Of a DNA stretch of 64,000 bases, positions 1 through 64,000 are shown piece after piece. Position numbers and translations under genes: made by a program. Location of the stretch: IMG/VR virus record IMGVR_UViG_3300017963_007659, positions 62,001 through 126,000 of that record. The stretch is one strand, 5' to 3'. The stretch is from a virus. Below the pieces are notes generated by a model. It saw only the letters and a program-made list of their open reading frames with translations, was not told the DNA's origin and did no database searches. How positions within the stretch are numbered: the stretch's first letter is position 1; each line of letters starts with the position of its first letter.

Positions 1-82
1 GACTGAAAAAGTCGACGACTTGTCCACCTTGGCTCTTGAGGTCAAGGGACTCATCGACCGAATCGACGAAAATCTCCCCTAG
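1..82 (+). CDS. 3' end of an unidentified gene
   Basis: The window opens inside a reading frame on the + strand that runs from base 2 to a TAG at 80-82. The visible 26 residues end in ...LIDRIDENLP and look like an amphipathic helix or coiled-coil tail. It lies directly upstream of late structural genes, so it is probably the last gene of a preceding late operon. No function can be assigned from so short a fragment. Confidence 0.5.
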   Translation, partial: TEKVDDLSTLALEVKGLIDRIDENLP

Positions 83-89
83 TCTCAAT

Positions 90-109
90 AAAATCTAGTC
101 AAAGCCACT
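90..109 (+). promoter_or_regulatory. AGTCAAAG-class phage promoter, weak match
   Basis: AAATCTAGTCAAAG is present at 91-104, matching the extended consensus seen at about 15 other gene starts. Here the bases after it (CCACTA) depart from the usual TAnGGTA. It lies 19 nt upstream of the start codon at 123. Confidence 0.5.
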
Positions 110-122
110 AGAGGGATCAAAC

Positions 123-683
123 ATGACCATACTTGCGTTCGTCATCACCCTACTGGTGTCGTATACCTTGGTGTTTGCGCTACAAGAAGGGAAGCTCCCT
201 GGCTTCATTGACTCCCGTATAGAGAAACTCCGTGGGAAGTACGCCTTCTTCGAGAATCTCTTTGGCTGCTCTTTCTGTCTAGGGTTCTGGACGGGGCTTC
301 TATCCTATGCCTTGGTCCATCTGGCAACACAAGGACTCACGTACACCTGGAGCACCTTTGCTCTATGGCCTCTGGTAGGACTGGCTTCGTCTGCTACCTG
401 CTACCTTCTGAGTCAAGTCTCGCTGCTCATGGACTACATCTCAATGCGTGGCATGGAAGAGGAGCTTCCGCCCGAGTTGGAAAACATCTTAGAGCAGCGA
501 CGACTGATGCAAGACCCTGAATTTCTACAAGATTTGGGCTTCGTTCATGACCAGGAGAATAGGATCTTCGTCGACACCGTAGAAGACAAAGACTACTTCT
601 GTTCCGACTGCGGAGGTTGCCAAGAAGTGGACGATGAAGACGAGGAAGAGGATCAGGAGGACGGTCCAGACTACCGTCACTAG
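123..683 (+). CDS. DUF1360-like membrane protein
   Basis: The 186-aa protein has an N-terminal hydrophobic segment (about residues 1-20), the motif CSFCLGFWTG (about 49-58) and further hydrophobic stretches at about 58-68 and 75-103. The Cys-x2-Cys-x-Gly-x-Trp-x-Gly signature and topology match the DUF1360 family of small membrane proteins found in Bacillus and in phages; their role is unknown. The C-terminal 40 residues add a CSDCGGC motif and a very acidic tail. A GAGGGA ribosome-binding site precedes the ATG. A lysis or holin-like role is possible but nothing in the sequence shows it. Confidence 0.6.
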   Translation: MTILAFVITLLVSYTLVFALQEGKLPGFIDSRIEKLRGKYAFFENLFGCSFCLGFWTGLLSYALVHLATQGLTYTWSTFALWPLVGLASSATCYLLSQVSLLMDYISMRGMEEELPPELENILEQRRLMQDPEFLQDLGFVHDQENRIFVDTVEDKDYFCSDCGGCQEVDDEDEEEDQEDGPDYRH

Positions 684-710
684 CTCCAGCGGTTATCTGA
701 ACATGACACC

Positions 711-2075
711 ATGGGTATTCTGGAGCAGATTCATAATCTTACAAATTCCGCGCTTCCTTCCTCACATGTAGGATATCACAAGTGGCGTGGAATTACTCTC
801 CCAACCGACCTTTTCATGAGCGGAAGCGTGCGCTTCGCCCGAAAGACGGGGAATATTCTTCCTACCCTTCTTCCTTACAACTTCTCCAGGCTCTCGCAAG
901 ATGTCAAACTGAATGACCAGATCATCTTCCTGGAGAGCTTTCCTACGCCAAGCATCACGCTGGGGACGAGGATTCGGATCAATCGACGGGAAGTCAAGAT
1001 TGTTGAAGACTTCAACGTAGATAACAACGAGCTTCTCCTCTCCACGGGCGTACAGGCAGCCTATCCCTCCTACACTCCTGTAGAGGTCTATGGGCAACCA
1101 ATTGAATCGGATGGAAGCTACATCGCGGGTCCTGGAGCGAATGTCATAAACGTCGACTCCACATGGAAGATTTATCCAGGGGATGTCCTCGTCTTCACGG
1201 CTGCTGAGATTGGGGTCACCGCAGCTACCCTCACAGCGTCCGTAGGAGGCGTCTATAGTTATCAGGTCACTCTTGAAGAGGACATCCCCTACGACCTCTC
1301 CGATCGCGCCCTCATCCTCCTGAGAGCCTACCCAGCGTATGAATCAGAGACACGGGTACTCCCCACTACCCCTGGCGTCTTCACCTCCTCTGGAGTAGGT
1401 CCCTTCGTTGTAGATTGGGTGTCTGGTCCGCTGCTCACCAGCGCTCGACCAGAAGAGTTCATGTACATCTATCTACAGACAGCAGCCGGAACCGTTATCC
1501 AAGAGAAGCTATTCGATAAGAATGACCTTATCCTCCGTGCTCCAATCAAAGCGGACTATCCTCTCTTCTGGAATGTAGAGAGAGGGAAGATCAATTGGGA
1601 TGGAACACGGCTGCACGCCACCACGGATGACCGAGGAAAGTTCCACCTCTTCAAGAAACTTGTCCCCAACTTCCCCACGGACCAAGTCAACCAGTGGAAC
1701 ATTCAGGTTGAGCCCGATAATGACGTCAACCTCTTCGTGGAGCTGGAGCCAAACACAAGGCAATCATACGCTCTTACAGGAGGAGTTGTCACCACAATCA
1801 ACATACTCTTGGATCCAACAGACCAACCGGTTGAGAGAGTACACCTACGTATAGACTCAGGATCGAATCCTGAGACGCGGGTGCGTCTAAATGACTGGAA
1901 CTTGGTAACTTCCCGTGTTGAGACCCTTCGGTACCATGTCGTCTCTCGCGTTACAGGGGACTACAACTACGCACTTTCTGGACTGTTCATTAAGCCGATG
2001 TTCCTATCGCTCGACCTTCTCCGAGCGCGATTGGACTTCGCAGGAGAGCTGGACTCTGGTCGTCTGGTTCTATAA
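711..2075 (+). CDS. putative tail/baseplate structural protein
   Basis: This 454-aa protein is rich in beta-strand-forming residues, with many Val, Thr, Tyr, Pro and Gly, no signal peptide and no membrane segment. It opens the run of + strand structural genes and is followed after 9 bp by a small gene and then by a 907-residue tail-like protein. I recognise no family. Composition and position suggest a virion component. The ATG at 711 is the first in frame but has no good Shine-Dalgarno, so the exact start is uncertain. Confidence 0.55.
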   Translation: MGILEQIHNLTNSALPSSHVGYHKWRGITLPTDLFMSGSVRFARKTGNILPTLLPYNFSRLSQDVKLNDQIIFLESFPTPSITLGTRIRINRREVKIVEDFNVDNNELLLSTGVQAAYPSYTPVEVYGQPIESDGSYIAGPGANVINVDSTWKIYPGDVLVFTAAEIGVTAATLTASVGGVYSYQVTLEEDIPYDLSDRALILLRAYPAYESETRVLPTTPGVFTSSGVGPFVVDWVSGPLLTSARPEEFMYIYLQTAAGTVIQEKLFDKNDLILRAPIKADYPLFWNVERGKINWDGTRLHATTDDRGKFHLFKKLVPNFPTDQVNQWNIQVEPDNDVNLFVELEPNTRQSYALTGGVVTTINILLDPTDQPVERVHLRIDSGSNPETRVRLNDWNLVTSRVETLRYHVVSRVTGDYNYALSGLFIKPMFLSLDLLRARLDFAGELDSGRLVL

Positions 2076-2084
2076 GGCAGCATA

Positions 2085-2486
2085 ATGACTGACAAAACCT
2101 TCAGTGAAGAAGATAGGACACTTCAGCAAGTACGCCGGTTGTCCGATACATTCTTGAAGAGCGGGTTTCTATCTCTTCGGGTCGCTCCTGGAGAAGAGAA
2201 GAAGCACTTCACAGATGGAGTGAGTTTGGCTTCCTACGTCCAGATTCTCTCTGGCGCGTTGAAACGGGAAGCAGGAGTCACGACTCTTGAAGGGTACATC
2301 GTCCGTCTCATTCCGAACGGCGCTTCCTGGGGTCGAGACGTTCAGGTCTCCTTTGTCCCTCAAGAGGACGAGTCTACAAGAGTCGCGGTCAAAACTCCCG
2401 ACAACACCGTCTATCTAGGAGAAGACCCGAACTTCAAGATTCTCCTCGGACAGGTTGTCCAATCTCTCGCCGAGGTTTTGCGCTAA
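2085..2486 (+). CDS. hypothetical protein in tail operon
   Basis: A 133-aa protein with a charged helical N-terminus (about residues 1-40) followed by an alpha/beta region with no recognisable motif. It sits 9 bp after the preceding structural gene and before the 907-aa tail protein, so it is probably co-expressed with them as a small virion or assembly protein. The gene contains one copy of the genome-wide 10-mer ATTCTTGAAG at 2150-2159. Confidence 0.55.
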   Translation: MTDKTFSEEDRTLQQVRRLSDTFLKSGFLSLRVAPGEEKKHFTDGVSLASYVQILSGALKREAGVTTLEGYIVRLIPNGASWGRDVQVSFVPQEDESTRVAVKTPDNTVYLGEDPNFKILLGQVVQSLAEVLR

Positions 2487-2589
2487 AAGTGACCTCGATA
2501 GTGCATTTCACTCCTTCCTACGCGATCTTACCACCCCTGCGCGGTTATGTTTAGTATAGAGTGACGTCCATTAATAGAACGGTGACACC

Positions 2590-5313
2590 ATGCGTCGACT
2601 GAATTGGGAAGCGCCCCAAAGTCTTGAAGACCTTGAATTTCTGCAAGCTGTCTATACCGAAGAGTTTCTTGAGCGGCTCAGGCTCATCTTCGGAGCCAGT
2701 TACTCCTCAGCCTGGTGGGGTGTTGTAGACGATGAGAAACCAGCTTCGGCTCAAGTCTCCGACACCAGACCGCTTGTGGTTCGGGCCAATAGCGCCCAAC
2801 CGCTCACCATCGACGTCCTCTCTGGTATCGCGGTCACTCAGACAGGAGAACGCATTGTTCTCACCGCTGCTCAAGCCCAACGTTCTCTAGCGGACACCGG
2901 GTCGGGAGCAATCAATGTCGTCTACCTCCGTTCCTTCGAGGAAGCGGACAAGATCAAACTAGACGATTACGACGTCCTGGTACCAAGCCGGTACAACACT
3001 CCAGATGATGAGGATCTCCTTCAAGTAGCAACTCTCTCCGATTGGCTCGCCTTCACATCTGTGGAGCGAGAATCGTTTGTTGCCCTCGCTGTTGTCACAG
3101 TTCAACCCATCTCTACGGGCGGCTACGAGCTGTCTATCGACATGACTCAGAACTCCTACACCTGGAACCGCAAATGGTTCTCTCCGGTTGACATCGCACA
3201 CCGGACACAGGTAGGAACTGGAACTACAACAGAGCACAACCCACACGGTTTGCAAATCAACGATATGGTAGCTGGGGACTTGACGCTCTGGCAGCTCCTC
3301 TTGGACTACGGTGTCGTGGTCGCAGAAGATGAGGACTATGCCAAGGTCCCTGGAGTCGAGTGCGAGCAAATTGTGCTTACCGGAAGCATCGCTATCGATG
3401 TCACAGGAGCTATCACCGGTATCGTCAATTCCTACTACGTCACTCTGCTCTACTACCCCTCGACGATCGTTCGCATCACGGACAATGCGACAGAGCTTGA
3501 AGAGCTAGCAGGCGATGTAGTACCTGGCACACGCATTCTGTACTTCCGTCCCTCGGAGAAGTTCTCCGACGGAACAGCTCCGAACACCAAAGACCTCAAG
3601 ATTCACTATACGTGGGTCCAGACTGGACATCCGGTCATCACCGTTCCACAAAGCAATCTGGAGGTTAGCAACGCCCCTGCCCGCCAAGCGCTCATCGCAG
3701 CAGGGCTCCAGATCACAGATCTCGACGACGAGACCCTGGACTTCGTGGATGCTGGAGGTATTCCAAAGCGCTACCACACCTTCATTGACGCCACCAAGAC
3801 AGTTCGGAAACGTGACCAGGTAGTCTTCTGTACGAAGAAATTAGATGATGTAGGCACCGCTATCGAGCCCTTCGTCATCGCCCCTTGGGGTCCTGGAAAG
3901 CTCAAAGTTGCGCTCACAGGGGCTACTTCTGGTCCTGTCCCCCCGACTTTGATTGTCGAGTTGAAGCTCACAGGCAAGGATGAGTCTGGAGTTACCATCT
4001 CAGAGAACGTTATCTTCGATTTGACGTGGGAAGAGAACCTCCCAGGAGCGGCATCAGAGAATCCCAATCAGTTCCGAGAGACGACTCTCTCCTTCACTGA
4101 GATCACACAATGGCAGGTCGTCAATCGAGTCGCTGATGGACCGAACTCAGCCGTCATGATGTGGATGGAACAGAACCCTGTGACGTCTTCCATCATGGCT
4201 GACGTTCTCCCGTTGTTCGACTGCTTCTGGGATGGGACACAGATCCTTGACCTCGTTGACATGCGCCCTGTCAATACCATCGCTGAAAACCCAACGAAGA
4301 CGCCTCTGTTGGCTGCTGTGGAGGTTCAGAAAGACCTGGCAGGCGAAGTAGCGATCATCTCTGAGGTGGGGACCGTAACTATCAACCCACACCTATACTT
4401 TGAGGACCGACCGCACGGTGTCGAACTGGGAGTATGGGAACAGGGGTTCACCGGGGCACTACTCCAGTCTCAAGCGATCATGATGCGGACAGACCCATCA
4501 CAGACCGCACTCACAAATCTTCGTATTCCTTTGGGACCATCCCTCCCTCCTGTCTGTGAAATTCTTCAGATCAGAGTCCCCTACTGGCTCTATGGTACTG
4601 GAACTGGAACCGCACGCTTCGGTATCAGTCCGTGGGAACAGGACAGTGTGACAGGATTCCGTCTTCCGTTGGCTGTCGGCAATGCCACGGCTGGCCCCAC
4701 CCCAGCTCCAGCTCCTCCCGCGTTTACACCGTGGACTACCCCGGATTATTGGGCTATTATGAACACAGCTCCTGCTGCTGTTGACCAAAATGCCCATGAC
4801 TATTACATTGAGGTATCTTATGTTGCTCTTGGGGTATGGATTCCAGACCTACTCCCTCCGTACATGGCAGCCACAGAGGTCACCTACCAGGAAGACGTTG
4901 TCTCGACTACAGGAGCAGCCTGGACTCTTGGTGGCTACATCGCAGAGGACTTCAGAAGCCCTCTCTGGATGGATGGTACACAGTCGACACTCAGCAAGGA
5001 TGTTGACGGACTAGGTGTCAGAGATACCTATGTTTCTCGACCGATTCCAGTAGAAGGGGAGTCTGGCTCCAATAACAGACTTCGGGTCGTCATCTTTGGG
5101 GCTGACAATGAGGCAAGCATCACATTGGAGTACCGCTATGCGGACTCTACTACAGGAGTTTGGTCCCTCTGGCTTCCTGCACCAGCTCCTGTTGGTCCGC
5201 ACACGATCAATATTCCCACTACAATCAACAAGATTCAGGTGCGGCTGAACCCCGATGGGGATGAAGAAAGCAATGCTCTAGGGATCGGTATCATTCACTG
5301 GAGTCGCCCCTAA
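2590..5313 (+). CDS. large baseplate or tail-fibre-like protein
   Basis: A 907-aa beta-rich protein. Around residue 215 it has HNPHGL followed by a hydrophobic helix; NPHG motifs of this kind recur in baseplate and fibre-associated proteins of tailed phages. The N-terminal 100 residues resemble the start of structural proteins that list virion attachment elements. There is no catalytic motif, signal peptide or membrane segment. It stands alone after a 103-bp gap and is followed after 19 bp by another tail gene. Baseplate or fibre-base function is inferred from the motif, size and neighbours. Confidence 0.55.
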   Translation: MRRLNWEAPQSLEDLEFLQAVYTEEFLERLRLIFGASYSSAWWGVVDDEKPASAQVSDTRPLVVRANSAQPLTIDVLSGIAVTQTGERIVLTAAQAQRSLADTGSGAINVVYLRSFEEADKIKLDDYDVLVPSRYNTPDDEDLLQVATLSDWLAFTSVERESFVALAVVTVQPISTGGYELSIDMTQNSYTWNRKWFSPVDIAHRTQVGTGTTTEHNPHGLQINDMVAGDLTLWQLLLDYGVVVAEDEDYAKVPGVECEQIVLTGSIAIDVTGAITGIVNSYYVTLLYYPSTIVRITDNATELEELAGDVVPGTRILYFRPSEKFSDGTAPNTKDLKIHYTWVQTGHPVITVPQSNLEVSNAPARQALIAAGLQITDLDDETLDFVDAGGIPKRYHTFIDATKTVRKRDQVVFCTKKLDDVGTAIEPFVIAPWGPGKLKVALTGATSGPVPPTLIVELKLTGKDESGVTISENVIFDLTWEENLPGAASENPNQFRETTLSFTEITQWQVVNRVADGPNSAVMMWMEQNPVTSSIMADVLPLFDCFWDGTQILDLVDMRPVNTIAENPTKTPLLAAVEVQKDLAGEVAIISEVGTVTINPHLYFEDRPHGVELGVWEQGFTGALLQSQAIMMRTDPSQTALTNLRIPLGPSLPPVCEILQIRVPYWLYGTGTGTARFGISPWEQDSVTGFRLPLAVGNATAGPTPAPAPPAFTPWTTPDYWAIMNTAPAAVDQNAHDYYIEVSYVALGVWIPDLLPPYMAATEVTYQEDVVSTTGAAWTLGGYIAEDFRSPLWMDGTQSTLSKDVDGLGVRDTYVSRPIPVEGESGSNNRLRVVIFGADNEASITLEYRYADSTTGVWSLWLPAPAPVGPHTINIPTTINKIQVRLNPDGDEESNALGIGIIHWSRP

Positions 5314-5332
5314 GTAAGCGAGGTTACGCGTT

Positions 5333-6232
5333 ATGGCTCAGACACGCATTTTCAACTACGGAGATACGCTGACCCAAGCCAAGATGAAGACGGCTATGGA
5401 GACGCTGCTTCCAGCCCTCGTCTACGAAGGATACGAGCTTTCTGTTGCTACCGTTTCGTCTGTAGGGGCAGCTCCTGGATCCCTTCTCCTGCCAAACGGA
5501 ATCATCGTGCAGGAGTCAAGCGCTGTCAACATTCCGTTGACCTTCGCTGGAGGAGCCGAAGACTTCACGCTCGTCTGTACTCATGTAGATGAACAGCTCT
5601 TTGGAGGCGCTGGAGCCACCTACAGTGCTGTCTCTGGATTCTTACAGACCTATGCTGACTCCACCATCTTGGGGTGGGTGCACTATCCTGGAGGTGGTGT
5701 TCCTGTCACGGATGACATGATCGTTCCTGCCCCAAGGGGCTCTTTTGACGCCTTTGGAGCTACAGCAGTAGACTTCTCTCCCGTAAAGTTCATGTCCCCT
5801 CTTCAAGCGGTGAAGGTGCTCTCAAATGCTACTTGGATCTCTTCCGAGGCAACCTATTCCGCATTGCCTGTTCCCCACACCAGAGAAGAAATCAACGTCA
5901 TCGCTGGAACTCCGGTACAGCAGACCGCAACCTTCTATTTCTCCCTCCTCTCCAAAGCCAACCCTCCTGTTGCGGTGGTCTTCAGGCACAACACACCAAC
6001 CACCCTTGGGACAGATATCACGGTATCTGTATATGATACGGCAGGGACTCTTGTAGGAACAACCGTCGTGGTGGGAACAGGAGCCTGGGAAGTCACTACT
6101 GTAACTTTGGACACAGCGGGCTTTACGTTCACAGAAGGAGAGACATTCAGTGCTCAGTTGGTAGTTGAAGGGGACGGTGCCGACACTATCCTCCTCGAAT
6201 GGGTGGAGGTGCAGTTTAACCCAACTCCATAG
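5333..6232 (+). CDS. putative tail protein
   Basis: A 299-aa protein, strongly beta-rich, with many Gly, Ala, Thr and Val. Its N-terminus (MAQTRIFNYGDTLTQ) and a central LLLPNGIIV stretch resemble small baseplate or fibre-adaptor proteins. The C-terminal 100 residues look like a jelly-roll-type binding domain. It follows the 907-aa gene after 19 bp with a start context of AAGCGAGG-TTACGCGTT-ATG. The exact family is not recognised. Confidence 0.5.
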   Translation: MAQTRIFNYGDTLTQAKMKTAMETLLPALVYEGYELSVATVSSVGAAPGSLLLPNGIIVQESSAVNIPLTFAGGAEDFTLVCTHVDEQLFGGAGATYSAVSGFLQTYADSTILGWVHYPGGGVPVTDDMIVPAPRGSFDAFGATAVDFSPVKFMSPLQAVKVLSNATWISSEATYSALPVPHTREEINVIAGTPVQQTATFYFSLLSKANPPVAVVFRHNTPTTLGTDITVSVYDTAGTLVGTTVVVGTGAWEVTTVTLDTAGFTFTEGETFSAQLVVEGDGADTILLEWVEVQFNPTP

Positions 6233-6281
6233 TCCGAACGAAACTTCATTAGATAAACTAAACGTTTTAGGAGCTTTAGAC

Positions 6282-6722
6282 ATGTCTGCGATTACGATCT
6301 GTAAGTTCTACACCAACCCAAACCCTAGCAGCGACAACAAAAACGAAGTCATCAGCCGAACCCTTCAGAAGATCTCGGTCATTGACCGGCGGTGGAAACC
6401 GGACTGCGGCAAGCGGCTGCCTACAGATGGGGAATTCTGGAAGGTGAAAATCGTTCATGAATTCGGGAGAGCGATGAAAGGCTGCTTCCTTGTTCATCCT
6501 CTGCATAAGGTCTACGACAACGAGTTCAGAACGCTGATTCCTGGCACCTACGATATCGAATCCGAAGAGGGATTGGTTGTTATCACCCCTCACAACCCAG
6601 GATACTGGATCTTGCCGATCGAGCATCGTCTCATCTTATTGAAGCGGTACGACGCCTACGCGGTCATTGTAGACCTCCAGCAGTTTGAGGGGGACATCTC
6701 CTCAATACCTACATGTAAGTAG
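6282..6722 (+). CDS. hypothetical protein
   Basis: A 146-aa soluble protein, mixed alpha/beta, with the CGKRLP segment near residue 45 and no known motif. I chose the ATG at 6282 because TTTAGGAGCTTTAGAC gives it a Shine-Dalgarno; the frame stays open upstream to 6165 but that part overlaps the previous gene. It lies between structural genes and a small zinc-finger gene, so its role is unclear. Confidence 0.55.
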   Translation: MSAITICKFYTNPNPSSDNKNEVISRTLQKISVIDRRWKPDCGKRLPTDGEFWKVKIVHEFGRAMKGCFLVHPLHKVYDNEFRTLIPGTYDIESEEGLVVITPHNPGYWILPIEHRLILLKRYDAYAVIVDLQQFEGDISSIPTCK

Positions 6723-6822
6723 CTACAAGAATCCCCCACAGATCTCTCCTCCTCTCCCTCCCTACTTTTTACCTTGACAACGTCTTCAATATATGAGACA
6801 AAGGAAGAGGTTGGAGGGCAGC

Positions 6823-7278
6823 ATGAGTGACAGAGGACAGCTTCCGGCAGACGCAGTGTGGGCTTTCATCTTCGCAGGCAAGGCGATCTTCACTGTTGAA
6901 TCACCCTCTGGTCTCCACAGGACCTTCAAGGTAGTCAAGGTTCAAGGCGAAGGCTACGACAAGCCGATCTGGACGGTGATGGTTCTTGTAGGTCCTGACA
7001 ACAACACCAATTACAGGAACATCGGCTACATCGTTGGAGACCCTTCGGAAAGGCGTGTCTACTTCAAGGGGAACGCCGCCTATGAACCGAACCATTCCCT
7101 TTTGCAGTCCTTCATCTGGGTTCTCCGTCGTGCCGATGTGGCTAACTTCACAGCGAAATTGGGAACCGCCAAGGTGTTCCATGAAGGTCGCTGTGGAAAG
7201 TGCGGACGACGCCTGACTGTCCCTGGAAGCGTGTCTCGCGGTCTCGGTCCTCAATGTGCCCTCTCCCTCCTTCAGTAA
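6823..7278 (+). CDS. DUF6011-like zinc-binding protein
   Basis: A 151-aa protein. The C-terminal 30 residues contain CGKCGRRLTVPGS...SRGLGPQCA, the signature of the DUF6011 family: a treble-clef-like Cys cluster in which a GxGP.C motif follows a CxxC. The family is widespread in actinobacteria and phages and has no assigned function; nucleic-acid binding is likely. The start at 6823 follows TTGGAGGGCAGC, a strong Shine-Dalgarno. An upstream in-frame ATG at 6793 lacks one. Confidence 0.65.
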   Translation: MSDRGQLPADAVWAFIFAGKAIFTVESPSGLHRTFKVVKVQGEGYDKPIWTVMVLVGPDNNTNYRNIGYIVGDPSERRVYFKGNAAYEPNHSLLQSFIWVLRRADVANFTAKLGTAKVFHEGRCGKCGRRLTVPGSVSRGLGPQCALSLLQ

Positions 7279-7297
7279 TCTAGTCAAAGTATGGTAG
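7279..7297 (+). promoter_or_regulatory. AGTCAAAG-class phage promoter
   Basis: ATCTAGTCAAAGTATGGTA matches the consensus closely. The predicted +1 A is at about 7296, giving a leader of about 15 nt that contains AAAGGA before the ATG at 7311. The site overlaps the end of the upstream operon. Confidence 0.65.
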
Positions 7298-7310
7298 AAA
7301 GGATTCTACC

Positions 7311-7790
7311 ATGAGCACCAAAGGAACAGTCTCGACTGAGATTAAGATCGATTGGGATGTCGATGCCACTATGAAAGGCGACATTCAGAGAGGACTTGAC
7401 GTTCAAGCGCTCTTTCAAGAAGAGGACATCTTAGGAGTCAGCTTTAGCTTGGCATTTCCTCCACTTATCCCTGATAAAGCCATTACAGGACAGGCTCTCC
7501 GAGACTGGAAAAACTCCTGTCTCTACCTCGCGCTCGACAAATCCGCGAATGACACTACAAGAATGGAAGACTTCGAGATTAGCTGGTCCTCTGGGATGGA
7601 GGGTCTTTGTAACCTCACATCTCCCTGCTGTCATGTCTCCCTGTATTCTTCAGACAAAGGGGTAGTGGCTAGCGGTATCCTCTACGCCCACGACGACGCC
7701 TTCGACCTGTATGAGTTCCTTACCAGAATCATCCAGTGTTTCCCTCCCTACCAAGTCAGCCTGGAAGTAGAACCGCTTCGCAGACCCTAA
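7311..7790 (+). CDS. hypothetical protein
   Basis: A 159-aa soluble, acidic protein with no recognised motif. It has a close match to the AGTCAAAG promoter 20 nt upstream, so it probably heads its own transcript. A perfect 10-mer CTACAAGAAT at 7555 falls in the frame Thr-Thr-Arg-Met, showing that this repeat is not kept for its protein sequence. Confidence 0.55.
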   Translation: MSTKGTVSTEIKIDWDVDATMKGDIQRGLDVQALFQEEDILGVSFSLAFPPLIPDKAITGQALRDWKNSCLYLALDKSANDTTRMEDFEISWSSGMEGLCNLTSPCCHVSLYSSDKGVVASGILYAHDDAFDLYEFLTRIIQCFPPYQVSLEVEPLRRP

Positions 7791-7836
7791 CTTTTCGCTC
7801 ACAGAGGTTATTTCAGATTGGAGAGCACCAATCTGA

Positions 7837-8373
7837 ATGGCTACCTGCACTTACGACAAAGACTGCTATCTCGTTGTAGAAGTCTACAACCGCACGCTTG
7901 CGAAAGTGCAGTTGGCAGGGAAGTATCTCGCCCCAAAGACGATTACACCCTTCTCTCACTTCATCTTCCAGGAGACACCTGCCTACTGTAATAGGTTGGC
8001 CAAGCTCTTCAAGGAAGGTCGACTCTCAGTTGTTATCAACGATGTCGTCCTCAACTACGAGCAGATTCTCAATCTTTGGGCCTATCCAGATGGTGCAGGA
8101 GGTCCAGCACCTTCTGGGAATCGCTACTACAATCAACCTGTTGTAGGAGTCATAGACGGGGTGAATACGAACTTCACCTCACCGACGAAGTTCATCCACG
8201 CTAACCCAGACACAGAGGTACTTCTCTACAACGGAGTGCGGCTCGAAGAGGGTGCTGGAAACGACTATATCGTCTCCGAGTCAGCTCCAGGAACTGGTTA
8301 TGATTTGATATCTACGAACTTTACACCTAAGACTGGTGACAAGCTGTGGCTTGACTTCACGCCAGCCCCTTAA
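7837..8373 (+). CDS. tail appendage-like protein
   Basis: A 178-aa protein. The second half (about residues 105-175) reads VVGVIDGVNTNFTSPTKF followed by EVLLYNGVRLEEG and DYIVSE. This is a pattern common in phage tail and fibre proteins, where a small beta-sandwich of the form 'nGvr..eGxDYt' is repeated. It precedes the tail-fibre gene at 8440 by 66 bp and is probably part of the same virion structure. Confidence 0.6.
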   Translation: MATCTYDKDCYLVVEVYNRTLAKVQLAGKYLAPKTITPFSHFIFQETPAYCNRLAKLFKEGRLSVVINDVVLNYEQILNLWAYPDGAGGPAPSGNRYYNQPVVGVIDGVNTNFTSPTKFIHANPDTEVLLYNGVRLEEGAGNDYIVSESAPGTGYDLISTNFTPKTGDKLWLDFTPAP

Positions 8374-8439
8374 AATGCGAGGGATTGTCCAAGGTTATTC
8401 TTATAATGAACGTGCTTTCGCTTCGTAGAAGGGGCTATA

Positions 8440-9990
8440 ATGGCTAGAACATTCATCCGACAAGACACACAAATCCGAAATTCGGACGTTTACGACGACA
8501 CCGTAGCTGCTGGCGTGACTATGGAGACTGCCCCAACAGAGGTTGAAGCAGATCTCAACGCGATCCGCTCGCAGTTGAAACGCCACACATGGGCAGACGC
8601 GGCTGGAAACTGGTATGATGACAACCAGACAGCGAACGCGAAAAAGAGAGGTATCGCAGCTCTGAACGTCGACCTTGACGACATCGAAGAGAAGCGCCTC
8701 CTCTTCCGTGCGCAGATCCTCACGGACATAGCAGTACCTGCTGCCCAAGCCTACGTAGTCCTCTCGGTCGCTGGCTCTGAAACGCCGTCTCAGGTCGGTG
8801 CTGTCGGTGCGGTCACCACAGAGGGTGCTGTCGTCGCGTTCGACGCTGGCTTCCCTGCTGCGTCTCTTGTAGAGGTAGCAGGCAGTGACGCCCTTCACCC
8901 CAAGAACCTCTTGGAAATTCGAGATGGCACGACAGGAGACCCGATTCTCTCCTCTGGTCGTACTATCTACGGTCTCCTCCAATGCGAAGCGAACGTAGAT
9001 GGGCAGACCTTCAACGATGTCGCTCAGCGTGTCCAGATCTCCTTCGTGCGTAACAACGCCACCGCAGACGACTTGGAGCAGTGCCCTGCTGGCGACATTG
9101 GTGGTCAGACGATCAACTACTCCTACGTCCGACGAGTCGCCTTCGACAACATCCCGGAAGATGCGTACCTCAGCGGAGCCTTCATCGATGACATCGCGGG
9201 AACTACTGCTACTCGTCAGACCGTCTACACCAACCAGGGTGCAACTCCGGTCGACGTGATCACCAACTCTATCCTCGACTTGGAAGGTGCTGGCCTGACA
9301 TGGGTCATCAGAGATGACGCAGAAGCAGTCCTCTTCCAAATCACAGAAGGTTCGGCGGGTGGTTCGAGTGAGGTCACAATCGGTCCCGACACGGACCTCT
9401 ACGACAACGATGCGATTGACGTCGACTTCGCTTCTGGTGTCCAAGTGGCTTCCGGAACGACTCAGATCGACATCGGTGTCAACGCGGGTCGTATCGAGAC
9501 CAACGGTGCAGCCGACCTGATTATCGACGGTACTCAAGAGCTGCGCTTCGACGATGGGAACCGCACAGGTTCAACATGGGCTGCTGACGTCAAGCTGACT
9601 GAGACGACGGCAGAATGGGACGCCTACGAAGTAGCCTTCGGTGGTGAAGTCTCGCTCTTCAACGCCATCGTGCAAGCGTCCAAGACTGGAACGAGACGAA
9701 CCAAGGTCTACGCCAACTGTACATCCACGACAGCCGCGAACAACGACGTTGGTGGTGTTGGTGGTGGCGCAAACCTCGACGCGCAGCTCCCTGACATGTC
9801 GGCAGGTGCCTTCCTGACGGACTATGACACCTATCTGAATGGTGAGCTTCTCCGTCCAGGCGCAGACGCTGCGGCAAACAACGACTACTACCCAGGAACC
9901 TCCTTGGTCAACGGGCAGCTCATGTTTGAGTTCTCCGTAAAGGTCAACGATGTTCTCTGCGTCATCGCCTACGATGCTGATGACGTCTAA
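8440..9990 (+). CDS. tail fibre-like structural protein
   Basis: A 516-aa protein rich in Asp, Thr, Ala, Gly and Val. The N-terminal third has helical segments typical of a fibre attachment part. The middle (about residues 300-370) is beta-rich and resembles fibre shafts, with GADDLIIDGTQELRF-like elements that also occur in other fibre proteins. There is no catalytic motif. Codon use is strongly C-ending, unlike the fibre genes from 11701 onwards. A long open frame on the opposite strand is a shadow of this codon bias. Confidence 0.6.
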   Translation: MARTFIRQDTQIRNSDVYDDTVAAGVTMETAPTEVEADLNAIRSQLKRHTWADAAGNWYDDNQTANAKKRGIAALNVDLDDIEEKRLLFRAQILTDIAVPAAQAYVVLSVAGSETPSQVGAVGAVTTEGAVVAFDAGFPAASLVEVAGSDALHPKNLLEIRDGTTGDPILSSGRTIYGLLQCEANVDGQTFNDVAQRVQISFVRNNATADDLEQCPAGDIGGQTINYSYVRRVAFDNIPEDAYLSGAFIDDIAGTTATRQTVYTNQGATPVDVITNSILDLEGAGLTWVIRDDAEAVLFQITEGSAGGSSEVTIGPDTDLYDNDAIDVDFASGVQVASGTTQIDIGVNAGRIETNGAADLIIDGTQELRFDDGNRTGSTWAADVKLTETTAEWDAYEVAFGGEVSLFNAIVQASKTGTRRTKVYANCTSTTAANNDVGGVGGGANLDAQLPDMSAGAFLTDYDTYLNGELLRPGADAAANNDYYPGTSLVNGQLMFEFSVKVNDVLCVIAYDADDV

Positions 9991-10044
9991 ACTGTAACTT
10001 GAGCTAACTGTTCTTGAGAAACTGTAGTATTTAGGAGAACTTAG

Positions 10045-10818
10045 ATGACTTTAGCTAAAAACAAGATCAAACGTGAAGCCTTCAACGAAATTGGGAATCG
10101 TCTCGACGACCTTCTTGAAGGGTTGAAGGAAGCCAAACTGAAGGCTGAGGGAGCGGCTCTAGCTGTTGGAGGGCTCTCCCCAAAGATTCAGGCTCTTCAT
10201 GAGCACGTAGATAAGGATGTAGACGAAGGGGTCATAAAAGACCTCCAAGTAGCCAAACTTGTCAAGCTGTACATCACACGGTCGATGAACATCTGTGAAG
10301 AGTCAGCTCGGATGGCGCATGACGCGCACGTCAAACTGGAAGCTAAGTCTACAGGAATCAAGGCGAGCATCTTCGAGGTGAAGAAGCTGTTTGACAAGGA
10401 AGAAGCTGCCATACAACAGGCAATCTTCCTAGCCAAATGTGCTGAAGGCGCAGAAGGGGAACAGATTCTTGACCCAACAGCAGCGGAACCTCATCGACGA
10501 CAAACAGGGCAGAGACCCCTCCCTTCTATCAAAGCACGAAGACAGGCTGAAGAAATCAAAGCTCAAACAGAAGAAACTCAAGTACCTGAACTATCTGAGC
10601 CTGAGAACGTCGTGCCAACAGAGGAGAAGGAAGAAGTTCCGGCTCTTCCAACTCCAACTCCACAAGACCCGTTGACAGAGATCAAAGAATCTCAGAGAGC
10701 TGCTGTTCGAGCCGATGGGCGATACCAATGTGGAGGCTGTAAGCGACATTTCAAATCCTGGGATGACCTCATGGAGCACTGCACTCTTGAAGAGCATGTT
10801 CCCAGGTCCCCTGAATGA
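10045..10818 (+). CDS. coiled-coil protein with C-terminal C2H2 finger
   Basis: A 257-aa protein. Residues 1-140 are helical and charged, probably coiled coil. Residues 150-215 are Pro/Glu-rich and likely disordered. Residues about 228-252 hold one C2H2-type finger: YQCGGCKRHFKSWDDLMEHC followed by a further His. TTTAGGAGAACTTAG precedes the ATG. It lies between fibre genes but has no structural character; it could be an assembly or regulatory protein. A single C2H2 finger in phages usually indicates DNA or protein binding. Confidence 0.55.
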   Translation: MTLAKNKIKREAFNEIGNRLDDLLEGLKEAKLKAEGAALAVGGLSPKIQALHEHVDKDVDEGVIKDLQVAKLVKLYITRSMNICEESARMAHDAHVKLEAKSTGIKASIFEVKKLFDKEEAAIQQAIFLAKCAEGAEGEQILDPTAAEPHRRQTGQRPLPSIKARRQAEEIKAQTEETQVPELSEPENVVPTEEKEEVPALPTPTPQDPLTEIKESQRAAVRADGRYQCGGCKRHFKSWDDLMEHCTLEEHVPRSPE

Positions 10819-10825
10819 TGATTAG

Positions 10826-11698
10826 ATGCCGCGAACGCTCCTAAGACAAGGGCAGCTTCAAGAAGACACCCTTACAGGCGCATCTCTCAACGATTCCGTT
10901 GGTCTTTACGACGAAACAGACACCTACATTGTCGGCGACCAAGTCTACTGGAATCATTACGTCTGGGAATGTGTGACAGCGGTTGGTACTGGAGCCGAAG
11001 AAGGCGACCTCACCAATGCTCCCGACGTATCTGCTAGCTGGCAGCGTGCTCCTCAGCAACCTGCCACCGTCAATACGGCTGCGGACTACGGAGCTGCTGA
11101 AACTTGGCTCTTCGACCACATCGAAGTCGACACCTCTGGCGGGAACCGTACTCTCACTCTACCTGTTCCAGCAACAATAGCTACCTGGCCTGAAGGACGT
11201 AGTTTCTTCATGTACAATACGGCAACGAACAATGCCATTCTGGACCCGAATGGCAACACCATCTCTGGAAGCACCGCGAACCTCACCATTACGACGGAGA
11301 ACGGATGGTTAGAGGTAGTTAAAGTAGATGATGAGCTAGTCCTCCGAAACTTCGGGTCAGGTCTCTCTGGAGACATTCCAGAAACAATCTGGACTCCTGC
11401 AAACAACCAAGCCGTAGCCGCTGACGTAACAGGTCTCGTCTTCAGTTCTGCCATTGTTCGTAGCTTTCGGGCACAAGTCAGTGTGTTCATCGATGCCACT
11501 GTAGATCTTGGAGAGGTATTCAATCTCTACGGGATGCAACGAGGGACTGGTTGGGACATGACTGTCACCTCAACAGGAGACTACTCAAATATCGAATTCA
11601 CCATCACCGCAGCAGGACAAGTCCAGTATACGAGCGCTAACGAAGCGGGCTGGACTTCGTCAACAGGTAGGTTCCGTGCCTGGACCACAAGTGTGTAA
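10826..11698 (+). CDS. tail fibre protein with carbohydrate-binding-like N-terminus
   Basis: A 290-aa protein. Residues about 30-75 read YIVGDQVYWNHYVWECVT...SWQR, the pattern of small chitin/cellulose-binding (CBM5/12-like) modules (YxxGDxVxxxgxxWxcxxxxxxxxP....W). The rest is beta-rich. It starts 8 bp after the zinc-finger gene and is followed 3 bp later by the repeat-rich fibre, so it is part of the tail-fibre cluster. A role in binding cell-surface glycans is inferred. Confidence 0.6.
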   Translation: MPRTLLRQGQLQEDTLTGASLNDSVGLYDETDTYIVGDQVYWNHYVWECVTAVGTGAEEGDLTNAPDVSASWQRAPQQPATVNTAADYGAAETWLFDHIEVDTSGGNRTLTLPVPATIATWPEGRSFFMYNTATNNAILDPNGNTISGSTANLTITTENGWLEVVKVDDELVLRNFGSGLSGDIPETIWTPANNQAVAADVTGLVFSSAIVRSFRAQVSVFIDATVDLGEVFNLYGMQRGTGWDMTVTSTGDYSNIEFTITAAGQVQYTSANEAGWTSSTGRFRAWTTSV

Positions 11699-11700
11699 TC

Positions 11701-13230
11701 ATGTCTACTTACAAGTTCAGAAATAGCCCTGAGATCCGCACGACAACCGGCTTGGACTTCGGCACACTCGTTCAGCAAGGAAACAGTCTCCTACACACCT
11801 ATGGTACAGCAAACTTATTCCTTGGAACCAATAGTGGGAACTATACCCTAACGGGAACAAACAACGTAGGTCAAGGACGTCAAGTTTGTAGTAACTTAAC
11901 TACAGGGTCCTACAATGTAGGTCTAGGAGACCAGGCACTACAAGAAACGCAGATAGGAACCGGAAATGTAGCGATGGGCGCGTATGCCCTTCAAGGAAAT
12001 TTTATTACCACGCCAACAGGGTCGTACAACGCGGTTGTTGGTACAGAATCTCTTCTTTTCTACACGTCTGCTAGTTATAACACTACGCTCGGATACCGAG
12101 CATTGTGCTACGGAACCACACCAACTGCTTGTGTTGCTATCGGAGGAAATTCAATGCGAGGAGATGGAGTAACTCCTCCGACAGGAAGCAACAATACAGG
12201 CATAGGTGCCGACACTTTATATAATCTGACAACCGGCTCCAAAAATGTAGCAGTAGGCTACTTCGCTATGAGGTCTATAGGAGGCGGCCTAGAAAATGTG
12301 GCAGTAGGTTCCAATGCACTTCAAGATACTACCGGAAATCGAAACGTCGGCGTAGGACAAGAGTCTCTCACCTTCAACCAAGGTGGCGCTCAAAATGTAG
12401 CTATAGGATACGTCTCCTTAGCTAACAACCGTTCTGGGGACGATAACGTAGCTGTAGGATTCGATACCATTCGATATTCACGAACAACAGATGGAAATAC
12501 AGCAGTAGGCACTTCTTCTCTTCGAGGAAATACAGGTACAATCCCCACAGGAGTACGAAACTGCGCTATGGGATTCAGTGCAGCAGAAGACTACACAACA
12601 GCATCAGACATGGTCGCTATCGGTCATAATTCTCTTCTATTGATAAACACTGGTAGTACAAATACGGCACTTGGTTCAGGATCAGGACACGACCTAGTCA
12701 CCGGGTCTGGAAATGTATTTTTAGGGTACCAAGCAGGATATTCTGAGACGGGATCGAACACACTGTATATCTCGAACTCGAATACAGCCACTCCCCTTAT
12801 CTACGGGAACTTCGCTACCCCAGCAGCTACGATCAATGGAGACCTGACAGTAACCGAAGAGTTCATCTTTGAGATGGGCGCAGACAACGCCTCGACAGGA
12901 ACGCTGAATGACGTATCTACAGCAGGTACTTCCTTCATGCGTTTCACGGGGGCTGGGACTGTCTACATCACAGGATTTGCGAATGGTGTAGACGGGAAGA
13001 CTCTAACTATCGTCAATCGCACAGGATATGACCTCACTTTGGAGAATGAGAATGCAGGATCTGTAGCCGCCAACCGTATTATCACAGGGAAGAGTGCCTC
13101 CATGGTCTTATTGAATGGGGCGGCTATTTCTTTACAGTATGATGCTACCACAGCACGTTGGAATGCTTGTGGGGATAGCAGTAGCGGAGAAAACATCAGC
13201 ATGAAGTCTCGAAGCTGGATGGGGTTCTAG
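11701..13230 (+). CDS. tail fibre with YadA-head-like repeats
   Basis: A 509-aa protein. Residues about 40-365 are a tandem array of degenerate units of roughly 20-30 residues built on G(S/T)xN(V/T)A(V/M)GxxAL, for example GTGNVAMGAYAL and GSYNAVVGTESL. This is the left-handed beta-roll style of YadA-type heads and many environmental phage fibres, and probably forms a trimeric fibre. The C-terminal 130 residues form a separate beta domain. The gene follows its neighbour by 2 bp and uses more A/T-ending codons than the genes before 11 kb. Confidence 0.7.
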   Translation: MSTYKFRNSPEIRTTTGLDFGTLVQQGNSLLHTYGTANLFLGTNSGNYTLTGTNNVGQGRQVCSNLTTGSYNVGLGDQALQETQIGTGNVAMGAYALQGNFITTPTGSYNAVVGTESLLFYTSASYNTTLGYRALCYGTTPTACVAIGGNSMRGDGVTPPTGSNNTGIGADTLYNLTTGSKNVAVGYFAMRSIGGGLENVAVGSNALQDTTGNRNVGVGQESLTFNQGGAQNVAIGYVSLANNRSGDDNVAVGFDTIRYSRTTDGNTAVGTSSLRGNTGTIPTGVRNCAMGFSAAEDYTTASDMVAIGHNSLLLINTGSTNTALGSGSGHDLVTGSGNVFLGYQAGYSETGSNTLYISNSNTATPLIYGNFATPAATINGDLTVTEEFIFEMGADNASTGTLNDVSTAGTSFMRFTGAGTVYITGFANGVDGKTLTIVNRTGYDLTLENENAGSVAANRIITGKSASMVLLNGAAISLQYDATTARWNACGDSSSGENISMKSRSWMGF

Positions 13231-13231
13231 T

Positions 13232-14065
13232 ATGGTTGCTTGGGTTTTAGGGGCAGTAAATGAATCCCTTGAAGTTGTTCTTGGAGGAGCCGTCACGACG
13301 AACGAGCTTCAATGTGTAGCTCACTACGCTGACGAGACAGGTACAGCGTTCACGGAAGACAGCAATCAAGTCAATACCAGTGGAACAACCCCAGTCACTC
13401 TTGTAGCAGCTCCTGCTGCTAACACACGCCGTCTAATCAGTGATTTTTCCATTCACAATCGTGATACGTCAGACCAGACCATTACCGTGCAACTTAATAT
13501 TGGAGGTACAACCTACATCATCTATAAGTCTGATTTGGTGGTAGATTCTACTCTACGTTTGGACGGAAGTACGATTGGAGGCCAAGCCTTCAGCTCGAAA
13601 TATCCACCCTCAGCTACTGACCCAGCAACTCCCCCTCCTGTTGAAGGAGATATCTACTACAATACTGTACTAGATATGATCATGATGTGGGATGGAACCA
13701 GGTCGAAATGGCTCTCTATAGAGTCGAGTGTCATACAATTTGGTGGAGCAGGAATCACAGCTACTGGGTCATACTACTCAGGAACGGACGGACTAGTACT
13801 CTCCGCTACAAATGGGTACACCGCTCACTTCAATGGAACCATCGTATCATTTGGTTATACTCGTGACGACACAGATGCGATGACCTTCGATATCGTAGAA
13901 AGTGGTACATCTCGTGCTACAGTAGCCTCAGCAGCCGTGGCTGGACAAGCTACCAACCTTGACGGTAACTTCACCCAAGGGGGTGTTCTAGCAGTAACCA
14001 ATCAGGCTGGAGGAAATGCCACAACGAATGCAACTGGTTGGGTACGCGTCAAGTGGAGGATTTAG
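13232..14065 (+). CDS. tail fibre protein
   Basis: A 277-aa beta-rich protein that starts one base after the stop of the repeat-rich fibre gene. The N-terminal half looks like a beta-sandwich (NTRRLISDFSIHNRDTSDQ). Near residue 130 it has PPPVEGDIYYNTVLDMIMMW, the 'G.iyyNT....m..wdG..W' pattern often seen in phage fibre connector domains. It is probably part of the same multi-protein fibre assembly. Confidence 0.6.
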   Translation: MVAWVLGAVNESLEVVLGGAVTTNELQCVAHYADETGTAFTEDSNQVNTSGTTPVTLVAAPAANTRRLISDFSIHNRDTSDQTITVQLNIGGTTYIIYKSDLVVDSTLRLDGSTIGGQAFSSKYPPSATDPATPPPVEGDIYYNTVLDMIMMWDGTRSKWLSIESSVIQFGGAGITATGSYYSGTDGLVLSATNGYTAHFNGTIVSFGYTRDDTDAMTFDIVESGTSRATVASAAVAGQATNLDGNFTQGGVLAVTNQAGGNATTNATGWVRVKWRI

Positions 14066-14068
14066 TCA

Positions 14069-16465
14069 ATGGCTACTACAGTAATTGCCAAGAATCAAAC
14101 GGCATTTGATATACCAGTCAAAAGGCTCAAAGCAACCAATGGCGTTATCCCTGGGTCTGGTCAGGAGACCATATCTGACTACAATACGATCCAAGAGATT
14201 CAACGCTCAGATGAGCTATTTACATCTATAAATAGTGGTTCTATCCTCCTGTCTGTAGACGCTATAGACCTAACACAAGCAGAGTCTCTTACCTTTTTGA
14301 ATGAAGGAGAGAAGAACACTGTCACCATAGTTGGTACTGGTACCAGTTTCTTCAAGGAGAAGGTTGGAACGGACATCCGCCTCAAAAGCCTCCTATCGTC
14401 GTCAAGTCTCGTAACACTAACTGGAAATACAAATGATATAGATATTGGTCTTGATAGTTCTGTTGTGCTTGAAAGTGAGCTGGACAACATCCCAGGAGCT
14501 GTCAATGGTGTTGTCCTCCTAGACACATCAGCTGGGACACGCATTTCTTATGCTTCCATAACTCTAGCTCTTGCTGCCGCTTCAGCAGGGGATGTAGTTA
14601 TTTGTGGTCCAGGAACCTACGCAGAGAGCTTCACAGTTCCTGCTGGAGTTACTGTCCTTGGGCAGAGTGGGTCTAGAGTAACAAAGATCACGGGAACCCT
14701 TGCTACAGGGACACGGGTGGCTCTCAATAATGGGGCAGTACTCCGTGGCTTTCAAATAACGCTTCCCACCGATGCAACCTACGCCATTGAATATGCTGGG
14801 GCAGCACCCTCCTTAGCAGTAAGCCGTGACATTGTCTTCATTGGCTCAGGAGGGTCAGGCAAGTGCTATGGACAAACAGGGTCTGGGTCGTCAGAGATCA
14901 TGGATTCCTTTATTCAACAGGGCTCCATGGCGTGTGTCTTTGAAGTTACAAATGGAGAACTGTTTGTAAGGTCTACACTAATATCAAAGTATGTTACTGC
15001 CATAACAGACGCTGTTCTTGTGTCTGGAGGGCTGTTCGCCTTTGATGGGATGGTACTTAGAGGAGCAGGAATTACAGACGGAATTAGCTGTGGAGCAGGA
15101 CAAGTCATAGGTACTGTGGCTGAATTCCAAGACCTCACTGGAAGTGCGCTACACATCACTAGTGGGAGTGCTGACGTGCAAATTCGCAACTTACGTTGCG
15201 CTGGATGCGGACTAGACCTAGAAGTAGATGCTGCTGCCAGTTCCTGTACGGTACACCTCAGTGGCGCTGAGATGCTGGAAGCTAATATCTCTGCGGATGA
15301 CAACTTTCACGCCAACGCAGACCACTTCCTAGCGTTTCAAGATGAGACCATAGGAGATGCTTCCTTTAAAGTATGGGGAAAGCTGAGCGTTGGATCGCAA
15401 AACCACGGCACATATTCCTACTTCGGGCAAGGTGGCCAGAATACTGCTAATATATACTGCTTCAGAAACACAAATCTTGAAATAGGTACATGGTCTGATG
15501 TCACTACCATACTAAAGTCAGAATCTTCGTCCACCACTGCTATATTTACTGGAGTAACCGCAGGAAATTGCTTCTATTTTGGAAATGATCGTCCCTTCAC
15601 TGGTTCCTATCTGAATATAACAACAGCAGGTGTAGCAGGTACTGGGGTGGCTATTTTTGAATATTGGAATGGGTCTGCCTGGACTTCCGCTGCTATAATG
15701 GCTACTGATGATGGAAGTCCTCATAATCAATATGGGTCAAATATAGCTGGAATAGTTGGAGAATACCAGCTACGGGCTGGACCTTTACCTGGATGGACGA
15801 CCAAATCCCTGAATGGAACAACAGCCTATTGGGTACGCTACCGCCTGGTAACAGCATACACATCAAGTCCTATTCTTGAACAGATGAAGGCAACCGTCAA
15901 CTCTATAAGAATAGGACCACATGGATTCCTAGAGTATTTTGGAGAGAGTCGTCCTCGCCGTAGTATGCTTTGGCACCTTGGGCTGCTAGAAGACAGAACA
16001 GGATGGTCCCCGGTAGACGAAAACATTGACTTCTCAACAAATGTTCAAGTAGGGTTAGTCGATAATGAGTTTGCTAATGGTACCATAGATGGTCGAGCTG
16101 GTATTGTTGACATTCCTTTTGGATTGGATACCTCCTACCCCCTTACACTAACTATAAAATGGATGAAAACTGCTGCTGGATCTGGGGATGTTGAGCTGGA
16201 ACTTGCTTACTCGAAAGCAGCGGATGAAAACGTATTCGATGGCACACTATCTGAAACAATCCTCACAGACATCACGAATGTGACGGGCGACGCTCAGTAC
16301 TACTCATACACGACCTCCTTCACCATACCCGTGTATGATATGATACCAGGATATCTTTTGGGTATATCCATTTTTAGGGACGCATCTGGCGGAAACTTGG
16401 ACGACACCTTTGCTGACGGTATAGCATTGCTTTCAACAACACTAAAAGGATACTTCTGGAGCTAA
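14069..16465 (+). CDS. tail spike/fibre with parallel beta-helix
   Basis: A 798-aa protein. Residues about 150-400 show the rungs of a right-handed parallel beta-helix: SYASITLALAAASAGDVVI and GPGTYAESFTVPAGVTVLGQ at its start, followed by repeating short strands and turns. This is the fold of phage tail spikes and pectate-lyase-like proteins. The C-terminal 400 residues contain beta-sandwich-like segments. Catalytic residues are not identifiable. It sits 3 bp after one fibre gene and 2 bp before another. Confidence 0.65.
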   Translation: MATTVIAKNQTAFDIPVKRLKATNGVIPGSGQETISDYNTIQEIQRSDELFTSINSGSILLSVDAIDLTQAESLTFLNEGEKNTVTIVGTGTSFFKEKVGTDIRLKSLLSSSSLVTLTGNTNDIDIGLDSSVVLESELDNIPGAVNGVVLLDTSAGTRISYASITLALAAASAGDVVICGPGTYAESFTVPAGVTVLGQSGSRVTKITGTLATGTRVALNNGAVLRGFQITLPTDATYAIEYAGAAPSLAVSRDIVFIGSGGSGKCYGQTGSGSSEIMDSFIQQGSMACVFEVTNGELFVRSTLISKYVTAITDAVLVSGGLFAFDGMVLRGAGITDGISCGAGQVIGTVAEFQDLTGSALHITSGSADVQIRNLRCAGCGLDLEVDAAASSCTVHLSGAEMLEANISADDNFHANADHFLAFQDETIGDASFKVWGKLSVGSQNHGTYSYFGQGGQNTANIYCFRNTNLEIGTWSDVTTILKSESSSTTAIFTGVTAGNCFYFGNDRPFTGSYLNITTAGVAGTGVAIFEYWNGSAWTSAAIMATDDGSPHNQYGSNIAGIVGEYQLRAGPLPGWTTKSLNGTTAYWVRYRLVTAYTSSPILEQMKATVNSIRIGPHGFLEYFGESRPRRSMLWHLGLLEDRTGWSPVDENIDFSTNVQVGLVDNEFANGTIDGRAGIVDIPFGLDTSYPLTLTIKWMKTAAGSGDVELELAYSKAADENVFDGTLSETILTDITNVTGDAQYYSYTTSFTIPVYDMIPGYLLGISIFRDASGGNLDDTFADGIALLSTTLKGYFWS

Positions 16466-16467
16466 CT

Positions 16468-17451
16468 ATGACAACAGCCTACCTCGACATAGACAACAAC
16501 GTCATAGGAGTCAGTAGTGTTTTCCGTCCACTGGAGATAGCTCAAGACGTAAATCCTAGTATCGTAACTGTGGTTGAAAATGCCCCAGATAACGTAGTCG
16601 TCAAAGGAAAACGTGGAGCTGTACTGTACCACAAGCTTACAGCAGGTAATGGTACAGATATTTCTCATTATACGGAAGTCACCGATCTCGATGACTACAA
16701 GAATAATCGTATCCAAGAAATCAAGATGAACACGCAAACGTTAGAGAGTCTTGGCTTCCTATATGATGAGAGAACTTTCTCTATGGATACAACCTTTGCT
16801 TTTGTGTATAGCAGCCTACTTCTTCTGGATGAAAAGAAGGCTATAACTTATCCATTTCCAATACAATGCCTGAATAGTACCACCTACTATGTCACGGATA
16901 GAAGTTCCCTACGAGAGTTAGTAGCCTCAACCGCAGCCGCCATCTTAGAACTTCAAGAATCAGAAAGCCAGCTAAAGTTGGATATCCTGGCTGCTTCAAC
17001 CAAAGAAGAGATTGACGGTATAGTTGACAACAGAACACAACTGGGCAGCCCAAATACACAAATCGTCTCTATCGCGGACTTTACTGCTAAGGGCAGCTAC
17101 GAAGCAGAGGACCAACAGCAGACTAGCACGACGTCAAAAGTTCCTCGTGTACGTTTGGTCCTCACTGCCAACGAGGTACAAGAAAACAGCGTATGGGATT
17201 TAGACTGGTCATTCGAGTACCGATCGTCAACCTCTAATGCCACAGCCTATAGCTCCGTAGAGGCTGATGGAAGTGAAATAGCTAGGGACCATACCGACGG
17301 TGAAGAGTGGACGAGCAGTGTTGGGAAAAAAAAGCTTACTTTGACCGAGGGTAGCCACACCTTCAATATCTCTTACTGGTCGAGTTCAAAGAAGTACGCA
17401 GCAACGATCCGGCGCTTACATATCAAACTAACACGGCGGAATGAGGTATAG
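16468..17451 (+). CDS. tail protein with DUF4376-like region
   Basis: A 327-aa protein. Residues about 75-190 (NNRIQEIKMNTQTLESLGFL...) match the style of DUF4376-type tail-assembly regions: 'R..eI...T..l...Gf.yd...fs.s...'. The C-terminal 130 residues form a beta-rich domain. The gene carries two copies of the genome-wide 10-mer, at 16695 and 16951, in two different reading frames. It belongs to the fibre cluster by tight 2-bp spacing. Confidence 0.5.
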   Translation: MTTAYLDIDNNVIGVSSVFRPLEIAQDVNPSIVTVVENAPDNVVVKGKRGAVLYHKLTAGNGTDISHYTEVTDLDDYKNNRIQEIKMNTQTLESLGFLYDERTFSMDTTFAFVYSSLLLLDEKKAITYPFPIQCLNSTTYYVTDRSSLRELVASTAAAILELQESESQLKLDILAASTKEEIDGIVDNRTQLGSPNTQIVSIADFTAKGSYEAEDQQQTSTTSKVPRVRLVLTANEVQENSVWDLDWSFEYRSSTSNATAYSSVEADGSEIARDHTDGEEWTSSVGKKKLTLTEGSHTFNISYWSSSKKYAATIRRLHIKLTRRNEV

Positions 17452-17453
17452 GC

Positions 17454-18143
17454 ATGGCGTCTACAAATTATCCCAAGAACATCAACGTAGCCAACTTTGC
17501 CAATGGTATTGTAGATGCGGGGCGTCTCAGCTTCGATATTGAAAATTACATCAGGTCTTCGGATCAGCTCTCTATCACTATTGTCCTAGACTCTGTAGAC
17601 ATTGTGGTCAATGAAGAGAGTGATGACATTTGCAATATCTGGTTCAAGGCAGACTTAAGCACTGATGAACAGTCTATGTTGGACGCTATCTGTCTTGCAC
17701 ACACAGGAGACGCTCTTCCAGCAGAGGTCACATCAGTCACCCTTGAGCCTACGGGATCGAATCTCAAAGACCTTCAAGCTGTTGGGGTTAACTTTGAAGC
17801 TGACTTGAATACGTCAACTGAACACCTTGTTGGGTTTGCTGAGACAAGAGAAGTTCAGGGTGTTAGTGTAGAGCTTAAGAATCATATTGCTGGTTTTAAC
17901 AAGGATTCGATGGAGATCGCAATTGTGGCTCCAGATGGGGTAGGAGGATGGGTAGCGGTTCGACATCTTGTTAGAGGAGAGGAGAATTACAAATCTCCTG
18001 TACCACCTTCAGGGATTACACATGTTGTCGCTGAGGGAACAGCAGCCATGCCGACGATGTTGCGAATCCGAGTTATCTACCACTCCACTGCTACCACTGG
18101 GGAAAAGCCCTACATCTATCTCCTATTCCGAACCTGGAAGTAG
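17454..18143 (+). CDS. hypothetical structural protein
   Basis: A 229-aa beta-rich protein starting 2 bp after the previous gene. It has no known motif, signal peptide or membrane segment. Its position as the last of the fibre series suggests a small fibre or baseplate accessory protein. ATGAGGTATAGGC upstream gives a weak ribosome-binding site. Confidence 0.5.
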   Translation: MASTNYPKNINVANFANGIVDAGRLSFDIENYIRSSDQLSITIVLDSVDIVVNEESDDICNIWFKADLSTDEQSMLDAICLAHTGDALPAEVTSVTLEPTGSNLKDLQAVGVNFEADLNTSTEHLVGFAETREVQGVSVELKNHIAGFNKDSMEIAIVAPDGVGGWVAVRHLVRGEENYKSPVPPSGITHVVAEGTAAMPTMLRIRVIYHSTATTGEKPYIYLLFRTWK

Positions 18144-18152
18144 AGACATGTC

Positions 18153-18686
18153 ATGGCAGTATACTTATGTTTCGGAAGTCAGCCGTACAACCTGAAGTCC
18201 TGGCTGATCCGGAAGCTCACCAGAGGACCCTATTCACACACCTGGATAGAGTACGACTCGGACACCTGGGGAGCCAAGATGGTTGTTCATGCTCAACCTT
18301 CTGGCATTGTTGTAGAAGCTCCAGAGACGGTTTACGAAGAGTATACCCTCATGAAGAGGTACCAGTGTACCTTCTCCGGAGCGGAGGAAGGGCTGAGGAA
18401 GTGCTACGGTTACATCGGCAAGCCCTATGACTACAAGGTCATCCTGACTCATATGTTCTTGCTGATCCTCTACTACATGGTCCCAATCAAGAAGTTCCGG
18501 GATTGGCTCTGGACGAAGACCGTCACCAACAGCAGTGCCTACTCGTGCTCGGAACTCGGAGCACTTCTCCTCCTGAATTCAGGGTATTTCCCTGCACAGG
18601 ACATGGATCCTGAACTGGTGACTCCAACAGACCTGTCGCAGTTCTGTAGCGAGCGCCCCTTGGACTTTCTACCAGAAAAGGTCTAA
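18153..18686 (+). CDS. permuted NlpC/P60 (YiiX-like) enzyme
   Basis: A 177-aa protein. A His in GPYSHTWIEYD (His29) precedes a Cys in SAYSCSELGALLL (Cys132). This is the His-before-Cys order of the circularly permuted papain-fold NlpC/P60 proteins (YaeF/YiiX, LRAT-like). Residues 98-112 are strongly hydrophobic. Known members act as amidases, acyltransferases or peptidases on membrane or cell-wall substrates. Its place at the end of the tail genes would fit local wall or membrane digestion, but that is inference. Confidence 0.65.
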   Translation: MAVYLCFGSQPYNLKSWLIRKLTRGPYSHTWIEYDSDTWGAKMVVHAQPSGIVVEAPETVYEEYTLMKRYQCTFSGAEEGLRKCYGYIGKPYDYKVILTHMFLLILYYMVPIKKFRDWLWTKTVTNSSAYSCSELGALLLLNSGYFPAQDMDPELVTPTDLSQFCSERPLDFLPEKV

Positions 18687-18689
18687 CTC

Positions 18690-19103
18690 ATGGCATGCTG
18701 CCGTCGATCCCCGAAGAGTACTACAATACTACAGCAAGTAGCTTCTAAACGACGGTCAGTGGGCGTTATAACCCCCAAGCAACCCCTGTTCAAACCTGAC
18801 CGTCGAGTATCCCCTACAGCAATGAAACCCAGCGCTTCAATCCTGTGTAAGCACTTCGAGAAGAAGGGCGCAGAGCTTCTTGTAGATGTGACTCCGGAGC
18901 GGAAGATCCTCTTCCAAGCCTCTGGAAGCACGTTCGATCTAGAGGAGAACATTGAGCTTTATGGATGCACTGGAAAGGTACCTACCTTCGTCAAAGCTAT
19001 CAGGCGCAACCTCAACAAATTGGAGGTAGCCCCTACCTCCAAGAGGATAGCCCTAGGGGAGCTACTCGCTGCTACAATCGAGCTTCTCAAGAAAGAAGCA
19101 TGA
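18690..19103 (+). CDS. hypothetical protein
   Basis: A 137-aa basic protein following the NlpC/P60-like gene by 3 bp. The N-terminus is Arg/Lys-rich and contains a CC pair. The C-terminal 50 residues form a likely helical region (FVKAIRRNLNKLEV...). No family is recognised. Confidence 0.5.
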   Translation: MACCRRSPKSTTILQQVASKRRSVGVITPKQPLFKPDRRVSPTAMKPSASILCKHFEKKGAELLVDVTPERKILFQASGSTFDLEENIELYGCTGKVPTFVKAIRRNLNKLEVAPTSKRIALGELLAATIELLKKEA

Positions 19104-19159
19104 GAAGGGTTATTGTGTTGTAGGATGTAACGTGTCTCTCTTTTTGTCTGGATTTGACT

Positions 19160-19474
19160 ATGAGTAAACCATCTGCGGCTCCCGAACTCGAACCTGTTGA
19201 CACCGTTGAATTCGACCCTTGGGAGAAGGTTCTTGACGCTCTCACGGAGCAACGGCAAGATGTAAAGGACATAAAGAGGCAACTCAAAGTCCTCAACACC
19301 AATGTCGAGCTGGTCAGACAAGCCTACGTCGATGGGGCACGACGACTCACCCTCCTTGAAAACGAGTGCCCCAGACGAAACGGCACTTGTCCCACGAGCA
19401 TGACACCTATCCCTACATTATCCGACACGCTGTCTGATGACACAGAGATGGTTCAGTCAGACCAAGACTCCTGA
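19160..19474 (+). CDS. hypothetical coiled-coil protein
   Basis: A 104-aa acidic protein. Residues about 20-70 form a likely coiled coil (LTEQRQDVKDIKRQLKVLNT), followed by a Thr/Ser/Asp-rich tail. The chosen ATG at 19160 follows an in-frame TTG at 19154, and neither has a strong ribosome-binding site. The 3' end overlaps the convergent gene 19453-19755 by 22 bp. It is the last + strand gene of the structural block. Confidence 0.45.
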   Translation: MSKPSAAPELEPVDTVEFDPWEKVLDALTEQRQDVKDIKRQLKVLNTNVELVRQAYVDGARRLTLLENECPRRNGTCPTSMTPIPTLSDTLSDDTEMVQSDQDS

Positions 19475-19755
19475 TAGTCCGCCTCCTCCATCCTCCTTCT
19501 CGTATTCGGATTGTGTTGTCCGGTATGATGACGCTCGTTCCCGCATCCCAAACAGGAACATGGCTGACTCGTCCTTGCATGGAAGCCTAAGACGACGCTC
19601 TCCAGTAGATATTGATTCTGAACGTAGTTGGTGTACTTGTCGGGTTTCTTCAAGAAGTCAAGTAGATAGTACCCTTGACGCAAACGAACACGATTCTTAG
19701 CTCGCTCATACTGAGCACGACGCCAAGCGCGACCACGAACGGGATAGGAACACAC
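19453..19755 (-). CDS. small conserved CSCxxCGN protein
   Basis: A 100-aa basic protein with PCSCLGCGNERHHTGQHNP near the C-terminus. Short basic proteins ending in a CSCxxCGNxR motif are a recurrent uncharacterised family in bacteria and phages, probably zinc-binding. The start is GTG at 19755, placed 7 nt after AAGGAGG. It overlaps the convergent + gene by 22 bp. Confidence 0.55.
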   Translation of the reverse strand: MCSYPVRGRAWRRAQYERAKNRVRLRQGYYLLDFLKKPDKYTNYVQNQYLLESVVLGFHARTSQPCSCLGCGNERHHTGQHNPNTRRRMEEADYQESWSD

Positions 19756-19779
19756 GATGGAACCTCCTTTAGGCTAGCA

Positions 19780-20037
19780 TCATGTGTCCTCCCTTCGTCG
19801 AGCTTTGAATATTTCCTTCGATGAAATCATCTTCTTGCCATCAGCGGCTTCTATGATGTCCATCGAGGGGTAGAGACCTGCACGCATCAGTGCGATTTCA
19901 GAGGGAGACATCTTGGACAAATCTTCTCCGAACTCCTCTTTGATCTTCTCAACGAAGAAGTTCGTTAGGTCCGCGATGGCTTGCAGGTCATCCGTCACGA
20001 TACTTGTAGATACCCTAAGATAGAACCGGAACTTCAA
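19780..20037 (-). CDS. hypothetical protein, start uncertain
   Basis: Up to 85 aa, acidic, helical, with no known motif. The longest frame begins at a TTG at 20037 inside the 3' end of the upstream gene (22-nt overlap). A GTG at about 19998 is an alternative that would remove the overlap. Neither has a clear Shine-Dalgarno. Translational coupling to the upstream gene is possible. A 10-mer repeat copy lies at 20032. Confidence 0.4.
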   Translation of the reverse strand: MKFRFYLRVSTSIVTDDLQAIADLTNFFVEKIKEEFGEDLSKMSPSEIALMRAGLYPSMDIIEAADGKKMISSKEIFKARRREDT

Positions 20038-20266
20038 GAATAGACATGCCTATACAGTGGATATCCCTACCATCCAACTCTACAGTCCTTGGGTCATCCC
20101 CATCGTCAGGATACGCAGACAAAGGCATGTCTTTTAAACGAGGTTTCGGCAACAGTCTCCACCACGCTTCCAGCTTTTCCCTTGACTCCGACACACGGAC
20201 CGGGAAGGTCTGCCTTGGGTAGAAGTCCATCGACTCTCCAGGAATCTCGCCTACAAGTACATACAT
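20015..20266 (-). CDS. hypothetical protein
   Basis: An 83-aa protein starting MYVLVGEIPGESMDFYPRQT. I placed the start at the internal ATG 20266 because the upstream extension would overlap the preceding gene in another frame. No family is recognised. It lies 10 bp downstream of the CxxC protein gene in a - strand operon of small genes. Confidence 0.45.
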   Translation of the reverse strand: MYVLVGEIPGESMDFYPRQTFPVRVSESREKLEAWWRLLPKPRLKDMPLSAYPDDGDDPRTVELDGRDIHCIGMSILEVPVLS

Positions 20267-20276
20267 CCGATAACCC

Positions 20277-20528
20277 CTACAGCCACTCCTCACCGTCTTC
20301 GACAAGCGGCGAGATCTTCCAATCCACAACGACCTCATCGTAGCAAGAGGAGCAGAGGTGTGCTAGATGGACTTCCATGTCCTTTCCGGAATGATAGCCC
20401 CAACTTGCGCGAATCTCGGCGAACTCGAAGTTCATCTTGGCTTCGTCCTCTGTGCTCTTTCCACACTTGTTGCAGATGACGTCAACCACTACGGTCTTCA
20501 AGACTTCGCGATCTTCGGTTTTCTTCAT
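20277..20528 (-). CDS. small zinc-binding conserved phage protein
   Basis: An 83-aa protein with two CxxC pairs (CNKCGKS near residue 19 and LCSSCYDE near 59). Between them is a segment FEFAEIRASWGYHSGKD, the pattern of a widespread uncharacterised phage/bacterial family in which two zinc knuckles flank 'f.f..i...wGy.s..Dg'. The start ATG lies exactly 6 nt after AGTCAAAG with no Shine-Dalgarno, making it one of the predicted leaderless genes. Confidence 0.6.
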   Translation of the reverse strand: MKKTEDREVLKTVVVDVICNKCGKSTEDEAKMNFEFAEIRASWGYHSGKDMEVHLAHLCSSCYDEVVVDWKISPLVEDGEEWL

Positions 20529-20548
20529 GGATTTCTTTGACTAGATTT
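20529..20548 (-). promoter_or_regulatory. AGTCAAAG promoter, leaderless type
   Basis: Read on the - strand it is AAATCTAGTCAAAG, then AAATCC, then the ATG of the gene 20277-20528. Spacing from AGTCAAAG to ATG is 6 nt. It faces away from the sigma70-like promoter at 20552, forming a divergent promoter pair 4 bp apart. Confidence 0.7.
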
Positions 20549-20551
20549 TTG

Positions 20552-20580
20552 TTGACATGGGAGCGAGATTCTTGTAGTGT
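20552..20580 (+). promoter_or_regulatory. sigma70-like promoter TTGACA-N17-TAGTGT
   Basis: TTGACA at 20552-20557 and TAGTGT at 20575-20580, with a 17-bp spacer ending in GATTCTTG. The following leader ends GTTGGTTGGAGGAAAGC just before the ATG at 20605. The same cassette recurs before at least nine other genes. Confidence 0.8.
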
Positions 20581-20604
20581 GTTCTCAGTTGGTTGGAGGA
20601 AAGC

Positions 20605-20856
20605 ATGGACACCGTCACGACAATCGATGGAACTGAATACCCCTACGAATGCGCCTGTGGCGAGACCTATTCCAACATCGACGCGGCGATCTGCTGCCGT
20701 AAGTGCCGCACCTACACGAATCAGGGCTACTGCGACGAGGTCATCGACCTCCGTCACGGTGGTATCGTCTGGACCTCCAACGTCGTCTACGATTGGGCTT
20801 GGGAACTCTCCGGAGCCCAAGGCAAGTGGCCGACTCTCGCAACCGTGTGGAACTAA
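20605..20856 (+). CDS. small Cys-rich protein, probable early gene
   Basis: An 83-aa protein. Cysteines at CACGET and CCRKCRTYT...GYCDEV suggest a zinc-binding fold. The rest is acidic and aromatic. The start ATG follows GGAGGAAAGC 5 nt after the Shine-Dalgarno. It has its own sigma70-like promoter, like a set of other small unknown genes. Function unknown; host takeover is a plausible role given the strong host-type promoter. Confidence 0.6.
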   Translation: MDTVTTIDGTEYPYECACGETYSNIDAAICCRKCRTYTNQGYCDEVIDLRHGGIVWTSNVVYDWAWELSGAQGKWPTLATVWN

Positions 20857-20863
20857 GCGGATC

Positions 20864-20892
20864 TATACACCAGGAACAGATTCTTGTAGTGT
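20864..20892 (+). promoter_or_regulatory. sigma70-like promoter with weak -35
   Basis: TAGTGT at 20887-20892, preceded by GATTCTTG as in the other cassettes, 17 bp downstream of TATACA (4 of 6 matches to TTGACA). The leader is short: the GGAGG overlaps the bases right after the -10, and the ATG is at 20903. Transcription from the -10 would begin close to or within the ribosome-binding site, so read-through from the upstream promoter may be the main source. Confidence 0.5.
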
Positions 20893-20902
20893 GGAGGACA
20901 GT

Positions 20903-21121
20903 ATGAGCATAGAACGTTACACCGACGCCCCTGAGTGCTACGACGGCTTCGGTACCCAGACGGTTCGCGAGACAGGGCGCTCCACGAAGCGCGGTCCCGT
21001 TCGTGTCGTCTCCCTCGTCCCCCGCCATCAGAACTGGCAGGAGATGCGCTACAGCTCAGGTATGCACCTCTGCATGGACCAAAAGAAGTGGGACGACCTC
21101 AAAGACCTCATCACTGTCTGA
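20903..21121 (+). CDS. hypothetical protein
   Basis: A 72-aa basic protein starting MSIERYTDAPECYDG, with no recognised motif. The start follows GTGGAGGACAGT. It lies 46 bp after the preceding small gene and 13 bp before the next in the + island within the - strand block. Confidence 0.5.
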   Translation: MSIERYTDAPECYDGFGTQTVRETGRSTKRGPVRVVSLVPRHQNWQEMRYSSGMHLCMDQKKWDDLKDLITV

Positions 21122-21134
21122 ATAGGAGCATGAC

Positions 21135-21362
21135 ATGGAGAAGCATTACGTTATCGAGGAGCTGGAGAAGAAGTACGCTCCCTTGTGGTGGCACCTACAA
21201 GGATTGACCTACACTGCCTCTGGGTATGGGTCAAAGATCCCTACCGACCACAAGGTGCGGTTGCCTGGAGACTCTCGCTGGCGTCGAGTGTACCATACGA
21301 TCTGGAGCAACAGCGGCACCTCCTGGGTCCAATACAAAGGCGAACGGATTGTAATCCGGTAG
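21135..21362 (+). CDS. hypothetical protein
   Basis: A 75-aa protein rich in Trp and Tyr: LWWHLQGLTY, then RRVYHTIWSNSGTSWVQYKG. The pattern 'lp...RrvY...wSNsGT.wv' occurs in short uncharacterised phage proteins. AGGAGCATGAC provides the ribosome-binding site. Confidence 0.5.
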   Translation: MEKHYVIEELEKKYAPLWWHLQGLTYTASGYGSKIPTDHKVRLPGDSRWRRVYHTIWSNSGTSWVQYKGERIVIR

Positions 21363-21372
21363 CGGGTTTTTC

Positions 21373-21401
21373 TTGACAGACTGAAGCGATTCCTGTAATG
21401 T
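21373..21401 (+). promoter_or_regulatory. sigma70-like promoter TTGACA-N17-TAATGT
   Basis: TTGACA at 21373-21378 and TAATGT at 21396-21401 with a 17-bp spacer ending GATTCCTG, a variant of the usual GATTCTTG. The leader includes TTGGAGGACATC before the ATG at 21426. Confidence 0.75.
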
Positions 21402-21425
21402 AGTCTTTGTCAATTGGAGGACATC

Positions 21426-21806
21426 ATGGGTTGGAATGGTCTTCTTGGAAATAACGGTCGCGTCAATCCCTCGGATGAAGAGGTGAAGAGAAACCGCGCC
21501 GCGAAAGCCCGGAAAACGGCTGAGGCTGAAGAGCTGTTCTCTCAGCCCAGACCCGCTACAGATTGGGACCGTATGCTCCAAACGGCAGTGGAAGAAGCTC
21601 AAGTCGATAGCGACTGGCATGAGCCGAAACCTGATCCCACGGACGAAGAGATCGCGGCCCTTCTCGCTTGGTTTGGCTCCCGTGACGAAGGCATGTCCTA
21701 CTTGACGTCATTCCTCGCCGAACGCGGTTGGAATACTCTTGAAGACCTCTGGACGATGCGCGAAGCCCTTCTCATCGTTCAATATCAGTACCTCTCTGGG
21801 AACTAA
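21426..21806 (+). CDS. hypothetical acidic protein
   Basis: A 126-aa soluble acidic protein (MGWNGLLGNNGRVNPSDEEV...) with Trp-rich helices in its second half. No family is recognised. It has its own sigma70-like promoter and a GGAGG ribosome-binding site. It ends 4 bp inside the convergent methyltransferase gene. Confidence 0.5.
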   Translation: MGWNGLLGNNGRVNPSDEEVKRNRAAKARKTAEAEELFSQPRPATDWDRMLQTAVEEAQVDSDWHEPKPDPTDEEIAALLAWFGSRDEGMSYLTSFLAERGWNTLEDLWTMREALLIVQYQYLSGN

Positions 21807-22939
21807 CCAAAGAGCTTCACGTAGGGAAGAATCCCGCTCTCAATCCTCTCCTTCGCTATCTCAGCATACTCAGGGTTCAGTTCTACCCCAATGAAATGCC
21901 GGTCGTTCTTCACGCACACCAAACCAGTCGTTCCTGAGCCGCAGAAGGGGTCCAGGACGGTCGCTGGGACAGGAGTAGTCTCTTCGCACTCACAGGTTCT
22001 CCACGGAGCACCACAGGAGGAACAGACGCCTTCTGAGCTGGTTCCTGCCCGTATCATCGGAGTGATGAGGGCTTCCGGAAAAGTGGCGAAGTGGGAACCC
22101 TTGAAGGGCTGAGGATTGACATGAAACACGTTTGTTGGGTCCTGCTCCTTCAAGAAGTCACCCAGGATATCAGGGTGGTTTTCTGCCAACCACAGAGGAA
22201 GAGCAGTAGAATCCTCCACATGCCAAACGGATCGCCTGTTCCGCTTCTTGTACAGGGTCTCGCACTTCTCCTCGGAGCCAGGACCTCCCTTGCTAATCTG
22301 CTCCTGTCTCTTGAAGTTGTTCCCAGCTGCGTGGTCGGAGACGGCGTCTTCCTTGATCGCTTCGTGGTCGTAGAAGTAGTACCTACTCTTAGAGAACATG
22401 AAAACATTCTCGAAAGACCTTGTACAACGATCTCGAACCGGTTCAGGCATACAAGAACCTCCACGATAGTGAGGACCAGATATGCCTTTTGCCCATATAA
22501 GGTCTTGCCTGAGATAGTAGCCAGCATCCCGTAAGGCAAAAGCAACCTTCCAGGGTATACCTATCAAATCCTTCGGTTTGAGACCAAAGTCCGAGGCATC
22601 TACTTTGGCCCATCGTTTGACAGTCTTTTGTCCCTTCTCGTCACCTTTCCCTTTACGGCTTTCCCAATGCCCATGTCCCTTCGCTTGTGCATAGCTGTCA
22701 CCTAGAACAACAAACAAGGTCCCATCATTCCGGAGGACGCGATGAACTTCCTTGAAGACCTCTACAAGAGTCTGTACGAAAGCCTCTGGAGTGTCCTCCA
22801 GACCTATCTGTCCGTTAATATCGTAATCACGCAGATTCCAATACGGAGGACTCGTCACACAGCAGTGCACAGACTGGTCAGGGATCTCCCGTAGCTTCTC
22901 TTTGGCGTCCCCTACAAGAATCTCGTACCGACTTGTCAT
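21803..22939 (-). CDS. DNA N4/N6 methyltransferase
   Basis: A 378-aa protein. The catalytic motif TSPPYWNLRDY is at about residues 29-39 and the SAM-binding motif DPFCGSGTTG is near residue 332. This order (catalytic motif first) is that of the beta class of amino-methyltransferases, and SPPYW is frequent in N4-cytosine enzymes. A CSSCGAPWRTCEC zinc-like insert precedes the SAM motif. The ATG at 22939 overlaps the stop of the upstream gene as ATGA. Probable role: self-protection of phage DNA against host restriction. No restriction partner is seen. Confidence 0.85.
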   Translation of the reverse strand: MTSRYEILVGDAKEKLREIPDQSVHCCVTSPPYWNLRDYDINGQIGLEDTPEAFVQTLVEVFKEVHRVLRNDGTLFVVLGDSYAQAKGHGHWESRKGKGDEKGQKTVKRWAKVDASDFGLKPKDLIGIPWKVAFALRDAGYYLRQDLIWAKGISGPHYRGGSCMPEPVRDRCTRSFENVFMFSKSRYYFYDHEAIKEDAVSDHAAGNNFKRQEQISKGGPGSEEKCETLYKKRNRRSVWHVEDSTALPLWLAENHPDILGDFLKEQDPTNVFHVNPQPFKGSHFATFPEALITPMIRAGTSSEGVCSSCGAPWRTCECEETTPVPATVLDPFCGSGTTGLVCVKNDRHFIGVELNPEYAEIAKERIESGILPYVKLFG

Positions 22940-23190
22940 GGACAAAGGACCACACAGGGACGGGCGTCTTCCCGCATGTCGTCCTCTGTGTAACCTTCCT
23001 CCTCCAGCTCTTCTGTGAGCTTCAGGAAATGAACCGAAATCTCGTAGCCTTCTTTGAGGTAGCCTTGGTCTGTGGATACAGCATACAGCTCCCCGTAGGC
23101 ATTGCCCTCAGCATCAGAAGCAACGAGAACGACTGTGTTCTCATCTACAGTCTGGAGTACTTTGATCAGCTCACCTGCCCGCATTTTCAT
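22936..23190 (-). CDS. hypothetical acidic protein
   Basis: An 84-aa protein beginning MKMRAGELIKVLQTVDENTV. The 'm..geLi..L...d.nt.V' opening is shared by many small uncharacterised phage proteins. GGGGAGAGT precedes the ATG. It is translationally coupled (ATGA) to the methyltransferase downstream. Confidence 0.55.
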   Translation of the reverse strand: MKMRAGELIKVLQTVDENTVVLVASDAEGNAYGELYAVSTDQGYLKEGYEISVHFLKLTEELEEEGYTEDDMREDARPCVVLCP

Positions 23191-23267
23191 ACTCTCCCCA
23201 GAGGTCTATCCCAGCTTGTAGACTTCCCCATCCAGCCGGGGGACGCTGACCGAACTCATCAGGCACC

Positions 23268-24194
23268 TCACACCAAGAACTGCCCACAGGCAGCCATGAC
23301 CTCGCTACCTGGAGATGTCTGCACCTTCACCCTCGGAAGCTCCTTCAAGAATAGCTCAGACACCTCATCGAACCGCTGTGATTCAGTGAATGGCGACCCT
23401 GAACACTGGTTGTAGCGGAGCAGCCGCAGCTCCAGGTCTGGACGTTCGGTAAAGAACCTCATGAGCTGCTCTATCTCCTCTGGAGAGTCGTTGATCCCCT
23501 CGAAGAGTAGCAGGTGACAGATGAGGGAGTTAGGCACCTTCCAGGAGCCTCTCAGGCGGTCCAGACGCTCTTGAAACCTGCTTCCATGCTTCCCCATGAG
23601 GAAGCACCTCGTCTCCTCGTTCAGAGACCCCAGAGAGATGAATAGGCGCACCAACGGGCGAGTCCTATCCTGCTCATTCTGGACTTCCGGAATCGTCTGG
23701 ACTTCCTTTACGAGCATGTCCAGGAGGTACTCTGGCATATTCTTGAAGTCGTAGTCAGGGAAGGAGGTGCCGACATCCACACAGTCCAGCCCTGTAGCCT
23801 TCTGGTGGTCTTTGAGGACACTCCGAAGAATCGAGGAAGTGACACAGCAGAGACTGCCTATCTCTGCCAGGGGCTCTCCCATCCCCATCCAAGCCAGCTT
23901 GACCTTCTTCTTCGTGATCGCCCGCCGATAGGTCGTCGCGTAGCTGATAGCATGCGAGAGGTTCTCTTCGATAGTCCACGGTTCGATCCGCTGGTACTTG
24001 CAGCCCTTCGTAGAGAGCATACAGAACTTGCAGTTCATCTTGCAACCGTAGGAGCAGGAGGCGAAGACGCTGTACTTCTCGCTGGCTTCGGATCCGAGAC
24101 CGGAACAGCCACCAACGTCTTTGATAGCCGTCTCTGAGAAGTCAGAGTGAATGAACTTGTAGACGGACCCGTCTTTAGTCGTCTTGACTTCCAT
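23268..24194 (-). CDS. RlmN/Cfr-like radical SAM protein
   Basis: A 308-aa protein. The radical SAM cluster motif GCKMNCKFC gives Cys51, Cys55 and Cys58 (CxxxCxxC). GMGEPL follows at about 104-109 and AACGQ close to the C-terminus (about 302-306). These are the hallmarks of the RlmN/Cfr family, which methylates C2 or C8 of A2503 in 23S rRNA (RlmN also A37 of some tRNAs) using a methyl-carrying Cys in the C-terminal motif. The protein lacks the usual extra N-terminal domain. The start at 24194 follows AAGGAGATACGA. Phage-encoded members could act on host ribosomes or tRNA. Confidence 0.8.
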   Translation of the reverse strand: MEVKTTKDGSVYKFIHSDFSETAIKDVGGCSGLGSEASEKYSVFASCSYGCKMNCKFCMLSTKGCKYQRIEPWTIEENLSHAISYATTYRRAITKKKVKLAWMGMGEPLAEIGSLCCVTSSILRSVLKDHQKATGLDCVDVGTSFPDYDFKNMPEYLLDMLVKEVQTIPEVQNEQDRTRPLVRLFISLGSLNEETRCFLMGKHGSRFQERLDRLRGSWKVPNSLICHLLLFEGINDSPEEIEQLMRFFTERPDLELRLLRYNQCSGSPFTESQRFDEVSELFLKELPRVKVQTSPGSEVMAACGQFLV

Positions 24195-24459
24195 TCGTAT
24201 CTCCTTCTGGTGCGTCTGTCGTACATTTCTCACACAGAACAAGTCCCACCACATCTACGTGTTGGTCGATCAGCGTGCCACATCCAAAACACGCGCGGGT
24301 ATGAATGCTTGCTGCCTTCCACGAACAAGACCGGGGACGTTCTAGGGCTCTCTCCTGCTGTAGCTGTCCCAGAAGATACTCAGCATGCTCCTTCGGATTT
24401 CCTGGAGGAAGGTCATAGACAAGGATGTTCAAAAGCTCAAACAGCCGGTCTTCATCCAT
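24175..24459 (-). CDS. small zinc-finger-like protein
   Basis: A 94-aa protein. Helical N-terminal half; the C-terminal half contains ACFGCGTLI and LCEKC, a two-CxxC zinc-ribbon-like arrangement. It starts on the overlapping stop/start (ATGA) with the upstream gene, and its 3' end overlaps the RlmN-like gene start by 20 bp. Co-translation with that gene is likely. Function unknown. Confidence 0.5.
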   Translation of the reverse strand: MDEDRLFELLNILVYDLPPGNPKEHAEYLLGQLQQERALERPRSCSWKAASIHTRACFGCGTLIDQHVDVVGLVLCEKCTTDAPEGDTNGSQDD

Positions 24460-24746
24460 CAGTCTACGCCCATCTCAGGTTCAAAGACCTCCACTTCCGT
24501 GCAGGGAGGCTCAGGACCCTCATCCACTTCAAGAATCTTCACGATCTCAGCCGTGTAGTTGAGCTTCTCAAAGATGTTCTGCACATCCTTGCGCGCCTTC
24601 AAGAAGCTCTCAGCCTGTTCCTTCGTATCGAACAGGAAAGCGTTCTCCGTGTTGGTCAGCAGAGCGACCGGATACTCCGGATATTCTCCGAGATACCTCA
24701 TGCTCGCTACCGTATTAACAGGATATGTAGCTGAAATTACGAACAT
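24459..24746 (-). CDS. hypothetical protein
   Basis: A 95-aa acidic protein with an N-terminal beta segment (MFVISATYPVN) and a helical centre. The layout resembles small domains with 'f.tkeqAesfl' found in many phage proteins. It is coupled to both neighbours by start/stop overlaps. No function assigned. Confidence 0.5.
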   Translation of the reverse strand: MFVISATYPVNTVASMRYLGEYPEYPVALLTNTENAFLFDTKEQAESFLKARKDVQNIFEKLNYTAEIVKILEVDEGPEPPCTEVEVFEPEMGVD

Positions 24747-24955
24747 TACTTCGCTCCTCTCGTAACTTTCGTTAGGTCTAGGTACTCTCCATCGCGCACC
24801 AGAACGTGTGTGGGGTCGGAGATGACCAACTTTGCTCGGATGTCTCCTTCATGGACGTATTCCGCATAGTAGACTCCATCCTCATACGTCAAGTAGGCGA
24901 AGCCTTGTGCGTTTGGGAGAGTCTCGACGTATAGAACGCATCGCTTTTTTGGCAT
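24746..24955 (-). CDS. hypothetical protein
   Basis: A 69-aa, probably all-beta protein (RCVLYVETLPNAQGFAYLTY). GAGGTAAATA precedes the ATG. It lies 8 bp after a predicted 27-residue membrane protein and overlaps the next gene by one base. Confidence 0.5.
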   Translation of the reverse strand: MPKKRCVLYVETLPNAQGFAYLTYEDGVYYAEYVHEGDIRAKLVISDPTHVLVRDGEYLDLTKVTRGAK

Positions 24956-24963
24956 TATTTACC

Positions 24964-25047
24964 TCACAGGCATGAATCGAAGAGAATCGCTCCTACGACT
25001 AGCCCAACAAAGATGACCAGAACCCCGTACTTATCCCACCAAGGCAT
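24964..25047 (-). CDS. 27-residue single-span membrane microprotein
   Basis: A very short frame starting on the last base of the polymerase stop codon (TGATG overlap). It begins MPWWDKYGVLVIF, continues as one hydrophobic helix (residues about 8-23) and ends in SCL. Coupled translation from the polymerase gene, the coherent membrane span, and the following gene's ribosome-binding site beginning right after it support a real gene. Function unknown. Confidence 0.45.
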   Translation of the reverse strand: MPWWDKYGVLVIFVGLVVGAILFDSCL

Positions 25048-27938
25048 CAGTTCCACACATGCCCTTCTTGCTTCGGCCAAGCCACCCCGTCCGTGACCTG
25101 CTGCTCCAGCCATCCCCAGATCTCCGTGAACTCTTTCTCAGTGCGGTCAAAGCTCTTGCAGTTGCCATACTTGAAGCCAATATCGAAGTCGACAGCCAAG
25201 GGCACGATCATCTCGATACCGAACATCTCCTTCAAGCATGAAGTATCCATGAAGATACGCTCAGCCGTTTCGATGTACTCACGGAGAGCATCAGCATCGT
25301 AGGGGATCTCCGCTATGATGGAGTCGTGAACCAGGTTGACGATCTTCCAATCCTTGCCCTTCGCTTCGATGTACTGCTGAAGTCGGATACCAGCTATGAG
25401 GTTATAATCCGAGCTGGCAGCCTGGATGGGGGAGTTGCGCGCTTGGCGATTCCCACGTCCCGCGTTGCCTTCAGCGTACTCATGAGCGAGATGGCGACGT
25501 CGACCCATGGGAGAGGTGACATACCCCTTCGTCTGAGCAGCCTTCTCAGCCATAAGCAACCAGGCGTGAACGTCGGGGAACTGTGCGAAGAAGGTGTCCA
25601 GAAGCTCCTGAGCCTTCTCAACCTCAACCCCAAGGTTCTTGGCGAGTGTCTTGACATGCTGCCCGAACATGATCCCGAAGACGATTCTCTTGGCGTCCTG
25701 TCGCTGGACAGACGTCACGTCTTCGATGGGAATCTGATGCATCAGTGCAGCGGTCTGTCTATGCACGTCGCACTCGAATTTGACTCGCTTCTTGTTCTCC
25801 TCTGTTGGATTCGCTATGTACTCAGCCTTGACCTTCTCCATGTTGCGGAAGACCTTGGCGTAGTTCTTATCTTGTGCGATCTGGACAGCCCATCTTACCT
25901 CAGATTGAGCTACGTCCATCTGGACTAGTAGACGCCCATGAGGGACGCAGTACATGTTCTTGACGGCTTTCCTAGCCGCGACTGTAGCAGCGAGACGTCC
26001 CTTCCCTGGAACCTGCTGGAGGTTCACCTGCTCCGAGCTTGTTCTCCCAGAGGTGACACGGCACGAGGTGAAGCTAGAACGCATTCTCCCGTCTGCACAC
26101 TCCCCATCAGGACCTTCCCCATGGATTCGAGCATTGACGCTCTTGGTGTAGCTGGTATCGAGCTTGTAGAGCCCTTTGTACTCGTAAACGAGGTCGACGA
26201 TGTGCTGGGTTGGAGTGACCTCCACGTCCTCTGGGAGGTCGTCGTCACTCTTGTTTCGCTCGAATAGCGCGGTGTTGATCTCTGGCTGCGGGATCTCCGC
26301 TCCTGTGATAGGGTCTATCTTCGGCTTGCTCCATCCCAGAGGCTCAATCTTGAGCACATCGATGAGCAGAGTGATGAGACATTCTTTCTTGTCTATGTCC
26401 AAGACCCAGGGACTACCAAAGAGACCTGCCATCCCCGCAGCCTTGGTCTTCCCAAGGTGGAGAGTATTGGCTTGCTGGACCTCTGGCAAAGAAAACAGCT
26501 CCTCCTTGATCTCTTTCATCCTCTGCTTGATCGGAGACAACTCCCCACAGAGCATACGGAGATGAGGGACGTCAATCTGGAAGCCGTTGCGTTCGATAGA
26601 CTCGAAAGCGCAGATGAGCGGTCCGTGCATGTGCACATTGAAATTCAGGACACGCTCTCTTCCTCCCTCTTCCTTATCAGCTACGTCAAGAAGCGCGCGT
26701 GCCAGCCGATGCGGCACATACCCATCCATCGCACAGTACTCTCGGAAACCGGTATCGAACAGGGAAATCTTATCGAAGTCCTGTCGCTTCTTCTTCATAC
26801 CGGAGTCCTCGAACTTCGTCCATCCGATATAGTCATTGGCTAGCTTCGCCAACGACATGGGCTTGTCACTCTTTGGAATTCGCTTGAGACGCTGCTCGTC
26901 CACGCAGTGCGCTAGGAACATCGTATCCAGCAGAGAGGCGTTCAGCGGCATACGTGCCGTTCCCAGGTCCGGATGGATACAGGTGCGCAGCATAGCCAGG
27001 TCGAACTTGAGGTAGTTCCCTGTGACCCACTGGAAGGCGTCTGTAGGCGTCGTCAGCAGCCGAATGACCTCAGCCTGTACCTGTGGCAGTTCTGTCGGAG
27101 ACCAAGGAGACTCAGGGTGCATGTACGGGATGAGTGTGGTGATCATCCCGTCATTGCAGAACTGAATCATGGACACTTCATTCTTGAAGCGATGAAGTCC
27201 CCCTCTTGTCTCCGTATCGAAGGCGAGAATCCCATCGATAGCAGGAGTCGTCAAGTAGCTATCGACTACCGTCTTGAGCTTCTCCAGCGTATCGACATAG
27301 AAGTAGTGACCGTCTTTGAGCCAATCGACACTCGGGTCTTCGTCTACGAGCTTCTTGGCTGTCTTCAGGACGTTAGTGTACTTCTGTGTCCAGGAAGCTT
27401 TGGCTGTGGGTTCGTGCTGACGAGCGATGAAGGAGGGGTGAACGTTGGCGAGATAGGTGACGCCATCCTTCTCGACGTAGCGACCTTGAGCACGGAGAAC
27501 TCCCGCTGAAGCTAGCTCCGGAGCGAGCGCCTTGATTGCCGTCCCTCCGAGCATCACGACAACCTTCGGCTTATGCCGCTGGATCTCTTCAAGAAGATAG
27601 GGAACGCAGTGTCTCACCTCATCGGGGTTGGGAGTCTGATTACGAAGGGGACGGCACTTACAGACGTTCGCCAGAGCGTAGTCTCCGAGAATACCGGCTT
27701 CCTGCATGCAAGCACGATGAATCTGACCAGAGACCCCGACTAGCGGTCTCCCCCTCGTGCCATCTGGATGCACATAGGCGTCCTCGTCGGCTCCGAGAGC
27801 TTCAGCGACGAAGAAGATGTCTGGTTGCCCTTCGATCTCGGTTGGGCTATACCAGACGATGTTTCCTGTGAACTGAGGGTGGAGTGAGCATCCAGGGCAA
27901 CACACCCGGTCCTGCTCTGCTCTATAGTCGAGACGCAT
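25047..27938 (-). CDS. UDG-DNA polymerase I fusion
   Basis: A 963-aa protein. Residues 1-205 resemble family 4/5 uracil-DNA glycosylase: CCPGC (13-17), AEALGADED (45-53), GRPLVG (63-68), CKC (93-95), Cys111, and NVHPSF (165-170). The Cys set fits an Fe-S cluster. Residues about 235-420 are a 3'-5' exonuclease (FDTETRGG, Asp241/Glu243). Residues about 435-960 are the family A polymerase: motif A MDVAQSEVR (Asp675), motif B KRIVFGIMFG (750-759), motif C LVHDS (His871, Asp872). No 5'-nuclease domain is present. It is the likely replicative polymerase. An AGTCAAAG promoter lies about 40 bp upstream. Confidence 0.9.
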   Translation of the reverse strand: MRLDYRAEQDRVCCPGCSLHPQFTGNIVWYSPTEIEGQPDIFFVAEALGADEDAYVHPDGTRGRPLVGVSGQIHRACMQEAGILGDYALANVCKCRPLRNQTPNPDEVRHCVPYLLEEIQRHKPKVVVMLGGTAIKALAPELASAGVLRAQGRYVEKDGVTYLANVHPSFIARQHEPTAKASWTQKYTNVLKTAKKLVDEDPSVDWLKDGHYFYVDTLEKLKTVVDSYLTTPAIDGILAFDTETRGGLHRFKNEVSMIQFCNDGMITTLIPYMHPESPWSPTELPQVQAEVIRLLTTPTDAFQWVTGNYLKFDLAMLRTCIHPDLGTARMPLNASLLDTMFLAHCVDEQRLKRIPKSDKPMSLAKLANDYIGWTKFEDSGMKKKRQDFDKISLFDTGFREYCAMDGYVPHRLARALLDVADKEEGGRERVLNFNVHMHGPLICAFESIERNGFQIDVPHLRMLCGELSPIKQRMKEIKEELFSLPEVQQANTLHLGKTKAAGMAGLFGSPWVLDIDKKECLITLLIDVLKIEPLGWSKPKIDPITGAEIPQPEINTALFERNKSDDDLPEDVEVTPTQHIVDLVYEYKGLYKLDTSYTKSVNARIHGEGPDGECADGRMRSSFTSCRVTSGRTSSEQVNLQQVPGKGRLAATVAARKAVKNMYCVPHGRLLVQMDVAQSEVRWAVQIAQDKNYAKVFRNMEKVKAEYIANPTEENKKRVKFECDVHRQTAALMHQIPIEDVTSVQRQDAKRIVFGIMFGQHVKTLAKNLGVEVEKAQELLDTFFAQFPDVHAWLLMAEKAAQTKGYVTSPMGRRRHLAHEYAEGNAGRGNRQARNSPIQAASSDYNLIAGIRLQQYIEAKGKDWKIVNLVHDSIIAEIPYDADALREYIETAERIFMDTSCLKEMFGIEMIVPLAVDFDIGFKYGNCKSFDRTEKEFTEIWGWLEQQVTDGVAWPKQEGHVWN

Positions 27939-27972
27939 CTACTCTCCTGCTTCCGAAAGTACCAGGGGTTGC

Positions 27973-27992
27973 TCTGATCTTTGACTGGTCTG
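27973..27992 (-). promoter_or_regulatory. AGTCAAAG promoter for the polymerase gene
   Basis: On the - strand ACCAGTCAAAGATCAGA lies about 40 nt before the polymerase ATG at 27938. The leader contains GCAGGAGAGTAG as a ribosome-binding site. The core matches but the downstream TAnGGT part does not. Confidence 0.45.
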
Positions 27993-28021
27993 GATTGAAG
28001 TTTGGACGACCCAAGGATTCC

Positions 28022-28049
28022 AGCGCATAGGGTTTTATAACCCAGCGCT
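28022..28049. terminator. hairpin between polymerase and methyltransferase genes
   Basis: AGCGC (28022-28026) pairs with GCGCT (28045-28049), and GGGTT (28030-28034) with AACCC (28039-28043), around a TTAT loop. It lies between the end of one - strand gene and the polymerase promoter. It could be a terminator for the methyltransferase transcript, though no long U-tract follows on the - strand. Confidence 0.4.
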
Positions 28050-28061
28050 AACTACGCGTTT

Positions 28062-28832
28062 TCACTCGGTCACCTTTCCGTGGGCGAAAAGCTGAGGCAT
28101 TCGTTGGGATGATTCCAAGCGCTTTTTCCCGAGAGCGAACACTTCAGGGTCTTTCTCACAGACCCAAAAGCTACGCCCCAAGCTGCGCGCGGCTACCGCT
28201 GTGGTGAACGATCCAGCGAATGGGTCAACAACGAGGTCTCCGGGGTTGGAGTGCGCCTGTAAGATGATCTCATAGAGTTGTGTCGGCTTCTGAGCCGAGA
28301 CGATCTTCTGATGCATGACCTCGGTCACGTCCGTCCACACATTGGAGCGTCTCTTGAAGGTGCTGTGTGGTTTGTACTTCTTGTTCTTGAGCACGTTCTG
28401 CGTCATCTCGGAATGCTGTTCAGTCAGGTAGGGCTTGTTGAAAATCGCAGGCTTCTCCCCGCGCACCAACCAGAGCATCTCCTCTCGGGTGAAGAGGTAG
28501 CGGTCAGCCACTCCGTAGCCGCGACTCTTCTTCCAAGTGATGAAGTCGCGGAGACGCCACTCCTTGAACTCATCCTCGACAGTAGCCGCGAACTTCAAGA
28601 ATGCCCTGTTCTTGTGTGATCCAATCCCGCCCCACATGAGGACCGAACCTCCCTCCAGGACGAAGTTCTGGCACCCTTCCACGAAGTCGTAGAGGAATGT
28701 CAGGAGCTGCTTCTCATCCAGGTTGTCATAGTCATCAGAGACAACTTGCCCATAGGGTGGGTCAGCGATGACGAGGAGCGTCTCAGGAGGGGCCTGCTCG
28801 AAGAAGTCTCCACAGATAGTGGTCTCTGCCAT
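28062..28832 (-). CDS. DNA adenine/cytosine-N4 methyltransferase
   Basis: A 256-aa protein. The catalytic motif ADPPYG is at 23-28 and the SAM motif DPFAGSFTTA at about 202-211, again the catalytic-first beta order. The SAM motif has Phe where the family nearly always has Gly (GSGTT), which may affect cofactor binding. AGGAGAGACG precedes the ATG. With the two other methyltransferases in this block it probably modifies phage DNA. Confidence 0.8.
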   Translation of the reverse strand: MAETTICGDFFEQAPPETLLVIADPPYGQVVSDDYDNLDEKQLLTFLYDFVEGCQNFVLEGGSVLMWGGIGSHKNRAFLKFAATVEDEFKEWRLRDFITWKKSRGYGVADRYLFTREEMLWLVRGEKPAIFNKPYLTEQHSEMTQNVLKNKKYKPHSTFKRRSNVWTDVTEVMHQKIVSAQKPTQLYEIILQAHSNPGDLVVDPFAGSFTTAVAARSLGRSFWVCEKDPEVFALGKKRLESSQRMPQLFAHGKVTE

Positions 28833-28853
28833 CGTCTCTCCTAATCGTCTCTC

Positions 28854-29447
28854 CTACAAGAAAAATCGCATCTCTTGGGCGATCGTATCTACCAGTTTCT
28901 TCCCGCGCCTCTGGTTGGTCTCCAGCAATCTCTTCGTGAGACTCCCCAAGCCGTTGACGACCTGATTGTGGGTTCCATCGATCAGGAGAGCACGGTACAT
29001 GACCTCCATGAGGAAGTCGAACCCCACCTCCGTACCCAACCACTGCACCACCGATGCTGCCACCGCCGCATCTCTCTGGCTCTTCGTCTGTGGGATATGG
29101 TCGTGGTCCTCGGAGAGAATGTAGTCCAGCGTTCCGTTCGGGTCTGGGCAGTTCAGGCAAGAGTCATTGCGGTCAGCCCACTCCTCCGCGAAGATCTTCT
29201 CGAAGACATGTCTCTCGACAGCCAGGCGATTGGAGTTGACGCCGACATGTTCGATCTCTTCCGGAAGCAGTGTGTTGCCGAGAACATCGTCTCTGGTATC
29301 ATCGACAATGGTTTGAACGAGCTTCTCAACTTTGACGACAGCTTCCTGCCGACTGAGATTCCCATAAACGTTCTGCTCTGGGTTGCCCTCGCATGCATAG
29401 ACGTACTCATTGATAGCTGCCCAGAGGTCTTCTGTGTTAATGCTCAT
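28854..29447 (-). CDS. hypothetical protein, predicted leaderless
   Basis: A 197-aa acidic helical protein with CLNCPD near residue 98 and no known family. The ATG lies exactly 6 nt after AGTCAAAG, with TAGGGT in between and no Shine-Dalgarno. The promoter core includes the TAG stop codon of the upstream methyltransferase gene. Confidence 0.6.
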   Translation of the reverse strand: MSINTEDLWAAINEYVYACEGNPEQNVYGNLSRQEAVVKVEKLVQTIVDDTRDDVLGNTLLPEEIEHVGVNSNRLAVERHVFEKIFAEEWADRNDSCLNCPDPNGTLDYILSEDHDHIPQTKSQRDAAVAASVVQWLGTEVGFDFLMEVMYRALLIDGTHNQVVNGLGSLTKRLLETNQRRGKKLVDTIAQEMRFFL

Positions 29448-29465
29448 ACCCTACTTTGACTAGAT
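29448..29465 (-). promoter_or_regulatory. AGTCAAAG promoter, leaderless type
   Basis: AAAATCTAGTCAAAGTAGGGT directly abuts the ATG at 29447 on the - strand. It is a full match to the consensus, with the predicted +1 at the A of ATG. Confidence 0.75.
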
Positions 29466-30299
29466 TTTGAGCGCTATCCGCTTGACGTCTTCCGTCACGT
29501 CCATGTTCTTGTGAGCACAGACATCCGGCTTCGTCAGCCTCTCAACGATGAGGTCAGCGTAGTCCTGCTCAATCTCAGCCCCAATCCAACGACGACCGTA
29601 GGACTCACAGACAACGGCTGTCGTCCCGGAACCCATGAAGGGGTCCACCACCAAGTCTTCAAGATTGGTAGACATTGCTACCACGCGGTCCAGGATCTTC
29701 GTCGAGAGCACATTGGCTCTCCTCTCCATCTGCTTGAACTTCTTGTGTCGCACAGGAGAGATGTCCGTCCACACGTCTTTGAGAGATAGACCATCCGGAT
29801 GAAGCTTGCTCTTGTGCCCACCGTAGTCCTTGACGGTCTCTCCGCACTTGCGACAGACAGGGATGGGTGTGCGGATCTTCTTGAAGGTCTTGGGAGGTCC
29901 CTTGGTGTAGTAGAGCAGGCTGTAGTGGGCCGGATAGAGCCTACCCTTGATAGGCATAACCGTTGTCATCTCGATAGCAATCCAATGCCTGAAGGTTAGC
30001 CTCTTCTTCGAGAGGTAGGCTCCAAGAGGCACATTCCACTTTGGGAGGTTGTAGAGGAAGAAGGACCCTCCAGGCTTCAAGATTCGTACACACTCCTTGA
30101 TCCACTGATGACACCACGTCAGGTACTCCTCCTCTGGAAGAGCGTCGTTCGTCTGCGGTCCGTAGCTCTTTCCAATGTTGAAGGGAGGGTCGGCGAAGAC
30201 AGTATCGACGGAGAAGTCATCGATGGTCGCAAGGACGTCTAGGCAGTCTCCGTGATAGAGCTTACCAAAGGGAGTGGTGTGGTAGGGGTACATGGTCAT
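29460..30299 (-). CDS. DNA methyltransferase with zinc insert
   Basis: A 279-aa protein. Catalytic motif ADPPFN at 36-41 and SAM motif DPFMGSGTT near 218-226 (beta order; DPPF is common in N6-adenine and N4-cytosine enzymes). The centre carries CRKCGETVKDYGGHKSKLH, a C2H2-like cluster that could contribute to target recognition. The start overlaps the upstream stop as ATGA. Probable restriction-evasion role. Confidence 0.85.
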   Translation of the reverse strand: MTMYPYHTTPFGKLYHGDCLDVLATIDDFSVDTVFADPPFNIGKSYGPQTNDALPEEEYLTWCHQWIKECVRILKPGGSFFLYNLPKWNVPLGAYLSKKRLTFRHWIAIEMTTVMPIKGRLYPAHYSLLYYTKGPPKTFKKIRTPIPVCRKCGETVKDYGGHKSKLHPDGLSLKDVWTDISPVRHKKFKQMERRANVLSTKILDRVVAMSTNLEDLVVDPFMGSGTTAVVCESYGRRWIGAEIEQDYADLIVERLTKPDVCAHKNMDVTEDVKRIALKI

Positions 30300-30550
30300 T
30301 CCTTCAGCACCATATCTCTCGTTAGCTCAACCTCCGACAGATATTTGCGAGCACCTTCGAGCTTCTTTTCAAGCCAGTTGCAATTATACTGCGCTCTCTC
30401 GACAGCTTCCTCTATACTGACTCGTAGTTCCTTTCCCGAGAGTTCGCACTCAAATACAGGCCCCTCAAAGACACGCAGAGGCGTGGTACGCTCCCGCATT
30501 TTAGCTATGGGAATCTCTATCGTGTACAGGTGCTTAAGCTGCTTATTCAT
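30296..30550 (-). CDS. hypothetical coiled-coil protein
   Basis: An 84-aa protein whose second half is a charged helix (SIEEAVERAQYNCNWLEKKL). It overlaps the previous and next genes by a few bases, so it is part of the - strand operon. No function recognised. Confidence 0.5.
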   Translation of the reverse strand: MNKQLKHLYTIEIPIAKMRERTTPLRVFEGPVFECELSGKELRVSIEEAVERAQYNCNWLEKKLEGARKYLSEVELTRDMVLKE

Positions 30551-30863
30551 CCTCTGCCTCTTCGGCTAGCCATCCCTCGATGTCAGTTCGAGCTTGCTCG
30601 ATGCAGCCAGCGACGTTCGTGGACTCCCAATAGTAGCTTCTACTTGGACCGAGGACGTAGCACGCGAGCTTGAGAGTAACGGGCGGTTGGTGGTTCGGAT
30701 CCGTCATCTCGAAGAAGGAGGGGAAGTGCACAGACACAGAGCCTTCGTAGCTCTTGCAGTGACCATCTCCTGCAATGAGAACCGTATGGACAGCATCGTG
30801 CACATAGACGATGAATTCTTGAAGGCTATCCATCCCTACAAACAGGTCTGAGTACTTACCCAT
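30543..30863 (-). CDS. hypothetical protein
   Basis: A 106-aa acidic protein starting MGKYSDLFVGMDSLQEFIVY, mixed alpha/beta, no family recognised. I placed the start at the internal ATG 30863; the upstream extension is highly basic and overlaps the previous gene in another frame. An 8-bp overlap with the upstream gene suggests coupling. Confidence 0.5.
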   Translation of the reverse strand: MGKYSDLFVGMDSLQEFIVYVHDAVHTVLIAGDGHCKSYEGSVSVHFPSFFEMTDPNHQPPVTLKLACYVLGPSRSYYWESTNVAGCIEQARTDIEGWLAEEAEDE

Positions 30864-31215
30864 TGTCTTCCTCTTCTCCCTCCTGGAGGTACTGGTCGAT
30901 CTCCGCTTCCCAGGAAGCGCACGAGTCTGAATGGAAGTTCCTACGAGGTCCTTTCTTCTCCGCAGCTCCGCAGTCACAGTACTTCCGGACCAAGGCGTGA
31001 TACTCCATCCAGGCGCGCTCCTTCTTCACTAGGGTCTCAGCGACGAGCTTTCCGAGATATGCATGCGTCTCAGGGTCATGGAGGTCGATGTTGTTCTCAC
31101 GGTGGTTGAGGATGATGGTCTCGACCTCTTCCCCCTCTAGGACGAGCTTGAGTTCTATCAGCTCCGGTGGAACTTCCAGGTCAGCTATCGTCTGACTCTC
31201 GGTCTTCTTGTTCAT
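30856..31215 (-). CDS. hypothetical protein
   Basis: A 119-aa acidic protein with a KYCDCGAAEKK...HSDSCASW segment near residue 88, possibly zinc-binding. The start is set at ATG 31215 rather than the TTG at 31239. It overlaps the upstream gene by 35 bp. No known family. Confidence 0.5.
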   Translation of the reverse strand: MNKKTESQTIADLEVPPELIELKLVLEGEEVETIILNHRENNIDLHDPETHAYLGKLVAETLVKKERAWMEYHALVRKYCDCGAAEKKGPRRNFHSDSCASWEAEIDQYLQEGEEEDNG

Positions 31216-31423
31216 CGTACTCGTCCAGTCCTTCTTCAATCACAGCTTGGTCATGGACCCGTCTCCGGAGTCTATGCGTGTGCGCTTTCTTGCTGCTACG
31301 CCAACGAGCTTGGCCCACCTTCCCGCGCTCGAAGCAAGAGGGTACCCAGCCGGTTCTCCACAAAGTTCTCCCGTACATCCGGGAACCGCGCATGGACTGG
31401 TCATTCTTGAAGCGACGTTTCAT
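31181..31423 (-). CDS. small basic protein with acidic tail
   Basis: An 80-aa protein beginning MKRRFKNDQSMRGSRMYG, strongly basic for 60 residues, then ending in a Glu/Asp-rich tail. The ATG at 31423 overlaps the upstream stop codon (ATGA). The basic part suggests nucleic-acid or acidic-protein binding. The gene holds a 10-mer copy at 31403. Confidence 0.45.
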   Translation of the reverse strand: MKRRFKNDQSMRGSRMYGRTLWRTGWVPSCFERGKVGQARWRSSKKAHTHRLRRRVHDQAVIEEGLDEYDEQEDRESDDS

Positions 31424-31653
31424 TCCAGCAAATCCTCTCGCATCTTCTCCGCATCGCGAATTAAGTCTGCCTGCACACTGGAGACATAGACAATGGGGTC
31501 CAAACACTCTCCCTTCTTACCTTCTGGGAATTTGACGATGAAGCGAATCTTGAAGTAGTCTCCGTCAAGACAGAGGTATTCGCCCAAGCGCGGCTCCTGT
31601 ACTTTGAGGCTCCATGTGTCTCCGGAGGTGAGGTTGACTACCTCGTACAGCAT
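31420..31653 (-). CDS. hypothetical protein
   Basis: A 77-aa acidic protein starting MLYEVVNLTSGDTWSLKVQE, likely a small beta-barrel-like fold followed by a helix. It is coupled by one-base and four-base overlaps to its neighbours. No function recognised. Confidence 0.5.
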   Translation of the reverse strand: MLYEVVNLTSGDTWSLKVQEPRLGEYLCLDGDYFKIRFIVKFPEGKKGECLDPIVYVSSVQADLIRDAEKMREDLLE

Positions 31654-31964
31654 CAGAGGTACCTCGTCGTTTCTCGAAGGGCTCGTTTTCGAGCTGCTGC
31701 CTCGTCTCTCTTGGTTGCCTCTTTGAGCTTCTCTATGTGCCCTTCAAGAATCGCAATCATGTCAGCCTTGTCGCTACAGCCAGACTCTCCATATTGCTGG
31801 AGAATCAAGCTCACGACGGCTTGCTGGTAGTCATCGTCTCCATGGTAGCAGAGTCGCCCAATGAAGCCGACGATGGCTTGCTGCGAGCAGTCTTCCAGAA
31901 TCCTGTTCGGGATCTCACGAAGGTCGATTCCAACAGACCAACCGAAACTTGACTCCGACATCAT
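31653..31964 (-). CDS. helical protein, possible paralogue of next two genes
   Basis: A 103-aa protein. The stretch around IVGFIGRL...AVVSLILQQYGE has the same spacing of hydrophobic residues as segments in the genes at 31968-32366 and 32375-32803, suggesting duplicated helical proteins. The start is a double ATG preceded by AAGGGAAG. Confidence 0.5.
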   Translation of the reverse strand: MMSESSFGWSVGIDLREIPNRILEDCSQQAIVGFIGRLCYHGDDDYQQAVVSLILQQYGESGCSDKADMIAILEGHIEKLKEATKRDEAAARKRALRETTRYL

Positions 31965-31967
31965 ACG

Positions 31968-32366
31968 TCACTTCCCTTTTCTCAGAATGTCGTGTTCGAT
32001 GGCTTCGTACTCATCCTCCGCTGGAGGCTGGAGCATCGCTACCTGAATGTAGAGCTTGCGGATGTTCGCGAGCAGCGTGTAAGGGCTATATTGCGGGTAC
32101 TTCTCTTCCTCAGTGGGAGTTTGATACTCAACCCCTTCGTCGTCCAGGATGTCTTCAAGAATCTCGCTATGATTCTTCAAGACGATCTCAGCGAAGAAGT
32201 TGAAGAGCCGTATAGTGACCTCCCAACTTTGAGCACCCTCGTCGAACCGACGAATGAGTTCAACGAAGTCCTCGGTCTCATACTGGTCCCACAGCATATC
32301 CCACAGCTCTTCACTGTCGATAGTGAACATACCACGCGTCGTCTTCGGAAGTGTTCTCCGTTTCAT
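31968..32366 (-). CDS. helical protein, possible paralogue
   Basis: A 132-aa acidic helical protein (WDQYETEDFVELIRRFDEGA, then IRLFNFFAEIV). GAGGGATGCA precedes the ATG. The helix pattern resembles both flanking genes. Function unknown; it lies in a run of small acidic proteins. Confidence 0.5.
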   Translation of the reverse strand: MKRRTLPKTTRGMFTIDSEELWDMLWDQYETEDFVELIRRFDEGAQSWEVTIRLFNFFAEIVLKNHSEILEDILDDEGVEYQTPTEEEKYPQYSPYTLLANIRKLYIQVAMLQPPAEDEYEAIEHDILRKGK

Positions 32367-32374
32367 TGCATCCC

Positions 32375-32803
32375 TCAGTTAATCAGCCCTTGCTTCTTTT
32401 TCTGGGCTATCAGCTTTCGATGGTCAGCGGCTTCTTGCTCCGCTTGCTCCAACTCAAACAGAAAACCCCCTACAGAGTCGAGTATGTAGGACTGCTGCTC
32501 CTCATTCGGAGTAGCATAGACATCAGGACCTTCCATCTTCTTGCACCACCCCACCATCGCGTTCAAGCTGGAAGAAAGACGGAAGAATTCCGTGCTATCA
32601 AATGTCGGCTTCTTCACGAAGGACAGGAGAAGGGTCAAGATCGCCGTCACAAGAACATCGTCCTCGTCACGCGCCTCCAACAGCTCAACTATGGTCTGAA
32701 TGAAGTTGTCCTCGTTGACATCATCAGCAAAGGCACGGATGATCTCTTCAGCATAGACTGTCGCGGGGAGATCTAGCTTGAGGTGCTTGAGGTCCTTCTT
32801 CAT
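32375..32803 (-). CDS. helical protein, predicted leaderless
   Basis: A 142-aa acidic helical protein (NEDNFIQTIVELLEARDEDD, then ILTLLLSFV) similar in pattern to the two genes downstream. The ATG follows AGTCAAAGTAGGGT directly (6-nt spacing), with no Shine-Dalgarno. It also overlaps the upstream stop by 4 bp, so both leaderless and coupled translation are possible. Confidence 0.55.
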   Translation of the reverse strand: MKKDLKHLKLDLPATVYAEEIIRAFADDVNEDNFIQTIVELLEARDEDDVLVTAILTLLLSFVKKPTFDSTEFFRLSSSLNAMVGWCKKMEGPDVYATPNEEQQSYILDSVGGFLFELEQAEQEAADHRKLIAQKKKQGLIN

Positions 32804-33228
32804 ACCCTACTTTGACTAGGTTTCTCCGCAGACTGGACAAGAAAGGGCCTCACTTTTAGGCGCTTCCAGATGGTTGGGAATCTTTCCTCAACAAGTTCAA
32901 GCATTTGCTCGAAGGTGCACTCCTGTGCGATGAAGAAGTTCGAGTTGCTGTTGGGACGGTGGTCTCCAGACGTATCCCAGAAGGCAAGACAGGTCCAGAT
33001 AGTGTCACCGCTATTCTTGTAGTGGAGGGCTGCGGCTCCTTCTTTGTATCTGTGGCATTGGTCTGGAGCAAAATTCGCGTCGATATTGTCGAAGGGACCT
33101 ATCCGATTGAACGGAAGAGGGCGCTGATGCTTACACTGACTGACACCAACCTCTTGGTAGTGAGTGCAGTGTCCAGCTTTGTTGTCAGGCCACACACCGA
33201 AGAAGTAGACATCCAGGTCAGTCTTCAT
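32800..33228 (-). CDS. hypothetical protein
   Basis: A 142-aa protein beginning MKTDLDVYFFGVWPDNKAGH, with several His, Cys and aromatic residues. The 'yffG.w....GH' opening and an internal DQCHRYKEGAAALHY resemble small phage proteins of unknown function. I chose the ATG at 33228; the upstream extension lies in the overlap with the preceding gene. Confidence 0.5.
   Translation of the reverse strand: MKTDLDVYFFGVWPDNKAGHCTHYQEVGVSQCKHQRPLPFNRIGPFDNIDANFAPDQCHRYKEGAAALHYKNSGDTIWTCLAFWDTSGDHRPNSNSNFFIAQECTFEQMLELVEERFPTIWKRLKVRPFLVQSAEKPSQSRV
32804..32820 (-). promoter_or_regulatory. AGTCAAAG promoter, leaderless type
   Basis: CCTAGTCAAAGTAGGGT abuts the ATG at 32803 on the - strand. The motif lies entirely within the last codons of the upstream gene, so it is kept despite the coding constraint there. 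Confidence 0.7.
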
Positions 33229-33412
33229 TGTCGTCCAATGTGAGAATGTAATCCCACTCGAAGGGCTTCTCTGCCTCTGTAGCGCACTCAGAGAGGTAGG
33301 CAAAGGCAGACCTACAGCAGTATTCCGTGAAGCGTGTTCCGTCGAGATCTTCACTCTTCACTCGGTAGACAGCCGATCCCTCGCAGCCGCACGAACACCT
33401 TCTCTCAATCAT
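33218..33412 (-). CDS. hypothetical Cys-rich protein
   Basis: A 64-aa protein starting MIERRCSCGCEGSAVYRV with a CC pair later (EYCCRSAF). The cysteines suggest metal binding. It overlaps both neighbours by 8-11 bp in the - strand operon. Confidence 0.5.
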   Translation of the reverse strand: MIERRCSCGCEGSAVYRVKSEDLDGTRFTEYCCRSAFAYLSECATEAEKPFEWDYILTLDDNED

Positions 33413-33776
33413 CGGAACCTTCCAACTTCCCGCACGAATAGCAGCAGGTTAGCCACCTATGCCCTTCTTTGCGATGGGTACCTGGAGCCCCACACTGCTC
33501 ACAGAGAGTCTTTGAGCGCTCAGAAGCTCTTCTTACAATCATACCAATCTTAGACTGTAAGTCTTTGTCCTCACACTCAAAGTAGATATTCAGGTATCCG
33601 AACTTCTCTTTAACCTGATGGATGGTCACTTTCTCCCCGTTTGAAACAGAGTAGATATCATCCATCGTTCTATAGACGAGGTCTACCCAACCCTCTCCAA
33701 CCTCATTCCAAGTTTTTCCTTCCCATACGATATTCTTGTATCGTTCGGAAATTTCTTGCAAATTATCAGAAATCAT
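33405..33776 (-). CDS. conserved phage protein with C-terminal zinc motif
   Basis: A 123-aa protein. The centre reads IHQVKEKFGYLNIYFE and the C-terminus CEQCGAPGTHR...WLTCCYSCG. Together they match a very common uncharacterised phage/bacterial family ('vkeKfGgLrfY ... CE.CG.pG......w..tlC..C'). It is probably zinc-binding. Function unknown. Confidence 0.6.
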   Translation of the reverse strand: MISDNLQEISERYKNIVWEGKTWNEVGEGWVDLVYRTMDDIYSVSNGEKVTIHQVKEKFGYLNIYFECEDKDLQSKIGMIVRRASERSKTLCEQCGAPGTHRKEGHRWLTCCYSCGKLEGSDD

Positions 33777-33964
33777 CGTTTCACCCTGTCTACAATGTGA
33801 GCCAAATCAAAGAAGGAGGACTTGACCTTCTCTTGATACTCCTCGTTGTAATCTTCCCATCCCCAACATTCTTGGAGCACGGTCTCATAGAGAAGGTCCC
33901 GCGCCTCAGTCAGGAGTTCTGTGGCCTTTTCGATGTTCTCATCAGCCCTTGTCTGCACACTCAT
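33773..33964 (-). CDS. hypothetical helical protein
   Basis: A 63-aa all-helical protein (ENIEKATELLTEARDLLYET) with no known family. It overlaps the next gene by 4 bp and begins 1 bp after the end of the nucleotidyltransferase gene. Confidence 0.5.
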   Translation of the reverse strand: MSVQTRADENIEKATELLTEARDLLYETVLQECWGWEDYNEEYQEKVKSSFFDLAHIVDRVKR

Positions 33965-33965
33965 C

Positions 33966-35159
33966 TCACGCTCTCTTTCTTCGCTTCTTCCCCTCTTTAG
34001 GCTGCTTCACCGTAGACCAGGGATTCTCGTAGTCGTACTTTTCTCCAAGGATCTTGAGATCATGGAGAAGACCGATCGGAGCGTCGAATCCGCTGAGCCC
34101 CTCTTCAACCAGCTCCATCTGAAGCTCTTCAATCTTCTTGAAGTCAGGATCATGCGGGAGCTTCGAGTTGGCTTCGGCGACGATGATCTCCTTGTCCTTC
34201 TTCTTGGCCCACTCCACCAGCTCTTCGTACTTCATCGCGCCACGGAGGATGCTCAGCAACCACTCTGCTTCAGGACGCTTGACGATGACCCCTTTGCCTT
34301 CCAGAATCTCGATCCCCATATTCATGAGACGACAGAGGTGGAGTGCATTCTTCGTGTCATAGCCGAACTTCGCTTCCAGCTTGGCGCGCTCCGGATGTCG
34401 ATTCTTCTTCCACTCCTGGTAGCCCTGCCACTGCTTCATGGCATTCTTGTAGCGCCTCTCAGCCATGACAGCCTGGATCATCTCCTCGGAGACAGCAGTT
34501 AGGTCTTTGAGGACAGGAGCACAGTTCTCCGGAAGCTGAGCGCTCTGGACCATCCCCGTCCAGTCAATCCCATCCAGCTCATCCTTGGTAGACTGCGAGA
34601 GCTTGGAACCTGCTGCGGTCTGCTCTAGGAGCTGCGTCACAAGCCACATGTACGCGTTCATCTCATCAGCCCCAATCACGGAGCGGTGCTCCGGGAGACC
34701 AAAAGCTGACCGCTGCGGAGGAGCCTTCGGCGGATTCAAGAGATACTTGCGGTGCCGTTCGATCAGCTTGAGCTGTGCGAATGCGTACCCCGAGAAGGAA
34801 TGCCGAGCCTTCAACGTCAAGAAGAGATCGATCTTGCTCCGAATCCTCTCCATGAGGTCATCCATGTAGAGGATGTTCCCATCGTCGATGGCGAACAGCT
34901 CAATGATGTTCGGGTTGCAGGTGGCAGCCAGATTCAAGAACTTGATCACGCCATAAACGACGATATCGTTGACCTTCTTGGCTTCTTTCTTTGGTTCGTA
35001 CTGCTGGAAGCGTTGGTTCCCGTACACGTTCTCACGGTCGAGAAGGCAGATCCCACGAAGGTCGATGTCACTCACGGGAGTAGAGGTGCCGTAGGCGTGC
35101 GACCCAGCACGGACCATGTAGATGAGCTTTCGTTCCCAGACTGGATATTTTCGAGGCAT
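33966..35159 (-). CDS. predicted nucleotidyltransferase (COG3541-like)
   Basis: A 397-aa protein. GSHAYGTSTPVSDIDLRG at about 19-36 is the nucleotidyltransferase-fold signature (GS ... DxD) of the YcgL/COG3541 group. These proteins recur in large phages with unknown substrates; nucleotidyl transfer to RNA or protein is possible. The remainder is helical. The ATG is 6 nt after AGTCAAAG (TAGATC between) without a Shine-Dalgarno, so it is predicted to be leaderless. Confidence 0.75.
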   Translation of the reverse strand: MPRKYPVWERKLIYMVRAGSHAYGTSTPVSDIDLRGICLLDRENVYGNQRFQQYEPKKEAKKVNDIVVYGVIKFLNLAATCNPNIIELFAIDDGNILYMDDLMERIRSKIDLFLTLKARHSFSGYAFAQLKLIERHRKYLLNPPKAPPQRSAFGLPEHRSVIGADEMNAYMWLVTQLLEQTAAGSKLSQSTKDELDGIDWTGMVQSAQLPENCAPVLKDLTAVSEEMIQAVMAERRYKNAMKQWQGYQEWKKNRHPERAKLEAKFGYDTKNALHLCRLMNMGIEILEGKGVIVKRPEAEWLLSILRGAMKYEELVEWAKKKDKEIIVAEANSKLPHDPDFKKIEELQMELVEEGLSGFDAPIGLLHDLKILGEKYDYENPWSTVKQPKEGKKRRKRA

Positions 35160-35176
35160 GATCTACTTTGACTGAG
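35160..35176 (-). promoter_or_regulatory. AGTCAAAG promoter, leaderless type
   Basis: CTCAGTCAAAGTAGATC abuts the ATG at 35159 on the - strand with the standard 6-nt spacing. It lies in the 36-bp gap after the ArdC-like gene. Confidence 0.7.
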
Positions 35177-35195
35177 TTTGTTGGAGGAGGAAAGA

Positions 35196-36173
35196 CTAGG
35201 CGGCTTTCTTGGACGCCTCGGACTTCTTGGCCTTCTTCGGCGCGGCTGCCTTGCGGAGGAAGTCCGCAGCCTTCTTCGCCTTGGAGGCAGCTCGGTTGAA
35301 GATGCGCTTGTCTTTGCTGACAGCCTCGAACCAATTCGCCAAATATTCTGGATGTTGGCACTGCCCGTCAATCTGGAAGTCCGCGCCAACGAACGCTGCG
35401 GTCAGCTCCGCAACCAATTCCTCTTCGGCGTAGGACTTCGAGCCAAAGACGTTGTTGAGCGGTCGGTTGAGGCGGCTCTTATGACCGGTAGCGTGGGCGA
35501 ATTCGTGAATCTGAGTCGCGTAGAAGTCTTCCGAGGACTTGAAGCGGTCAAGCTCGGGAACGCTGATGCGGTCAGTCATGCTGCTGTAGCAAGCGCGGTC
35601 TCCACCGAACTGGAGCTTGAAGCCGCAGCTCTTGTGGACCTTGGACAAGAAGGCTTCGATCTCGTCGTTACGCTCAAGCTGAGTCTTCGTCGCAGCCGGG
35701 AGCAATTTCGTGTACTTCTTGGGGTCGATGGTGGTCTGCTCGACGTTGTAGACGAACTGAACGCCGCGCATCCAGGAAGTGACCGTCTCTTCGTCGCCGT
35801 TATCGTCGAGGACAGGGTTGCCGTCGGAGTCGAGCTTGGTGCGCTCGTTGGGACGGAACCATATGACTGCCCAAGAGTTGTTGTACTCGTCTTCCTGAAC
35901 AACTTCACCGTTGCGCGTCTTGCGACCCTTGACGTGTCCCCCGAGAGCCGTTGCCTGCTTCGCTGTGACCCAGAGAGGCGTATTGTAGCCGAGAGAAGAC
36001 ATGACGGCGCTGAGATACACAGCGTTTCCACCGTTGTATCCACGACCAGTACCTGCGTTCCGCTGATTACCCAACGTTTGCCAGGGCTTGACCCAAGGAG
36101 CAACGCCCTTTTCGAGCTGCTCAAGAATCATCTCAATCTGTTCCGCTTGGGCGTCTCTGCTGCGCTTTTTCAT
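35196..36173 (-). CDS. ArdC-like antirestriction protein
   Basis: A 325-aa protein. Residues 1-140 match the ArdC N-terminal ssDNA-binding domain (VAPWVKPWQTLG, GYNGGNAVYLS, WVTAKQATALGG). Residues about 160-290 form the zincin-like domain with IHEFAHATGH (HExxH) and a downstream EELVAEL. The C-terminal 40 residues are Lys/Ala-rich. ArdC-type proteins protect incoming DNA against type I/II restriction. The ATG at 36173 follows TTGGTTGGAGGACAGA, and the gene has its own strong sigma70-like promoter, fitting immediate-early expression. Confidence 0.85.
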   Translation of the reverse strand: MKKRSRDAQAEQIEMILEQLEKGVAPWVKPWQTLGNQRNAGTGRGYNGGNAVYLSAVMSSLGYNTPLWVTAKQATALGGHVKGRKTRNGEVVQEDEYNNSWAVIWFRPNERTKLDSDGNPVLDDNGDEETVTSWMRGVQFVYNVEQTTIDPKKYTKLLPAATKTQLERNDEIEAFLSKVHKSCGFKLQFGGDRACYSSMTDRISVPELDRFKSSEDFYATQIHEFAHATGHKSRLNRPLNNVFGSKSYAEEELVAELTAAFVGADFQIDGQCQHPEYLANWFEAVSKDKRIFNRAASKAKKAADFLRKAAAPKKAKKSEASKKAA

Positions 36174-36197
36174 TCTGTCCTCCAACCAACTAGAAAC

Positions 36198-36226
36198 ACC
36201 CTACAAGAATCCCTTGTTCCTGTCAA
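36198..36226 (-). promoter_or_regulatory. sigma70-like promoter for ArdC-like gene
   Basis: On the - strand TTGACA (36226-36221), a 17-bp spacer containing GGGATTCTTG, and TAGGGT (36203-36198), followed by the standard leader with TTGGAGG. It is divergent from the + promoter at 36306. Confidence 0.8.
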
Positions 36227-36305
36227 CACATTTCTTGAAGGTCAGATCTCTTTTCATACTTGAAGGTATCTACCTTCTTAATAGGGGCTGCGGTGGCGAT
36301 TCTGG

Positions 36306-36334
36306 TTGACGGAGCCGCTCCATTCTGGTAGGGT
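36306..36334 (+). promoter_or_regulatory. sigma70-like promoter TTGACG-N17-TAGGGT
   Basis: TTGACG at 36306-36311 and TAGGGT at 36329-36334 with a 17-bp spacer ending CATTCTGG. The leader carries CAGTTGGAGGAAAGC before the ATG at 36358. Confidence 0.75.
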
Positions 36335-36357
36335 GTTTCTATCAGTTGGAGGAAAGC

Positions 36358-36600
36358 ATGGCGAACTATCAGATTTGGATCGGCGCATCCCCATCAGGTC
36401 TTCCCTTGATCGGAGCTGTTGAAGGGGCGAACAACGCAGACGTCCGAGAGCAGGTCTACCCATCGCAGATGCGACATCGCTGCGTAGCGATGGATGGCGA
36501 CAAGATGGTTATCGTCACGCAGACCGAGGCTCGGGAAGGGAACATGGAGGTACTCTCCCACTTCCCCATCGCTGACGGGAGCATGTCTTCTCGACGGTAG
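36358..36600 (+). CDS. small unknown protein, probable early gene
   Basis: An 80-aa protein (MANYQIWIGASPSGLPLIGA...) of mixed alpha/beta character with no known family. It has its own sigma70-like promoter and GGAGG site, and lies divergent from the ArdC-like gene across a 184-bp region. Confidence 0.55.
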   Translation: MANYQIWIGASPSGLPLIGAVEGANNADVREQVYPSQMRHRCVAMDGDKMVIVTQTEAREGNMEVLSHFPIADGSMSSRR

Positions 36601-36650
36601 GGAGATAGCCAGGATTTGTCTACTCAGTAGCCCTGGGTAGACGATTCTTG

Positions 36651-36679
36651 TTGACAGGGGTAGGGCATTCTGGTAGTGT
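36651..36679 (+). promoter_or_regulatory. sigma70-like promoter TTGACA-N17-TAGTGT
   Basis: TTGACA at 36651-36656 and TAGTGT at 36674-36679, with spacer GGGGTAGGGCATTCTGG. The leader ends GTTGGTTGGAGGAGAGA before the ATG at 36704. A small hairpin (GTCTAC 36618-36623 with GTAGAC 36637-36642) lies just upstream and may end the previous transcript. Confidence 0.8.
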
Positions 36680-36703
36680 GGTCTCAGTTGGTTGGAGGAG
36701 AGA

Positions 36704-36928
36704 ATGGATAACGGAAGCATCACGACAACTTGCGGCGAGACCTTCTCATACAGAGATCACACTCGCCTAGCGAGATTGATTCACCTTCGCTTCGGAAAAG
36801 ACATTGAAGCCGGGGCAGCGGCTTGGAGGAGGCTGATGCAGAACAGCACGACAGATGATCAGTTCGAGATGCTGGTCAACATCGGCTATCTCCACGCTCT
36901 GGAAGACAAAGAAGGAGAGCCGTCATGA
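36704..36928 (+). CDS. small unknown protein
   Basis: A 74-aa acidic protein (MDNGSITTTCGETFSYRDHT) with a helical C-terminal half. It is promoter-proximal in a three-gene operon with ATGA overlaps. No family recognised. Confidence 0.55.
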   Translation: MDNGSITTTCGETFSYRDHTRLARLIHLRFGKDIEAGAAAWRRLMQNSTTDDQFEMLVNIGYLHALEDKEGEPS

Positions 36929-37200
36929 CATCAATTTTTGACAAGCTGGACGAAGCCGCAGATAGCGCCAGGAGCCTCGGAGAATCCAACGAGAAGATGG
37001 CACGAGGCATTGAATACGCTAGCGATTGCGTGCGTTCCCGCTACAATGAGCTGTGCGCAGTGCTGAGAAAGGCGAAGAAGCGAGCAGAACGCGAACCTCT
37101 GGATGCTCAAGAGAGAGCCCAACAGACCGAAGACTACGGCGTTGTTCTCGGTCTCGAAATGGCTCTCAAGATCTTCGAGGAAGGGGAGAACCATGGATAA
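36925..37200 (+). CDS. small helical protein
   Basis: A 91-aa helical protein (MTSIFDKLDEAADSARSLGE), probably coiled coil. Translationally coupled to the gene before (ATGA) and overlapping the one after by 8 bp. Confidence 0.55.
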   Translation: MTSIFDKLDEAADSARSLGESNEKMARGIEYASDCVRSRYNELCAVLRKAKKRAEREPLDAQERAQQTEDYGVVLGLEMALKIFEEGENHG

Positions 37201-37399
37201 GACGCAGAAAGTTCAAGACCTTCTCCGTATGGCCAAGAGCACGAGCGGAAACGTGCACGAAGCTCACCTCGCTGCCAAGCGCGCCGTCGAGATTGCCCGT
37301 GAAAACGACCTCGGAGGTCATCTCGTAGCACGTTGCCTCGTTCTCCAAGGCAAGACCCAGCGGCGGCTGGACCGCAGCCAACTCCCCTCCTACGCCTGA
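37193..37399 (+). CDS. small protein with DUF2786-like helix pair
   Basis: A 68-aa protein starting MDKTQKVQDLLRMAKSTSGN, then EAHLAAKRAVEIARENDL. The 'k...LL.mA.s.....EA..A...A.ela...' pattern resembles the DUF2786 helix pair, but the match is weak. The ATG at 37193 follows AAGGGGAGAACC. The 3' end overlaps the convergent gene by 10 bp. Confidence 0.5.
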   Translation: MDKTQKVQDLLRMAKSTSGNVHEAHLAAKRAVEIARENDLGGHLVARCLVLQGKTQRRLDRSQLPSYA

Positions 37400-37623
37400 C
37401 GCTCTAGACGGACATCATCTTCGTCCAACAGTCCACTATACAAGACATACGGACGCCCTCTACAAGAAGCCATATCTCCCGTCAACGGGAGATGGCTCCA
37501 GGACCCTTTTCCTGTAGCAGCTTCAACCTCAGTCTCTGGAAGAAGCTCTTCCCCACATTCCGGACAGTAGGCTCTATACTCCGGAGTCACTACTGGTCGG
37601 AATCCTACGGCGAAGTGGCTCAT
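37390..37623 (-). CDS. small zinc-ribbon protein, predicted leaderless
   Basis: A 77-aa protein (MSHFAVGFRPVVTPEYRAYC) with CPECGEELLPE near residue 20. The ATG at 37623 is placed 6 nt after GGTCAAAG (TTTGGT between), without a Shine-Dalgarno, as in the other leaderless genes. It is divergent from the + gene at 37676. Confidence 0.55.
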   Translation of the reverse strand: MSHFAVGFRPVVTPEYRAYCPECGEELLPETEVEAATGKGSWSHLPLTGDMASCRGRPYVLYSGLLDEDDVRLERQA

Positions 37624-37639
37624 ACCAAACTTTGACCAG
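37624..37639 (-). promoter_or_regulatory. AGTCAAAG-class promoter, leaderless type
   Basis: On the - strand CTGGTCAAAGTTTGGT abuts the ATG at 37623. One base of the core differs (GG for AG). Spacing to the start codon is the standard 6 nt. Confidence 0.6.
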
Positions 37640-37675
37640 TTCGTCCGGAAGTTATCTATCTTTGAGGAGATCTCC

Positions 37676-38293
37676 ATGAAGCACCTTCCCGCTGTTCTCT
37701 CCAAGCTTGTCCTTGAAGGACACAGCGACCTCGCCACAGAGCTTCTCTCCTCATCCTCCTGTCCTCTCCGCACCAAAGCCTATGGAGGTCTCCCCTCGTC
37801 TGGAGGCTACGTAGCATGGACGGAGTACGAGATCGGGGCGCAGCGCATCGCTGAAGCCTCACACTGCATCCTCGGCTCCATGGGAGGGGACCACTGGTTT
37901 GAACCTGGTCATATCCGGGATGAGTTGGACCTGATTGAGAGGACCGTCGAAGAATACTCCAAGCGTCTCTACTCAGATCGCCTGCTCAACTACAACGATG
38001 ACGACATCGAATTCGTCGAAGGCTCCGTCAAGAGCATCGGTAAAGCCTCTCCCAAGCTCAGAGCACGAGCACAGAAGCTCAAAGCGGAGGTAGAGAGACA
38101 GGAAGACATCCCACAGAAGGTCAAGACAACAGCGCTCTTGACCTACGATGTCGTCATTGAACTCACGAACGCTATGGAGCACAGTGTACGGAGTTGGCCG
38201 AAGAAGATGGAGAACGCCTTCCAGAATCGCAAACTACGGCAATCAATACGGAACCTTAGACATGCTGTCGATGCTATGGTTCGAGACTCCTAG
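37676..38293 (+). CDS. hypothetical helical protein
   Basis: A 205-aa protein starting MKHLPAVLSKLVLEGHSDLA, followed by a region with GGLPSSGGYVAW and long charged helices. The opening 'l...L...GH.dLA.eLl' resembles short leader regions in large-phage and T4-like proteins. GAGGAGATCTCC gives the ribosome-binding site. No function recognised. Confidence 0.55.
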   Translation: MKHLPAVLSKLVLEGHSDLATELLSSSSCPLRTKAYGGLPSSGGYVAWTEYEIGAQRIAEASHCILGSMGGDHWFEPGHIRDELDLIERTVEEYSKRLYSDRLLNYNDDDIEFVEGSVKSIGKASPKLRARAQKLKAEVERQEDIPQKVKTTALLTYDVVIELTNAMEHSVRSWPKKMENAFQNRKLRQSIRNLRHAVDAMVRDS

Positions 38294-38748
38294 TCGTCAC
38301 TCTCTGTATCATCCGAAGCGGGGAAGTGCTTCTGGATGAAGTCCTCCGAGTAGCCGTCTTTCCTCAGATCAGCGACAACCGCTTCATGCTCCCGGAATCT
38401 ATCTCCGTTGTTGTCCACTCCCGTCTGAATTCCACTGTAGGTAGTATAGATACAGGAGATGGGCAAGCCTCCGCCATCGACAGTGAGGAAAGGGTCGATC
38501 AGGATAGCTGCATCGGGGCAGCAGCCACAGGACCGACGTCGAGATACTTGAAGACCCGGATGAGAGGTGATCTCCTTCGTGTAGAAGCGCTCATTCTTCC
38601 AGCGGTCTTCACCTCGCTGGAGGTTCGGATACGTCACAGCCAAGTCTCGTAGCTGCGCGAGCTTCAAGGTCGACTTCTCAATCGACGCCTCCAGGGAGAG
38701 GAGGTGCTTCTGGATCTCGCTCAGCTCTTCTTTCTGATCCTGTTTCAT
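38290..38748 (-). CDS. hypothetical protein with Cys cluster
   Basis: A 152-aa protein. Residues 1-50 form a likely coiled coil, the centre contains RRRSCGCCPDAAI, and the C-terminus is acidic. It overlaps the upstream gene by 4 bp (ATGA) and the convergent + gene by 4 bp. Function unknown. Confidence 0.5.
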   Translation of the reverse strand: MKQDQKEELSEIQKHLLSLEASIEKSTLKLAQLRDLAVTYPNLQRGEDRWKNERFYTKEITSHPGLQVSRRRSCGCCPDAAILIDPFLTVDGGGLPISCIYTTYSGIQTGVDNNGDRFREHEAVVADLRKDGYSEDFIQKHFPASDDTESDD

Positions 38749-38999
38749 ACCACGTTCCGTTGCTTCGAGGGGCGACGTCGTATTCTCTGAGGGCCTTTAG
38801 GTCCACGGGGAACACGGGGAGCTTCCACCCGTCCCAAGAGGTCCGAAGCATTGACCCACAGCTCCTGCTCTCCTGGGATCTGAACGCTGTATCGTAGCTC
38901 TGTTCTCCCCTTCGAGTTGGGCTGTGCCTGTATGGCCAGCAGCACGCCTGTGCCCTTGTTCCGAACACGTACCATGTCTCCAAGCTGATAGTCTCGCAC
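38745..38999 (-). CDS. hypothetical basic protein
   Basis: An 84-aa protein (MRDYQLGDMVRVRNKGTGVL) with an SH3- or KOW-like beta start and a very basic C-terminus. I chose GTG at 38999 because it is 7 nt after GGAGG; a TTG at 39005 is too close to the ribosome-binding site. Transcribed from a - strand AGTCAAAG promoter at 39019. Confidence 0.5.
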   Translation of the reverse strand: MRDYQLGDMVRVRNKGTGVLLAIQAQPNSKGRTELRYSVQIPGEQELWVNASDLLGRVEAPRVPRGPKGPQRIRRRPSKQRNVV

Positions 39000-39016
39000 G
39001 GTCAAACCTCCATCTC

Positions 39017-39046
39017 TCTACTTTGACTGGATTTCTGGTCAAAGTA
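39017..39046. promoter_or_regulatory. divergent pair of AGTCAAAG-class promoters
   Basis: TACTTTGACT at 39019-39028 (- strand AGTCAAAGTA) and GGTCAAAGTA at 39037-39046 (+ strand) form an inverted pair 8 bp apart. The - copy serves the gene ending at 38745. The + copy opens a long leader before the deaminase gene at 39251. Confidence 0.6.
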
Positions 39047-39057
39047 CAATGCCACTT

Positions 39058-39095
39058 TTGTTATAGGAGACGGAGGGTGCCCCAAACTATAACAA
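39058..39095 (+). promoter_or_regulatory. inverted repeat in deaminase leader
   Basis: TTGTTATAG (39058-39066) and CTATAACAA (39087-39095) are perfect 9-bp inverted arms around 20 bases. The loop contains GGAGACGGAGG followed by GTG, which opens an 11-codon frame ending TAA at 39112. The arrangement looks like a leader hairpin that could hide a ribosome-binding site, or a protein-binding operator. Confidence 0.5.
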
Positions 39096-39172
39096 ATGTG
39101 GTAGGTTATTAAGGAAGTAGAAGGGAACCGGACGGATGAGACTCTCCACACGCACACAATCCAAACCAACCC

Positions 39173-39209
39173 CTGAACGCTCAGCAAGACAATTAGCTGA
39201 ACGCTCAGC
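39173..39209 (+). repeat. 13-bp direct repeat in deaminase leader
   Basis: CTGAACGCTCAGC occurs at 39173-39185 and again at 39197-39209, 24 bp apart, upstream of the deaminase start at 39251. It may be an operator. Confidence 0.55.
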
Positions 39210-39250
39210 CGTTGGACCCGTTGGATTGTCGTTTGTGTTGGAGAGACCCC

Positions 39251-39661
39251 ATGTGCCGTATCGAAAGACTCGCCGAAATCGCCCACCGGGCAGCCATCCA
39301 GGATACTGACGAGGGCTGCTCTTTCCTCCTTGGAGCTGTCGTAGCCAAGGGCAGCCGCATCCTCGCAACCGGAGCTTGCTCCACGAAGACGGACCCCAAG
39401 AATCCGAAACTGCAAGCGAAGACGGAACGTTGGCAGATCTGCGCGGAGGTGCGCGCGTGCCTCAATGCTCTCAGGGGAACCGCATCCTTGAAGGGCTGCA
39501 CCGTCTACGTCGTGCGTGTTACGAAGACAGGTAGTCAATACATGATGGCACGCCCCTGTGAGCACTGCCAACGATTCTTGAAAGAGAGGCGGGTAAAGCG
39601 GGTCTATTACAGCAACCAACACGGAGAAATAATAAAAATGGATCTTTTTCTTGACCCGTAA
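39251..39661 (+). CDS. cytidine/deoxycytidylate deaminase family protein
   Basis: A 136-aa protein. CAEVRAC at about 64-70 (Cys64, Glu66) and PCEHC at 102-106 (Cys103, Cys106) form the zinc site of the cytidine deaminase superfamily: one Cys/His, a catalytic Glu, then PCxxC. A Cys ahead of AE is the free-cytidine-deaminase form, whereas dCMP deaminases usually have His. GGAGAGACCCC precedes the ATG. It probably supplies dUMP or uridine for pyrimidine synthesis. Confidence 0.75.
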   Translation: MCRIERLAEIAHRAAIQDTDEGCSFLLGAVVAKGSRILATGACSTKTDPKNPKLQAKTERWQICAEVRACLNALRGTASLKGCTVYVVRVTKTGSQYMMARPCEHCQRFLKERRVKRVYYSNQHGEIIKMDLFLDP

Positions 39662-39784
39662 GTCTTCAAGAAGCTTGAGCTATCCAACTCTGACGACTGC
39701 TTGGTGGTCTTAGAGGGGGTTCCGCTACCCGTCTTGAAGTCGCATGTTATTAATTAGCTAGTACATTTCACTTTTAACAAAGAA

Positions 39785-39820
39785 AAGGGGCCAGCCATTT
39801 TTATTCATGACCAGCCCCTT
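39785..39820 (+). terminator. hairpin before the primase-polymerase gene
   Basis: AAGGGGC (39785-39791) pairs with GCCCCTT (39814-39820), and the loop includes a short T-run. The hairpin lies in the 164-bp gap after the deaminase gene and ends 5 bp before the next ATG. It may terminate the deaminase transcript or control translation of the downstream gene, which lacks a Shine-Dalgarno. Nothing else is evident in the gap. Confidence 0.45.
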
Positions 39821-39825
39821 GTTAG

Positions 39826-41619
39826 ATGCGCAAGGTTACAGCCCTTCGCACCCTGAACAGGAAAGCAACCTTGACAAACTCTCCCGTCCCTTCTGTGGAT
39901 AATATAACCACGAAAACGAAGCTCAACAGCTCAGAACAGAGCACTCTCATACGAGAGATGGAGCAATGGTTCGATGTCGGAGCGGCGATTCTAGGTGTCC
40001 GAAGGACCAAAGTCCCATGCAAGGGTATCCCTTGGCGCAACCGCTCAGACGGTATTGGCTACACAGAGGAGGAGCTGTTCACTCGTATCCTCCACAACGA
40101 TGCTTCCGGCATAGCCCTCATCTGCGGTCCGACGTCAGGAATCGTAGGGATTGGCTGCGACACCATGGAAGGCGGGGAGCTGCTCCGGTCAGTCCTCCGT
40201 AACGGAGGTATCAACGCCATATCCTACAAGAGTGGGAAGGGTATACACTTCCTCTTCAAGAATACCTCCAGCCTCCCTCACACGTGCGCGAAGATCCTTC
40301 CCACCTACGGAGAGGTCGACATCCGAAGCGCTGACAGAGGCTACCTCATCCTGCCAGGATCGCTTCATCCATCAGGAGCCCTCTACGAATGGCTTGACCC
40401 CCCTCGCTTCAATCACGAAGGCAAGCTCTACCTTCCGGATGTCCCTTCTTGGCTGCTGACAGAGATCTACAACGGGAAGCACAAGAAGAAGATCTACAAG
40501 AATGAGGATGGTGACTACGATGGAGATCACCACTGGTGTAAGGAACACGAATGCAACGACCATCCCTCACTAGACCCAACAGAAGCTCTTCCACCCAGAA
40601 TCCGCAAAGGCTTCTTCATGAAGCTCTTCCGCTTCACCCTACCGAAGCAGCGCTGGGAGAAGTTCACGAAGCACCCCGCAGCCGTCGACTGGATCATCCC
40701 AGGAGAGCCAATACGAGAAGGCGAGCGCTACTACGCTGAGCGCGCTATCGGAGGTCTCGTCGCGACTTGCTACGCCAACACGACCGTCGCCATCCGTCTC
40801 CTGGAGACCTTCCGCTACGTCTACATCCCTACAAGAAGAGACCGCGAAGAGGAGATGGAGATCAACCGCTACGTCGAGAGACTTTGCCGTGAAGCTCAAG
40901 ACTCCCAATCCAATCGTGACTACAAGCATGAACCGCCCGACCCCAAGAAAGACCCCGAAGGATACGACCGATTCTGGTATAATGTTGACCGACGCAACGG
41001 TTATCTGGAGTCACTTGTCGTTGAATTCCATGAGAAGAAGATATGCCACAAACTGTATGGAGAAGCCCTTTCTGCTGAGGATTATGTACGTTTTTTGTTG
41101 TTGACTTTTAGATCCCGCCTCATTTATGTGAGTGTTTGGGGTAATAGCAAGCTCCGTACCATCTATGACTCTCTTCTTCTTCAAGAAGGTACTTCCTCTT
41201 CCTACTACACTCCATCTTCTCCCTCAGCTTCTTCTAACCGTGAGTATGCTACCTACAAGAAACATCAAGAACTCTTTGGTAGTGGTGCCTATGAGAAGCC
41301 TACGGCGAGTATAAGGGACCTTGCTTTGAGGACTACAAGTAAGAAGAAGTCGAGGAGAGAGAAGATACTAGCTAGGCAAGCTACGGAGCTACATAAGGCG
41401 CAGCGTGAGAGGAAGCGAAGATCCACACGACCTCCGAAGTTCCATAGCTCTCCTCCTGGGATGCATCTAGATCCTGGTAGCGTAGAGAAAGCTAGTAAAA
41501 GACACTTAGACATGATTCTTGTAGGGCAAGGTGAACTCACTTCATCTGGAGAGGGAAATGTCGTTGGACAAAGTCAAGTGACTTTATTGGGAGCTGAGAG
41601 CAAAGTCACAGGACTTTGA
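39826..41619 (+). CDS. primase-polymerase (AEP) like protein
   Basis: A 597-aa protein. Residues about 45-190 match the bifunctional primase/polymerase N-terminal domain: GPTSGIVGIGCD (101-112), SGKGIHFLF (136-144, His141), and VDIR...GYLILPGSLHPSG (164-184). It probably primes or copies phage DNA. The first metal-binding Asp of the usual DxD is Gly110 here. Residues 230-430 are an uncharacterised helical region, and the last 150 residues are basic and probably disordered. The start is uncertain: the ATG at 39826 lacks a Shine-Dalgarno, and 39961 is an alternative. Codon use becomes T-richer after about 41050. Confidence 0.7.
   Translation: MRKVTALRTLNRKATLTNSPVPSVDNITTKTKLNSSEQSTLIREMEQWFDVGAAILGVRRTKVPCKGIPWRNRSDGIGYTEEELFTRILHNDASGIALICGPTSGIVGIGCDTMEGGELLRSVLRNGGINAISYKSGKGIHFLFKNTSSLPHTCAKILPTYGEVDIRSADRGYLILPGSLHPSGALYEWLDPPRFNHEGKLYLPDVPSWLLTEIYNGKHKKKIYKNEDGDYDGDHHWCKEHECNDHPSLDPTEALPPRIRKGFFMKLFRFTLPKQRWEKFTKHPAAVDWIIPGEPIREGERYYAERAIGGLVATCYANTTVAIRLLETFRYVYIPTRRDREEEMEINRYVERLCREAQDSQSNRDYKHEPPDPKKDPEGYDRFWYNVDRRNGYLESLVVEFHEKKICHKLYGEALSAEDYVRFLLLTFRSRLIYVSVWGNSKLRTIYDSLLLQEGTSSSYYTPSSPSASSNREYATYKKHQELFGSGAYEKPTASIRDLALRTTSKKKSRREKILARQATELHKAQRERKRRSTRPPKFHSSPPGMHLDPGSVEKASKRHLDMILVGQGELTSSGEGNVVGQSQVTLLGAESKVTGL
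41570..41585. repeat. AAAGTCA palindrome cluster
   Basis: AAAGTCA-AG-TGACTTT at 41570-41585 is a perfect inverted repeat. Further AAAGTCA copies lie at 41602 and 41619, and GACTTTG at 41612, all at the end of the primase-polymerase gene just before a membrane protein gene. It may be an operator; chance similarity is possible. Confidence 0.35.
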
Positions 41620-41669
41620 AAGTCAACTGACTACGGTACTTGTAGTCAGCTGGCTATGTGAGGATGTAG

Positions 41670-41915
41670 ATGGACCTGGAGATTCTTGTAGTAGGTGGCT
41701 GTGCTTCTGTCCTGGCTATCACGGTCATGATGGTGGTGGTATTGATTCTTGTAGGGCTGTGTCTTCGCACGCTGCGGGAGATCCTGAAGCTGAACGAGCA
41801 GCACTATGGGACGGTGACGCAGTACGAAGACTTGAAGCTGAAGGAGTTCGGCAGCTTCAAGAAAGAGACACTAAACGAGCTAAGCAACATAGACTTCCAC
41901 GTCCGGACGAAGTAG
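41670..41915 (+). CDS. single-span membrane protein
   Basis: An 81-aa protein with one strong membrane helix (residues about 4-30: ILVVGGCASVLAITVMMVVV) and a charged cytoplasmic helical tail. This is the shape of a phage spanin-like or membrane-anchor protein, but there is no further evidence. The membrane helix is encoded across two copies of the ATTCTTGTAG 10-mer (41682, 41745). Confidence 0.5.
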   Translation: MDLEILVVGGCASVLAITVMMVVVLILVGLCLRTLREILKLNEQHYGTVTQYEDLKLKEFGSFKKETLNELSNIDFHVRTK

Positions 41916-41935
41916 GAGATTCTTGTAGCGGCTGA

Positions 41936-42220
41936 TTACTTCCAGAGTACAGCCATTAGTGTGTTGCCCTTGTGCTGCTCGATACAGAATATAGGCTTGC
42001 AATCACAGGTCTCACACCAGAAGTGTACCAGGATGCCGTTTCGACGCTCACTTGGGTTGTTCCGGATATCCCCGTTCTGAGTGACCTCTGTCTCCTCACC
42101 ATCTTCAGTGGTTACGATGACGTGAACACCTTCTGTGGAGTCTTCGATCGTTCGGTTGAAGACCTCGACTTTGAAGTGGTGGAGATAGTCCCCCTCGCAT
42201 TCTGGGCATTGTAGAAGCAT
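41936..42220 (-). CDS. hypothetical protein with zinc motif
   Basis: A 94-aa protein (MLLQCPECEGDYLHHFKVEV) with CPEC near the start and WCETCDCKP near residue 78. The pattern CPxC....WCExC matches small uncharacterised phage proteins. The ATG at 42220 follows AAGGAGAAACTG. An AGTCAAAG promoter lies about 38 bp upstream. Confidence 0.55.
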   Translation of the reverse strand: MLLQCPECEGDYLHHFKVEVFNRTIEDSTEGVHVIVTTEDGEETEVTQNGDIRNNPSERRNGILVHFWCETCDCKPIFCIEQHKGNTLMAVLWK

Positions 42221-42253
42221 CAGTTTCTCCTTCAAGTTTGATTTCTTCAGCTA

Positions 42254-42270
42254 TACTACTTTGACTAAGT
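42254..42270 (-). promoter_or_regulatory. AGTCAAAG-class phage promoter
   Basis: On the - strand CTTAGTCAAAGTAGTATA. The predicted +1 A at about 42254 gives a leader of about 34 nt with AAGGAG before the gene at 42220. Confidence 0.6.
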
Positions 42271-42296
42271 TTTCTTGTAGTTAGAGATAACCTCTA

Positions 42297-42542
42297 CTAT
42301 CCGAATCGCAGCGTCTTCGTCGTGTGGTCGAGGACTACACGTCCACCCCATGAGTCCATGTCTTCAAGAGTCGGCTTCGGTGGCACCCGTCGATTCCCCG
42401 CGTTTCTTGGGTCCATCCTGTACGCATCGGAGAACAGGGAGCATACGAGCCCTCCGATATACTCACCTCTGGTGACGGACTTGCTGATCTTCTCACTCAT
42501 TCTTGTAGTAGCCTTTTCAACCTCTGCCTTGCTTCGTTTCAT
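42297..42542 (-). CDS. small basic protein
   Basis: An 81-aa protein (MKRSKAEVEKATTRMSEKIS), helical N-terminus, basic, no known family. The ATG at 42542 follows GGCAGGAGGACAGG. A copy of ATTCTTGTAG at 42499 is read in the frame Thr-Thr-Arg-Met. An inverted repeat CAAGAA-AAA-TTCTTG lies upstream at 42595-42609. Confidence 0.5.
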   Translation of the reverse strand: MKRSKAEVEKATTRMSEKISKSVTRGEYIGGLVCSLFSDAYRMDPRNAGNRRVPPKPTLEDMDSWGGRVVLDHTTKTLRFG

Positions 42543-42665
42543 CCTGTCCTCCTGCCTCCCTAATCGCATGACGCACGGAAAAGCGGAAATGTGACAAGAA
42601 AAATTCTTGCCCCACTCTCTACCACGGATCTCTTGAGCGAAGTGTGCGCGAGAAAAGTCAACGAA

Positions 42666-42684
42666 AGTTAGTCAAGGTAGGGTA
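42666..42684 (+). promoter_or_regulatory. AGTCAAAG-class promoter, variant
   Basis: GTTAGTCAAGGTAGGGTAAGG differs from the core at one base (AAGG for AAAG) but keeps TAGGGTA. It lies 16-34 bp before the ATG at 42700, with AAGGAGAT as the ribosome-binding site. Confidence 0.55.
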
Positions 42685-42699
42685 AGGAGATCTGAGCCT

Positions 42700-42930
42700 A
42701 TGTCTTTGGATAAGTTCCCCTGCCGTCTGACCAAGTATGGGTTCCGTTGGGGACCTGTAGAGATCGAACGGAGGTACTCCCATCCGAACAAGGGAGCGAA
42801 GAGGGCTGTGTGGATACGCTTGAAGACGGCTCGTCAGGAGCTGACTGTGCACATCACTCCTACTGGTTTCATTCGGATTGGCGATGGGCCTCAGAAGATC
42901 GTCAAGCCCAAGGCTGTACCGAAGAAGTAG
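42700..42930 (+). CDS. small conserved-type phage protein
   Basis: A 76-aa basic, beta-rich protein (KYGFRWGPVEIERRYSHPNK) with a Lys/Pro-rich tail. The 'yGf.wGp.ev.R.......g...v.i.T....l.i.v...G.irv' pattern is common in short phage proteins of unknown role. Confidence 0.55.
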   Translation: MSLDKFPCRLTKYGFRWGPVEIERRYSHPNKGAKRAVWIRLKTARQELTVHITPTGFIRIGDGPQKIVKPKAVPKK

Positions 42931-42946
42931 AGAAGAGGTTGGTACG

Positions 42947-43312
42947 ATGACAGAAGGATTGTTGCTGGAGGCGCTGGCTTCATATCTTGAGGAGCGCGGT
43001 ATTTTTCATAGCCAGGGTGTCTTTCTGGAGATGATCGATGCGGAGATCGAGCGCGTTCAAAAGTCTTTCAGGATTACTCCTGAAAAGAAGAAGGCAGAGA
43101 AGACGTCTCCGAAGAAGGAGAAGATGACGATTGTGACTCTCGACGGTCGTATCATGAACCCAGGAGAAGACGGAGACTACGTCTTGGATGACGAGGGTGT
43201 GCCACGCTTCAAGAATCAACGCCTCCACTATGACACCGTTGTGCAGGTCATCTGTCCCTCCGAGGATAGCCGTCGTGTCTACATCGGGAATCTTGTAGCG
43301 GAAGAGCCGTAG
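42947..43312 (+). CDS. hypothetical protein
   Basis: A 121-aa protein. Helical N-terminus, Lys-rich linker (residues about 45-65) and a small beta domain (IVTLDGRIMNPGEDGDYVLD). The start at 42947 follows AGAGGTTGGTACG. The 3' part contains the 10-mer CTTCAAGAAT at 43207. No family recognised. Confidence 0.5.
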   Translation: MTEGLLLEALASYLEERGIFHSQGVFLEMIDAEIERVQKSFRITPEKKKAEKTSPKKEKMTIVTLDGRIMNPGEDGDYVLDDEGVPRFKNQRLHYDTVVQVICPSEDSRRVYIGNLVAEEP

Positions 43313-43630
43313 ATGCTAGCCTACAAGCTCTTTCGTGTCCGGAAGAAAGGGACTCTCGGGTCTCTCTTTATCAACAGGCGAGCTGTGCTCCCCTTGGGAC
43401 AGTGGATGGAAGCGGAAGCTCATGAGACCAAAGGCTATGCCTACCGTCCTGGGTGGCACGCTCTGGCGAAGCCTGTAGCGCCTCATCTTAGTCTGAAGGG
43501 AAGAGAGTGGTACCAGGTCGAGATCGACGACTACGAGGAGCACACGCGCCCTGAGAGCCAAGGTGGGAAGTGGTTCGTGGCTCAACGCCTGAAGATCCTT
43601 GGGAAGGTGCCTGATACAGAATTTTCTTGA
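43313..43630 (+). CDS. conserved phage hypothetical protein
   Basis: A 105-aa protein. YRPGWHALAKPVAPHLSLKG near residue 45 is the hallmark of a frequent uncharacterised phage family ('RpGwH....P.APHl'). It begins on the base after the previous stop. Its last codons overlap the TTGACA of the next promoter. Confidence 0.6.
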   Translation: MLAYKLFRVRKKGTLGSLFINRRAVLPLGQWMEAEAHETKGYAYRPGWHALAKPVAPHLSLKGREWYQVEIDDYEEHTRPESQGGKWFVAQRLKILGKVPDTEFS

Positions 43631-43655
43631 CATAGGGGACGGATTCTTGTAGTGT
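43627..43655 (+). promoter_or_regulatory. sigma70-like promoter TTGACA-N17-TAGTGT
   Basis: TTGACA at 43627-43632, spacer TAGGGGACGGATTCTTG, TAGTGT at 43650-43655. The leader reads GGTTCTAGTTGGAGGGAAGAAAC up to the ATG at 43679. The -35 overlaps the upstream stop codon. Confidence 0.8.
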
Positions 43656-43678
43656 GGTTCTAGTTGGAGGGAAGAAAC

Positions 43679-44113
43679 ATGCTCGCACAAGAATTCGAGA
43701 TGACGGTACGCGCAATTCAGACAGGTCAGCTTTCAACTGAAGACCCCAAGACGTGTGCTTGTCGTGGTGGCGGCTGGATTCTCACCGACTTCGATACTTG
43801 GCATGAGTGCCCTCTTCATCACCGCAAGGGCATGGCACACCCCGAAGACTGTTATCCGACTCCGTGGCTTCGAGTCACCGTTGAACACACGGACGGTTCT
43901 CCGTACTCGGGAGTTATTGGCTTCGAGCCTGATGGAGACAGAATTGAGAACAACGGTCCTCTTTACAACCTTCCTGAGACTGAGAAAGACGACCTAGAGA
44001 AGGCTCGTGGCGTAGCTCGTCGTCTCCGTGACCAGATTGGTCGCTACCAGGCTAAGGGCTACATCGCGGCGAAAGACATTCGTGTTCGTCTGGCGCGAGT
44101 GTGGGTCGATTGA
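43679..44113 (+). CDS. small unknown protein, probable early gene
   Basis: A 144-aa protein. CACRGGGWILTDFDTWHECP...HH near residues 24-45 is a possible zinc-binding segment, followed by an acidic alpha/beta region. The CxCxGGGWx.....WxxCPxH pattern occurs in short phage proteins. Sigma70-like promoter and GGAGG precede it. Confidence 0.55.
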   Translation: MLAQEFEMTVRAIQTGQLSTEDPKTCACRGGGWILTDFDTWHECPLHHRKGMAHPEDCYPTPWLRVTVEHTDGSPYSGVIGFEPDGDRIENNGPLYNLPETEKDDLEKARGVARRLRDQIGRYQAKGYIAAKDIRVRLARVWVD

Positions 44114-44116
44114 GGG

Positions 44117-44145
44117 TTGACAGGGGTAGGGGATTCTGGTAGTGT
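44117..44145 (+). promoter_or_regulatory. sigma70-like promoter TTGACA-N17-TAGTGT
   Basis: TTGACA at 44117-44122, spacer GGGGTAGGGGATTCTGG, TAGTGT at 44140-44145. The leader has the same GGTTCTAGTTGGAGG as the promoter at 43627. Confidence 0.8.
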
Positions 44146-44165
44146 GGTTCTAGTTGGAGGGCATG

Positions 44166-44507
44166 ATGGATAACATGGTCAGAAACGAGTACGGAGTCTG
44201 CGAATCGAATCCTCTTCCAGAAGGGTTCCACGACGAAGATTGTGTGGCTATCGTTCCTTGGGACTACGCTGAGCTGGCGAAGGTCACCCGATTCCGCCTC
44301 ATTTCGGACCCTGGATTCCCGATGTGGGACGTGAGCTACTGCATCGGACGTCTCCGCAATGGAGACAAAGTGTACGTTCAGCTTCCCTTCGGTCAGCTCT
44401 CGAAGAGGCGCTGGAAGACCGACTTGATTCATTATGCCAAGGCTGATGGCGTCTACGCCAAGCGGCTGGGCTTCTTCAACGCCGACGTCGTTTCCGCTCT
44501 CATCTGA
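44166..44507 (+). CDS. small unknown protein, probable early gene
   Basis: A 113-aa protein (MDNMVRNEYGVCESNPLPEG) with no recognised family. Two adjacent ATGs occur (44163, 44166); the second has the 5-nt spacing from GGAGG seen in the sister genes. Confidence 0.55.
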   Translation: MDNMVRNEYGVCESNPLPEGFHDEDCVAIVPWDYAELAKVTRFRLISDPGFPMWDVSYCIGRLRNGDKVYVQLPFGQLSKRRWKTDLIHYAKADGVYAKRLGFFNADVVSALI

Positions 44508-44526
44508 CTCTCTCCTCAGAAAGTTG

Positions 44527-44556
44527 TTGACAGTAGGTAGGGGATTCTGGTAGTGT
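44527..44556 (+). promoter_or_regulatory. sigma70-like promoter TTGACA-N18-TAGTGT
   Basis: TTGACA at 44527-44532, an 18-bp spacer ending GGGGATTCTGG, TAGTGT at 44551-44556. The leader ends GTTGGTTGGAGGAAAGC before the ATG at 44581. Confidence 0.8.
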
Positions 44557-44580
44557 GATCTCAGTTGGTTGGAGGAAAGC

Positions 44581-44919
44581 ATGTACCAAGGAAATTCCCA
44601 GTGTCGTTACCAGAAAATGTACCAGGACATGGAAAGCTTCGATGGCAACCTTCGGAATCTCTCACGTCGTGCTCTGGAGATGATCTCTGACCGCCATCCC
44701 GATTGGGAGGCTTGGGCTAAGGCACAGAAGCTTTCTAATGAGGCTATGTCCATAACCTCCAGTCTCGCGGGGATTGTCCTTCATGTCGGGTCTGACGCCA
44801 ATCTTCAATTTGTCTACAGCAGTGTAGATAAGTCGTTCGAGGAATGCTGTGCAATGCAGCGAGAAATCGAAGAGAGTCTGAAGTCATCTGGGCTGCTCTT
44901 GCCTCAAGACCTACCGTAG
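44581..44919 (+). CDS. small helical protein, probable early gene
   Basis: A 112-aa helical, acidic protein (MYQGNSQCRYQKMYQDMESF). No known family. It is the third of four consecutive single-gene units with the same promoter-leader cassette. Confidence 0.55.
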   Translation: MYQGNSQCRYQKMYQDMESFDGNLRNLSRRALEMISDRHPDWEAWAKAQKLSNEAMSITSSLAGIVLHVGSDANLQFVYSSVDKSFEECCAMQREIEESLKSSGLLLPQDLP

Positions 44920-44926
44920 AAAGTTG

Positions 44927-44955
44927 TTGACAAGGGTAGGGGATTCTGGTAGTGT
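44927..44955 (+). promoter_or_regulatory. sigma70-like promoter TTGACA-N17-TAGTGT
   Basis: TTGACA at 44927-44932, spacer AGGGTAGGGGATTCTGG, TAGTGT at 44950-44955, same leader as at 44527. From the TAG of the preceding gene onwards (GTAGAAAGTTGTTGACA...) the sequence closely repeats the region at 44515-44580, suggesting local duplication. Confidence 0.8.
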
Positions 44956-44979
44956 GATCTCAGTTGGTTGGAGGAAAGC

Positions 44980-45294
44980 ATGTCGAACGAAAGTCTCCTA
45001 GCTCTTCACTACGCGCAGATGGCTCAAGAGATCGAAGACGACCAGGCGAAGATCAGCAAGGATGACTTTGACCTTGTAGTCGACTGCACACACTGGAGTG
45101 GTAAGCGCCGACACAAGCTGTCGGACGAGGACATGTTCCGTGTCTGGACGACGGCTAACGGCTTCGGCAAAGTCACCATCGAATACATCGCGGAGAAGCT
45201 GGAGTGGGACTGGTCGCATATCCGCGACTCAGATTCCACGGCGATTGCTGCGATAGCGACCTATCTGCGGGAGCAGGGATGCGACCGTCTGTAG
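44980..45294 (+). CDS. small acidic protein, probable early gene
   Basis: A 104-aa acidic protein (MSNESLLALHYAQMAQEIED) with a possible helix-turn-helix-like C-terminal half (VTIEYIAEKLEWDWSHI). DNA binding is speculative. It shares the promoter-leader cassette with its upstream neighbours. Confidence 0.55.
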   Translation: MSNESLLALHYAQMAQEIEDDQAKISKDDFDLVVDCTHWSGKRRHKLSDEDMFRVWTTANGFGKVTIEYIAEKLEWDWSHIRDSDSTAIAAIATYLREQGCDRL

Positions 45295-45306
45295 AAAGGA
45301 GATGCC

Positions 45307-45840
45307 TTGAAACCTATTGAGACACTACTGCATTGCACGATGAAGAGGGACTACGTTGTTGGGCTCTCTCGTCAGAAAGTCCATACCGTGTGCCCTGGTA
45401 TTGTCCCCGGCAAGCCGTGGGCGAGTTTGCTAACTGCTGCTCTCCTTTGTGTAGTCTCAGTTTTCCATATCTTCCACATGGTTGCGGAGAATGAAGAAGG
45501 TGCTCTACAAGCCTTGTTCTTGGTAGGTATCATTTCTCTCGCTGCCTTCAATGTTGACTCGTTTTTCCTAGGTCTTCAGTGGAAGCTGCGCGAGAAGGTA
45601 GGAGCCAACGAAACCTGCAAGGTTATCGTGCATTTGGAAGACGGTGACGAGAGGACGTTCTCCTTCAGATCGGAGAACATCTGTGACGTAGCGTATGAGA
45701 ACCTCGCTGATGCGTTCGAGTCACAGTCTGAAGCTCGGAAAGACTATATCGAGTTCGATTACTACTCCTACCTACGAGACCAAGAAGCGGAAGAAGCAGA
45801 AGCGGCTGTGATTGCTGCTCAAGCCAAAGACCCCTCCTGA
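45307..45840 (+). CDS. membrane protein, two or more spans
   Basis: A 177-aa protein with hydrophobic helices at about residues 39-58 and 67-88, then an acidic cytoplasmic region. The start is TTG at 45307, with AAAGGAGATGCC just upstream; a nearer ATG (45302) leads to an immediate stop. Function unknown. It could be an inner-membrane host-takeover protein. Confidence 0.55.
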   Translation: MKPIETLLHCTMKRDYVVGLSRQKVHTVCPGIVPGKPWASLLTAALLCVVSVFHIFHMVAENEEGALQALFLVGIISLAAFNVDSFFLGLQWKLREKVGANETCKVIVHLEDGDERTFSFRSENICDVAYENLADAFESQSEARKDYIEFDYYSYLRDQEAEEAEAAVIAAQAKDPS

Positions 45841-45862
45841 AAATCTAGTCAAAGTATCCTAC
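45841..45862 (+). promoter_or_regulatory. AGTCAAAG-class phage promoter
   Basis: AAATCTAGTCAAAGTATCCTA matches the consensus closely. The predicted +1 A is at about 45861, leaving a short leader with AAGGAG before the ATG at 45874. Confidence 0.65.
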
Positions 45863-45873
45863 AAGGAGTTCCT

Positions 45874-46236
45874 ATGAGCGATGAAAACGACCGAGTGCTG
45901 TACGTTCTGTTGTACAGTGGAGAAGTCACACTGGTATCTCCAGACCGTGAACACACCATAGATGAAGCTAACTTTTCCGTCAACGAAAGGATCGGCGATC
46001 ACTGGCGGCACGACCTTCCCTTGGAGGCCACAGAGAAGCTATGTCGGGAGATAGATGTAGAGGTGCATACGCTCAATGCGGAGAGCCGGATGGAGCTTCC
46101 TTTTCAAGAATGGGTTGACACCTACTACCGCGAGATGAAGGAAAACGAGGGGAAGCAGGAGGAGCGCGACTACAAGCGTTACCTGGAGCTGCATGAGCGA
46201 TTCAAGGCTCGTCGCCGCGCGGAGAAATCGCAGTAA
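45874..46236 (+). CDS. hypothetical acidic protein
   Basis: A 120-aa protein (MSDENDRVLYVLLYSGEVTL) with a beta N-terminal half and a charged helical C-terminal half. No family recognised. It heads a probable operon with the peptidase gene 48 bp downstream. Confidence 0.5.
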   Translation: MSDENDRVLYVLLYSGEVTLVSPDREHTIDEANFSVNERIGDHWRHDLPLEATEKLCREIDVEVHTLNAESRMELPFQEWVDTYYREMKENEGKQEERDYKRYLELHERFKARRRAEKSQ

Positions 46237-46284
46237 TACGGGGTTACGTGTAGGTGGGACTCTCACCTTACCAAGGAGCATCGC

Positions 46285-47997
46285 GTGCCCTATCTACCCG
46301 AAGATTTTGAATTTACCGCATGGTCTGATGCTGAGGAATACTACCAGGACCTCGAATCCAGGAAGATCACCAACGTCGACCGTGCAATTCAATGGCTTCA
46401 AGATTGGGGAGAAGTCCGTGAGCATCTGGATTGCTACTACGATGATCTGTACCTCCGTATCCACCTCGATACCACGGACGAGGATGCTAAGAAGGCGTAC
46501 CACACATACAACGAGGACATCTCTCAGAAGGAGTCTGAGTGGAACAACAATCTGTGTAAAAAGCTTCTTGGACTCTCGTTTCTCGCCGACATAGCGAAGA
46601 TACCTGGCTATGACATCATCATTAAGAGCATGCAGGTCGCCGCAGCTCTCTTCAATGAGGAAGCGTTGATCATAGGTGGGGAGGAAGATACCGAAGCCTC
46701 AAAGTCCTCGGAGTTGCATAGCTCGTTGACGCTCCGCTTCAAAGGAAAGGTGCTCACTCTGGACGCTGGGATGTCTCACCTGGACTCCAAGGACCGTTCT
46801 GTTCGTGAAGAGGTTTACAGGAAGGTCGCTGCTGCTCGGAAGAGTGTCCAAGAACCTCTCAACGAGCTGATGACCTCCCTCATCGAAAAGCGTGTCAAGA
46901 TCGCCAAGTTGTGCGGGCACGATGACTACCCTCAGTACAACTTCTTGGATCGACGACGCCTCGACTACGGAAGGGAAGATTGCTACGCCTTCCACGCTGC
47001 GGTGCAGAAAGAGGTCAAGCCTGTCTACAACAAGATCCATGAGTTGAAGCGCCAACGACTTGGGGTAGACACCTTTCGACCATGGGACCTCCACTGTGAT
47101 GCTTATGGTGACGAGAGGATCATCCCCTACAAAGACATCCCAGACCTGTACACGCGCGTCTACCACATGCTGCGAGAGATCGACGAGGAAGCTGCTCGAC
47201 GCTTCGTACAGCTCGAAGCCAATGACAGACTCGACCTGGAGTCTCGCCCCAAGAAAGCCCCTGTAGGCTTCCAGACGACCTCCTTGTCGAAGAAGCTACC
47301 CTTCATCTTCCTGAGTTGCGCTCAAGCCCTGGAGGACCTCTCCTCGGTCGTACATGAGATAGGGCATGCCCTCCACTCCTTCAAGATGTATCCCTTAGAG
47401 GTGTACAACTGGAAGATCCCTACCAGCGAAGTTGACGAGCTGGCTTCTACGACGATGGAGATGCTCGTCCTGGATCATCTGGAGACCTTCTTCGATGGAC
47501 GAGATGACGCCAAGAGGGCAGCCAAACGAATCAAACTTGCCTCCTTGGATGAGATCTGTCGTCTGCTGACGTGGGTATCGTGCATAGACCGCTTCCAATT
47601 CTTCCTGTATGACTTCCCCGACGCTACACCAGAAGACAGAGATGCGAAGTGGATGGACATCATGGACCGGTACGATTCCGATGTCATTCAGTGGGGAGAC
47701 TTGGAGTGGTATAGGAGTCTCCTGTGGCAGAGACAGAGCCACATCTTCGAGAACCCCTTCTACTATATCGAGTACGGGATCTCTCAGCTCGGAGCCCTCT
47801 CCGTCTGGAAGCGCTACAAGAATGACCCAGAAGAGGCGATAGCTTGCTACAAGAAGGCGTTGTCTCTCGGCTACAGTAGAAGCGTCCCGGAAATCTATGC
47901 AACGGCTGGAGCCCCCTTCGACTGGAGCCCCGAGAGGTTCCGCGACCTTATGCAGTTCGTTTTGGATGAGTACAAAGAGACAGCTAAAGGATTGTAA
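46285..47997 (+). CDS. M3-family oligoendopeptidase-like metallopeptidase
   Basis: A 570-aa protein. VVHEIGHALHSF at about 355-366 carries the HExxH zinc motif (His357, Glu358, His361), and EVDELASTTMEML some 25 residues later gives the third ligand. This matches the M3 oligopeptidase F/M3B pattern, and the length is close to the normal 560-620. The start is GTG at 46285 after AAGGAG-CATCGC. Such enzymes cleave short peptides in the cytoplasm. It is unusual in a phage; the role (peptide turnover, signalling-peptide removal) is unknown. Confidence 0.8.
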   Translation: MPYLPEDFEFTAWSDAEEYYQDLESRKITNVDRAIQWLQDWGEVREHLDCYYDDLYLRIHLDTTDEDAKKAYHTYNEDISQKESEWNNNLCKKLLGLSFLADIAKIPGYDIIIKSMQVAAALFNEEALIIGGEEDTEASKSSELHSSLTLRFKGKVLTLDAGMSHLDSKDRSVREEVYRKVAAARKSVQEPLNELMTSLIEKRVKIAKLCGHDDYPQYNFLDRRRLDYGREDCYAFHAAVQKEVKPVYNKIHELKRQRLGVDTFRPWDLHCDAYGDERIIPYKDIPDLYTRVYHMLREIDEEAARRFVQLEANDRLDLESRPKKAPVGFQTTSLSKKLPFIFLSCAQALEDLSSVVHEIGHALHSFKMYPLEVYNWKIPTSEVDELASTTMEMLVLDHLETFFDGRDDAKRAAKRIKLASLDEICRLLTWVSCIDRFQFFLYDFPDATPEDRDAKWMDIMDRYDSDVIQWGDLEWYRSLLWQRQSHIFENPFYYIEYGISQLGALSVWKRYKNDPEEAIACYKKALSLGYSRSVPEIYATAGAPFDWSPERFRDLMQFVLDEYKETAKGL

Positions 47998-48000
47998 CTT

Positions 48001-48366
48001 ATGGCTAAAGCTAAGCTCTACAAGAAGAAAGAGACCATCCTACAGAAGAAGATCACACATACCATCCAACTTGATACTGTGATGAATGAACTTGTTCGCC
48101 GTATGAAGGAAGGCAACTTCAAGTTGGAGATAGAGAATACAAAGAAGTCCAGTGGGTCCACGTCCACACTAGACCTCCATCTGTGTATTGGAAGAGACCC
48201 TAATCTTCGGGTGGGTGGTCCTATCGTTCGGCTCACGACGGACTTGAGCGGAGATGACATCGCGAAGCTGCTTGGAACTGAGGAGATCGTCGCCGACTGC
48301 ACGAGTGCTGATGTTCTCTGCGACGATAGGGACATCGTTATCACGAAGCTCGTCAGTGAGGAATGA
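48001..48366 (+). CDS. hypothetical basic protein
   Basis: A 121-aa protein (MAKAKLYKKKETILQKKITH), Lys-rich at the N-terminus with an alpha/beta C-terminal part. It follows the peptidase gene by 3 bp and precedes the next gene by 1 bp, so it is in the same operon. No known family. Confidence 0.5.
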   Translation: MAKAKLYKKKETILQKKITHTIQLDTVMNELVRRMKEGNFKLEIENTKKSSGSTSTLDLHLCIGRDPNLRVGGPIVRLTTDLSGDDIAKLLGTEEIVADCTSADVLCDDRDIVITKLVSEE

Positions 48367-48367
48367 C

Positions 48368-49399
48368 ATGAAAGCTCTAGAACGCTATGAAGCTAAACCT
48401 GCTGAGGGAGAGGAAGTCTCCTGTTGCAGTTTTAATGGGATCATGATGGAGGTCTACGACAAGAAGCAGGAGAAGGTCGTGGGGACCTTCCCTTGTGAGG
48501 CGGGCTACGGCACGCACCTCTTCCATCCCTTCAGCCACAAGGGCAAGGACTACGCGCTCTACTCACCGGACCATACTTGTAGCCGAGTGCTGGCTCTTCC
48601 GTCCTGTGAGGATGTGGATGGGGAGATCTCGCATTCGTTGGGCTTCTGTCCGGTGGATTTCTACGTACCGACTCTTGAAGACTTCCCGTACAACAAGTAC
48701 CTTGGGCGTCCAGAGCCAGATGAGTATCCCTTCGGCTTTGTGTCTGGATGCATCTGGGGTGACGACAGGTCATGGAAGCTCCAGTTCGTTGACTTCAAGA
48801 ATCTCGACGAAGGGAAGGTCACGTTCGACGACCGTCTGGGGTACTTCGTTCTCCCGCACCATCTGTCGATCAAGGAAGCCATTGCCGGTATCCAGTACGA
48901 CCCGTCTGGAGAGAAGTACTCCTACATCAGCTTGGCGCAAGGGGTGGAGAAGTGCATCTACGACCAGGAGAAGGCTCCTGCGTACATGCTGGAGTCCAAG
49001 AAGGAGGAGTCGACGATTCTGGTAGAGGTATTTTTCAACTTCAAGAATGGAAACTTCGAGATCTGCAAGTACCTGCTGCCTATTGGTCCTCAGTGGGATG
49101 ATGGGATTCTTGAAGACCTCTACTGTGCCCTCTGTGATGTGCACAAGCTGGAGGATCCTGAGTTCAAGGGACCGCTCTACACCTACGATGAAGAGGATGA
49201 TGAGAATTTCGTGCTGCCTCCTCTCGACGAGGAGCTGAAGCGCTTCCACCATGAGATCTGTCTCGTTACAGGTCAGCACAAACCAGTCAAAGAGAAAGAG
49301 GATCTTGTCTATAATGCGTGGCTTGAGCATCGGGTCAACGTAGACAAAATAGTCAAGTCCCTCAATGCGTTCTACAGTATCGACGTGAACGTTGACTAA
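48368..49399 (+). CDS. hypothetical protein
   Basis: A 343-aa protein starting MKALERYEAKPAEGEEVSCC. The first half resembles a beta-rich domain with GTFPCEAGYGTHLFHPFSHK and YALYSPDHTCSRV, a style seen in uncharacterised phage and bacterial proteins. The second half is acidic and helical. The start at 48368 lies one base after the previous stop. The gene contains three 10-mer copies (48793, 49039, 49106). Confidence 0.5.
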   Translation: MKALERYEAKPAEGEEVSCCSFNGIMMEVYDKKQEKVVGTFPCEAGYGTHLFHPFSHKGKDYALYSPDHTCSRVLALPSCEDVDGEISHSLGFCPVDFYVPTLEDFPYNKYLGRPEPDEYPFGFVSGCIWGDDRSWKLQFVDFKNLDEGKVTFDDRLGYFVLPHHLSIKEAIAGIQYDPSGEKYSYISLAQGVEKCIYDQEKAPAYMLESKKEESTILVEVFFNFKNGNFEICKYLLPIGPQWDDGILEDLYCALCDVHKLEDPEFKGPLYTYDEEDDENFVLPPLDEELKRFHHEICLVTGQHKPVKEKEDLVYNAWLEHRVNVDKIVKSLNAFYSIDVNVD

Positions 49400-49432
49400 A
49401 TAAGCAGCAAGAAGCTGAAGAGGTTGAGGACG

Positions 49433-49492
49433 ATGAGTGAAGCGAACTGGACTTACCACTTCGGTGTGCCGATTGAAGTAGAGACAGAGTGA
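49433..49492 (+). CDS. possible 19-residue peptide
   Basis: A very short frame reads MSEANWTYHFGVPIEVETE, preceded by GAGGTTGAGGACG as a ribosome-binding site, in the 129-bp gap between two genes. It is too short to judge by composition, so this is tentative. Confidence 0.25.
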   Translation: MSEANWTYHFGVPIEVETE

Positions 49493-49528
49493 GGGTTATC
49501 TCCACCCATCTGACCAAGGAGTGAAGCT

Positions 49529-49852
49529 ATGGAACAGTTCAAGATCAGTGATTTCTACGATGTCGAGAAGCGGAACGCTATCCTCGCCAATGGTGGTATG
49601 CCTGCCGTGCGTGCCTACCTTGAGAGCGTCCTGGCGCAGATAGAGGATGCGCCGACGCAAGAGGAGCGCGTGGAGCGCTTTGACAAGGTGTTCGGGCACC
49701 TTTTCTCCGCGACTCTTGACCATGAGGTACTCGCAGCCTACGTCCTCCAGAACAATCCCGGCGACATCCATGAAGGAGGTCTCTCCACTAACGTCATCCG
49801 CCTCCTCAAAGAGCTGGACGTCAGGAGAAAGAACGTGCCTTTCGCAGGCTAG
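49529..49852 (+). CDS. hypothetical acidic helical protein
   Basis: A 107-aa helical protein (MEQFKISDFYDVEKRNAILA) with no known family. CCAAGGAGTGAAGCT provides the ribosome-binding site. Confidence 0.5.
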   Translation: MEQFKISDFYDVEKRNAILANGGMPAVRAYLESVLAQIEDAPTQEERVERFDKVFGHLFSATLDHEVLAAYVLQNNPGDIHEGGLSTNVIRLLKELDVRRKNVPFAG

Positions 49853-49879
49853 GTTACTGTTGCTGTAACGGAGCTGAGA

Positions 49880-50086
49880 ATGAGTGATATCTGTCCTGCC
49901 TGTGGGAACTACGAGAAACCATCGAACGCCAGAGAGGACCACGTGGGAAGCTTTCTCCAGTGGCTCGACCAGAACGACATCTGCCTTCGTCGTCTAGGTG
50001 ACGAAGAGATTCTGGACAACGATGAGATCCTCCAGCAGCATGTCGATGTGCTGCGAGAAGAAGAGGATGACTCTGGCGAGTGGTAG
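49880..50086 (+). CDS. small protein with CPACGNY motif
   Basis: A 68-aa acidic protein beginning MSDICPACGNYEKPSNARED. The single CxxC near the start and the helical acidic rest give little to assign. It may bind zinc as a dimer. Confidence 0.5.
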   Translation: MSDICPACGNYEKPSNAREDHVGSFLQWLDQNDICLRRLGDEEILDNDEILQQHVDVLREEEDDSGEW

Positions 50087-50125
50087 CGGCGTCAGAACTT
50101 CAAACTGAAGCCGTCAAAGAGATGT

Positions 50126-50935
50126 ATGGAAAATGATCCTGTACATCTCAAAGACTTCGTGAAGCGGTGGAAGGACAAGGCTGAGGAGCCCCATCCTTAT
50201 GGGAAGAGCACTCGCACTGTCATGAAGCGGTATGCTTCCTTCCCGGAACTCTACAAGAATGACGATGGTGAGTTCCTTGGTATCATCGACCCGGAGAGCG
50301 GGGAGAAGATCGAAGCTCCCTGGAGTGCCTATCTGCTCGCTCTCATGGAGTACGGCTATAGTCATCTAGACACGGGACGTACATTTCTTTCTGGAGTGAC
50401 AGAGTTCAATCCTCCGGGACCAGGGCCTGCTGGGTTCCCAGAGGCGAAGTCTATTCTTGTAGAGACCTGCAAGCCTCGTTGGGGTGGTGATTACTACTTC
50501 CAGACGCTGAGTTCGACGCTGGAAGGCGAGTACCGTTCTATCAAGGATGATATCTACACGCCTTGTTACATCGCGGCAATGCAGCAAGGAATGAGACTTA
50601 GAGATTGGGACAACGAGGTCAGTGACATCTATCCGGACAGAACTGAAGAAAAGCTGGCTGCTCTCCGGGAGGAGATGGGAGACTTCCCAGAGATGGTTTA
50701 CGAAGGGGACTGGAAGCGAGGCAGCGAGTCGAACCCGATGCGCGGATACAGCGTGTACTACAAGAATGTGCGCTTCGCTGATGAGCTGACCTCCGACCAA
50801 CTTGGTACCTATCAGCACTACCTCTATCTGAACAAGTGCCCTGGCTGGACTGGCGTGTCGATGAACAGGCGTTACGTCACGGAAGACAACGAGAATTCCT
50901 ATACCTTTAGGACGGTCAACGACTCCTCTGGTTGA
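50126..50935 (+). CDS. hypothetical protein
   Basis: A 269-aa acidic protein (MENDPVHLKDFVKRWKDKAE) with many Tyr and Trp and no membrane segment. It carries three 10-mer copies (50251, 50453, 50758), encoding LYKN, SILV and YYKN respectively. No family recognised. Confidence 0.5.
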   Translation: MENDPVHLKDFVKRWKDKAEEPHPYGKSTRTVMKRYASFPELYKNDDGEFLGIIDPESGEKIEAPWSAYLLALMEYGYSHLDTGRTFLSGVTEFNPPGPGPAGFPEAKSILVETCKPRWGGDYYFQTLSSTLEGEYRSIKDDIYTPCYIAAMQQGMRLRDWDNEVSDIYPDRTEEKLAALREEMGDFPEMVYEGDWKRGSESNPMRGYSVYYKNVRFADELTSDQLGTYQHYLYLNKCPGWTGVSMNRRYVTEDNENSYTFRTVNDSSG

Positions 50936-50963
50936 GAGATGCCATCATACTGGCTTAGAGAGT

Positions 50964-51623
50964 ATGAAAGGTTACCTGGATACAACCATGCAGCTTCCTC
51001 ATTTGATCGACGTCAAAACGAAATACTACAAGTATTCCGCACTTGGGGCTTTCGGTAACCAGCTCAACGTCTGGAGGACCGCTGAGGAGTTTGTAGAGAG
51101 CGGCTACGATGGGAACATCGGGCTTCGCTACGCAGGCTCCGGTTCCGGGGCTCCGTGGCTTGGCAATAAAATCCCATCTGACTGTGCGGTGGTCACGCGA
51201 GAGATCTTGGCGGAACAGGAAGGCTACAACAAGGACGACTTCGTGTTCTGTGAGGCTGCTCCAGATCATCTTCTCACGTTCCAAGGGGAAGTCCAGCAAG
51301 CGGTCGGTGGTTTATCCCTTCGCTACACCTACGAGAAGTGCAACATGAGACATGCCTTCAAGATTGAGGAGCTGCATGCCTCTGGTGTAGCCGCGCTCTA
51401 TCTGATGCGGAAGCACCTGTCTCCAGCGAGCTACGACGACTTCCAGATACTCTTTGACTGGTTTCCTGGACACGTCGTCGAGTTCGCTAGCTTCTCTCTT
51501 CCGGTGGGGTGGGCATCTGGGCGCAACACCGTGGTGTGGGAAGTGCGAAAAGATGGGGTACCTCCTGGATGGCATGCGTTGGAGCGGAAGTGCCGTCCTG
51601 GACATAGAGAATGCCACGAATGA
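50964..51623 (+). CDS. hypothetical protein
   Basis: A 219-aa soluble protein (LRYAGSGSGAPWLGNKIPSD). A C-terminal WASGRNTVVWEVR...GWHALERKC segment may be beta-structured. An alternative start lies at 50988 (MQLPHLI). It precedes the metzincin gene by 17 bp. No known family. Confidence 0.5.
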   Translation: MKGYLDTTMQLPHLIDVKTKYYKYSALGAFGNQLNVWRTAEEFVESGYDGNIGLRYAGSGSGAPWLGNKIPSDCAVVTREILAEQEGYNKDDFVFCEAAPDHLLTFQGEVQQAVGGLSLRYTYEKCNMRHAFKIEELHASGVAALYLMRKHLSPASYDDFQILFDWFPGHVVEFASFSLPVGWASGRNTVVWEVRKDGVPPGWHALERKCRPGHRECHE

Positions 51624-51640
51624 CGTGGTAAGGAGTTGTC

Positions 51641-52387
51641 ATGCACAGTAAGCTCAAAAAAGGATTGACAATTGGGACGATAGTCTTTGCTGTCGTTCTC
51701 GCTATTGTTGTCGCGGTTCTGCTCATTGTTGGAATCACTGGTCATGATGAAGCAACCTTCATGGAGGTGTGTCGGCACGGAGACCGGGTCCTGTACTTCG
51801 ATCAAGGCATAGAAGGAGAGAGGTCTGATGGCGAAGTCGCATGTGAGAGGACTACAGAACCTCTGTGGACGAAGGCGAGCTTCCCGCTTACCGTCACCGC
51901 GCTATCGCATGACGGCAAGGTACTTCAAAGAGACCACGACGCGTGGCGGGCGATCGACCAAGCCCTGGAAGATGCCAACTCCCAATTTGGATTCCAAGCG
52001 TTTCAAAAGGTGGCACCCGGATCTCCAGCTACCGTCACCATCTTCTGGGGAGTCCCCTACGGAAACGGTCCAGCGGAGCGAGCCGAGGGCTACGTTAGCC
52101 ACTTCTACAACAGGGACGGATCAACAGATCTCGTATCTGGTAATGAGGCATGCGACTCCAACGGGCTATGCGCTCACGTTGGAATACGTGCGATTGCATC
52201 CGAGCGCGTCAGTTACATCGTCTTGGTCCACGAACTTGGGCACGTCCTATTTCTCGGACACGACGACTACACAGCCTCCGTGATGTACCCTCTCTCCTTC
52301 GATGACAGTGAAGACGCTACAATCGTCAACTGGACGCGCTTCGTCGATGGGGATGTCGACGCCATCCAAGAGCGCTTCTCTAACTGA
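51641..52387 (+). CDS. membrane-anchored metzincin-type metalloprotease
   Basis: A 248-aa protein. An N-terminal membrane anchor (about residues 9-34, VFAVVLAIVVAVLLIVG) is followed by a catalytic domain with VHELGHVLFLGHD at about 195-207 (HExxHxxGxxH) and the Met-turn SVMYP about 10 residues on. That combination defines metzincins and looks closest to matrixin-type M10 enzymes. The type II-like topology would put the protease outside the cytoplasm. It could cut surface proteins or help lysis or superinfection exclusion. The ATG follows AAGGAGTTGTC. Confidence 0.8.
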   Translation: MHSKLKKGLTIGTIVFAVVLAIVVAVLLIVGITGHDEATFMEVCRHGDRVLYFDQGIEGERSDGEVACERTTEPLWTKASFPLTVTALSHDGKVLQRDHDAWRAIDQALEDANSQFGFQAFQKVAPGSPATVTIFWGVPYGNGPAERAEGYVSHFYNRDGSTDLVSGNEACDSNGLCAHVGIRAIASERVSYIVLVHELGHVLFLGHDDYTASVMYPLSFDDSEDATIVNWTRFVDGDVDAIQERFSN

Positions 52388-52397
52388 CTTCAGATTA

Positions 52398-52415
52398 TTC
52401 TAGTCAAAAGAGTGT
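52398..52415 (+). promoter_or_regulatory. AGTCAAAG-class promoter, leaderless type
   Basis: TTCTAGTCAAAAGAGTGT abuts the ATG at 52416 with the standard 6-nt spacing. The eighth core base is A instead of G. Confidence 0.6.
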
Positions 52416-52994
52416 ATGCGAAAGTATACCTCACGAGATATCGGACGGGTCAAGACTGAAGAAGACCGGTGGTTCTACGCTGCTGGGATACCTCAACAGT
52501 TTTGGGCTGACGACTACGAGCTAGCTCCCTATCCCTTGCTATGCACTCAAGCAGACGGTTCCTTCAAGAATCTCTCCAGTGAGGGACAGCTCAAGCATTA
52601 CAACTGGCTCATGGATGTCGAGAGGCTCCGGACGTCTTCTCTTCTTGCTGTTGTAGGGTCATCTCCTACAGATGCGAAGGCGATGGTCATTGCCTGTCGT
52701 TTTGCAAAGGTAGCGGTTCTCCAGTGGCTTGGTGGCGTGCATGTCTTCGATGTGGCGAGCTACGACGCTCCAACATCCAAAGATCAGGTTGTGGTTATGT
52801 ATAATCTGTCGGCTACCGCCTACACCAATGAAAGGATTATGAAAGTCAAAGACCGCGTTCACGCCTATCAGGATAGAGTGTGTATTCTTGTAGTGGCTGG
52901 GAACCCGCATGAATATGCCACCAAGGTCCTCAATATTCAACCCAACGTCCTGTTTTACTTCGAGGGTAATCTGATGAAGCAGAGAGCGCTGTAG
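52416..52994 (+). CDS. degenerate AAA+ helicase-loader-like protein
   Basis: A 192-aa protein. The central part has the strand-loop-helix order of a P-loop ATPase: LLAVVGSSPTDAKAMVIACR (about 76-95, at the Walker A position but without GK[T/S]), then VHVFDVASYD, VVVMYNLSATAY and CILVVAGNPHEY. It lies just before the DnaB-type helicase gene, as helicase loaders often do. It is therefore probably a loader or helicase partner that has lost ATP binding. The start codon is 6 nt after AGTCAAAA with no Shine-Dalgarno. Confidence 0.5.
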   Translation: MRKYTSRDIGRVKTEEDRWFYAAGIPQQFWADDYELAPYPLLCTQADGSFKNLSSEGQLKHYNWLMDVERLRTSSLLAVVGSSPTDAKAMVIACRFAKVAVLQWLGGVHVFDVASYDAPTSKDQVVVMYNLSATAYTNERIMKVKDRVHAYQDRVCILVVAGNPHEYATKVLNIQPNVLFYFEGNLMKQRAL

Positions 52995-52998
52995 ACCC

Positions 52999-53091
52999 AT
53001 GAGTAAGTCCAATGATCGCCTCCAAACTACCGAAAACAGACGCTCTAAAGCGTTCCATTGTGGATGTCCCGACCCTCCTCCTGACGTTTGA
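52999..53091 (+). CDS. possible 30-residue protein
   Basis: A short frame reads MSKSNDRLQTTENRRSKAFH followed by CGCPDPPPDV. It sits in the 171-bp gap between the loader-like and helicase genes without a clear ribosome-binding site. Tentative. Confidence 0.25.
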   Translation: MSKSNDRLQTTENRRSKAFHCGCPDPPPDV

Positions 53092-53096
53092 ATCCA

Positions 53097-53117
53097 AACC
53101 AGTCAAAGAAGGTACGG
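53097..53117 (+). promoter_or_regulatory. AGTCAAAG-class promoter candidate
   Basis: AACCAGTCAAAGAAGGTACGG has the core but with AA after it rather than TA. It lies about 50-65 bp upstream of the helicase start at 53166. Confidence 0.45.
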
Positions 53118-53165
53118 CAAAGGATCAGCCAGCGTTGCTGCTGACGCCTACTCCACGGAGCGTTA

Positions 53166-54494
53166 ATGAAAAGAAACAAACCTGAAGCGGAGCTGGCAGC
53201 CCTCAAAGCTGCGCTTGATTCCCCGGATGAACGTATTAAAGCTCGACTTCTAGGAGGATTCCGCGACACTATTTTTGGATTTGAAGCCAACAGAGAGATT
53301 CATAAGCGAATACGGTTTCTTGTAGAGAGTGCGAAGCCGATCCCGACTAGCCCAATCATGGCGCAAGACGTCGCTCTGTCCGATGTCGCACGTACCATGA
53401 TCTCTCAGCCTTCCATGACTCCTATCAATACGATGGAGGATGCGGAGGCTTTGCTCGACACACTGCGCACATATGAGAATGGACGTGTCCTCTTCAATAC
53501 TCTCCAGATGACAACGGAGGAAATGGAGAAGGAGACGCCAAGCCTAGATGATGTCGTCACAGCGATGGAGAACACCATCACCGTGGTCCGGTCCAAGGAC
53601 CAGCAGGAGGCTCTATTCCACTTCGGCAAGGGAGACAATACAGAAGAGGTGTTCCAACGCATCATGAACCCAAACCTGCAGCAGGTCTTTGTACCTACTG
53701 GTTTTCGAGGGTTCGACGAGGTAGCTGGTGGACTCGCGCGCTACAACCTCCAGATTGTCGCCTGTCACAGGAAAGGCGGGAAGTCCATACTGTGTCTTAA
53801 CGAAGGGCTGAACATGTATCAGCTCGGTCTGTCTGGCTGTATCATCACTCTGGAGATGGGAGAGGAAGAGTATGGTGGACGCCTCTTGTCCAACATCTCT
53901 GGTATTCCCTACAGCAAGATCCGTCTCAAGAAAACGTCGAGAGCTGAAAGTGCCAGAATTACGCAGGCATACCAGAACTTCGTTCAGCACGGACTGACCA
54001 ACAACTGTAGGCTCACGGTATGGCCAACAATGTCCTTGTCTCTCAGTGAGATTGGACTGCTTCTGAAGCCTTATGGGTTCGACTTCGTTATCATCGATTA
54101 CTTGAATCTTCTCCGGTATGACGGCTCTCCAGATACACCGAAGCATCAGATCCTCAATGACCAAGCTCGTGACTGCAAGCAGCTCACAGGGCTTCTGAAC
54201 TGTCCAGTCATCGCAGCCACACAGACAGACGTCACCAGCGGAAACATTCGCTACTCCAGAGCTATCGAGGAGCATGCGGACTACGTTTGGACGTGGACTT
54301 ATGGAGAGTCCGAGGAAGCTACAGGAGTCGTGGAGATTGGACAGATGGTGTCTCGGCACACGGAGCGCTTCTCCTTCAAGGTTCGGGCAGACTATGAACG
54401 TATGCGGATGACGGACTATGTGGAAATGCCATCTCAACAAGAACAAGTCAATGATACAGAGGCGACCTTGGATTTCATGGATGAGCTGAGGTAG
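53166..54494 (+). CDS. DnaB-type replicative helicase
   Basis: A 442-aa protein. A RecA-like core begins near residue 178 (TGFRGFDEVAGGLARYNLQI) and contains CHRKGGKS at about 199-206 as the Walker A motif. FVIIDYLNLLR near 315 is Walker B, and IAATQTD is the following DnaB-like motif. Residues 1-150 are a helical N-terminal domain. The fold and motif order match DnaB/Twinkle-type helicases without a primase domain. It probably unwinds phage DNA with the polymerase, clamp and primase-polymerase encoded here. Confidence 0.85.
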   Translation: MKRNKPEAELAALKAALDSPDERIKARLLGGFRDTIFGFEANREIHKRIRFLVESAKPIPTSPIMAQDVALSDVARTMISQPSMTPINTMEDAEALLDTLRTYENGRVLFNTLQMTTEEMEKETPSLDDVVTAMENTITVVRSKDQQEALFHFGKGDNTEEVFQRIMNPNLQQVFVPTGFRGFDEVAGGLARYNLQIVACHRKGGKSILCLNEGLNMYQLGLSGCIITLEMGEEEYGGRLLSNISGIPYSKIRLKKTSRAESARITQAYQNFVQHGLTNNCRLTVWPTMSLSLSEIGLLLKPYGFDFVIIDYLNLLRYDGSPDTPKHQILNDQARDCKQLTGLLNCPVIAATQTDVTSGNIRYSRAIEEHADYVWTWTYGESEEATGVVEIGQMVSRHTERFSFKVRADYERMRMTDYVEMPSQQEQVNDTEATLDFMDELR

Positions 54495-54538
54495 CTCAGA
54501 TTTAGGCCCTGACGAAATTTAGGAGCTAAGGAGAAAGC

Positions 54539-55747
54539 ATGCTGGTAGAGACAAAAGCTTCCGACCTGAAGGATAGGATCAAGATGATCTCGAACTCCTT
54601 GGGTCAGAAAGCTGACGGAGAGTGCTTGGTAACGGCGAGCAAGACTGACGGATTGACGCTGGAAGGCTTCAAGGATGGGACATACTTGAAGTGTACGCTC
54701 CCTGCTGAAGTCCATCAGGAAGGTGAGGTAGTCGTCAAATCGGCCTATCTGACGTCTCTTCGTCTCGGAGCCAAGGTACGGCTGACTTTGAACAACAACT
54801 GGCTCGACTTCCAATCCGGCAGTTTCCAGGGTCACGTGGAGACCTCCCAGGATGTTGATCGCTTCAAGGCGTCTCGTCCAGCGGAGATCATCCCCACTCC
54901 CTTCAACTTGGCGGCTGAGGACTTCGTTGAGTGCACGAAGCGCGCGTTCCTTCAACCGACTCTTGTAGGACAGCCCTACGGGATACGCTGTCAGTTGTAC
55001 GGAGACGAGCAGAACGTCGAATCTCCAGTGACGCTGGCTCTGTCCTCCATTGAGTCGAACGTCCGTGCTGTCATCGCGAAGAAGCAGCTCCCAATCGTGC
55101 TTCAGAGGGAGCCAGGTACTTCTCACACGTTCATGGACGTGATGCTTCCTCCCATCCTCTGGAGTATCGTCAGCAAGGTGAAGGGGCCAATCCAGATCGG
55201 AACGGATGGGAAAGTCTTCCATCTGCTGTCGGCTGCTGTCGACCTCTATCAACCTCTTCTTGCATTCGAGGCTCAAGATATCGAGATGTGGATTGAGCAG
55301 CTCCAGAAGCCTCCGTCGGTATTCTCTGGGGAGCTTCATGCTGATGTTCAGACCTTCCTTGGTGGAATCAACCAAGCTACGAGCGTGGTTGTCTCTGTTG
55401 GGGCACCGGTCCAAGAGATCACTCTCGATTGTGTCGCCACTGCTGAGGTCCTGAAGATCGATGTGCGTGCAGCGAGCGGAGAAGCTACGAGTGAGCTTCC
55501 TCTCACTGCGGGACCACAGGGTGAGCTGAAGATGCAGTTGGGAGCCCGTCACATGACAGAAAGCTTGGGGCTGCTGGGAAGTGGTTCCGCAGAGGTGAAA
55601 GTATGGTCGAACCCGGCAGCAGTGTTGGTCTATTCGGGACCGAAACCGGAAGAAATCGCCGCAGAGACAGACCCGGAAAAACAAAATCAATTGCGGGGGC
55701 AGATGCAGACCTACTACATCATCCCGCAGATAGCAAAGGACTCCTGA
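54539..55747 (+). CDS. DNA polymerase sliding clamp (beta-like)
   Basis: A 402-aa protein with the three-lobed layout and ending of a bacterial beta-type clamp: N-terminal LKDRIKMISNSLG, then LECTLPAEV-like strands, and a C-terminal VYSGPKP...YYIIPQI close to the YxxMP-type end of DnaN. Size fits a dimeric three-domain clamp. GGAGAAAGC precedes the ATG. It would hold the polymerase (gene at 25047) on DNA. The last 145 bp overlap the next gene in another frame. Confidence 0.7.
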   Translation: MLVETKASDLKDRIKMISNSLGQKADGECLVTASKTDGLTLEGFKDGTYLKCTLPAEVHQEGEVVVKSAYLTSLRLGAKVRLTLNNNWLDFQSGSFQGHVETSQDVDRFKASRPAEIIPTPFNLAAEDFVECTKRAFLQPTLVGQPYGIRCQLYGDEQNVESPVTLALSSIESNVRAVIAKKQLPIVLQREPGTSHTFMDVMLPPILWSIVSKVKGPIQIGTDGKVFHLLSAAVDLYQPLLAFEAQDIEMWIEQLQKPPSVFSGELHADVQTFLGGINQATSVVVSVGAPVQEITLDCVATAEVLKIDVRAASGEATSELPLTAGPQGELKMQLGARHMTESLGLLGSGSAEVKVWSNPAAVLVYSGPKPEEIAAETDPEKQNQLRGQMQTYYIIPQIAKDS

Positions 55748-56109
55748 GCGTCTTCAAAGACTCTCCTGTAAATCCGAAGAAGATCCAGGTCATCGACGAC
55801 ACCATCGTGCTGATGAAGGGATACGAGCAGCCACAAGGGAAGTCTCTGTCTCTGAATGTGCGGTACGACGATGAGGTGATCACATTCTATTCTGTCACAG
55901 CGTCTCCTAAAGCTCTGGGGTACATCTTGGAGGTGAAGCAACCACGGTGGGGTGAGGTCTACGAAGAGCAGTGGATCTATCTCATGAAGAGTGTCTCAGA
56001 CTTGACGCCACAGACACCGGAGCTGCTGGCGAAAGACAACAGGATGCGCTTGTATCGCTATGGAGATGACTACCTATTCTTCGCTCGTGCTGCCAAACAG
56101 CGCAAGTGA
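55603..56109 (+). CDS. hypothetical protein, overlaps clamp gene
   Basis: Up to 168 aa. The ATG at 55603 has a good Shine-Dalgarno (GAGG, 7 nt away) inside the clamp gene. The first about 48 residues are therefore read in another frame of the clamp coding sequence and are basic and low-complexity. Residues after about 50 look like a normal alpha/beta domain (NPKKIQVIDDTIVLMKGYEQ). A start near 55744 (CTG) is the alternative if the overlap is not used. Function unknown. Confidence 0.5.
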   Translation: MVEPGSSVGLFGTETGRNRRRDRPGKTKSIAGADADLLHHPADSKGLLSVFKDSPVNPKKIQVIDDTIVLMKGYEQPQGKSLSLNVRYDDEVITFYSVTASPKALGYILEVKQPRWGEVYEEQWIYLMKSVSDLTPQTPELLAKDNRMRLYRYGDDYLFFARAAKQRK

Positions 56110-56338
56110 CAGGGATGACTGGCCGACGTTCGAGGCGGTCTCGGAGTCCCCACTCTGGGTGGATGCGAGCTTCATTCCCAACATTGTGTTCATCGTCCGT
56201 CCCACGATCAAATGCCGCCATCCTGTCGTATTAGATGATGGGACGACGGACGCCATCGTCCAGATTATTGGAGAACCTTCACGTGTTGCTCTCTATCTGA
56301 TGCAGAAGATCTCTTTGTGGAGGTCCTCAGCGAGGTAA
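56060..56338 (+). CDS. hypothetical protein
   Basis: A 92-aa protein (SLVLPNSASDRDDWPTFEAV) overlapping the preceding gene by 50 bp, with a beta-rich middle (NIVFIVRPTIKC). The start codon is poorly supported by a ribosome-binding site. No known family. Confidence 0.4.
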   Translation: MEMTTYSSLVLPNSASDRDDWPTFEAVSESPLWVDASFIPNIVFIVRPTIKCRHPVVLDDGTTDAIVQIIGEPSRVALYLMQKISLWRSSAR

Positions 56339-56347
56339 ATGTAAACG

Positions 56348-57001
56348 ATGACAGAGCCGGAAACAACACAGCCTGAGTCTGAGCCAGACGTTCCAGCGGA
56401 ACCTGTTCCTGAACCAGACCCTCCGAAGGAGACTTCTCCAGAAGATAGGGACTGGCTGGCTGTTCCAGCGGATGAGACGTGGGCTGAGTTCGTAGATCGT
56501 ATGCGTCTCGCTCCTCACATCCAACAGGCTAATGGATTAGCGGAGCTGTTCACTCCGGATAAGAGCTTCACCGTTGAGCTACAGCAATACATGAGCGCGA
56601 AGAAGATCGACAAGACAGTGCGGACTGAAGCTGATCTCCCGAAGGTTGTAGCGCTCATCGGTGTCATCCAATCCTATCGAGAGCGGGTCTCGTCAACTCA
56701 GATCGGACTCATGGATATGGCACGGGACCTCAAGCGGGCATGGAAGGAGTGTGAAGCTTGGCTGATGCTCCATCCCTATATGAACAAAAAGAAGGACGGC
56801 GATAGAAAACGGGCAGTCCATTTGATTCTCAAGGAGCTAGTCAACGCCTTGGGAGATGTAGAGCACCTGATCAAGGCGGCTGAGACCGCTACGTGGACCT
56901 TGAAACAGGCTGCGGACTCCTATAGTGAGCAGAAGCAGGGAATCACGACCATGATCTACTCTGGGATGAAAACAGGTGCTACCCCAGAGCATGTGAGGTG
57001 A
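56348..57001 (+). CDS. hypothetical protein with Pro/Glu-rich N-terminus
   Basis: A 217-aa protein. Residues 1-35 are a disordered Glu/Pro-rich segment (EPDVPAEPVPEPDPPKETSP). The rest is helical and basic towards the C-terminus. It starts 9 bp after the previous gene and ends 1 bp before the next. No family recognised; it is located among replication genes. Confidence 0.5.
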   Translation: MTEPETTQPESEPDVPAEPVPEPDPPKETSPEDRDWLAVPADETWAEFVDRMRLAPHIQQANGLAELFTPDKSFTVELQQYMSAKKIDKTVRTEADLPKVVALIGVIQSYRERVSSTQIGLMDMARDLKRAWKECEAWLMLHPYMNKKKDGDRKRAVHLILKELVNALGDVEHLIKAAETATWTLKQAADSYSEQKQGITTMIYSGMKTGATPEHVR

Positions 57002-57002
57002 G

Positions 57003-57596
57003 ATGTCAACTATCCAAGATGAAACTAGAGACGCAGAGGGACAATTCCTTCGCCTGATTGAGCAGCATGAGCAGAAGGTCTTGTCGCTGGTAAACAAAAC
57101 CTCAAAGCAAGATGTTCAAACGCTGGACTGCTCTGAGTGTGGCAAGCCAGTGCTCGCAGCTCCAATCTATCTCAACACAATCCAGTGCTCCTCCTGTACC
57201 CCTCCTATCACCTTGGAGTCGGAGCAGCTCGATTCTCTTCTTCAAGATGCGAGGGAGAACCTGTTTCAGCAGCTTTCTGAGCTGGACGAAGCCTTCTCGG
57301 AGAAGGAGCACGTCAAACTCCGAGACGCAGTGCTCAAAGAGCTGAAGAGCATACAGACTCTTGTAGAAGCAAGCATTGACGCTTCTGAGGCAATGCAGTC
57401 TGGAGATGAAGAAGAAGAGGACACTCTGGAGGTGAAGGAGTTCGATGCGCTGATCAAGAATTTCACAAGGATACGCTCGATTGAGCGGCTGGCACGCGTC
57501 TTTGGAATCAGTCAGGAGGTCACTTCCGATATTCTGAAGACGAAGATTGGGGTACTCTTTGGACCAAAGCCTCCGAAGATTGTAGGACAGAAATGA
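57003..57596 (+). CDS. coiled-coil protein with zinc ribbon
   Basis: A 197-aa protein. Residues about 43-66 hold two CxxC pairs (CSECGKPVL and CSSC), a zinc ribbon. Residues about 75-140 form an acidic coiled coil. The C-terminal 60 residues are helical (FTRIRSIERLARVFGISQEV). Helix-turn-helix-like DNA binding at the end is possible. Coupled to the next gene by a 4-bp overlap. Confidence 0.5.
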   Translation: MSTIQDETRDAEGQFLRLIEQHEQKVLSLVNKTSKQDVQTLDCSECGKPVLAAPIYLNTIQCSSCTPPITLESEQLDSLLQDARENLFQQLSELDEAFSEKEHVKLRDAVLKELKSIQTLVEASIDASEAMQSGDEEEEDTLEVKEFDALIKNFTRIRSIERLARVFGISQEVTSDILKTKIGVLFGPKPPKIVGQK

Positions 57597-58192
57597 CCAA
57601 ACCTCTCATCTATGCAGCTTACGACTACTATGAATCTGAGACACAGCCCTCTTGGGTGAGGATACTACAAGAAACGTTCCCAGAGGCGATTCTCTACGAC
57701 CCAGGACAGCCCCTGGCTGAACAAGACCTCAACGAGGACACTCTGGCGGATATCCCCTGTGTAGCCAGTCCAGAAGTTCTCCAGCTTCTACGCTTCCCTC
57801 CACATCTTGCCGCATCGGTGCGAGAGGAGGGAGTGCCGGCAGCTCTCGCTGAGGCACAAAACATGGCCAAGGGAGGCTACGTAGCGTCCATTCTCGCGGT
57901 CAACCATTATCTGTTGGTGAGGTCGTCTCTTGTAGTTGTCGATGGGGACGCAGCCTTTTCTAGCGGTCCCTCTGTCGACCTAGTTCTGGCAACGCAGCTT
58001 GGGATACCTACGGTCTTGGTGTGTAACAGAACGATACAGCCCCCATGGCTGCTCGCCTATGCCGATGTGTCTGTGACGACTCCTAAGCTCGTGAAGCTTG
58101 TCGCTACTGTCCTGCGATTTCAGCAGGAGCCACAAAAGGAGGAGGAGTCGGAAGAGCTTGATACTCCTCCAGAGCAGACTCCAGAGCCTTGA
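57593..58192 (+). CDS. nucleoside 2-deoxyribosyltransferase-like protein
   Basis: A 199-aa protein. SSLVVVDGDAAFSSGPSVDL, then VLATQLGIPTVLVCN (about 110-145), follows the core of the nucleoside 2-deoxyribosyltransferase fold, where an Asp-rich strand precedes 'p..G...El..A...g.PvllV'. The catalytic Glu is not clear, so it may be a binding protein of that fold rather than the enzyme. The C-terminal 25 residues are acidic and overlap the convergent gene. Nucleotide metabolism fits the nearby NrdJ gene. Confidence 0.45.
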   Translation: MTKPLIYAAYDYYESETQPSWVRILQETFPEAILYDPGQPLAEQDLNEDTLADIPCVASPEVLQLLRFPPHLAASVREEGVPAALAEAQNMAKGGYVASILAVNHYLLVRSSLVVVDGDAAFSSGPSVDLVLATQLGIPTVLVCNRTIQPPWLLAYADVSVTTPKLVKLVATVLRFQQEPQKEEESEELDTPPEQTPEP

Positions 58193-58601
58193 AGCCGAAC
58201 TGCTGAATGTTGTATCCCGTGTCTTCAAGAATCTCCCCAGCCACCCGACATGCCCGAAGCTCCGTGACGAAGTAGGCGAGACTCCAGATTCTCACGAGGT
58301 TCGAGTTCAGCTCCTTCATGAAGACGTCTCTCATGTACGTCTCCATGTCTTCGTGCACCCACTCAAGTCGCTCCAACGCATGGAGCGCTCTCCGTGTACA
58401 TGTGATCGGATCTCCAGGTACTGGACGATCGAACCCAGGAGCGGTCAGTGTGTGGAGGACTCCGACCGGGACACTGGTGATGATATCGTTGATGGCGACT
58501 GTAATGTACCCCTCTTTATTAGGGACTTCATCTTGGATGACCGCGTCATTTCCCCACCACGATCCTTCCACGATGTGGACCTTCTTACCTTTTCTTCGCA
58601 T
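58104..58601 (-). CDS. hypothetical protein, sigma70-promoted
   Basis: A 165-aa protein (MRRKGKKVHIVEGSWWGNDA) with a beta N-terminal part and helical rest, no known family. The ATG at 58601 follows GAGGAGATACCT; a GTG at 58625 is upstream. It has a good sigma70-like promoter. Its end overlaps the convergent + gene by 89 bp. Confidence 0.5.
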   Translation of the reverse strand: MRRKGKKVHIVEGSWWGNDAVIQDEVPNKEGYITVAINDIITSVPVGVLHTLTAPGFDRPVPGDPITCTRRALHALERLEWVHEDMETYMRDVFMKELNSNLVRIWSLAYFVTELRACRVAGEILEDTGYNIQQFGFKALESALEEYQALPTPPPFVAPAEIAGQ

Positions 58602-58623
58602 AGGTATCTCCTCTTCAAGAATC

Positions 58624-58653
58624 ACTCTATCAGAAGACAGATGCGCTTGTCAA
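58624..58653 (-). promoter_or_regulatory. sigma70-like promoter TTGACA-N18-TAGAGT
   Basis: On the - strand TTGACA (58653-58648), an 18-bp spacer and TAGAGT (58629-58624), 22 nt before the ATG at 58601. The leader carries GATTCTTGAAGAGGAGA, a copy of the repeated 10-mer. Confidence 0.65.
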
Positions 58654-58898
58654 GAATAATCGTGGAGGATGTCGTTGATTACAGGGAGAAACGTGCTCGG
58701 TAAGGTTCTCGCTAGCGTAGATATAGCTGCGTATCGATTCTGGAAGTGCGTCCACTCTCTGATGTCCAAGGCAAGGATGATGTAGGCTCTGTCTTCTTGC
58801 TCTGGCGTCAGTGGGGTGTCGTCAGTGGAGATCTGTAGCAGCCGCCGTCTGGTCCGCGCTAGAAGGTTCTCTTCTGTGATTTGGTTCTGAACAGTCAC
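58650..58898 (-). CDS. hypothetical protein
   Basis: An 82-aa protein (MTVQNQITEENLLARTRRRL) with a helical C-terminal half. The start is GTG at 58898, only 3 bp after the upstream stop, so it is probably coupled. No known family. Confidence 0.45.
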   Translation of the reverse strand: MTVQNQITEENLLARTRRRLLQISTDDTPLTPEQEDRAYIILALDIREWTHFQNRYAAISTLARTLPSTFLPVINDILHDYS

Positions 58899-58901
58899 TT
58901 A

Positions 58902-59090
58902 TCACCAGGTCAGCCAACCCTCCGTTCCGCGAAAGGTTGGGAGAGCCAGGTCATCCAGCTCACCGTCTCGAATTGCTTCCCGAAGAGCTTGCTTTGTAAC
59001 AGCACGTCGTCGTCGGTTCTCTTCGCGACGGATTGGGGTGTCTTCCACTCCATAGGGAGTGTTGCCCTTGCGAGCGCCTTTGTTAGCCAT
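58902..59090 (-). CDS. small basic protein
   Basis: A 62-aa basic protein (MANKGARKGNTPYGVEDTPI, then Arg-rich RRENRRRRAVTKQ). GGAGGCATTC precedes the ATG. The charge suggests nucleic-acid binding. It is transcribed away from the 59.1-59.3 kb noncoding region. Confidence 0.5.
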   Translation of the reverse strand: MANKGARKGNTPYGVEDTPIRREENRRRRAVTKQALREAIRDGELDDLALPTFRGTEGWLTW

Positions 59091-59292
59091 GAATGCCTCC
59101 GTTTAGCTATGCTAAATTGGATGCATGTTTCACCTCCTCCTTGAAGGTACCCGACCTTCGAGTATGTTGTCCCATGTTTTGAGTGAGGTGTCAAGCTATA
59201 TTCCGCCAGAAGTCGCTTTTTGACCCCACTTTTGGCGAGATATAGCGTTTTATAAGTGGCCACAACTCTCTGTCTGCTCTTTAAAAGTAGAG
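59091..59292. promoter_or_regulatory. noncoding divergent region with inverted repeats
   Basis: About 200 bp between divergent genes with no reading frame of note. It holds a small dyad (TTTAGC-TAT-GCTAAA, 59102-59116) next to the - strand gene. It also holds a long imperfect inverted repeat, GCTATATTCCGCCAGAAGT at 59195-59213 against 59228-59246, with 16 of 19 positions pairing across a 14-nt loop. An operator pair, terminator or replication-related element are all possible. Confidence 0.5.
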
Positions 59293-59307
59293 TAGTCAAA
59301 GTATGGT
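59290..59307 (+). promoter_or_regulatory. AGTCAAAG promoter, leaderless type
   Basis: AGTAGTCAAAGTATGGT abuts the ATG at 59308 with the 6-nt spacing. Full match to the core and to TAtGGT. Confidence 0.75.
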
Positions 59308-59550
59308 ATGGGTAGCACGACGGATGAGCATGGGTATCTGAAGTGTCAGCGGGAGCTAGCTGAGAGTTGGCGTCATATTGCGCTGCGCTACGAGGGATTC
59401 TTGAAGAAAAATGAGATTTGTCTTGTGTGCGGGGATCGCATGAGCAGAACTCCTGTAGGACCTGTGTGCCTTCTAGGACACCTTCCTCCCACTCCCGATG
59501 TTAAGAAGCTTTTGGTGGAATGGGTGAAGAAGGTCTGTTCCAACGAATAG
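59308..59550 (+). CDS. small protein with zinc motif, predicted leaderless
   Basis: An 80-aa protein (MGSTTDEHGYLKCQRELAES) with a helical first half and CLVCGDRM...VGPVCLLG later, a likely zinc-binding C-terminal part. There is no Shine-Dalgarno; the start follows the promoter core directly. Confidence 0.6.
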   Translation: MGSTTDEHGYLKCQRELAESWRHIALRYEGFLKKNEICLVCGDRMSRTPVGPVCLLGHLPPTPDVKKLLVEWVKKVCSNE

Positions 59551-59598
59551 TAGTCAAAGTCTTGGGTACGACGAGTAGGTTACGTTAACGTTGCCTAC
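59551..59598 (+). promoter_or_regulatory. AGTCAAAG promoter with palindromic operator
   Basis: TAGTCAAAGTCTTGGG at 59551-59566 is followed by a 24-bp near-perfect palindrome at 59575-59598, GTAGG-TT-ACGTTAACGT-TG-CCTAC, whose central ACGTTAACGT is fully self-complementary. It lies between the promoter and the small membrane-protein gene, a typical place for a repressor site. Confidence 0.55.
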
Positions 59599-59634
59599 CG
59601 ATTCAGCACAGCAGATCGTGAAGGAAGAGACCGC

Positions 59635-59790
59635 ATGACTCTTGTAGGAAGCCTCGTATTTCTCGCCGTAGCCATTTACTCCAAAACCGTAGCATTAGGT
59701 GCTGTCTTCAAACGCTGTTGTGCCGTGACCATGGACTGTGTTGATATCGCGGTCCATGGGCTCGCTTGGGATTGGGCAGACATCCTGTAA
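59635..59790 (+). CDS. 51-residue hydrophobic protein
   Basis: A small frame starting MTLVGSLVFLAVAIYSKTVA, with a hydrophobic N-terminal helix (residues about 3-25), a CC pair and a Trp-rich end. AAGGAAGAGACCGC precedes the ATG, and a promoter with a palindrome lies upstream. Possibly a membrane peptide. Function unknown. Confidence 0.5.
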   Translation: MTLVGSLVFLAVAIYSKTVALGAVFKRCCAVTMDCVDIAVHGLAWDWADIL

Positions 59791-59838
59791 CTAGAATCAG
59801 CACGTGGCTCTGTAAGCCAGCGGAAGGATAGGGAAAGA

Positions 59839-62800
59839 ATGCGATATCCGCAGTATCTTGCGTCGAACGAGTTGACTGCGCTCGGACGAAAGACTCTTCT
59901 GGACCGATACGCTCGCAAGGCACCGAAGACGGCACCCGTAGAGCTTGGAGACCTCGTCATCCTTTGCACAGACAAGGAGTCTGGACAGAGGGAGATTGGC
60001 AGCGTCATCGGAGTCAACAACGATGACCGGACCGTCAATATTCGCGCGGAAGATGGGGAAGAGTACACCGTCGATGTGGAGGAGGTAGACAAGCCTCTGG
60101 AGACGGATCCTCAAGATGTGGTCCAGCGTGTCGCTCGCGCCCTATCGAAGGTTGAGGAGAAGCCTCGTCGCTGGGAGAACATCTTCAAGAAGCTGATGGG
60201 CAACTGGAAGTTCGTTCCAGCTGGTCGCATTCTCACCGGAGCAGGTATCCAGCAAGAGACGCCGCTCACCTTCTTCAACTGCAACGTCATCCCAGCTCCC
60301 AAGGATAGCCGAGAAGGGATCATCGACACAGCAAAGATTCTCGCGGAGCTGTTCTCCCGTGGGGCTGGCGTCGGGACCTACCTCTCCTCTCTGCGTCCTC
60401 GCTTCGCCTACGTGAAGGGTGTCAACGGACGCTCTTCCGGGGCTGTGAGCTGGGGGTCTCTGTACTCGCATCTCACGGGGCTCATTGAGCAAGGAGGCTG
60501 CGTCACTGGAGAGACTCTTGTAGCTACGTCTAAGGGTGATTTTCCAATCAAGAATCTTGTAGGAACGACACCAGACGTCTATTCTTATGACTGCTCCACA
60601 GAAAGGACTGTGCTCAAAACAGCGAAGTGGGTGGGTAAGACCGGGGATAGTCAAAGAATCCTACGACTTACGACAACCCAGGGTCTTATTCTTGAAGCTA
60701 CTCCTGACCATCTCATCCTGTGTGCTGACAAAAAGTATCGTCCTCTACAAGAATTGGAGGTAGGGACGGCACTGAATGTCGAGAGTGCTTCTATCCACCA
60801 TGTCCAATCCGTAGAAGACTGTGGGGAAGAAGACGTTTACGATCTCGAAGTCCCTGATACTCACAATTTCTTTGTATTCTCGAAGGGTTGTAAAGAGGGT
60901 GTCTTCATACACAACTCCCGTCGCGGTGCCGCAATGCTCGTTCTACACGTCTGGCACCCGGATGTGTACGAGTTCATTGAGTGCAAGAGGGAGCCCAAAG
61001 CTAAGCAGCTCGCTCTCCTGGCTGACAAGCTCGAATACGGCTTTGGTCTCACGGAGTTCGCTCAAGAAGCCAGAGATCTCGCGGGGCAATGGCCAGCTCA
61101 CATCCAGCACGCCAATCTCTCGGTTGGAATCACAGACGATTTCATGGAAGCTGTTATTCACGATCGGGACTGGCAGCTCGTCTTTCCTGATACGACAGTT
61201 CCGGAGTACACAGAGAAGTGGGATGGGGACCTCAAGAAGTGGCAAGAGGAAGGTCATCCAATCAAAGTCCACAAGGTAGTCAAGGCGCGCGACCTGTGGA
61301 ACAAGCTCATGTACTCCGCGTGGGACTCGGCTGAGCCGGGAGTCATCTACATCGATACGGTCAACAGTGAGAGTACCTCATGGTGGTACTGCAACATGCT
61401 GGCGACGAACCCTTGCGGAGAGCAGCCTCTCCCGAGCTGGTACGGTGTCTGTAACCTTGGAGCAATCAATCTCCCTCGCTTCCTCATGGAGGATCCAGAC
61501 GACCCGAACAAAGTCATCCTTGACAAGGAAGCCTACAAGAATGCGATCCATGTCTCCATGCGCTTCCTGGACAACGTTATCGACACCACTCCCTACTTCT
61601 TCGATGAGCAAGAATACAATGCGAAGCGTGAGCGTCGAGTTGGCTTGAGTCCCTTCATGGGGCTTGCCGAAGCTCTGGTCATTCTTGGTATTCGCTATGG
61701 GTCTGAGGAGGCGGTAGACTTCGTGGAGGAGGCTGGCTTGGTCGCGGCTTCAGAGTCCCTCAGAGCCAGCGTGGACCTCGCAGAAGAGAAGGGCTGCTGT
61801 GATGTGTTGGCTACTCCAGAGGACCGGGAGAAGTTCTTGGAGAGTCTGTATGTGCAACGTATTCTCCGGTATCTGCCTCCAGAGGACAACCAGGACTTGC
61901 AGTCACGGATTCGTGAGCATGGAGCCAGGAACGTGAGCTTCACGACCTCAGCGCCTACCGGGACCATCGGGACCATGGTGGCAACGTCTACCGGAATCGA
62001 GCCCTTCTTTCGTTTCGAGTACCGCCAGAACACCAATCTCGGAACCCATATCAAACGAGAGCGTGTTCTGGATGAATGGTATAGGCAACACGGTGAGAGC
62101 GCTGCTGTTCCGGATTACTTCGTGAGCGCTGGGGAGCTGACTCCAAAAGAGCACCTCGTCATGACTGCTGCGCTCCAGCGGTGGATTGACTCAGGTATCA
62201 GTAAGACCTACAACCTACCACAGGAGTATACACCAGAGGACATCGGAAAGATCTACATGGAGATCTGGAAACGTCGATGTAAGGGAGGCACGGTCTTCCG
62301 TGAAGGGTCTCGTACCGTTCAGGTTCTTGAGAGTCTCGACCCCAAGGAGAAGAAGACGTTCGAGATGAGCTTCCCGGAGAAGACTCCTGGACCGCCGAAG
62401 GGGGACAAGAAAGATGGTTCCACGTGGTCCATCGACTCTCCCTCTGGTACCCTGCACGCTACGTTCAATCAGTATCCGACGCCAGACAACCCCTTCGAGA
62501 CATTCCTGAGAATTGGGAAGGCAGGCTCTGATGTTGGAGCTATGACCGAAGCTTTCGGACGTGTCATCTCCCTCTTCCTCCAGATGAGAGGTCCAATCCG
62601 GCCCACAAGACGCTGTGAGCTTCTTGTCGAGCAGCTTGAGGGGATCGGTGGTCGAGACCAGGTTGGCTTCGGTCCAAATAAGATTCGTTCGATCCCTGAT
62701 GCGATTGCTAAGTCGATAAGTCGACATTTGCAGTCAATAGTAGGTAGGGACGATGACTTGTCATGCTCAGAAGATGAAGAAGAGAAACCAGCTTCAACTC

Positions 62801-62895
62801 ATGGCTTGGATATGTGTCCCGAGTGTGGTAATCTCGGATTGCGGTCGGAGGAAGGGTGCACGAGCTGCGCCTTCTGCGGCTATAGCAAATGCTGA
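59839..62895 (+). CDS. nrdJ: class II ribonucleotide reductase NrdJ with intein
   Basis: A 1018-aa precursor, 879 aa after intein removal. Key features are FNCNVIP (Cys148), NPCGEQPLPSWYGVCNLGAI (active-site radical Cys region), TTSAPTGTIGTMVATSTGIE, and the C-terminal zinc ribbon MCPECGN...GCTSCAFCGYSKC typical of adenosylcobalamin-dependent NrdJ. It converts ribonucleotides to deoxyribonucleotides for phage DNA synthesis and needs vitamin B12 but not oxygen. A Gly-Gly/Cys junction and an Asn/Ser junction mark an intein at residues 221-359. The start is ATG 59839 after GGAAAGA. Confidence 0.9.
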   Translation: MRYPQYLASNELTALGRKTLLDRYARKAPKTAPVELGDLVILCTDKESGQREIGSVIGVNNDDRTVNIRAEDGEEYTVDVEEVDKPLETDPQDVVQRVARALSKVEEKPRRWENIFKKLMGNWKFVPAGRILTGAGIQQETPLTFFNCNVIPAPKDSREGIIDTAKILAELFSRGAGVGTYLSSLRPRFAYVKGVNGRSSGAVSWGSLYSHLTGLIEQGGCVTGETLVATSKGDFPIKNLVGTTPDVYSYDCSTERTVLKTAKWVGKTGDSQRILRLTTTQGLILEATPDHLILCADKKYRPLQELEVGTALNVESASIHHVQSVEDCGEEDVYDLEVPDTHNFFVFSKGCKEGVFIHNSRRGAAMLVLHVWHPDVYEFIECKREPKAKQLALLADKLEYGFGLTEFAQEARDLAGQWPAHIQHANLSVGITDDFMEAVIHDRDWQLVFPDTTVPEYTEKWDGDLKKWQEEGHPIKVHKVVKARDLWNKLMYSAWDSAEPGVIYIDTVNSESTSWWYCNMLATNPCGEQPLPSWYGVCNLGAINLPRFLMEDPDDPNKVILDKEAYKNAIHVSMRFLDNVIDTTPYFFDEQEYNAKRERRVGLSPFMGLAEALVILGIRYGSEEAVDFVEEAGLVAASESLRASVDLAEEKGCCDVLATPEDREKFLESLYVQRILRYLPPEDNQDLQSRIREHGARNVSFTTSAPTGTIGTMVATSTGIEPFFRFEYRQNTNLGTHIKRERVLDEWYRQHGESAAVPDYFVSAGELTPKEHLVMTAALQRWIDSGISKTYNLPQEYTPEDIGKIYMEIWKRRCKGGTVFREGSRTVQVLESLDPKEKKTFEMSFPEKTPGPPKGDKKDGSTWSIDSPSGTLHATFNQYPTPDNPFETFLRIGKAGSDVGAMTEAFGRVISLFLQMRGPIRPTRRCELLVEQLEGIGGRDQVGFGPNKIRSIPDAIAKSISRHLQSIVGRDDDLSCSEDEEEKPASTHGLDMCPECGNLGLRSEEGCTSCAFCGYSKC
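60499..60915 (+). other. mini-intein inside NrdJ
   Basis: The 139-residue insert begins with Cys (CVTGETLVATSKGDF), contains LILEATPDHLIL (block B, TxxH) and VYDLEVPDTHNFFVF (block F), and ends VFIHN before Ser. These are the splicing blocks of an intein without a homing-endonuclease domain. The flanking extein QGG/SRRGA is a conserved NrdJ segment that is normally continuous. Self-splicing is expected, with Cys1, His291 (precursor numbering), Asn359 and Ser+1. Confidence 0.85.
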
Positions 62896-62901
62896 GGTGC
62901 T

Positions 62902-63183
62902 ATGAAAGGGAACCGAATGATTCTGACGTCTTACGAATGGGGTGAGCGCATCGACTACTTCATCCAAGAGGTGGAGAGCAATAGCACTCACCCCGTATCG
63001 ATGATGGCTGACCTCGCTTTCTTGTATCGCCACATCGATGGGGAAGTGTTCGAGAGGTCAGAAGAGAACAATGATCGAGTCGACAGGTTGGTGGAGGCGT
63101 GCACGGTTGCAGGCGTCTCCATCGATGGTGTGGCTAAGATTGTGGAACAACAACGGTTTTTTGAAGCTAAGAGGAGAAGCTGA
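62902..63183 (+). CDS. hypothetical protein
   Basis: A 93-aa helical protein (MKGNRMILTSYEWGERIDYF) with no known family. TGAGGTGCT precedes the ATG and the stop overlaps the next start (TGATG). Confidence 0.5.
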   Translation: MKGNRMILTSYEWGERIDYFIQEVESNSTHPVSMMADLAFLYRHIDGEVFERSEENNDRVDRLVEACTVAGVSIDGVAKIVEQQRFFEAKRRS

Positions 63184-63515
63184 TGGGGAAAATAAAGTAC
63201 GGCAACAAGAAAAGTCACGGTGGTGCGATGGCAAAAGCCATGGTCGTTGGGATGGAGAAGAGGCATGCTCACGCGCAGACGGCGAAGCGAAAGAGGATCT
63301 TCAGTAGATTCATGAAGACAGAGAAGGGTCGGCAGGTCGCGGCGCAGATTGAAGCTGGAGCCCTCCCTGCCGAGAGCATCGAAGTCGATGGCAACAACAT
63401 CGAAGTCAAGGCGACCGTCAATCCAGAGGTTGCAGAGGACACTTCCTCCGATGAAGGCTCAGAAAACGAGTCAAAGGATCAGGAGGAGGAAGGCGATGAG
63501 CGAACGGAAGATTGA
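63183..63515 (+). CDS. basic protein with acidic tail
   Basis: A 110-aa protein. Residues 1-50 are Lys/His-rich (MGKIKYGNKKSHGGAMAKAM), and the last 35 are Glu/Asp/Ser-rich. The pattern suggests a nucleic-acid-binding head with a disordered acidic tail. It overlaps the next gene by 20 bp. Confidence 0.5.
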   Translation: MGKIKYGNKKSHGGAMAKAMVVGMEKRHAHAQTAKRKRIFSRFMKTEKGRQVAAQIEAGALPAESIEVDGNNIEVKATVNPEVAEDTSSDEGSENESKDQEEEGDERTED

Positions 63516-63828
63516 CTTCGTTGACGGTGATGTCGTGCTGTTCCTGTCTGGAGGCGTGGCGGTTCGCCGAGATGGTGTGGGGATGTATCGGGTGGATATC
63601 CGAGATGAGCCACATACCATCCAAATCTACTACCATGCAGGTGTTGGCTTTATCAACATAAACGATAACAGTCGTGACACAAGGATGCGCCTGCTTCTTC
63701 CGAGGGGGCTTGGGTCCAATCTTGAAGACGATATCGTCAGTGCTATGCTGGAGTTGGAGATCCTCTCTCAGATCAACAGCGACAAGGCTCAGAAGGGCAA
63801 GCTGCCTGACGGTTGGGCGAAGAAATGA
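63496..63828 (+). CDS. hypothetical beta-rich protein
   Basis: A 110-aa protein (MSERKIDFVDGDVVLFLSGG) with a beta N-terminal half and a helical C-terminus. The ATG at 63496 follows AGGAGGAAGGCG. The upstream extension would lie in another frame of the previous gene. No known family. Confidence 0.5.
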   Translation: MSERKIDFVDGDVVLFLSGGVAVRRDGVGMYRVDIRDEPHTIQIYYHAGVGFININDNSRDTRMRLLLPRGLGSNLEDDIVSAMLELEILSQINSDKAQKGKLPDGWAKK

Positions 63829-63965
63829 CCTCTTCCAACGAGAAGTCCTATCGTGCCGTTGAGATGGCTAAGGTGTCTGCGCGCTATCGTCTCCGACTCG
63901 TCCGTAAGGTCATTGAAAAGCTAGACAAGAAAGCCTCAAGTAGAACCTCCGTTTCCGCACACTAA
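63825..63965 (+). CDS. small basic helical protein
   Basis: A 46-residue frame (MTSSNEKSYRAVEMAKVSAR) starting in a 4-bp ATGA overlap with the previous gene and ending at 63965. It is basic and helical. Coupled translation makes it credible despite the size. Confidence 0.5.
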   Translation: MTSSNEKSYRAVEMAKVSARYRLRLVRKVIEKLDKKASSRTSVSAH

Positions 63966-64000
63966 CACCTCCTACGTTACTATGCGGTTCCACTGTTATC

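Follow-up and report, generated by a model that had tools for sequence, protein, structure and literature searches.

An RlmN-like radical SAM protein family of large phages with the methyl-carrying cysteine of RlmN and without its second catalytic cysteine

An RlmN-like protein without the second catalytic cysteine of RlmN (Cys118) is not a one-off but recurs in giant phages, and in all aligned members the first, methyl-carrying cysteine is kept. The member described here is encoded at 23268-24194 (minus strand) of a 64,000-nucleotide stretch, the window, of a 186,314-base virus contig. On the evidence of its sequence, its predicted fold, the catalytic residues retained and lost and a single loss on the tree, we regard it as an evenly balanced proposition that these proteins are a phage-borne sister clade of RlmN/Cfr that retains the part of the class A radical SAM mechanism in which a cysteine carries the methyl group and departs from it in the part that releases the product.

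Results

The gene runs from an ATG at 24194 to a stop at 23268 and encodes 308 amino acids. Since a Shine-Dalgarno sequence, AAGGAG (24201..24206, minus strand), directly precedes this ATG, we place the start here and not at 24254, which would give a longer ORF of 328 aa; in a pattern search of the window, the 21-nt stretch concerned occurred a single time. The contig also carries genes for a terminase (E = 4e-117), a portal (6e-117) and a major head protein (6e-54), so its source is a tailed phage and the protein is rightly called phage-encoded. It is the sole radical SAM gene detected on this phage contig. A separate 70-nt element occurs in seven plus-strand copies in the window (20549, 21370, 36648, 43624, 44114, 44525 and 44924); its layout of TTGACA, 17-18 nt, a TAGTGT-like box, GGAGG and ATG is probably that of a repeated phage promoter with a ribosome-binding site.

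The nearest characterised family is RlmN, by profile and by fold, which agrees with the first-pass description of an RlmN/Cfr-like protein. The NCBIfam model for RlmN, TIGR00048, matches with E = 1.4e-15 and 57.1 bits; its equivalog cut-off of 290 bits is reached neither by this protein nor in any of 18 phage contigs (0/18). The NCBIfam Cfr models score 38-43 bits against cut-offs of 468-550, and the general Pfam Radical_SAM model stays under its cut-off. A family profile built from 21 members and searched against the PDB retrieves Cfr and RlmN chains only at E <= 0.01 (best 1.1e-27), and a full-length profile match (E = 1.2e-8, residues 39-307) links the protein to the COG0820-like phage proteins of phrog_27142. 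The AF2 model, made from a 33-row alignment, has a mean pLDDT of 90.1 and a pTM of 0.89. It places N-terminal strands at residues 2-5, 11-15 and 21-25, like the beta-extension of RlmN/Cfr, ahead of a radical SAM barrel. Foldseek against the PDB returned RlmN structures as the nine top matches, led by 5hr7, a C118A RlmN crosslinked to tRNA; against a viral library the top two were an uncultured-phage COG0820 protein and a protein of 201phi2-1. Two hallmarks of class A radical SAM methylases are thus present, the CX3CX2C [4Fe-4S] motif in the sequence and the radical SAM fold in the model. As judged from sequence, membership of RlmN/Cfr itself is not supported.

The absence of the N-terminal domain, noted in the first-pass annotation, is confirmed: the TIGR00048 match begins at model position 101 of 355, and the first cluster cysteine is residue 51 where it is residue 125 in E. 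coli RlmN. In Cfr, this HhH2 domain binds rRNA. Truncation or a frameshift artefact was ruled out as the cause of the short protein, as the relatives are all equally short. Neither a separately encoded N-domain nor a second RlmN or radical SAM copy was found in searches of the phage contigs with PF04055 and TIGR00048; a location on another gene was rejected for the window's phage, which has no second radical SAM/RlmN match and whose ORF just upstream (24175-24459) looks unrelated by eye.

The three motifs reported earlier are all in place when numbered from ATG 24194. The CX3CX2C motif (C51, C55, C58; 24021..24044, minus strand, as for all residues below) is invariant in 33 sequences, GMGEPL (residues 104-109; 23868..23885) forms the SAM-binding loop, and AACGQ (A301-Q305) contains Cys303 (23286..23288), the equivalent of the methyl-carrying Cys355 of RlmN. 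The cluster cysteines, the GE of the SAM loop and the Cys355 equivalent are invariant across the 33 aligned proteins although the phage members share only 20-38% identity with the window protein, which argues for purifying selection on the catalytic core. Glu21 (24132..24134) is the proposed equivalent of RlmN Glu105, on the basis of a hand alignment (KDGSVYKFIHSDFSETAIKD) and the strand order of the AF2 model. In the window's subclade this hand-aligned column, which automatic aligners place differently, holds Glu in 9/11 and Gln in 2/11 rows; in the other subclade the Glu is clear in the automatic alignment (16/16).

At the position of RlmN Cys118 and Cfr Cys105 the window protein has Phe44 (24063..24065), seven residues before the first cluster cysteine, and its nearest upstream cysteine is Cys47 (24054..24056), both as first described. 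This position is occupied by F, I or V throughout the window's subclade (11/11 rows) and by Y throughout the other (16/16), so that none of the 27 phage-family representatives has a cysteine there; all 17 RlmN, Cfr and Cfr-like rows do, and the Cys355 position is cysteine in every row of both sets. A scan of cellular genome contigs returned mainly ordinary RlmN among the matches listed, and among these Cys118 was kept in 77/77 parsable RlmN loci. The alignment of the phage family contains no invariant cysteine beyond the three cluster ligands and Cys303. The idea that Cys47 might stand in for Cys118 fails as a general explanation, because relatives have C, M, S, A, I, V or D in its column. His227 (23514..23516), at the position of RlmN E278, is invariant in 21/21 phage proteins where 12/12 cellular RlmNs have Glu. 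As a substitute it is weakened by the protein of Tunturiibacter phage Tunturi_5, which carries this His together with Cys118, and it is therefore no simple replacement.

Relatives are widely scattered. With the 308-aa protein as tblastn query we found Klebsiella phage 05F01 (30% identity over 99%) and, at greater distance, Psa21, D6 and two Pseudomonas megaplasmids. A single-sequence scan of viral contigs gave no match and alignment queries were needed, which returned 32 loci and then 10 more; relatives used as queries added Phabio, 201phi2-1, CcrColossus, CcrPW, eight Brevundimonas phages, Tunturi_5 and ANB28. The resulting clade includes Klebsiella phage 05F01, 201phi2-1, Psa21, CcrColossus, the Brevundimonas jumbo phages and the two megaplasmids, with proteins of 281-347 aa, all without the N-domain. 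The megaplasmid genes, at L006 3884-4765 (pMPPla107) and in L008 (pPL1), lie among hypothetical genes and group with the same clade in the tree. A more divergent phage group (loci L040-L043) with Thr at the Cys118 position and TCGN in place of AACGQ is possibly a third subfamily and was kept out of the main counts. Two TnpB/IS605 OrfB-like proteins, recognised by eye only, were seen amid structural genes of the window's phage at L137 562-1743 and 3218-4411 (G000 contig, 126-130 kb).

The phylogeny proposed in the first-pass annotation places the window protein outside the RlmN/Cfr/Cfr-like clade, on the sister side of the branch. In a tree of 46 rows, a single branch separates the rows without Cys118 from all others (85/72; 86% of bootstrap trees), and Cfr and CfrD group with the RlmN and Cfr-like rows, apart from the phage clade; an earlier tree of 48 rows likewise had the phage rows all on one side (70/99). 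Read from these sequences, one change on the tree accounts for the loss of Cys118, with moderate support (85/72). Two short phage proteins, in Tunturi_5 (L145 2911-3909) and Stenotrophomonas phage ANB28 (L146 2872-3831, in a tRNA gene cluster), have no N-domain and keep Cys118. They fall on the RlmN/Cfr side, on long branches that make their placement unsure; being short and Cys118-positive, they indicate that loss of the N-domain does not force loss of Cys118 and that the two losses are separable.

The residues that would face the rRNA target have changed as well. In Cfr, N288 and R327 touch A2503 (PMC13001441), and both positions are unchanged in 17/17 rows with Cys118. In the window's subclade, N288 is replaced by R (11/11) and R327 by Q (11/11); the other subclade keeps N at the first position and has I or V at the second (16/16). 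These changes, together with the missing domain that holds rRNA in Cfr, disfavour a plain A2503 enzyme. The earlier suggestion of a phage rRNA methylase acting on A2503 is accordingly not borne out by the sequence data, which combine a tree position outside the RlmN/Cfr/Cfr-like clade, a score of 57 against 290 bits, the lack of an RNA-binding N-domain and two altered contacts, and A2503 is not supported as the target of the window protein.

Genes for N6/N4 DNA methylases and for a DNA polymerase that carries a uracil-DNA-glycosylase-like domain are neighbours of the window gene; other clade members are near nucleotide or NAD genes. The methylases (PF01555) are three, on both sides of the gene and within 9 kb (21803-22945, 28062-28832 and 29460-30299 (-)), and the polymerase (25047-27938, minus strand) belongs to family A and bears the domain, of the uracil-DNA-glycosylase superfamily, as an N-terminal fusion; in L124 and L126, stand-alone relatives of this domain occur close to the radical SAM gene. 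Further along, at 59839-62895 (plus strand), a 1018-aa ribonucleotide reductase-like ORF contains an apparent intein (CVTGETLVA start, end before HNSRRG), by eye only. No neighbouring gene or operon partner common to both subclades was found.

Several neighbourhoods point towards tRNA. An RtcB ligase and tRNA genes adjoin the radical SAM gene in Psa21, D6, L023, L024 and L034, a Thg1-like gene does so in L126, and L013 has an Rnl1-type RNA ligase and a polynucleotide kinase nearby. In L124, L126, L131, L133 and ANB28 the gene lies within tRNA clusters, a location found in three to four clades. CcrColossus and Domovoi have a CCA-adding enzyme a few kb off and no closeness of the radical SAM gene to tRNA genes, and no tRNA genes were found in the window's own phage. 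Large phages often carry such RNA-repair and tRNA-related genes. For this reason, and because closeness to tRNA genes compared with random positions, with one representative per clade, gives a combined Fisher p of only 0.03 to 0.065 depending on the contigs included, we treat the suggestive linkage to tRNA as a lead and not as a result. Thg1-like tRNA-His guanylyltransferase genes were also seen in 10 of the 29 phage records with the radical SAM gene (the contigs behind L012, L013, L014, L020, L025, L031, L041, L126, L129 and L131).

Discussion

In RlmN, the methyl group of SAM is passed to C355, which is deprotonated by E105, and a methylene radical then adds to the adenine; C118 is the base whose action lets the covalent adduct break (PMC9692996, PMC13001441). 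The first-pass annotation was right to call Cys118 catalytic, but in naming the absence of a methyl-accepting Cys as a ground for refutation it merged two residues: C355 accepts the methyl group and C118 resolves the crosslink (PMC9692996). We looked for the methyl-accepting Cys and it is present as the invariant Cys303, so that its reading is not refuted on this point. With the first cysteine kept and the second lost, either the chemistry or the target has probably changed. The remark that the reaction may have changed therefore holds as a possibility, given Phe44 in place of Cys118 and the absence of the second catalytic Cys in 27/27 representatives.

From the conservation of Cys303, the probable Glu21, the cluster and the SAM loop, we infer that what has probably changed is product release, with the first half-reaction left intact. 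A first SAM would methylate Cys303 by SN2 with Glu21 as base, and a second SAM would undergo reductive cleavage at the [4Fe-4S] cluster, giving a 5'-deoxyadenosyl radical. This radical would then abstract a hydrogen from methyl-Cys303, and the methylene radical would add to the substrate, of nucleobase type, at an sp2 carbon. At product release a proton is taken by Cys118 in RlmN; with Phe there in the window protein, and Tyr, Ile or Val in relatives, release would have to use another acceptor (a group of the substrate, water or another residue) or pass through an intermediate that needs none. A small RNA would be the likeliest substrate, with tRNA as the first candidate, ahead of 23S rRNA modified in the way of RlmN. 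Stated more broadly, we lean only slightly against the idea that these are cysteine-carried radical methylases which work without the second Cys, either by methylating a new substrate (tRNA or nucleotide) with the help of another proton acceptor or by a deliberate stop at a protein-nucleic acid crosslink.

Other readings have to be weighed against this. A conventional methylase of the RlmN type, which modifies 23S A2503 and/or tRNA A37 with the help of another base and raises or protects m2A during infection, would fit the family and fold assignment and the retained catalytic core residues. We nevertheless think it unlikely, since the HhH2 domain is absent, the otherwise invariant A2503 contacts are changed and the proteins branch outside the RlmN/Cfr/Cfr-like rows; moreover, RlmN needs C118 for m2A formation, with no m2A on tRNA from the C118A protein (PMC5130265). 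A different reaction altogether is conceivable because RlmN C118A and Cfr C105A/S stop at the stage of a protein-RNA crosslink (PMC9692996, PMC13001441). The protein would in that case be a radical SAM enzyme whose substrate is a nucleotide, nucleoside, DNA base, peptide or metabolite and whose Cys303 was kept for a different role. The joint loss of Cys118, the N-domain and the RNA contacts speaks for this, as do the unlike residues of the two subclades at the same contact positions (R/Q versus N/I,V) and the DNA methylase, polymerase, nucleotide and NAD genes nearby. Against it, the parts needed for methyl transfer, namely Cys303, the proposed Glu21 and the AACG context, are the very ones that stay conserved, and no neighbour is common to both subclades; we hold it to be a serious but rather improbable alternative.

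The stalled mutants also suggest a single-turnover crosslinker, which would form a Cys-CH2 bridge to RNA or DNA and stay attached to block or tag its target. RlmN C118A and Cfr C105A behave in this way (PMC9692996, PMC13001441), and the top fold match is the crosslinked C118A structure. The replacing residue, however, is a bulky F or Y, which could get in the way of the incoming substrate, where the mutants have the small A or S; besides, there is no sign of suicide use elsewhere, and many turnovers would require many molecules, so that we consider this very unlikely. Even less probable is a decayed or non-enzymatic relic: it would account for the missing catalytic Cys and domain, but the ORF is intact with a Shine-Dalgarno sequence, and its core motifs are conserved in phages far apart, at a mean identity of 20-38% to the window protein.

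Compared with RlmN, the C2-methyltransferase of 23S A2503 and tRNA A37, the phage protein shares the radical SAM core including the beta-extension, CX3CX2C, GMGEPL, AACGQ with the methyl-carrying Cys and, if Glu21 is rightly assigned, probably E105, and finds there its best fold match. It differs in lacking the HhH2 domain and Cys118, in having His for Glu278, in a changed R of the VRxxxG stretch and in a C-terminal tail that ends after AACGQF. Cfr and Cfr(D), C8-methyltransferases of 23S A2503, have the same core and a RYN motif in common with the window protein, which departs from them in the ways given for RlmN, their N-domain and second Cys (C105) again being absent. Also close are jumbo-phage proteins annotated as 'Fe-S-cluster redox domain-containing' (COG0820; phrog_27142), such as 201phi2-1 gp434, CcrColossus gp283 and that of Psa21, which are likewise short, without a Cys118 equivalent and with the C355 equivalent; they belong to the other subclade, with Tyr at the Cys118 position, MARGEPL, ASCGTF and 20-24% identity to the window protein. 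The Tunturi_5 and ANB28 proteins are similarly phage-borne and without the N-domain, but they keep Cys118 and stand on the RlmN/Cfr side of the tree.

Single members of the clade are thus already annotated, under database labels as RlmN-like or Fe-S redox proteins. A literature search, mostly among papers outside subscription journals, found nothing on phage RlmN-like proteins without Cys118 or on a clade-wide loss of the second Cys. For genes of this clade, the record labels 'rRNA large subunit methyltransferase N' or 'Fe-S redox' are likely misleading. In RlmN and Cfr, resolution of the covalent protein-RNA intermediate is considered to depend strictly on the second Cys. A clade in distant large phages that has the first Cys and not the second raises the question of what else resolves this intermediate, or which other reaction the core may carry out, and since members occur in cultured phages with laboratory strains as hosts, such as 201phi2-1 and CcrColossus, this question is testable.
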